Below are positions 1 to 20,473 of a stretch of DNA of 20,473 bases, one piece after another. The translations under genes were made by a program, and so were the position numbers. Within the stretch, counting starts at the first letter, position 1. Each line of letters starts with the position of its first letter. The stretch covers positions 1 to 20,473 of IMG/VR virus record IMGVR_UViG_3300035190_000162. The stretch is one strand, 5' to 3'. The notes beneath the pieces were generated by a model. The model ran no database searches, was not told the origin of the DNA, and was given only the letters and a program-made list of their open reading frames with translations. The stretch is from a virus.

Positions 1-1
1 A

Positions 2-154
2 ACGCAGGTTGGAAGCTTGAATACACTTGCAGGTTCGGTTGATGTATCAACAAACACGGCAGAACATAGACTTCAAATCGGAATGAGTGGTGGTAGTGGT
101 TATCCATACACTGTTGAGATAAGCGCGATACTAAAATACACACAAATCAAATGA
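2..154 (+). CDS. C-terminal end of an unknown phage protein (5' truncated by the window)
   Basis: An open frame runs from the first bases of the window to a TGA at 152-154, giving about 50 residues that end in YTQIK. The visible part is rich in Ser, Thr and Gly and looks beta-structured. No family can be recognised. Its stop overlaps the start of the next gene (ATGA), so the two are probably translationally coupled. Its place just before a tape-measure-like gene suggests a virion or tail component, but that is inference from position only. Confidence 0.55.
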   Translation, partial: TQVGSLNTLAGSVDVSTNTAEHRLQIGMSGGSGYPYTVEISAILKYTQIK

Positions 155-357
155 TAAGAATAGACCAACTGCACGACAACTTGAACATTATGTTTGAGAT
201 GCACAAGCAAGGAATAAGTGGAGAAACTGACTGCTCAAAAGTAGCGGAAGGAAAGCACCACTTAAAAAGTAAAGCGAAGTTCAATGCGCTGAAATGGACA
301 CTACAACTTTGTCCAATTCTAGTGATTGTTTATATTATCATTAAAGCAGTAATATAA
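151..357 (+). CDS. Small protein with a C-terminal membrane segment, unknown function
   Basis: A 68-residue protein. Residues 1-45 are polar and mixed in charge, with HKQGISGETDCSK followed by a lysine-rich stretch. Residues 49-67 (LQLCPILVIVYIIIKAVI) form one strongly hydrophobic segment reaching the C-terminus, so it is probably a tail-anchored inner-membrane protein. It is tightly packed: its ATG overlaps the upstream stop (ATGA) and its TAA shares one base with the ATG of the tape-measure-like gene at 357. This coupling supports a real gene. The function is unknown. Confidence 0.6.
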   Translation: MIRIDQLHDNLNIMFEMHKQGISGETDCSKVAEGKHHLKSKAKFNALKWTLQLCPILVIVYIIIKAVI

Positions 358-2081
358 TGGCAGAAGCAGCAGCAGCAGGTGTGGCAATAGAAAGTTTGAC
401 GAAACAACTTCGTGCGCTCAAACAAGAACTTGCTACACTTGACCCAAATACGGCAAAGTTTCAAGAGTTAGCACTACAAGCTGGTCAAGTTAAAGACCAG
501 ATAAACGATGCTTCGGAAGCTATGAACGCCAACGCAGGTTCTGCATTCGAGCGTCTTAGCAATAATGCCAACCTATTAAAGGATAGGCTTTTCAATCTTG
601 ACTTTGAAGGTGTCACAAGTTCCGTAAAAGGACTTGCAGGGCAGGTGGGTAACGTAAGTTTTAAAGGTGCGATTAGCGGAATAAAAGATTTTGGCGGTGC
701 ATTGAAAGCACTTGGTACGGCATTGTTGACCAATCCAATATTCTTACTCGTCGCTGCTATTGCTGCCATAGGTATGGCGGTTAAAGCTTTACTTGACGAT
801 CAACGAAACGATGTCGATGAAGCCAACAAATCTATTGATGCGTCAAACGAGCAAAGGCATAATCTTGAAAGACTGAGAATGGCTGAGGCGGCAGGTAACG
901 AAAAGGCGTTATCCGACTTGAAGCGAAAGAGTATGAAGGAAGACATCAAGGATACAAAGGATAAGATTGACAACTTGATGTGGATGGAAAGACAAGCTTA
1001 CGGCTTGAGTGATGAGCAGGAAAAACAACTTGATGAGTTAAGAAAAAAGTATTCTCAACAGAGAGTAGATTATGAGATTCAAGCAGTCAATGAGATGATG
1101 AATCTCAACCGAATGATTCTTGAAAATGAAAAGACTATTTATCAATCAAAGTTAAGCGCAAGACAAATTGAGTTACAAAGTTTGGACGAATGGTTTGCCA
1201 AACAGTTGACTATGGCAGGAGATAACGAACGAGCGTTAGAAGCTGCAAATGATGCGTACTTTGTTAAGAAGGGACAAATCACTGACAAGTTTAATAAAGA
1301 AGACGCAGCCAAATCAAAGGCGGCTAAAGATAAAAATGTAGAAACCACAAAAGCCGAAAAAGAAGCGCAGAAAAAAGAAGATGAAAAATACTATGAGTGG
1401 TCAAGAAATGAACTGAATACTTTTTTAGAAAACAAAAACGAAGCACAAATTCAGTCGTTTTCAGCAGGTTTAAAAACATTAGAACCTGCGCTTAAACAAT
1501 GGAACGGAATACAACTTAAACTATCAAGAGAAGAAGTTGAAGCCAATAAGCTATTACAAAAAGAAAAATATGCAACGCAAGTACAATTAGCTTCGGATGC
1601 GGTTGGTTCATTGATGGCGTTGAATGATGCTTTCGCTAATGGTTCTGAGAAGTCAGCTAAAAGAGCGTTCCAAATAAACAAAGCCTTATCACTTGCTCAG
1701 GCAATTATGTCAACGTATCAAGCGGTTAACGCTCAACTTGCCGTTCCGCAAAGTGCAATTACGGGAACAACTTATATTAAAGCAGGTATTGCACTCGTGG
1801 CAGGTCTTGCTAACGTAGCGAAGATTTCTAAAACTCAATTTGGAGGTGGAGGTGGCGGTGGAGGTGGAGGCGGTTCAATGAGTAGCGGCGGCGGTTCACT
1901 TGGTGGTGGTGGTGGTGGTAGTTCAATGACAAGTGTCACACCTGCGTTCAATCCACTCAACACATCGTTTCTAAATAATAGACCAGCGCAGACGGGAGCA
2001 GTTCAAGCATACGTGCTATCGAGCAACGTGTCATCTGCAATGGAAGCAAACCAAAAAGTTAAAGACCAAACAGTTTTATAA
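357..2081 (+). CDS. Tape-measure-like tail protein
   Basis: A 574-residue protein with the features of phage tape-measure proteins, which set tail length and help DNA cross the cell envelope. Residues 1-56 and about 195-345 are charged, heptad-like and predicted coiled coil. Residues 127-146 (around TNPIFLLVAAIAAIGMAVKALL) form a hydrophobic segment of the kind such proteins carry. Near the C-terminus there is a low-complexity glycine stretch (11 Gly at 496-506, 6 Gly at 516-521). The last ~25 residues (VLSSNVSSAMEANQKVKDQ) resemble the tail end of similar proteins in Bacteroidota phages. No peptidase or lysozyme domain is visible. At 574 residues it is short for a long-tailed siphovirus. It lies upstream of the protease and capsid genes, which is unusual; an internal virion protein is the main alternative. 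Confidence 0.65.
   Translation: MAEAAAAGVAIESLTKQLRALKQELATLDPNTAKFQELALQAGQVKDQINDASEAMNANAGSAFERLSNNANLLKDRLFNLDFEGVTSSVKGLAGQVGNVSFKGAISGIKDFGGALKALGTALLTNPIFLLVAAIAAIGMAVKALLDDQRNDVDEANKSIDASNEQRHNLERLRMAEAAGNEKALSDLKRKSMKEDIKDTKDKIDNLMWMERQAYGLSDEQEKQLDELRKKYSQQRVDYEIQAVNEMMNLNRMILENEKTIYQSKLSARQIELQSLDEWFAKQLTMAGDNERALEAANDAYFVKKGQITDKFNKEDAAKSKAAKDKNVETTKAEKEAQKKEDEKYYEWSRNELNTFLENKNEAQIQSFSAGLKTLEPALKQWNGIQLKLSREEVEANKLLQKEKYATQVQLASDAVGSLMALNDAFANGSEKSAKRAFQINKALSLAQAIMSTYQAVNAQLAVPQSAITGTTYIKAGIALVAGLANVAKISKTQFGGGGGGGGGGGSMSSGGGSLGGGGGGSSMTSVTPAFNPLNTSFLNNRPAQTGAVQAYVLSSNVSSAMEANQKVKDQTVL
1842..1919 (+). repeat. GGN codon repeat encoding two glycine runs
   Basis: Eleven consecutive GGN codons (1842-1874), then a Ser/Met/Ser spacer, three more Gly codons, and six GGT codons (1902-1919). 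The wobble bases vary in the first run and are all T in the last. It encodes a flexible linker near the C-terminus of the tape-measure-like protein and could change length by slippage. Confidence 0.85.
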
Positions 2082-2082
2082 T

Positions 2083-2667
2083 ATGAAAAAAGAAGTAAGA
2101 CAATACGACATCGACGAGGAAGGATTCTTAGGTGTCCAAGCAATTTCACTAGTTGAATTTCCTGCTATTGAAGTAGACTTTATCGCGCTCTCCAAAGAGA
2201 AGAAAGTAAAGCTATCTGATATCCAAGAGGAGCGCAAGATGGTGTACGGTGCGGCATTGATTCCCGATAAATTGATCTATCGTGAAGATGGTGACGGCAC
2301 TCCATACTACGCACAGTTCACTTCTAAACTAATTGAGAAGGTAGCGCACAATTTCTTGCTAAAGAATCTGCAACACAACCACACAGTAGAACATACTTTT
2401 GCCGTGACTGGATTGACAGTTGTTGAATCGTGGTTGAAAGAAGGCGATAGTGACAAGTCGGTAGCACTTGGTTTTGAATTGCCAGTTGGTACTTGGTTCG
2501 TTGGTGTTAAAGTTGACAATGAAGAAGTTTGGCAGCAAGTGAAAGAAGGCAAGATTAAAGGATTCTCGATTGAAGGATTCTTCAACGAGGTGGGTGTTGA
2601 AATGTCACGTGGAGAAATAAGAGAAAATTGGGCGAATGAAATAGATAACTACCTATCTTCGCTATAA
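2083..2667 (+). CDS. Prohead protease, XkdF-like (Peptidase_S78_2 type)
   Basis: A 194-residue protein resembling the XkdF family of putative phage serine proteases, which process scaffold and capsid proteins during head maturation. Visible marks are the His-rich motif LQHNHTVEHT (residues 96-105), then TVVESWL (112-118), the LPVGTWFVGVKV strand (133-144), and KGFSIEGFF (159-167) with Ser162 in the GFSxEG motif typical of this family. Which His and Ser are catalytic cannot be settled by eye. The start is one base after the previous stop (TAATATG). The gene is followed by a terminator and then the scaffold-like and major capsid genes, the expected context for a maturation protease. Confidence 0.8.
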   Translation: MKKEVRQYDIDEEGFLGVQAISLVEFPAIEVDFIALSKEKKVKLSDIQEERKMVYGAALIPDKLIYREDGDGTPYYAQFTSKLIEKVAHNFLLKNLQHNHTVEHTFAVTGLTVVESWLKEGDSDKSVALGFELPVGTWFVGVKVDNEEVWQQVKEGKIKGFSIEGFFNEVGVEMSRGEIRENWANEIDNYLSSL

Positions 2668-2719
2668 GATTATTGTGTTTTGTGTTCATTGTGTTAATGT
2701 GTTTTTGTTAAGGTTAGGG

Positions 2720-2754
2720 AAGCCCGTTGCTAATGAGTGACGGGCTTTTCTTTT
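2720..2754 (+). terminator. Intrinsic terminator after the protease gene
   Basis: Perfect 8-bp stem AAGCCCGT (2720-2727) pairing with ACGGGCTT (2740-2747) around a 12-base loop, followed by a T-rich tract to 2754. It lies 52 bases after the protease stop and 67 bases before the scaffold-like gene. Confidence 0.85.
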
Positions 2755-2821
2755 ACTGTTAATAAATATTTGTCTAATGGTTTTCGCTCGATATATTATC
2801 TAGCGTAAATCAATATACAAA

Positions 2822-3406
2822 ATGAAAGTAATAGAAACATTGAGTGCTATCTTGAAGAAGCACAACATCAAAGGCATTTCGCTTTCTGAAGTAGTTGAAG
2901 TTAAGATGTCGATGGAGGGAACTCTTGCAGATGGTACTTTGGTAGCAACACCTAGTGACTCGTTTGAAGTAGGAGCAGAACTTTACGTTATCGATGCTGA
3001 AGGTAACCCACAACCTGCACCAGACGGAGAGCATACGCTTGACAACGGTTCAGTTATAGTTACTGTTGGCGGCTTCATTACTGAAATGAAAGAAGCGGAA
3101 GTAGCAGAAGAAGAAATGAGTGCAGACATCGCAGCGGTTATCGCAGCAATGGATGAGCAGTTGACATCTATCAAGAATCAACTAGCAGAACGTGACACGC
3201 AGTTGTCAGCAGTTACAGAAGAATTAAGCGCAGTGAAAACTGACTTGACTATCGCAACTGCTAAGGCTACTGAATTGTCAAGAAAAGCAGCGGCAGTATC
3301 TATCAAAGATGAAACACCTGCGGCTGAAATCTCAGCAGTAAATTTTTCAAAAAAACAAACTAAAAACGACAGAATCCTAAACAAGATTATGTCACTAAAA
3401 AAATAA
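2822..3406 (+). CDS. Scaffold-like capsid assembly protein
   Basis: A 194-residue acidic protein directly before the major capsid gene. The N-terminal half (residues 1-95) is a small beta-rich domain containing LADGTLV and NPQPAPDGEHTLDNGSVI, a pattern common in Bacteroidota phage proteins found between the XkdF protease and the capsid gene. Residues 100-165 form an Ala/Glu/Leu-rich coiled coil (LTSIKNQLAERDTQLSAVTE). The C-terminus is basic (KNDRILNKIMSLKK), as in scaffolds whose tail binds the capsid shell. The likely role is an internal scaffold cleaved by the upstream protease. It may also contribute an accessory domain to the head. The ATG follows an A-rich leader with no Shine-Dalgarno. 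Confidence 0.7.
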   Translation: MKVIETLSAILKKHNIKGISLSEVVEVKMSMEGTLADGTLVATPSDSFEVGAELYVIDAEGNPQPAPDGEHTLDNGSVIVTVGGFITEMKEAEVAEEEMSADIAAVIAAMDEQLTSIKNQLAERDTQLSAVTEELSAVKTDLTIATAKATELSRKAAAVSIKDETPAAEISAVNFSKKQTKNDRILNKIMSLKK

Positions 3407-3412
3407 TAAGAA

Positions 3413-4360
3413 ATGGCTACATCATTAACTATTAGCAGTTCGTCGTATGCAGGTGCGTTAGCACTACCATACATCCAAGCTGCTATTCTATCGGGCGATA
3501 CTCTAGCTAACGGCTACATCGCTATCAAAGAAAACGTAAAGTACAAAGCGGTTATCAAGAAACTTTCATCAAGTGGATTGGTTGTTGCTGCTACTTGTGA
3601 TTTCACAGTCGCAGGTTCTGTTACTCTAGCGGAAACTACACTTACAACTACTGACTTGAACACAAACGTTGAGCTTTGCAAAAAGCAATTCGTTCAAGAT
3701 TGGGAAGCTTACAACACGGGTGCAGGTTTCATCAATGACCAAGTGCCAGTTGAGTTCGCTGACTTTATGTTGGCTCACATCGCTGCAAAAGTTGGAGAGG
3801 CTATCGAGTTTAATTTGTGGCAGGGTAACTTTGATGCTGCGTCTTCAAATGCAACACCAACTTACACTGCTTTCACGGGTCTTCTTCGCACAATTGACAA
3901 CGCGAAATCAGGTACTCCTGATGTTGACTTCTCTGCTGCTACTTCTGCGTCAAACGTTATCGCGCAAATGCAATCAGTATTGGCTGCTCTACCATCTACA
4001 TTGATTGGCAAGACAGATACTGTTAAGCTTTATGTTAACCGTAAGACTGCTCAGTTCTACCGTCAAGCAATCAACACACTTGGCTATCAGTTCACATACA
4101 ATGCAACGGGTGAAGCACCAGTGCTAGTTGATGGATATGAAATCTATGTTTGCCCAGGTATTCCAGACTCAACAATGGTTGCTGCTGAAGCTGACAATTT
4201 GTTCTTTGGTACTGATCTATTGAGCGACTTGAACGAGGCGAAAGTGATTGATATGTCAATGACTGACGGTTCAGACAACGTGCGTATTGCAATGCGTTAC
4301 CGTGCAGGTACTGCTATCGGATTCGGTGCAGATATCTCTTTGGGATACGTTAATCCATAA
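3413..4360 (+). CDS. Major capsid protein
   Basis: A 315-residue protein of typical major capsid length, starting six bases after the scaffold-like gene. The fold cannot be proved by eye, but an HK97-type capsid protein is supported by three features. There is a mid-protein helical segment (KKQFVQDWEAYNTGAGFIND, then ADFMLAHIAAKVGEAIEFNLWQG). A central domain contains LYVNRKTAQFYRQAINTLG. A C-terminal beta region has GYEIYVCPGIPDSTMVAAEADNLFFGTDL followed by VRIAMRYRAGTAIGFGADISLGYV. Position after protease and scaffold and before a strong terminator agrees with a highly expressed shell protein. Confidence 0.85.
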   Translation: MATSLTISSSSYAGALALPYIQAAILSGDTLANGYIAIKENVKYKAVIKKLSSSGLVVAATCDFTVAGSVTLAETTLTTTDLNTNVELCKKQFVQDWEAYNTGAGFINDQVPVEFADFMLAHIAAKVGEAIEFNLWQGNFDAASSNATPTYTAFTGLLRTIDNAKSGTPDVDFSAATSASNVIAQMQSVLAALPSTLIGKTDTVKLYVNRKTAQFYRQAINTLGYQFTYNATGEAPVLVDGYEIYVCPGIPDSTMVAAEADNLFFGTDLLSDLNEAKVIDMSMTDGSDNVRIAMRYRAGTAIGFGADISLGYVNP

Positions 4361-4380
4361 TTGAAATTATAAACTTAAAG

Positions 4381-4414
4381 AACGGGTGGGCGTTAAACAC
4401 CCATCCGTTTTTTT
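4381..4414 (+). terminator. Intrinsic terminator after the major capsid gene
   Basis: Nine-pair stem ACGGGTGGG (4382-4390) with CCCATCCGT (4400-4408), including one G-U pair, followed by seven T bases. It lies only 17 bases before the next start codon (4432), leaving no room for a promoter between them. Confidence 0.85.
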
Positions 4415-4431
4415 ATTAAAAAAAAAATACT

Positions 4432-4974
4432 ATGTGTAATTTAACTAGAGGATTTGGTCTTGGATGTAATGATACAATCGGTGGGGTAAAGGCTCTTTAT
4501 TTTGCTGAATGGGATACAGTAGTAGCAGGTGTTGCTTACGATGCTACTAGCGGTCAAGTTGAGGTGTTGCCTACAATGACTGTCTACAAATATGTACCAC
4601 ACCGTAACACGGGAAATTGGGTTGAAGAAACAACTGCAAACCTTGATACGGGTTCTGTGTTTTGGACATCAACTATCAATGCATCGTTGAAAGAATTGAC
4701 GCAGACCAAGCAGAAAGAACTTCAAAATATGGCTTATGGTCGTTGGATAGTTTTTGTTGAAGATGCTAACGAAAATATTTGGATGATTGGTGCGCAGGAA
4801 GGTGTACTTGTTAGCGGTGGAAATGGCGCAACGGGTGCGGCTAAAGGTGACTTGAACGGTTACACTTTGGTCTTGACTGCTGAGGATAAGTATCGCGCTC
4901 CTCGTTTGGAGAGTTATACTACCGTTCCTTTTGACAATGCCACATTCGGTACTGTCACAGTAGACACTAACTAA
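4432..4974 (+). CDS. Putative major tail protein (conserved Bacteroidota phage protein)
   Basis: A 180-residue protein that starts with a Cys-containing segment (MCNLTRGFGLGCNDTIGGVKALYFAEW). It continues with alternating beta segments, including VYKYVPHRNTGNWVEE, a middle helix (ASLKELTQTKQKELQNMAYG), WIVFVEDANENIWMIGAQEG, and a GxGATGAAKGDLNGYTLVLTAEDK segment. The overall pattern, small with a central helix and a glycine-rich then GYTLxLTAED end, resembles proteins of Bacteroidota phages that I take to be tail-tube or head-tail components. It is flanked by terminators on both sides, which suggests its dosage is controlled separately, as for an abundant virion protein. The functional call is moderate inference. 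Confidence 0.5.
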   Translation: MCNLTRGFGLGCNDTIGGVKALYFAEWDTVVAGVAYDATSGQVEVLPTMTVYKYVPHRNTGNWVEETTANLDTGSVFWTSTINASLKELTQTKQKELQNMAYGRWIVFVEDANENIWMIGAQEGVLVSGGNGATGAAKGDLNGYTLVLTAEDKYRAPRLESYTTVPFDNATFGTVTVDTN

Positions 4975-4983
4975 TTCTTAACT

Positions 4984-5019
4984 AATAGTGGGTAAGTTGG
5001 AAGATTTACCCACTATTTT
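4984..5019 (+). terminator. Intrinsic terminator after the putative tail gene
   Basis: Perfect 12-bp stem AATAGTGGGTAA (4984-4995) with TTACCCACTATT (5006-5017), a 10-base loop and a following T-rich end. It ends about 15 bases before the ATG at 5033. Confidence 0.85.
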
Positions 5020-5032
5020 ATATTGTTCTTAT

Positions 5033-5416
5033 ATGGTATATCTTTTACCGAATACTGCAAGTCAGACATTGTATCTGTCACTTTACGAAGGGCGTTATAC
5101 ATTGCCTGACTTTACGCATTATATGCTCTCGATTATTAGAGAAGAAAATAGCGAGACTGGTGACAAGTTGAATCAAGTTCCCACTATCGTTACAGACGGT
5201 AGCGGATACACTCGAATCGTAGTTACAACTGTTACACTCACTCAAGCAGGAAGGTATCGGTATATCGTTTATGGACAAAATTCGTCCACAAATACAGATG
5301 AAGAAGATGCTTCCGTAGTAGGCATAGTGGAGATTGGATATTTAGAACTTACAGATGGCGGCACATACTTCGATGTCGTTGAAACAACATCAGCAAATGA
5401 TATCATCATTGATTAA
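5033..5416 (+). CDS. Conserved phage structural-region protein, unknown function
   Basis: A 127-residue protein beginning MVYLLPNTASQTLYLSLYEG. The frame is open further upstream to a GTG at 4988, but that codon lies inside the stem of the preceding terminator, so the ATG at 5033 is chosen. The sequence is beta-rich, with TRIVVTTVTLTQAGRYRYIVYGQNSSTN followed by VVGIVEIGYLEL, and ends NDIIID. Similar small beta proteins occur in the head and tail regions of Bacteroidota phages. Its 3' end overlaps the start of the portal gene by about 20 bases, implying coupled translation. A virion connector or tail component is plausible but not shown. Confidence 0.6.
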   Translation: MVYLLPNTASQTLYLSLYEGRYTLPDFTHYMLSIIREENSETGDKLNQVPTIVTDGSGYTRIVVTTVTLTQAGRYRYIVYGQNSSTNTDEEDASVVGIVEIGYLELTDGGTYFDVVETTSANDIIID

Positions 5417-7328
5417 TAACACCACATCAATCAAGCTTTCATCTAACTACACGCAAGTGTCAAGTGATGAAAAGGAATCCTCAAAAGGATGGGTTGACTA
5501 TGGCGATAGAAACGGATTCCCACAATACTGCATCGAACTTGCAGACCAATCGCCAGTACACGGTTCGTTAATACGTTCAATCTCTCAAATGATTGCGGGC
5601 AAGGGCATCACTTCGAAAGATGTTGGTACTGCTTCCCTTATCAAGTCACTTGGATTTGATAGGTTGACAGACAATACTGCTATTGATCTAGAACTGCACG
5701 GTGGTTTCTTCTGGCAGGTGTTGTGGACATTGGGCGGTGAGTTGTCATCTGTTGAACATTTGCCTTTTGAGAATTGCAGAATCGGAATCAACCGCGAGAA
5801 TGGTGATATAAACGGTGTATGGTATTCGAACGATTGGGCAAACTTGAAGCGCAAAAGAAACGCACCTAGATTCATTCCTTTGTATTCAGAATCTACCAAA
5901 AAAGACAGTCCTAGACAAGCGTACTTCTGTTTCAAAAACAGTTCGACGGCTAACTATTACGGAAAGCCTGACTACATTTCGTCACTTAACTACATCGAGT
6001 TGAGCAGACAGATAGCACTCTTTCACGTTAACAATATTCAGAACGGATTGTTTCCGTCGATGGTTGTCTCAATGAACAATGGAGTACCAGAGACGCAGGA
6101 AGAAATGGACATTGTACGCAATGACATTGAAAGAAATATTAGCGGAGCGGTCAACGCAGGTAAGTTCATTCTTATGTTCAATGAGAACAGAGATAGAGCA
6201 GCGGAGTTCACTCCATTTCCAATCACAGACGCAGACAAACAATATCAATATCTAGAGGACACTTGCACTCGTCACATAATGATTGCACACCGTGTCACTT
6301 CTCCACTTCTTTTTGGTATTCGTGAGGGCGGTGGACTAGGTAGCAATAAAGATGAAATGGAAACGGCTCTTAAGATATTTGATGAGCAGGTTATCCAACC
6401 ATCACAAAGACTTATCACGGATTCAGTTGAAGAAATACTACAAGCGGCTAACTCATCGAGTGCGGTTATCATTGTAGGTAATAATCAAGAACAGACAGAC
6501 GCTGAAATAGGTGTAGATAATACTAAAATGATGTCAGCTATTGACATTATCGCAAAGGTGCAGGAAGGTAAGTTGACAGAACAACAAGCGTCTATCTTCT
6601 TAACTGAATTTATAGGATTGCCAAGTGAAATTGTAACATCTTTTTTCAATCCAATAGCGGCAGAGTTATCGGTTCAACTAAAAAAAAAAGTAGCAACTGA
6701 AGTTTGCTGCACGAAGGAAGCACCAGAGTTCACGATTGAAGAAGAAGATAAATGGCTTGATAAATTATCTCAACGTGGTGAGATAATAGATGAAGAAGAA
6801 TGGGAGTTGATGAGCGAAGAAGAAGCAGGAGGTAGTGCTGACGAACTCGAATATTTCAAAGGACTGAAGAATGTAAATATGGCTTATGGTTCTTATGCAA
6901 ATGCGAATGAGGCGAGTGAATGGGGAGATAGTGGTTTGTATAAACTACGTTACAAATACTCTGAGAACATTAGTGCTAACTCTCGTAGGTTCTGCAAACA
7001 GATGGTAGGAGATAGTTCAAAAGGTAGAGTGTTTAGATATGAGGATATCGCAGATATGAGTAGCAACGGAGTGAATGGTGAATTTGCAGCAGAAGGACAA
7101 CAGACCTACGACATATTCACTTGGAAAGGTGGCGCATACTGCCATCATTCGTGGCTCAGAAGAATCTACTTTAGAAAAAGAAAAGACGGTAAATTTTTAC
7201 CAAACAACGGACTTAAAAATGACGAGCGTGTAAAGGATAGCGGACTAGATTTCTTGAAGCCAAAAGGCAAAGAATCAATAAGACCAATAAACACACCTAA
7301 TCGCGGCTCACTTAAAAACATAGACTAA
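5397..7328 (+). CDS. Portal protein with C-terminal Cys/His extension
   Basis: A 643-residue protein from the ATG at 5397; in-frame ATGs at 5373 and 5355 are possible but overlap the upstream gene more. Residues 1-430 are portal-like: a GDRNGFPQYCIELADQSPVH start, SLIRSISQMIAGKG, the stem/crown-like segment SLNYIELSRQIALFHVNNIQNG, and TSPLLFGIREGGGLGSNKDEM, typical of portal proteins in these phages. The portal forms the dodecameric DNA gate at one capsid vertex and docks the terminase. Residues 432-643 are a separate, very acidic then basic extension containing RRFCKQMV, a YEDI segment and GGAYCHHSW. It may be a minor-capsid (MuF-like) module fused to the portal; that part is uncertain. A run of ten A bases marks the boundary. 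The stop shares one base with the next ATG. Confidence 0.85.
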   Translation: MISSLINNTTSIKLSSNYTQVSSDEKESSKGWVDYGDRNGFPQYCIELADQSPVHGSLIRSISQMIAGKGITSKDVGTASLIKSLGFDRLTDNTAIDLELHGGFFWQVLWTLGGELSSVEHLPFENCRIGINRENGDINGVWYSNDWANLKRKRNAPRFIPLYSESTKKDSPRQAYFCFKNSSTANYYGKPDYISSLNYIELSRQIALFHVNNIQNGLFPSMVVSMNNGVPETQEEMDIVRNDIERNISGAVNAGKFILMFNENRDRAAEFTPFPITDADKQYQYLEDTCTRHIMIAHRVTSPLLFGIREGGGLGSNKDEMETALKIFDEQVIQPSQRLITDSVEEILQAANSSSAVIIVGNNQEQTDAEIGVDNTKMMSAIDIIAKVQEGKLTEQQASIFLTEFIGLPSEIVTSFFNPIAAELSVQLKKKVATEVCCTKEAPEFTIEEEDKWLDKLSQRGEIIDEEEWELMSEEEAGGSADELEYFKGLKNVNMAYGSYANANEASEWGDSGLYKLRYKYSENISANSRRFCKQMVGDSSKGRVFRYEDIADMSSNGVNGEFAAEGQQTYDIFTWKGGAYCHHSWLRRIYFRKRKDGKFLPNNGLKNDERVKDSGLDFLKPKGKESIRPINTPNRGSLKNID

Positions 7329-7903
7329 TGGCAGAGATTTGTATCATAGACGAGAACTACGTTAAGAAGTACACCAACGTAAACGGGGCGGTTGATTCTA
7401 ATCGCATCTATGCGGCTATCTATCTAGCGCAAGACTTACACATCGAGCAGTATTTAGGTACTGACTTGTGGGAGAAAATCAAAGATGATAGCGCAGACGC
7501 ATCGATAACGGGTGTGTACTTGACACTTCGTAACGATTACATACGCAAGGCGTTAGTATGGTTCGTGATGGTCGAGCTATTACCTGCTATGTACTACCGT
7601 CAAGACAATGGATCGTTGGTTAAACGCACCTCAGAAGATTCAGAAGTTATAGCACAAAGTGAACTTGATAGATTAATAGACGATGCGAGAGGAAAGGCTT
7701 TGCACTACACTAAAAAGATGGTTGACTATCTGTGTCACAATAACAATTCATTCCCTGAATATTCATCTAACACCTTCCCTGATACCACTCCAGTCAAGAA
7801 TGTTTACGGCAGGGGCAAGATGGTATTCAGCACGGGCAACTCAGTATCTACTAGAAAAAATTTCCCATATGATAACAACTACGACTGCAAGTGGTGGCGA
7901 TAA
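7328..7903 (+). CDS. Putative head-tail connector protein
   Basis: A 191-residue protein immediately after the portal, its ATG sharing a base with the portal stop. The N-terminal two thirds are helical: RIYAAIYLAQDLHIEQYLGTD, then YIRKALVWFVMVELLPAMYYRQDNG, then a third helix ending GKALHYTKKMVDYL. This is the layout of small helical connector proteins that join portal to tail. The C-terminal ~50 residues are polar and Asn/Ser/Pro-rich and probably flexible, ending CKWWR. It resembles a Bacteroidota phage family often found beside portals. The assignment rests on the helical pattern and position. Confidence 0.6.
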   Translation: MAEICIIDENYVKKYTNVNGAVDSNRIYAAIYLAQDLHIEQYLGTDLWEKIKDDSADASITGVYLTLRNDYIRKALVWFVMVELLPAMYYRQDNGSLVKRTSEDSEVIAQSELDRLIDDARGKALHYTKKMVDYLCHNNNSFPEYSSNTFPDTTPVKNVYGRGKMVFSTGNSVSTRKNFPYDNNYDCKWWR

Positions 7904-7982
7904 AAAGAAAAGAGGTAAGGCTATCCGCAAGGAAGTTGAAGCTAAACTAAAAAAATTCATAGCAGACAAAAAGAAAAATTGA
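7869..7982 (+). CDS. Tiny lysine-rich protein, unknown function
   Basis: A 37-residue frame from ATG 7869 (MITTTTASGGDKKKRGKAIR...) to TGA 7982. It overlaps the end of the connector gene by 35 bases and stops 6 bases before the holin. The product has a Thr/Ser start and then a strongly basic helical stretch. The same frame is open further upstream inside the connector gene, but that part reads as the wrong-frame shadow of it. The bases 7904-7982 would otherwise be empty, which favours a real small gene. Confidence 0.5.
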   Translation: MITTTTASGGDKKKRGKAIRKEVEAKLKKFIADKKKN

Positions 7983-7988
7983 CGTGTT

Positions 7989-8474
7989 ATGAGAGATGAT
8001 TCGCTATCCATATTTTATCCATATCTTGATTTACTTAAAATGAAAATGCCGCTATTGATTGCTATCAGTTGGTCTAGCTTGGCAGCGTTTTTCAATACTT
8101 ATTTCTTTGATGATTGGTCATTCTTAATCTATCTGGTCATAATGATTGCGATAGACACTATGCTAGGCATTTGGAAGGCTTGGAAGTATAGTGTTCTTAG
8201 CAGTTCAAGGTTCGGTGGAATGGTTATCAAGAGTGTATTGTATGCTTTTTTCTTGATAGTTGTTCACAATCTCACAAATTTCAGTACTAACGAATTAACT
8301 AAGTCACTATTTTTGTGGGTAGAAGAACTATGCTATGCGGCTCTTTTAGTTCGTGAAGCAATTAGTATCGTTGAAAATATCGGAGCAATTAAACCTGATT
8401 TGCTACCTAAGTGGATACTGAAAAGGTTACAATCATTTGATGAAAAAGGACAATTTCAAATAGACAACGAATGA
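7989..8474 (+). CDS. Phage holin (Holin_4 / toxin-secretion holin type)
   Basis: A 161-residue membrane protein with about four hydrophobic segments near residues 21-39, 44-61, 78-95 and 106-121. Family-like marks include D56 in a membrane helix (IDTMLGIWKAW), the SSSRFGGMVIKS loop, and REAISIVENIGAI followed by a Pro-containing end (KPDLLPKWILKRL). This pattern is seen in the phage_holin_4 family. Holins form lesions in the inner membrane at a set time and let the endolysin reach the cell wall. The stop overlaps the start of the amidase gene by 4 bases (ATGA), giving the classic holin-endolysin pair. Confidence 0.8.
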   Translation: MRDDSLSIFYPYLDLLKMKMPLLIAISWSSLAAFFNTYFFDDWSFLIYLVIMIAIDTMLGIWKAWKYSVLSSSRFGGMVIKSVLYAFFLIVVHNLTNFSTNELTKSLFLWVEELCYAALLVREAISIVENIGAIKPDLLPKWILKRLQSFDEKGQFQIDNE

Positions 8475-8881
8475 GAACAATAACACACATAGTAGTTCAT
8501 TGCAGTGCTACGGGACAAGATGCAAAAGTCGAAGCAATCCAAAGATATTGGAAGCAGAATCTCGGATGGAAGTCCCCTGGTTATCATTACATCATTGAAG
8601 CAGATGGCAAAGAGACACAACTACTCACAATCGCTCAATCTTCGAATGGTGTGAAAGGTTGGAATAAGTCAATTATAAACGTGTGTTATATCGGTGGCGT
8701 GAACAAGTTAGGGAAGGCAGCAGATAACAGAACGGATGCTCAGAAACGCCAACTGCTGACAAGATTAAAAGCATTGAAGACAATGTTTCCAAATGCGATA
8801 ATTCAAGGGCATAAAGACTTTCCAAATGTGGCAAAGGCTTGTCCATCATTCGACGCGAAATCAGAATATAAAAATATCTAA
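8471..8881 (+). CDS. Endolysin, N-acetylmuramoyl-L-alanine amidase (T7 lysozyme type)
   Basis: A 136-residue Amidase_2 protein that cuts the bond between N-acetylmuramate and L-alanine in peptidoglycan. The zinc ligands match T7 lysozyme: His10 (IVVHCSAT), His114 (IQGHKDF) and Cys124 (KACPSFDAK). The catalytic Tyr and Lys positions also match (Tyr38 in PGYHYII, Lys122 in KACP). The T7-like spacing is complete and the length is only slightly shorter than the ~150 residues of T7 lysozyme, so it should be active. It has no signal peptide and therefore depends on the overlapping upstream holin. A terminator follows it. Confidence 0.93.
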   Translation: MRTITHIVVHCSATGQDAKVEAIQRYWKQNLGWKSPGYHYIIEADGKETQLLTIAQSSNGVKGWNKSIINVCYIGGVNKLGKAADNRTDAQKRQLLTRLKALKTMFPNAIIQGHKDFPNVAKACPSFDAKSEYKNI

Positions 8882-8908
8882 AGGGGCAGTTGTCCCTTTT
8901 CTTTTTTA
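8880..8908 (+). terminator. Intrinsic terminator after the endolysin
   Basis: AAGGGGCA and TGTCCCTT pair around a short loop, one pair being G-U, and are followed by TTCTTTTTT. The hairpin starts at the endolysin stop codon. Confidence 0.75.
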
Positions 8909-8927
8909 CTTACTTAATAATTACACA

Positions 8928-9884
8928 ATGACTAACACTCCAAAATGGGAAGAAGTTTTTAAGATTGAAATTCAACTTGAAGGCGAAAAGATTACAGACT
9001 TCAAAAGAAGATTAGCCAAGAAGTACAACACTACTCTAGGCAACATTGCTTCGAAGTATCACAGACACGTTACCAACAAAAACAACCCGAAGAAGTTTGA
9101 TGAGTCAATACCAGTGGCGCATCACTTGCCCAAGTCAGAGACAAAAGAAAAAAGTATTATCGATATTGAAGGTAGAAAGGTTCTTGCCTTGTTTGATGTT
9201 CATATTCCCTATCACGACATTAAAGCTTTGCATCTTGCTATTGACTACGGAGTGAAGCAGAACTGCGATACGATTCTTTTGGGCGGTGACTTTATCGATT
9301 GCTACGAGATAAGTAGTTTTGAGAAGGACAGAACAAAGCGTTCATTTAGATCAGAGATTCAACTCACAAAACAATTCTTTTCATTCCTGCGTTTCAAGTT
9401 TCCAAAGGCAAGAATATACGCTAAGATGGGTAACCACGAGGAACGCTACGAGAGATACATCAGAAAGAACGCAAGTGCGCTAGATGGCATTGAAGATTTC
9501 GAGTTGAGTAACTTGTTAGGCTTTGACAAGTTTGGAATCGATATCATTCACGGTAAACAGTTGGCACGTATTAACTCTTTAGCGGTGGTACACGGTCACG
9601 AATTTGGCAAGTCAACATTCTCGCCCGTTAACGTTGCACGAGGTCTTTATATGAGGGCTAAATCAAGCGCAATTTGTGGACACTCTCACCAAACATCTGA
9701 GCATACTGAGAAGGATATTAACGGAAAGTTGACAACGTGCTGGAGTGTTGGGTGCTTGAGTGAATTAACACCTGAATACGCACCATTTGCAAAGTACAAT
9801 CACGGGTTTGCAATCATCACAAAGCGTGGTAGTGAAGGTTTCAACGTGCAGAATTTCAGAATACACGAAGGAAAAATCTTATGA
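8928..9884 (+). CDS. Calcineurin-like metallophosphoesterase
   Basis: A 318-residue protein from the ATG at 8928. The frame is open to 8826, but that would cross the terminator and lie inside the endolysin gene. All five metal-binding motifs of the calcineurin-like family are present in order: DVH (Asp90, His92), GGDFID (Asp121), GNHEERY (Asn169, His170), VHGHEF (His222), and CGHSHQ (His252, His254). It should be an active two-metal phosphoesterase. The substrate is unknown; nucleic acid ends, cyclic nucleotides or phosphoproteins are all possible. Residues 1-75 form a basic extension (FKRRLAKKYN, IASKYHRHVTNK) that may bind nucleic acid. Such genes are known in several phages, with mostly untested roles. 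Confidence 0.88.
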   Translation: MTNTPKWEEVFKIEIQLEGEKITDFKRRLAKKYNTTLGNIASKYHRHVTNKNNPKKFDESIPVAHHLPKSETKEKSIIDIEGRKVLALFDVHIPYHDIKALHLAIDYGVKQNCDTILLGGDFIDCYEISSFEKDRTKRSFRSEIQLTKQFFSFLRFKFPKARIYAKMGNHEERYERYIRKNASALDGIEDFELSNLLGFDKFGIDIIHGKQLARINSLAVVHGHEFGKSTFSPVNVARGLYMRAKSSAICGHSHQTSEHTEKDINGKLTTCWSVGCLSELTPEYAPFAKYNHGFAIITKRGSEGFNVQNFRIHEGKIL

Positions 9885-10090
9885 TGATAGATTTGAATCT
9901 CAAAGTGCGCTATCGGATAGGCGATATTGTCTACTGTCGGTCAGATGTTGACAGTCGGTTACGCTTTGTAACTGGCTTTATCATCCGCAAAGGAATGATA
10001 ATATACATTGTATCAATGGAAGGCAGCGAAGCCTACTTTTACGACTTCGAATTGATAAGTGAGAATGAGCAGTTGATGGGGTTAAATTGA
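9881..10090 (+). CDS. Small protein, unknown function
   Basis: A 69-residue protein overlapping the phosphoesterase by ATGA; a second ATG at 9884 is an equally good start. The segment VRYRIGDIVYCRSDVDSRLRFVTGFIIRKGMIIYIVS looks like a small beta-barrel. Its strongly conserved feel (GDIVYxxSD) is shared with short proteins of many Bacteroidota phages. It is the last gene of the rightward block and its stop overlaps the end of the convergent leftward gene by 9 bases. Confidence 0.65.
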   Translation: MMIDLNLKVRYRIGDIVYCRSDVDSRLRFVTGFIIRKGMIIYIVSMEGSEAYFYDFELISENEQLMGLN

Positions 10091-10504
10091 TACGATAAGA
10101 TAAATTATCACACCTTCCAGAATGGCGATTGCAGACACGATAAATGTCCGCTTTCGCCATTTCTTTTTACGATCAATTTCATCACTCATCTTCTTGTTCT
10201 GCTCGTCAATCTCAATTTGCTTCTTTAGGTTGTAGATGCTTTCGATATCGTCTTGCTTCTGGGCTTGTATGCCCGTAATATCAACGTACTTCTTCAACAT
10301 TGAATCCTTCTGAATCATTATTGAATCTTGAAGCTTCGCGTACTCCCACCAATATTCAAGCGAATAGTAGCAAAGGTTAAATGCTTGGTCTTTATTTAAT
10401 TGGAGCGTATCTACCTTTAAAGTATCTGCGCTCGAACTCGCGTTGATTTGATTCACGAATGATAGCATTAATACTATCGTTAGAAGTAAGTGTAACTTTC
10501 TCAT
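10082..10504 (-). CDS. Signal-peptide, coiled-coil, C-terminal membrane protein (spanin candidate)
   Basis: A 140-residue protein. Residues 1-26 (MRKLHLLLTIVLMLSFVNQI...) form a signal-peptide-like segment. Residues 40-115 are charged and coiled-coil-like (DSMLKKYVDITG, QKQDDIESIYNLKKQIEIDEQ). Residues 121-140 (FIVSAIAILEGVIIYLIVSI) form a C-terminal membrane helix after a basic patch. This order matches unimolecular spanins, which link outer and inner membranes, but there is no lipobox cysteine after the signal. The start lies 113 bases inside the upstream gene in another frame, an arrangement reminiscent of Rz/Rz1. Spanin function is an inference from topology, overlap and a lysis-gene neighbourhood on the opposite strand. 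Confidence 0.6.
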   Translation of the reverse strand: MRKLHLLLTIVLMLSFVNQINASSSADTLKVDTLQLNKDQAFNLCYYSLEYWWEYAKLQDSIMIQKDSMLKKYVDITGIQAQKQDDIESIYNLKKQIEIDEQNKKMSDEIDRKKKWRKRTFIVSAIAILEGVIIYLIVSI

Positions 10505-10757
10505 TTTTGAAATAATTGTTAGTGATTATGGGCTTTTTGGATTCGTAGAAATAGACTGTATCGCGCATCATTTTGATGTCAATAAGCGCATCGTGAATCA
10601 TTCTATCTTGTTTGTCTATTTTCTTTTGGAGTTTCTCTATTTCGATTTCAAGTGGTGACGAATCTTCACGCTTTCGATTTGAAAGCAAGATGAAGAAAAC
10701 AGTTAATAGGATAACTGATACTAATATGACAAGGTGTGTTTCATTTATTTTTCTCAT
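10392..10757 (-). CDS. Membrane-anchored coiled-coil protein (i-spanin/Rz-like candidate)
   Basis: A 121-residue protein with one N-terminal membrane helix (residues 8-26, THLVILVSVILLTVFFILL) that lacks a convincing cleavage site. It is followed by a charged coiled coil (PLEIEIEKLQKKIDKQDRMI) and a polar C-terminal part ending FKGRYAPIK. This is the topology of inner-membrane spanins such as lambda Rz. The 3' third overlaps the next gene by 113 bases out of frame. The start overlaps the small upstream gene by 17 bases. It lacks recognisable sequence similarity that I can name, so the role is a structural inference. Confidence 0.6.
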   Translation of the reverse strand: MRKINETHLVILVSVILLTVFFILLSNRKREDSSPLEIEIEKLQKKIDKQDRMIHDALIDIKMMRDTVYFYESKKPIITNNYFKNEKVTLTSNDSINAIIRESNQREFERRYFKGRYAPIK

Positions 10758-10917
10758 TGCTTATTTTTTTATATTTAATATCTTCAAGAAAGTGAAACAT
10801 ATGATTTGCCATTTCAAATACATCATCATAATTAATTTGTTCTGATGTAATTTGTGCTTTAACTATTTCAGTAGCACATTGTAGTGCCAGTTGTCTATTG
10901 TTTATATTTTCAATCAT
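10741..10917 (-). CDS. Small protein (58 residues), unknown function
   Basis: The product begins MIENINNRQLALQCATEIVK and continues with an acidic helical part including VFEMANHMFHFLEDIK. It starts in an AACACAATG context like other genes here and overlaps the next gene by 17 bases. Its N-terminal segment (QLALQCATEIVKA) resembles the start of another small protein in this window (54 residues, 14912-15076: TLAVQCCIKEILD). It may be one of the short conserved helical proteins of Bacteroidota phages; its function is unknown. Confidence 0.6.
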   Translation of the reverse strand: MIENINNRQLALQCATEIVKAQITSEQINYDDVFEMANHMFHFLEDIKYKKISNEKNK

Positions 10918-10923
10918 TGTGTT

Positions 10924-10963
10924 AAGTTAAAAAAAGTGGGCGCAAACTTAATCACGCCCACTT
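10924..10963 (-). terminator. Intrinsic terminator after the 333-residue protein gene
   Basis: Perfect 9-bp stem AAGTGGGCG / CGCCCACTT (10934-10942 and 10955-10963). On the minus strand it is followed by TTTTTTTAAC. It sits 6 bases after the stop of the 333-residue protein and only 17 bases before the next leftward start codon at 10917. Confidence 0.85.
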
Positions 10964-10968
10964 ACTAA

Positions 10969-11970
10969 TTAAGCGAAAGGTGTTAAACTAATTTTCTTTG
11001 TATTCAAATTAGCATAAGCTTCAAGTCGGAATTCTTTACCAGTAAGCGGCAAAAAGTGAACTGTAAACTTGATGTGAGCAGGTTTCGAATAGTCAACATC
11101 AGCTAGTGAATCTACATCAAGAATAAATGAATCCGCATTTTCTTTTGTCAGATACGCAGACTTCCAACACTCGCCAAAGTTACCCATACTATCTGCATCG
11201 ATAGCGTTAGCAGGGCGGTCGCATCCGTTATACAAAGTCCAAGTGATTCTGAAATCACCTTGTGCCGTACCATAGCAGGTGCGTAGTTGTGAGTAGTTGA
11301 ACTCACTCCACTCTGTTTCATTCACAAAGAATGAACCGCGAAGCAAGTTACCGTCCCATTCTAGAGCAGGAAAGATGTTAGTGATGTGCGTATCGGGTGT
11401 TTTAAATTCTCCCGTGAAGTAGTCATTCTGGAACGCTAGAACGGTATCCTCATTCACTTTCATAATGTCAGCAATCTCGCCAACATCATAGGTCAAAACT
11501 GTTTTCTTACCGTTCACAATCCAATCAAAAGACCATTGATTCTTATTCTCGAAGTCATCAAACATCACGTCAGTACCGTCTATCACGATCGTGATTAACT
11601 TCTCACTTTCCGTGTGAGTTGTCCCATCGGGCAACTGCCAAGAAAGTTCCGAACGATACAACTGCCAGTGTCCATTCTCATTCTTGCCCGTCACAACATA
11701 ACCGAAGTCATTGATGTACATTGAAACAAGATTGAGCAGGTAAGAAGGCGAAAACACAAAGTTTGAAGTAGGCAAGAAACCATCTTTCCAAACGTACTTG
11801 GTTTGCGTCAGGTATCTTCCTGCCCATTTTGGGTTCGGAACTTTCAAAGTTTCTTTTACCAACTGACGATTCAACCTCAGTTCATTTACATTTCGCCCAT
11901 CAAGAACGAAATACTTTAGCTCGTCCCACATTTGAGTGGGAATGCCAGTAATACTTTTGTCTAAAATCAT
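10969..11970 (-). CDS. Unknown 333-residue protein
   Basis: I do not recognise this protein. It is rich in aromatic residues and appears mostly beta-structured, with no signal peptide or membrane helix. The N-terminus (ITGIPTQMWDELKYFVLDGRNVNELRLN) is helical. The middle holds strand-rich segments such as GHWQLYRSELSWQLPDG and WSFDWIVNGKKTVLTYDVGEI, and residues 220-245 have RTCYGTAQGDFRITWTLYNG. The C-terminus (IKFTVHFLPLTGKEFRLEAYAN) resembles a beta-sandwich edge. It follows the large terminase by 24 bases and ends at a strong terminator. A virion or receptor-interacting protein is possible, but nothing in the sequence proves it. Confidence 0.75.
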   Translation of the reverse strand: MILDKSITGIPTQMWDELKYFVLDGRNVNELRLNRQLVKETLKVPNPKWAGRYLTQTKYVWKDGFLPTSNFVFSPSYLLNLVSMYINDFGYVVTGKNENGHWQLYRSELSWQLPDGTTHTESEKLITIVIDGTDVMFDDFENKNQWSFDWIVNGKKTVLTYDVGEIADIMKVNEDTVLAFQNDYFTGEFKTPDTHITNIFPALEWDGNLLRGSFFVNETEWSEFNYSQLRTCYGTAQGDFRITWTLYNGCDRPANAIDADSMGNFGECWKSAYLTKENADSFILDVDSLADVDYSKPAHIKFTVHFLPLTGKEFRLEAYANLNTKKISLTPFA

Positions 11971-11994
11971 TTTGTTTATTTGTTTAATTAATTA

Positions 11995-13296
11995 CTATCT
12001 TATAGCGTACCTGCCGTAATTCGGATACAGTTCAAAGTACATTCTCATCATCATCATATCTGCGAAGTCGGGGGAGAAGCCGTGTTTCTTTTTGATTTCT
12101 TCTTTACTGGTAACGGCCTTCTTTCTCTCACGATCAATATGAGCAATTCTCACAACTTCTAAATGCTTAATTATTTCAGTCTTGTACTTGTCAGCGGCAA
12201 TGGTCAACTTGTTTGCGTTAATATACTCGCCCATTTTAAAGTAGCACTCCGCTTTCAAGTTCATATAGGTTTCGCTATCTATCGCACGACCACCATTGTT
12301 GAATGATTGACACTTTAAAATACCAACTACTCCGATACCTAATCCGTCAGCATCAACCACAATATTTGAAAGCTTCACGTTTCTTTCCTTTGCTAAATTA
12401 CGGATAAATTCTGCGACCTCGTTTGGATACTTATGCTCCATCATAAACACATCGACTAGCGACATTCCCGACCACAGACCAATAATTGTTTTATCATTAC
12501 CGAGTGCTGCGATGTCGGCAGTAATGTAAGCGGTAGTGCCTATCAATTCGTTTCTAAAACATCTCAACAAGTCATCGTAGTAGTAAAGTCTATCGTTGCT
12601 CTCATCATAGTCCCAATCACCATCTAAAAGTCTTTTACGGTCAATCTCTGGAAGGCGTGACAACTTCTCAAGGTAGGCAGGTTCAAGATTCGGATTGTCT
12701 GTCGGCAATGCCTTGATGAATGCTCTGTCCTCTCGCAGCGTTCCATTTCGTGCAGCGTCGAAGTAGTCAGCGTATAACCACCCTTTAGTTGGGTTGCAGG
12801 AGAGTAATCCTTTCGGAACACCATTGATTAAGTTATAACGCACACGAGAATCTAGTATATCGATTGCCCGTTGAGAAACTTCAGCGACCTCATCCACAAA
12901 ATAGTCTGTAATTTCAATCGAACCAAGTCTACTAAATTCAGGGTCACTAGGCATAAAGCCTAAGTCCATCAAGACAATTTGAGACCCGTTGTAGAACTTG
13001 ATGACGTGGTCTTGACCGTTGTAGGTGTAGTGAGTGCCAGGGCGAAGTCCCATCTGATTAGCAATCGTCCAAAAGGTAGCCATCGTTGACTGTCGAAGTC
13101 GCTTTAATTCTGCACGACCTATCAATCCTCTGGTGTTTGCATATTTTAATCTGCGATTAATCTGCCAAGAACACCCAAGAAATGTTTTGCCACCACCTGC
13201 ACTTCCGCCATACAACACTGTTTCTGTTATCAGGTCTTTAGGCGATAACAAAGTCAATGCTTCATCTTGGCGAGTAGTGTATTGGGGTGTGTACAT
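11995..13296 (-). CDS. terL: Terminase large subunit
   Basis: A 433-residue DNA-packaging motor. The N-terminal ATPase has a Walker A motif GGSAGGGKT (residues 30-38), Walker B ITDYFVDE with Asp135 and Glu136, and a coupling motif LLSCNPTK (164-171). The C-terminal nuclease of RNase H fold has the acidic residues in TADIAALGNDKTIIGLW (Asp261), IVVDADGLGIG (Asp315, Asp317) and SPDFADMMMM (Asp410, Asp413). All key residues are present, so it should be active. It cuts the DNA concatemer and pumps DNA through the portal encoded on the other strand at 5397-7328. No small terminase was recognised next to it; an HNH endonuclease lies immediately upstream. Confidence 0.95.
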   Translation of the reverse strand: MYTPQYTTRQDEALTLLSPKDLITETVLYGGSAGGGKTFLGCSWQINRRLKYANTRGLIGRAELKRLRQSTMATFWTIANQMGLRPGTHYTYNGQDHVIKFYNGSQIVLMDLGFMPSDPEFSRLGSIEITDYFVDEVAEVSQRAIDILDSRVRYNLINGVPKGLLSCNPTKGWLYADYFDAARNGTLREDRAFIKALPTDNPNLEPAYLEKLSRLPEIDRKRLLDGDWDYDESNDRLYYYDDLLRCFRNELIGTTAYITADIAALGNDKTIIGLWSGMSLVDVFMMEHKYPNEVAEFIRNLAKERNVKLSNIVVDADGLGIGVVGILKCQSFNNGGRAIDSETYMNLKAECYFKMGEYINANKLTIAADKYKTEIIKHLEVVRIAHIDRERKKAVTSKEEIKKKHGFSPDFADMMMMRMYFELYPNYGRYAIR

Positions 13297-13305
13297 TTGG
13301 TAAAA

Positions 13306-13764
13306 TTAGTGATTTATAACGTGGTAAATTTCTTTCGCTTTTAGATATGCGTTTCGTGCTTCTTGTTCGGTGTGAAAGTATCCGATATGCTTAGATTTCC
13401 CATTAACCTCTATTTTAACTTTAAACTTGCTTCTTTTTTCCATCCAAGTGTAACCTTTAGCAGTTCTTCGATTCCACATATTTTGTTGATGCGTTACATC
13501 ACGTAAATTATCAATTTTGTTATTACTAGGATTGCCATCTATATGGTCAATTGAATTAACGGGCAAATGTCCATAATGCAGATACCAAGCAAGTCTGTGA
13601 CCACCTATAAAAAAACGTTTACTTTGATAACGTAATTGAACAAAAGTATATCCATAAATTTTTTTCCTAATTACTTTACCATACACACCTCTAATTTCTC
13701 CGCTTACTGGACAGTAAGTAAAACCTTTTTCTTTTGCCAATTCACATCTTTCTAGTGTAGTCAT
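13306..13764 (-). CDS. HNH homing endonuclease with AP2-like DNA-binding domain
   Basis: A 152-residue free-standing endonuclease. The HNH core covers about residues 55-99: GGHRLAWYLHYGHLP, IDHIDGNPSNNKIDNL (Asp73, His74, Asn82, Asn86), then THQQNMWNR (Asn95). The C-terminal region (103-147; GYTWMEKRSKFKVKIEVNGK, HIGYFHTEQEARNAYLKAK) matches an AP2-type DNA-binding domain, a common partner of HNH in phage homing endonucleases. It lies 9 bases upstream of the large terminase start and 2 bases downstream of the preceding gene, so it sits cleanly between genes. Its codons are more AT-rich than its neighbours, consistent with insertion as a selfish gene. Confidence 0.9.
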   Translation of the reverse strand: MTTLERCELAKEKGFTYCPVSGEIRGVYGKVIRKKIYGYTFVQLRYQSKRFFIGGHRLAWYLHYGHLPVNSIDHIDGNPSNNKIDNLRDVTHQQNMWNRRTAKGYTWMEKRSKFKVKIEVNGKSKHIGYFHTEQEARNAYLKAKEIYHVINH

Positions 13765-13766
13765 TG

Positions 13767-14549
13767 CTATTTGTTTTTTGTTAAATAATTCAAGTACATC
13801 ATAACCTTCATTTCTCTTGCAATACTATTCGTATACTGCTCCTTCAGTCGGGGGTTATTCATTATTCTTTGAAGCTTGGTCTTGCCTATCTCTTGTTGAT
13901 CGTGAACGAGTCGTTTCGCCCTCTGCTTGAATCCTATCCACTCGTCATCCGTCCAATAGTCATCAGTAACTAGACCACTTTTGTACAAGTTCTCTAACAT
14001 CACAAACCCCATCAATTCCGCTGCCATAAAGTTACCTTGTTTCGCGTTTTCAATGTCTTTATTTAAAGCTTCATTGAACCAACTGATTGAATCATTAGCT
14101 GATTCAAGTTGTCGTGCAGGTTCAATGTAGTTGACATTAACCTCATTCCATTTCTTCATTGCGTCCATCCGCAGCTGGTAGTATTCGCTTAGCACACTAC
14201 CGACATAAGTCGCATCAAATGATTTGAATGATGTCAACTTGTTAGCCAACTTACTCGCTGCGTTAAACTCAAAGGCCAACTTGAAATCAACCGTTGTACA
14301 CCAGGCGAAGTTATCTGAAACAAACGAGTGAAGTTGTTGTATTGGTTCGATTCTATCAGGCTGCGGTATGCCGTGAAAGACAAGCTGCGCATAGTACTCA
14401 ACCGCGAAGTCCTTACCACTAATCAATGCGACTAGTGGTGCTTCTTTGGCTGCGATTATCTTTCTAAAGTCAACGTTGGCTACCTTACTTAAATTGGTCA
14501 AGGAGTGATTGAAGCCCCTCGCTACTTGTGCCTTTTCCAAATGTTCCAT
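13767..14549 (-). CDS. Probable replication-associated protein, unknown function
   Basis: A 260-residue helical protein. The central region (residues 75-145; LHSFVSDNFAWCTTVDFKLAFEFNAASKL, then FDATYVGSVLSEYYQLR) resembles a family seen in replication regions of Bacteroidota phages and plasmids, where the order is a short helix bundle with an AFxLxAxGKL motif and a VLxxYxxxR motif. No Walker motif or DNA-binding motif is visible. Its first 65 bases overlap the end of the upstream gene. That gene carries a replication-type C-terminal domain, so the two may work together in replication initiation or helicase loading. This is inference from context. Confidence 0.65.
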   Translation of the reverse strand: MEHLEKAQVARGFNHSLTNLSKVANVDFRKIIAAKEAPLVALISGKDFAVEYYAQLVFHGIPQPDRIEPIQQLHSFVSDNFAWCTTVDFKLAFEFNAASKLANKLTSFKSFDATYVGSVLSEYYQLRMDAMKKWNEVNVNYIEPARQLESANDSISWFNEALNKDIENAKQGNFMAAELMGFVMLENLYKSGLVTDDYWTDDEWIGFKQRAKRLVHDQQEIGKTKLQRIMNNPRLKEQYTNSIAREMKVMMYLNYLTKNK

Positions 14550-14874
14550 TATTGATCGTTTTAGTGGTTACAAACTTACTCATATCCCAAGCTGCCACGG
14601 CTGCTCGTCTCCAGTCTTTCAATTTCTTATTGCCATACTTCCAGTCTTTCAGCTCGTAGTGAGCAATGAACTTGGACGCGAATGTAATGCCATCCGATTG
14701 ACTACCGCCCGTCTTCTGCTGAAAGAATGAAACCACATCTTCCATAGATGGGGCAACGAACTCGCCAACGATGTGCTTGTTGTATTCATTCATTAGCTTG
14801 ATACATTCATCAGGTGAGATGCAGTCCTGATAGGTCGCTTTCGCGTTTTTATAAAAGAAGTCTTTTGCCGTCAT
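14485..14874 (-). CDS. Putative replication initiation/helicase-loading domain protein
   Basis: A 129-residue protein. Residues 38-96 contain EFVAPSMEDVVSFFQQK, then FIAHYELKDWKYGNKKLKDWRRAAVAAW. This matches the pattern PTxEEVxxYxxE...FxxYYxxxGWKxGxxxMKDWKAAxRxW found at the C-terminus of many phage replisome organiser or initiation proteins. The rest is short and polar. Here the domain stands alone instead of ending a longer protein, and the next gene, overlapping by 65 bases, may supply the remaining functions. The leader reads AACACAACACAATG. A function in phage DNA replication is likely, but the exact role is not defined by the sequence. Confidence 0.7.
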   Translation of the reverse strand: MTAKDFFYKNAKATYQDCISPDECIKLMNEYNKHIVGEFVAPSMEDVVSFFQQKTGGSQSDGITFASKFIAHYELKDWKYGNKKLKDWRRAAVAAWDMSKFVTTKTINNGTFGKGTSSEGLQSLLDQFK

Positions 14875-14911
14875 TGTGTTGTGTTTTTATTGTTGTTGAT
14901 GTTTTATTCCT

Positions 14912-15076
14912 TCATCGTTTTGGAAATTCGCCAATCTTTATAATGTAGTCTTCACTTAGTCCATACTTTTCACAGACCTCAGTAATTAATTCAGCAGACG
15001 GATGTAGCTTTCCGATTTCTTTTCTGTCAAGAATCTCTTTAATGCAGCATTGAACTGCCAGTGTGTGTTGTTTCAT
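14912..15076 (-). CDS. Small protein (54 residues), unknown function
   Basis: Begins MKQHTLAVQCCIKEILDRKE and ends IIKIGEFPKR. It is helical and mixed in charge. The N-terminal LAxQC pattern is shared with the 58-residue protein at 10741-10917. It lies 11 bases after the DnaA-like gene in the leftward operon. Function unknown. Confidence 0.6.
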   Translation of the reverse strand: MKQHTLAVQCCIKEILDRKEIGKLHPSAELITEVCEKYGLSEDYIIKIGEFPKR

Positions 15077-15087
15077 TGTTCGTGAAA

Positions 15088-15558
15088 TTATTTAGGTTGT
15101 TGCAGTGTTTGTGAAATCTTGGCTAAAGTAGTGAACCCTCTTAGGTTCAGATACTCATTTAGACTAATTAACATTTGGTTTAACTTCTTGTCATAGCCTA
15201 AAGTGTTAGAGCATCGTTTCGTCGCGTGGATTACCGATGCGTGGTGGCGGTTAAAAATCGCGGCTAATCTTGTTAGCGTCATTCGCTGCGAGAATTCCAT
15301 TTGAATACAGTAAAGGGCAATGTGTCTTATGTAAACGATGTCCTGCAACCTGCTCTTACTTTGGATTTCTTTCATTCCAATACTGTGATAACACTGTGAC
15401 CATTCGCAGATGGCGGATATGAACTTGGATAGTTCGATATCGTCTACGGTTGAGTGGTCGCGCGACTTGTTCTGAGCGATTATTAACTCAATGAACTCCT
15501 GCTTATTCGCATCCTTCACCATCGGTAGAAGTGTGTTTATGTCTATACTCATTTTCAA
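15088..15558 (-). CDS. DnaA domain IV-like DNA-binding protein
   Basis: A 156-residue protein whose residues 68-118 match the C-terminal DNA-binding domain of the bacterial initiator DnaA. It has the basic loop and helix KSRLQDIVYIRHIALYCI, then the HTH TLTRLAAIFNRHHASVIHATKRC. In DnaA the corresponding signature is FGxRDHSTVxHA; here it reads FNRHHASVIHA, so the Asp and Thr are changed while the flanking pattern is kept. There is no AAA+ domain. The N-terminal 60 residues are helical. Such stand-alone domains occur in phages and may bind an origin or DnaA boxes, or modulate host DnaA. The start overlaps the upstream HTH gene by 56 bases. Confidence 0.8.
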   Translation of the reverse strand: MKMSIDINTLLPMVKDANKQEFIELIIAQNKSRDHSTVDDIELSKFISAICEWSQCYHSIGMKEIQSKSRLQDIVYIRHIALYCIQMEFSQRMTLTRLAAIFNRHHASVIHATKRCSNTLGYDKKLNQMLISLNEYLNLRGFTTLAKISQTLQQPK

Positions 15559-15769
15559 TTAATTGTATTAGTTCGTTAATGTTAGTGCCAGTATGCGCAG
15601 CGACTTTCATTATCTGAAGTGCTGACATCTGTTGGGGTTGATTCGCGTAATGCGTGGCGGTGTTTCGGCAGACCTTAAGAAACGTGCCGAAGTTCGACAC
15701 GCTCTTAAAGTTTTGCTTCACAAACACCCTAAAATCAGAAAGGCAAATCTGAGTAGTCTTCTGTGTCAT
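15503..15769 (-). CDS. Small helix-turn-helix protein, possible regulator
   Basis: An 88-residue protein from the ATG at 15769. The frame is open to 15907, but that extension is the wrong-frame shadow of the SSB-like gene. Residues 9-65 (LSDFRVFVKQNFKSVSNFGTFLKVCRNTATHYANQPQQMSALQIMKVAAHTGTNINELI; key features are VSNFGTFLKV, RNTATHYAN and SALQIMKVAAHTG) have the spacing of an XRE/Cro-like helix-turn-helix. It overlaps the upstream gene by 35 bases and the downstream gene by 56 bases. It could be the protein that binds the palindrome at the leftward promoter, but that is speculation. Confidence 0.65.
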   Translation of the reverse strand: MTQKTTQICLSDFRVFVKQNFKSVSNFGTFLKVCRNTATHYANQPQQMSALQIMKVAAHTGTNINELIQLIENEYRHKHTSTDGEGCE

Positions 15770-16397
15770 TAGGTCGGGGGTCTTCTTGTGGTTTAATAGG
15801 TTGAACTGTTCTTGACTTCGCGGCAAGTTCTGCCTGAATCTTTCCGTACTCTGGAGTGGCAGCCATTTGGTCTTGCAAGAACTTCGGCAGTTCATTAAAC
15901 AATTCAAAGTTAAAGTTGTCGTAACTCAATATCTTACTTGAATTGAATTGATCGGGACAAGTCATTCCTTTCATCACGGGCGCAATCGCTGCAATGTTTG
16001 AGTAGGTCTTGCCTTCCTTTACCGTGTGAGTGACAGTTATCATACCTGCCGCACCCAAAAGGTTTGACACATCGAATCGCTTTGCTTCATCTTCTGTAAA
16101 GGTCTTGCCTCTCCAGTTCTCCAAAAACTTGCGAAGTCCTGCTTTCTCGTGCATTGATAAAGTGAATGTCTTGCTGATAGACATCGGCTGCTCACCGTTC
16201 TCAGGCTTGAATGTTCTGAGTTCGTTTGGTAGTTCAAAGCTTAGACGAACTTTCTTGCTCACTTTACTTTGACCTTCCCACGTTTCTGCGACTGACCCAA
16301 TTTCAATCATTGAGTAGCATCGTGCCACTTGAAGTCCTGCAGGGATCAATTCTCTTTCGAAATTTCCACCGCCATTGTTTTCTGCTAAAATTGCCAT
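15735..16397 (-). CDS. Single-stranded DNA-binding-like protein
   Basis: A 220-residue protein that starts MAILAENNGGGNFERELIPAG and continues with ARCYSMIEIG, KVSKKVRLSFELP, SISKTFTLSMHEKAGLRKFLENWRG and FDVSNLLGAAGMITVTHTV. I recognise this pattern from a phage family associated with replication and recombination genes. The last ten residues DTEDYSDLPF form an acidic tail ending in the hydrophobic LPF, as in the C-terminal peptide of SSB proteins that docks partner proteins. It most likely coats single-stranded DNA during phage replication. Between the core and the tail lies a low-complexity linker with many Gln, Lys and Pro residues. Confidence 0.75.
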   Translation of the reverse strand: MAILAENNGGGNFERELIPAGLQVARCYSMIEIGSVAETWEGQSKVSKKVRLSFELPNELRTFKPENGEQPMSISKTFTLSMHEKAGLRKFLENWRGKTFTEDEAKRFDVSNLLGAAGMITVTHTVKEGKTYSNIAAIAPVMKGMTCPDQFNSSKILSYDNFNFELFNELPKFLQDQMAATPEYGKIQAELAAKSRTVQPIKPQEDPRPNDTEDYSDLPF

Positions 16398-16407
16398 TTG
16401 CTTTTAT

Positions 16408-16791
16408 TTATTTAATTGTTACTGATATAGTTGATTTTCCTTCTACTTTCTTTGCAGGTTCAATCTGCAAACCATCTTCATCAAACATCGTTGAGTTGTT
16501 GGCTAGTTGTGCGAGTTCCTGCATCGTCTTAAGCTTTGCTGACAGATGGTTGACTTGGATACAGTTTGAATAGTCCCATCGCGAAGCAGCGTTTTTGAGT
16601 TCAACCTTTGCACCAAACTTATCAAAGGTTCTTTCGCCGTATCTTGATGCTTCATCGAGTGCGTATGGCTGCACGTTAGCTATTACAGATGCTAGTGCCT
16701 TCTCTAGTTTTTTAAGATTGATATAGGCTTCAAGTGCGTTTGCGCTGCCGTCTATCACTTGTTGTTGTAGTTCGAATAGTGTGTCTATCAT
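16408..16791 (-). CDS. Conserved early phage protein, unknown function
   Basis: A 127-residue protein, helical in its first half (LFELQQQVIDGSANALEAYINLKKLEKALASVI). It then has YALDEASRYGERTFDKFGAKVELKNAASRWDYSNC, a pattern familiar from small proteins next to SSB-like genes in phages of Bacteroidota. The C-terminus is KKVEGKSTISVTIK. No catalytic motif is visible. It lies 10 bases before the SSB-like gene, suggesting an accessory role in DNA metabolism, but nothing more can be said. Confidence 0.65.
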   Translation of the reverse strand: MIDTLFELQQQVIDGSANALEAYINLKKLEKALASVIANVQPYALDEASRYGERTFDKFGAKVELKNAASRWDYSNCIQVNHLSAKLKTMQELAQLANNSTMFDEDGLQIEPAKKVEGKSTISVTIK

Positions 16792-16801
16792 TGTATTGTG
16801 T

Positions 16802-17041
16802 TTATAAGTTAATTATTTCATTTGCTTGTTCTGCGAAAGCAGGTGAGAAGGTTAGTTCTGAGATGTCAATCTCACCGTCTTCAACTGTGCCTGAGAATGT
16901 AATTACCCATCCATTCCAATCTATTTGTTGGTCTGTTATGTACGGCACTTCGTCTGCTTGTGCTTCGGCAAAAGCATCACGGATGCGTTTTGAAATTTCA
17001 TGCATTTCTGCCTTGTTGATGTATGGTGTGAACTCTATCAT
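16802..17041 (-). CDS. Small acidic early protein, unknown function
   Basis: A 79-residue acidic protein with a helical first third (NKAEMHEISKRIRDAFAEAQ), then WNGWVITFSGTVEDGEIDISELTFSPAF. Its ATG overlaps the stop of the upstream 51-residue gene (ATGA) and it ends 10 bases before the next gene. No domain is recognised. Acidic, short and early-expressed is a common profile for host-takeover or anti-defence proteins, but no such function can be claimed. Confidence 0.65.
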   Translation of the reverse strand: MIEFTPYINKAEMHEISKRIRDAFAEAQADEVPYITDQQIDWNGWVITFSGTVEDGEIDISELTFSPAFAEQANEIINL

Positions 17042-17193
17042 ATCTCTTTAAGTGTTTCGATTATTGATTTCTTTAATCTGTCGTATGGTGTTGACTTGGT
17101 AGCTTCCGCAATGTAATTGCTTTGTTCGTTGTAGTTCAATCGGTCAACTGGTGTGTGTGATGATTGAACGCAGATGAATTTTCGTGTTGTCAT
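17038..17193 (-). CDS. Small early protein (51 residues), unknown function
   Basis: Starts MTTRKFICVQSSHTPVDRLN and ends LKKSIIETLKEI. Both ends overlap neighbours by ATGA (17190-17193 and 17038-17041), which is strong support for a real, translationally coupled gene. No domain is recognised. Confidence 0.6.
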   Translation of the reverse strand: MTTRKFICVQSSHTPVDRLNYNEQSNYIAEATKSTPYDRLKKSIIETLKEI

Positions 17194-17537
17194 TTTCTTA
17201 ATTGTTTTTTGATTTGGTTGTCGATTAATAGTGGGGAATCAGATTCAAGGAATTGATCTACACCCGCCACCCAAACTTCATAAAGTCTGTCAAACTCTGA
17301 CTCGTCCGAGTCAAGCGGACAACTGAACTCGCAATTCGCTTGAGTTGTTTGTTCGTCCAATACTATTAAATGAACTTTGCAAGTAGTTGGATATTTACCA
17401 AACACTAGGCTGCTAGATTCTTGTTTTGTGTTTATCCAGCTGATAGTGTTAGTTGGGTCGCTCATTGGTTCGTAAACTCTTACGTTGTCAAAAACTCTCT
17501 GAGCAAGTGTGATGAAATGTTGAAATGGTGTGTTCAT
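17190..17537 (-). CDS. Early phage protein, unknown function
   Basis: A 115-residue acidic protein (starting MNTPFQHFITLAQRVFDNVRVY, with SSSLVFGKYPTTCKVHLIVLDEQTTQANCEFSCPLDSDESEFDRLYEVWVAGVDQF split into beta and helical parts). The alternating strands followed by an acidic helix suggest a small alpha/beta fold. It has an A-rich leader (AAACACACAACAATG) and overlaps the next gene by ATGA. No known family can be named. Confidence 0.65.
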   Translation of the reverse strand: MNTPFQHFITLAQRVFDNVRVYEPMSDPTNTISWINTKQESSSLVFGKYPTTCKVHLIVLDEQTTQANCEFSCPLDSDESEFDRLYEVWVAGVDQFLESDSPLLIDNQIKKQLRK

Positions 17538-17565
17538 TGTTGTGTGTTTTATTGTTTGTTGATTA

Positions 17566-17745
17566 TTAAATTGATTTCAAATAATTTTCTAAAGGAATAA
17601 TGTTAGTGCTGCTAATAGCATTTTCAATACTGTCATATAAAAAATTTCTTGATGTTCCGTGATAATTTACTTTACCGCTTACATATCCGTTTTCAATAGT
17701 TACTTGAACGCTAAAGTTTGAATTGATTGTGATTGTGTGTGTCAT
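17566..17745 (-). CDS. First gene of the leftward early operon (59 residues), unknown function
   Basis: Starts MTHTITINSNFSVQVTIENG and ends PLENYLKSI. The first half is beta-rich, repeating polar-hydrophobic strands. It is the first gene after the leftward promoter at 17787-17817, with a leader AATAAACACACGACAATG. No domain is recognised. Position suggests an immediate-early product. Confidence 0.55.
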   Translation of the reverse strand: MTHTITINSNFSVQVTIENGYVSGKVNYHGTSRNFLYDSIENAISSTNIIPLENYLKSI

Positions 17746-17786
17746 TGTCGTGTGTTTATTAATTTGTGTATCTTTGTTTTGTTTGA

Positions 17787-17817
17787 CAAATGTACTACAA
17801 CTTTCCGATTGCGCAAA
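17787..17817 (-). promoter_or_regulatory. Leftward Bacteroidota-type promoter
   Basis: On the minus strand a -33 element TTTG (17814-17817) is followed by 19 bases and a perfect -7 element TACATTTG (17787-17794; consensus TAnnTTTG). This is the known Bacteroidota primary sigma-factor promoter form. Transcription should start about 17780 and run through the leftward genes, the first of which starts at 17745. Confidence 0.8.
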
Positions 17818-17828
17818 TATTTGAGCAA
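17809..17828. promoter_or_regulatory. Imperfect 20-bp palindrome over the -33 element (possible operator)
   Basis: TTGCGCAAATATTTGAGCAA is an inverted repeat with 9 of 10 half-site pairs matched and a perfect CAAATATTTG core. It covers the -33 box of the leftward promoter and lies about 40 bases upstream of the rightward VRR-NUC gene. A dimeric repressor here could control the leftward promoter and perhaps rightward transcription as well. Confidence 0.5.
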
Positions 17829-17866
17829 AAAGAATTGTTAAAAAAAGTTAAAATCTGTATAACTGC

Positions 17867-18241
17867 TTGATACTAAATAAGAAACCCATAGGAAAAAAAA
17901 CTACTGAGTATGAAGATTCCGTCCAAAAAGCCGTAATCAACTATCTCAAGTACGCTTATCCAACTGCGCTTTATTGCGCAAGTGCTGGTGGTGTGCGAAC
18001 TTCTTATAAGCAGGCAGTAAAAATGAAGCAGACTGGATATGTCAAAGGCTTTCCTGATCTATTCATCTACGAGTCAAGAAACGGTTACAACGGTCTAGCC
18101 ATCGAACTCAAGACATTGAAAGGTGTTGCATCACCAGAACAGAAGGAATGGAATAAGCGGCTCATAGAACGAGGTTATTCTGCTCACATATGCAAAGGGT
18201 TTGATGCAGCCATTCAAGTGATAGATGCGTATCTAAAATGA
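17867..18241 (+). CDS. VRR-NUC family nuclease
   Basis: A 124-residue stand-alone VRR-NUC protein, a PD-(D/E)XK-type nuclease found in many phages. Key residues are present: Glu16 (EYEDSVQ), the GFPDL motif with Asp64 (residues 61-65), the ExK motif in AIELKTLKG (Glu80, Lys82), and Gln92 in SPEQKEW. Stand-alone members are suggested to cut branched DNA or act in recombination and repair. There is no ATG before residue 53; the first plausible start is the TTG at 17867, with a stop 18 bases upstream. The gene ends in an ATGA overlap with the sigma-like gene. It is the first gene of a rightward early operon. Confidence 0.88.
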   Translation: MILNKKPIGKKTTEYEDSVQKAVINYLKYAYPTALYCASAGGVRTSYKQAVKMKQTGYVKGFPDLFIYESRNGYNGLAIELKTLKGVASPEQKEWNKRLIERGYSAHICKGFDAAIQVIDAYLK

Positions 18242-18732
18242 ATAATCTAACCATCATATACAATAGGCTTAAATCGTCCGCGAATCGGATGACAAAGAAT
18301 AGTTATGATGGGGATGAGTTACTTCATTTCACAATAGAGCACGCTCTCGACCACTCAATGAATCGCATTGACGAATTGTCTCCCGATCAATTATTCAGCT
18401 ATCTGAATAGGGCTATGTGGCTCGGATGGAATAGCAAGACATCAGCATTCAGGCAGGTGTATAAGTTAGACACCGTAGAATTTAGTGAGACATTAATCGA
18501 GTTTGAATCGTTTAACCTGCACGACCGTATCCGCATAGAGAATGTGGACATCGCACTCTCTCGCCTTCCAGACCACGAAAGAATTTTGTTTGAAGCTTAT
18601 CTTGAAGATGACTTTAACTATAAGGAATGGGCAGACATCGCAGGGGTAAGTGTTGAATATATGTATAAGTACATTAACTATATCAAATCTAAAATAAAAA
18701 AGTATGTGGTTCGCACAGGCAAAAGTTATTGA
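18238..18732 (+). CDS. Sigma-factor-like HTH protein
   Basis: A 164-residue protein that resembles a reduced sigma-70-type factor. Residues 25-76 (GDELLHFTIEHALDHS, DQLFSYLNRAMWLGWNSKTSAFRQVYK) are like the region 2 helices in phage-type sigma proteins. Residues 100-155 (VDIALSRLPDHERILFEAYLEDDFNYKEWADIAGVSVEYMYKYINYIKSKIKK; features LPxxERxLFEAY and a KEWADIAGVS turn) match a region 4 helix-turn-helix. It probably redirects transcription or binds phage DNA. Direct sigma activity is not proved, since region 2 is diverged. It overlaps the VRR-NUC gene by ATGA and the following gene by 29 bases. Confidence 0.7.
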   Translation: MNNLTIIYNRLKSSANRMTKNSYDGDELLHFTIEHALDHSMNRIDELSPDQLFSYLNRAMWLGWNSKTSAFRQVYKLDTVEFSETLIEFESFNLHDRIRIENVDIALSRLPDHERILFEAYLEDDFNYKEWADIAGVSVEYMYKYINYIKSKIKKYVVRTGKSY

Positions 18733-19117
18733 GGAGCGTAGGGCTATTTGTTCTGCGTGTAAATTTAGCCAACGAGAAGCTAAAGTCTTGTGGTGTGGTA
18801 AGCCGTTAATCGGTGGCGAAGTGACCTATCGCAAAAAGAAGCACAAACTCTGCGGTTGCAATATGTTTTTAAAGACCGCTTTCAAAAATGTAAAGTGTCC
18901 ACTTGACAAATGGACTAGCGTTGGCAACCTAACACTTGACGAAAAGGATGAGATAAGAACATTCCTTAAAGACATCCATACCGACTACGTGTCGCAGGAG
19001 CAGCTGAAGCAGTTGTATGATTATGCGTCGAAGGCTACTGGACACTATATTGAGCCAACTAAGTGTAGTCCTTGCATCAAAGACTTATTAACGAAATTGC
19101 GAAACGATATTGAATGA
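18704..19117 (+). CDS. Cys-rich, probable zinc-binding phage protein
   Basis: A 137-residue protein. The N-terminal half has CSAC (Cys16, Cys19), WCG (Cys31), then YRKKKHKLCGCNMF (Cys50, Cys52) and KCPLDKW (Cys65). This pattern of paired and single Cys residues, ending in CPLxKW, is shared by a phage protein family common in Bacteroidota phages and probably binds one or two zinc ions. A second CSPC pair (Cys121, Cys124) lies near the C-terminus after a linker helix. It may act with the sigma-like protein next to it, since the two genes overlap by 29 bases. The exact role is unknown. Confidence 0.72.
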   Translation: MWFAQAKVIEERRAICSACKFSQREAKVLWCGKPLIGGEVTYRKKKHKLCGCNMFLKTAFKNVKCPLDKWTSVGNLTLDEKDEIRTFLKDIHTDYVSQEQLKQLYDYASKATGHYIEPTKCSPCIKDLLTKLRNDIE

Positions 19118-19215
19118 GTAAAGATTCGATTTATTTTTGTGATGTATTAAAGCTAACCCTTCCAATGTCGGAATCCATTGAAAGGGTTAAGCAATCGAAA
19201 GTTGAAAGCTTTTGA
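19114..19215 (+). CDS. Very small protein (33 residues), unknown function
   Basis: Starts MSKDSIYFCDVLKLTLPMSE and ends KVESF. The ATG overlaps the upstream stop (ATGA), and the frame ends 4 bases before a terminator, which fits the last gene of the operon. The product is too short to assign. Confidence 0.45.
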   Translation: MSKDSIYFCDVLKLTLPMSESIERVKQSKVESF

Positions 19216-19219
19216 CCTT

Positions 19220-19255
19220 AGCCCCTAGAGATTCCGCTAGGGGCTTTCTTTTTGA
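19220..19255 (+). terminator. Intrinsic terminator ending the rightward early operon
   Basis: Perfect 9-bp stem AGCCCCTAG (19220-19228) with CTAGGGGCT (19237-19245), an 8-base loop, then TTCTTTTT. It closes the VRR-NUC, sigma-like and Cys-rich operon. Confidence 0.9.
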
Positions 19256-19517
19256 TAGATATAGAACAACAAAAGAAACATAAGCATACAAGTGATGATG
19301 GTATGCGCGAACATCGAAACTTGCACAACACCAGTGCTTGGAACGAGCAACTTATGCATTGAAAACAAAGTTAGTTTTTTCTTAGGGGGACTTTTTTCTT
19401 TGTTTTCTTTCTTTCTTTTTTGTCCTTTTTTCTTTCTTTCTTTTCTTTCTTTTTGTTAAATAATCTACAACAGACAAACAATTTACTATAATTGTACTCA
19501 CAAACACAAAAAACACA
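19256..19517. other. Intergenic region with a long polypyrimidine tract
   Basis: Between the terminator and the methyltransferase start there is no convincing gene. Bases 19374-19455 are almost pure T and C on the plus strand, broken only by a GGGGGA (19385-19390) and a few G bases, with repeated TTTC and TTTCTTTC units. A TATAATTG (19483-19490) shortly before the methyltransferase may be a degenerate -7 element, but no partner -33 is visible. A 54-codon frame (19295-19459) crosses the tract, but its Phe, Leu and Ser content follows directly from the pyrimidine bias. Confidence 0.7.
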
Positions 19518-20159
19518 ATGAGTAAAATTGAATTGCATAATGAAGATTGTATGGATATGATGAAAAGATATCCAGACAATTATTTTGAACTTGCTATTGT
19601 TGATCCGCCTTATGGAATTGATAGAAACGGAATGAATATGGGAAATTCCGTGTTTAATAAGGATGATAAAAAATGGGATAAGGAAGTCCCAAGTCAAGAT
19701 TATTTTGATGAATTGTACAGAGTTTCAAAAAACCAAATAATTTGGGGCGGTAATTATTTTAGTTTGCCTTGTAGTCAATATTTTGCAATATGGGATAAGG
19801 GCGAAACTATGTATGGGCGTGACTTCGCCGAGTGTGAATATGCTTGGGTAAGAAAAGGTGGTACGCGTATTTTTAAGCAGAATCCAAATCAAAAGGACAG
19901 AATCCACCCCACTCAAAAACCCATAGCATTATACAAATGGCTTCTATCAAACTACGCCAAACAAGGAGACAACATACTAGACACGCACGGAGGATCAATG
20001 TCTATTGCAATAGCTTGTCACGATTTAGGTTTTGATTTGACACTTTCCGAACTAGACAAAGATTATTTTGAAGCAGGAAAGAAAAGACTTGACAACCATA
20101 GAGCGCAATTCTCATTGTTTCAACCTAATGAATTGACTATGCATCAATCAAATAATTAA
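19518..20159 (+). CDS. DNA adenine methyltransferase, orphan (beta-class order)
   Basis: A 213-residue N6-adenine (or N4-cytosine) DNA methyltransferase. Catalytic motif IV is DPPY (residues 29-32) near the N-terminus. HPTQKP (130-135) marks motif X, and the AdoMet-binding motif I region ILDTHGGSMSIAIACHDLG (153-171) follows with an acidic SELD (177-180). The order IV then X then I is that of beta-class enzymes. Motif I has the phage-like DTHxGS form instead of FxGxG. No restriction gene is next to it, so it probably protects phage DNA from host enzymes or alters gene control. The gene looks more AT-rich than its neighbours. The leader is AACACAATG. Confidence 0.9.
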   Translation: MSKIELHNEDCMDMMKRYPDNYFELAIVDPPYGIDRNGMNMGNSVFNKDDKKWDKEVPSQDYFDELYRVSKNQIIWGGNYFSLPCSQYFAIWDKGETMYGRDFAECEYAWVRKGGTRIFKQNPNQKDRIHPTQKPIALYKWLLSNYAKQGDNILDTHGGSMSIAIACHDLGFDLTLSELDKDYFEAGKKRLDNHRAQFSLFQPNELTMHQSNN

Positions 20160-20160
20160 C

Positions 20161-20168
20161 TACATTTG
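20161..20168 (+). promoter_or_regulatory. Possible Bacteroidota -7 element
   Basis: TACATTTG matches the -7 consensus TAnnTTTG exactly, one base after the methyltransferase stop and 4 bases before the next ATG at 20173. The nearest upstream TTG is about 25 bases away, longer than the usual spacing, so a matching -33 is weak. If used, the transcript would be almost leaderless. Confidence 0.35.
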
Positions 20169-20172
20169 TAAT

Positions 20173-20473
20173 ATGAATGAAGAAACAACACAATCAGAAT
20201 TAACTCAGGAGCAGGTAGCAGACATCACTCTACAAGTGTCAGACTTCGAGATGAACGCACTGGCAAAGATTCTAAAGTCAAAAGACATTACATTTAGAAG
20301 TGAAAGACAACTATCGGCATTCGTCCGTAAACGCCTATTTAAGACATCAGAAGGCAATACGATAACGTATCACTATACGGAACTTGGAAGTAAGAAAAAA
20401 AGGTTCTTATTTCAAATAATCAAAACAATCACTACCAACGAAGAAGGTAGCGCAATTCTTAATTTAAACATTG
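20173..20473 (+). CDS. Start of an unknown protein (3' truncated by the window)
   Basis: The frame is open from ATG 20173 to the end of the window, giving 100 residues so far (MNEETTQSELTQEQVADITL...). The first 20 residues are acidic. They are followed by helical, mixed-charge sequence (NALAKILKSKDITFRSERQL) and then basic strands (KKKRFLFQIIKTI). No domain can be named from the visible part. It follows the methyltransferase with a 13-base gap. Confidence 0.6.
   Translation, partial: MNEETTQSELTQEQVADITLQVSDFEMNALAKILKSKDITFRSERQLSAFVRKRLFKTSEGNTITYHYTELGSKKKRFLFQIIKTITTNEEGSAILNLNI

Follow-up and report, generated by a model that had tools for sequence, protein, structure and literature searches.

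Facing sigma-A type promoter boxes and a clade-specific palindrome in the divergent control region of a putative Bacteroidetes phage

In the temperate phage 186, early promoters lie face to face at a hub of the genome, tens of base pairs apart, and interfere with each other. Dyad operators are found at the early promoters of phages that encode TP901-1 MOR/CI and P22 c2, and the repressors of phage switches usually, though not universally, act at more than one related site. A different kind of shared control DNA is the bidirectional promoter of E. coli and Salmonella, described in the excerpted text of two studies as having divergent start sites 7–25 bp apart and a shared or overlapping –10 element (PMC12825309, PMC10268837). 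Bacteroidetes, a phylum without Shine–Dalgarno sequences, have sigma-A promoters of their own type; in the excerpts of the study of Flavobacterium johnsoniae, the –7 box occupies positions –12 to –5 and the –33 element is weak (PMC6847099). In F. psychrophilum, leaderless mRNAs make up 5.5% of those mapped, as given in the excerpted part of PMC9723704.

The control region described here belongs to a virus record of 20,473 bases (IMG/VR IMGVR_UViG_3300035190_000162), the whole of which was analysed and is referred to below as the window. Of the named phages, Flavobacterium phage 11b has the nearest large terminase (42.5% identity over 97%) and, because of this and of the Bacteroidetes-type promoters described below, we infer that the host is a member of the Bacteroidetes. 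A genome scan for the host also gave a single weak VRR-NUC match (37%) in an Arthrobacter genome, which is uninformative. The relatives reach about 30 kb, and exact end repeats of 127, 123 and 64 bases occur in three of the eight relatives' contigs compared; the 127-bp repeat is that of G001 (30,477 bp) and the 123-bp repeat that of G007. Most of the longer ORFs, in the window and in relatives such as these two, form two units that diverge from 17746–17866 and, in the window, converge again near 10,082–10,090. The placement between two divergent transcription units that an earlier note had given for the region is thus borne out by gene orientation. The leftward unit encodes a 220-aa protein (phrog_862, function unknown), an 88-residue helix-turn-helix (HTH) candidate, a protein with a DnaA-C domain, an HNH endonuclease and the large terminase; the rightward unit encodes a VRR-NUC nuclease, a sigma-like protein (17.3 bits against Pfam Sigma70_r4_2, under the cut-off of 25.7) and a DNA methyltransferase, to which G001, read through the contig end, adds structural and lysis genes. 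The large terminase gene (11995–13296, minus strand) is thereby in the unit with replication-type genes, the portal and capsid-type genes being on the rightward strand, and the HNH endonuclease gene (13306–13764) adjoins it.

Upstream sequences were compared for the best 80 of 291 stretches of viral contigs encoding a relative of the adjacent VRR-NUC protein. These gave 79 upstream regions, or 66 distinct ones once 13 duplicates had been set aside, and duplicates were omitted likewise from the counts of symmetry and of facing pairs. The closest clade consists of the window, L002–L008 and L119, with six distinct haplotypes; a search with a 127-aa protein for further members returned 15 loci and, by their coordinates, no new control region. 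The features discussed below are collected in Table 1. In a comparison with 114 sequences, the first leftward ORF is matched nowhere but in the window and in L001, the window's own locus. The promoter and leader before this gene are almost identical in L002–L007, while the gene itself is without a match in relatives. The slot under the leftward promoter appears, from this comparison, to be one in which cassettes are quickly exchanged.

Table 1. Features of the control region and of neighbouring genes (coordinates of the window)
Feature	Coordinates	Strand	Basis or remark
Candidate Cro/CI-type HTH protein, 88 residues, leftward unit	15503–15769	–	AlphaFold2 model and PDB structural neighbours
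First leftward ORF, 59 aa	17566–17745	–	ORF list
TATCTTTG, proposed rightward promoter; full match to the sigma-A type –7 box	17769–17776	+	Points towards the leftward –7 box
Predicted starts of the two transcripts	17781–17782		Rightward 17781, leftward 17782; derived by placing the box at –12 to –5
Leftward promoter, TTG-N19-TACATTTG	17787–17816	–	TTG-N18–21-TAnnTTTG in 54 of 66 distinct upstream regions
Palindrome claimed in the earlier note, TTGCGCAAATATTTGAGCAA, 9 of 10 pairs	17809–17828		Left arm contains the leftward –33
Inner 18-bp dyad, candidate clade-specific operator	17810–17827		Half-sites TGCGCAAA / TTTGAGCA, 2-bp spacer
Strongly conserved A-rich block before the rightward gene	17829–17866	+	Leader/translation start region, or unrecognised promoter
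First rightward gene, VRR-NUC nuclease family	17867–18241	+	PF08774, E 2.8e-9; TTG start as listed
Sigma-like protein	18238–18732	+	phrog_1740 RNA polymerase sigma factor, E 2.4e-9

That the leftward promoter is real is well supported by comparison of the upstream sequences. Its full form, TTTG-N19-TACATTTG (17787–17817, minus strand), has the TAnnTTTG of Bacteroidetes sigma-A promoters with TTG/TTTG about 19–21 nt upstream, and the minus-strand pattern recurs in the 54 distinct regions of Table 1 (from the best 80 of 291) with a variable spacer and a variable first leftward gene. In the wider family, the –33 sequences are TTGTGTATTC, TTGCTATCTC and similar. The 12 regions without the pattern are those of L029, L035, L037, L039, L041, L043, L051, L053, L059, L061, L069 and L073; judged by eye, several of them carry TCG for TTG or an altered –7 box, and the upstream regions of L043, L051, L053 and L073 look unrelated. 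In L008, the leftward box reads TATGTTTG, with a G at –9, a base reported as virtually absent from that position in F. johnsoniae (excerpted text of PMC6847099). A 9-bp sequence at the leftward –7 box, TTTGTCAAA, was considered as a shared element and rejected; by eye, it is present in regions that read TTTGACAAA and absent from those with GAGTACAAA, from L008 and from L094. A strict scan of the window for TTTG-N18–21-TAnnTTTG gave two matches against 0.72 expected, the second of which (1147–1179, minus strand) falls inside the long ORF 357–2081. With TTG accepted as the –33, two further matches end outside the longest ORFs, both on the plus strand: TTG-N21-TATCTTTG, with its last base at 17776, and TTG-N19-TATTTTTG, with its last base at 19139. 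Scans for the sigma-70 consensus and for terminators gave no excess over shuffles.

The first of these plus-strand matches bears on the view, expressed in the earlier note, that the leftward promoter is the only clear one. That view is wrong: TATCTTTG is a perfect –7 box facing the leftward box, TACATTTG (17787–17794, minus strand), with 10 bp between them. Of 68 distinct regions, 60 have such a facing pair, compared with 11 of 1200 dinucleotide shuffles of those regions. The plus-strand member is TATCTTTG in 57 and TATATTTG in three of the paired regions, both within the TAnnTTTG consensus, and in all 60 the interval from the leftward –7 box to the rightward gene is free of further plus-strand TAnnTTTG boxes. 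The eight regions without a pair are L039 and L069, where the leftward box reads CGAAAGTA, together with L012, L037, L043, L051, L053 and L073. A rightward –33 is not conserved in the same way. TTG is found at spacings of 19, 20 and 21 in two, two and four of 57 regions, and is commoner at spacings of 13 (30 of 57) and 22 (12 of 57); it is present in the window (N21) and in G005 (N19).

Since a fitting rightward –33 is found in only some regions (TTG in eight of the 57), the plus-strand box may have a role in the leader of the leftward mRNA, and a possible, although on the whole doubtful, interpretation is that the leftward promoter alone belongs to the host type. TATCTTTG would then be CAAAGATA in the leftward leader, acting on translation or stability, and rightward transcription would start from the block 17835–17866, perhaps through the phage sigma-like protein or with an mRNA that is nearly leaderless. 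By eye, a TAACTNNTTG-like block directly ahead of the start codon is seen repeatedly in the upstream regions, and it lies within the best kept stretch of the clade; the sigma-like protein is encoded in the rightward unit, and in many relatives CAAAGATA is seen (by eye, uncounted) a few bases before the leftward start codon. However, the position of CAAAGATA is fixed neither relative to that codon, from which it is 23 nt away in the window and 4 nt away in L094, nor relative to the leftward –7 box. The sole substitutions found in the plus-strand box (three of 60) preserve TAnnTTTG. The pattern AA-N5–7-TAACTN(A/C)TTG occurs at most once per record in the nine records scanned, and is therefore no recurring promoter motif; it is upstream of the VRR gene in seven of the nine, elsewhere in G016 and nowhere in G005, and it misses the VRR block of G016, which reads TAACTCGTTG in L080. 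The small share of leaderless mRNAs in F. psychrophilum, as far as the excerpts of PMC9723704 give it, also tells against such a start.

The A-rich block itself is the most conserved stretch within the clade. Between the window and L008 or L119, respectively, 34 and 35 of 39 aligned columns are identical, compared with seven of 14 in the promoter spacer, and an account based on facing promoters explains this only loosely. The block is read here as a translation start region and could hide another kind of promoter. The palindrome lies just before it, within the leader predicted for the rightward transcript, and its arms pair in the predicted fold; these are the grounds on which it might act as an RNA hairpin in that leader. 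This is very improbable, because the leader (17781–17866) folds no better than shuffled sequence (z 0.16; 104 of 200 shuffles equally good) and a gapless palindrome has no loop unless its inner pairs open; the hairpin was rejected as a candidate on the result of the folding.

We lean, by a little, towards the interpretation that the conserved element consists of two face-to-face, mutually exclusive sigma-A promoters for two genome-wide units, the symmetry of the palindrome being specific to the clade. This interpretation is built on sequence, conservation and gene orientation, from which promoter activity, start sites and mutual exclusion are deduced. Region 17746–17866 would be the origin of both long divergent transcription units, and its core would be the two sigma-A type –7 boxes that point at each other 10 bp apart. 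The start sites in Table 1 are predicted because the –7 box spans –12 to –5 in the excerpted F. johnsoniae account (PMC6847099); because the two would lie side by side, at 17781 and 17782, a polymerase bound for one direction should exclude a polymerase bound for the other. The left arm of the palindrome carries the leftward –33 TTG that is kept by the wider family, and the symmetry itself is particular to a small clade. Any regulator that binds the palindrome would act in this lineage only, where it would mask the leftward –33 and obstruct the rightward transcript after about 38 bp of leader. The facing pair probably makes the phage choose which half of the genome to transcribe, and it is better supported than an operator or a lysogeny switch.

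The distance between the two boxes is 10–12 bp in 17 regions, 20–21 bp in 40, 16 bp in two and 25 bp in one. The two main spacing classes do not separate on a tree built from the VRR gene (61 rows) but are interleaved, and well-supported branches force at least 7–8 changes, the bootstrap being not fully settled. This pattern points to repeated change or to recombination, and the classes may represent two old alleles shuffled by recombination rather than a rule of helix phase. A more far-reaching proposal, which we regard as distinctly unlikely and put forward as speculation, is that a single facing sigma-A pair, with its boxes one or two turns of DNA apart (10–12 or 20–21 bp), runs the genomes, of about 30 kb, of a whole family of Bacteroidetes phages. 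The choice made by the polymerase at an element of 30–40 bp would then be the early/late toggle, biased by a lineage-specific tie-breaker, here an HTH dimer bound across the leftward –33 at the 18-bp dyad.

The palindrome had originally been proposed, in the earlier note, as a 20-bp inverted repeat over the –33 box, and hence as a repressor operator. Both the repeat and its position can be confirmed: nine of ten pairs form, the one mismatch being the fifth pair (G/A), and the left arm includes the leftward TTG. The repeat covers the leftward –33 (CAAA on the plus strand, 17814–17817) and is therefore a dyad that overlaps a core promoter. Across the window it is ordinary, since two gapless 20-bp repeats with at least nine of ten pairs are found against 0.77 (sd 0.88) in 60 dinucleotide shuffles. 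Within the 121-bp stretch 17746–17866, 1.5% of 3000 shuffles hold such a repeat, or 8.1% if gaps of 0–6 are allowed. No further copies of the candidate operator are found elsewhere in the window at up to three mismatches, and a degenerate pattern of the inner dyad gives a single site per record in four of four close-clade records, so that the several sites usual for the operator of a phage switch are not seen for the 18-bp dyad. The exact palindrome pattern was found in seven stretches of viral contigs, of which L111 and L112 belong to the clade of the window; each of the other five has at most one of the 14 proteins of the window used in the comparison.

It was in the relatives that the idea of a general operator failed. 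All 45 pattern-matched regions outside the closest clade have at most four of ten pairs (mean 1.6) at the homologous centre, the centres being placed by pattern and not by hand (that of L019 is misplaced), and the repeat is thus missing from wider-family regions that keep the promoter. An operator conserved throughout the phage family is, on this comparison, excluded, and the palindrome was rejected as a family-wide operator; the operator interpretation is at best clade-specific. An alternative dyad at a fixed place in the relatives was likewise rejected: in a scan for dyads of at least 16 bp with 7/8, 8/9 or 9/10 pairs, no centre is common to more than five of 50 regions, and the commonest dyads sit in A/T runs. 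An A/T-rich dyad of 16 bp (at least seven of eight pairs) occurs in L014 and L063, centred 1 bp off the claimed centre.

Within the clade, the 20-mer forms nine pairs in the window, L005 and L006, eight in L002, L003 and L007, and seven in L004, L008 and L119. Four distinct substitutions separate the window from L002–L007 over 17761–17866 (106 bp); three are inside the 20-mer (P 0.023 if all sites are equal) and each of the three breaks a pair. Against this stands the inner 18-mer, in which seven of eight pairs form in the window and in L119 and six of eight in L008 and L004. Its TGC...GCA arms are at the same spacing in all six haplotypes, and, relative to the window, L008 and L119 both swap one half-site pair on its two sides (A–T to T–A); L119 in addition converts the G/A mismatch of the window to G–C, and so arrives at seven of eight pairs after four half-site changes. 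Retention of the dyad to this extent was reached in 0.8–1.3% of random trials for L119, which counts as a hint because the test was set up after the alignment had been seen; the same random-placement test gave 20–22% for L008 and 100% for L004. Each arm of the 20-mer keeps seven of ten positions between the window and L008 or L119, and the right arm is thus not less kept than the left at this distance.

The protein that had been proposed to bind the repeat, the 88-residue product of the leftward unit, can be retained as a Cro/CI-type HTH candidate with moderate confidence, on the basis of its modelled structure. The AlphaFold2 model (mean pLDDT 80.4) has five helices predicted with confidence (residues 12–21, 24–31, 35–43, 50–60 and 64–79), as in a lambda-repressor-like fold, and its structural neighbours are mostly such folds, namely HigA antitoxins, TP901-1 MOR, P22 c2 and other Cro/CI-type proteins (TP901-1 MOR/CI and P22 c2 being represented by PDB 6tri, 6to6 and 2r1j). 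The scores are middling, with a best Foldseek E of 0.096, none at 0.001, and Z up to 7.5. Profile HTH_26 is matched by five of 15 family members (best E 0.0021) and not by the protein of the window, whose best Pfam match is Ribonuc_2-5A at 18.5 bits, below the cut-off of 23.3; HTH_3 is matched in none of 20 records. An HTH profile run against PDB sequences gave three designed repeat proteins and one weak match, and was set aside. The protein is matched in 79 of the 114 sequences compared, some of which are overlapping records. In L007 (about 2262–3080) and L093 (about 2–1222), the match begins without the first ten residues of the protein, and about 600 bp of additional sequence separate it from the 220-aa gene.

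Taken as a general operator, then, the palindrome does not survive comparison with the wider family, and what is left of the proposal is a clade-specific operator, which can be entertained because L119 keeps the 18-bp dyad by a compensatory change. In this form, a dimer of the 88-residue protein would bind 17810–17827, block the leftward –33 in an autorepressive manner, and obstruct the rightward transcript. We consider this rather unlikely. The constant arms and the paired changes in L008 and L119 speak for it, as do the predicted Cro/CI-type fold and the identity of the HTH protein, which is 55% between the window and L008 and 28–45% in the wider family, where the dyad is lacking. On the other hand, there is the absence of the dyad from all 45 other pattern-matched control regions, the loss of a pair in each of the three close substitutions inside the palindrome, and the single site per record. 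The compensatory case also depends on two related sequences. The highest symmetry of any 20-mer in the L119 region belongs to another, A/T-rich sequence (eight of ten pairs). Between the window and L119, seven of ten positions are kept in the right arm, compared with seven of 14 for the spacer and 35 of 39 for the adjoining block on the right.

It had further been suggested that the region might be a lysis–lysogeny or early–late switch. No match to Phage_integrase or Resolvase was found in any of 20 records (the window and 19 relatives, many of them perhaps fragments), the controls of this search being matched in 14 and 10 of 14 genomes; for want of a recombinase match, the lysogeny part is not supported. 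We infer that a balance between early and late, or left and right, is more likely than a lysogeny switch. Should the facing promoters be as proposed, a short DNA element would determine how strongly each half of the transcription programme is expressed relative to the other in a phage group represented by 291 related stretches, and would constitute a natural two-way promoter of the Bacteroidetes. The locus is also an example of how a palindrome from one genome can resemble an operator while comparison indicates something else.

Boxes of the same type precede candidate small RNAs elsewhere in these genomes. In L047 (3249–3331, plus strand), just downstream of a gene for a 137-aa protein, a TAnnTTTG box is followed by an RNA that fits an H-type pseudoknot ending in a U-run, and the same is found at this place in relatives. 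Over 18 of the 31 distinct sequences, the proportion of cells that pair is 100% for helix 1 and 97.6% for helix 2, the structure having been drawn by eye from the same sequences, with all slid controls pairing in less than 48% of cells. Thirty cells are changed on both sides (shuffle mean 10; none of 500 as high), and neither the six pairs with two-sided change (92 of 500 as high) nor the 11 further pair types (490 of 500 as high) exceed shuffles. A model of helix 1 alone matched 47 of 71 sources, L014 and L126 being one contig, and did not match the window; L047 and L069 have no Rfam match at gathering level. The L047 RNA is thus put forward as a candidate phage-encoded small RNA. Directly after it (3325–3417, plus strand) Rfam RF02932 (Betaproteobacteria-1 RNA) is weakly matched, with 29.8 bits where the gathering threshold is 49.4 (E 0.0014). 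At the equivalent place in the window (19110–19255, plus strand), TTG-N19-TATTTTTG (19110–19139) precedes a stretch of about 110 nt in which three hairpins are predicted, the third being terminator-like (19220–19245); the folding z is –4.55. Three hairpins are predicted also in L004, L006 and L007, with diverged stems; L003 has the sequence of the window, and L008 folds otherwise except in the last stem. On these predictions, 19110–19255 is likely to be another structured small RNA gene.

No paper on a phage control region of this kind, whether in its use of TAnnTTTG or of facing phage promoters, was among the matches listed in a search of the open-licence literature; several known systems resemble parts of it. 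The small HTH protein is, in its predicted fold, like TP901-1 MOR/CI and P22 c2; unlike them, the phage described here has a single, clade-specific and imperfect dyad, which is a candidate operator only. Phage 186 provides a parallel for opposing promoters at a hub of the genome, and differs in being temperate, whereas no recombinase match was found here, and in having its promoters much further apart than the present boxes. The proposed element is also like the bidirectional promoters of E. coli and Salmonella (as excerpted in PMC12825309 and PMC10268837), in that two orientations of polymerase would compete for one short stretch of DNA; in contrast to those promoters, the –7 boxes of the phage are separate and face each other, and the predicted starts converge, with predicted transcripts that overlap by about 2 nt at the 10-bp spacing or 13 nt at the 21-bp spacing. 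The closest likeness in sequence is to the sigma-A promoters of F. johnsoniae and F. psychrophilum (–33 TTTG, –7 TAnnTTTG; excerpts of PMC6847099 and PMC9723704), whose exact –7 consensus is found on both strands; a start 5 nt after the box is predicted for the phage. In F. johnsoniae, the –33 is weak, whereas the leftward –33 TTG of the phage family is strongly kept (excerpt of PMC6847099); and, unlike the promoters in the excerpted parts of these Bacteroidetes maps, those of the phage are two boxes that face each other.
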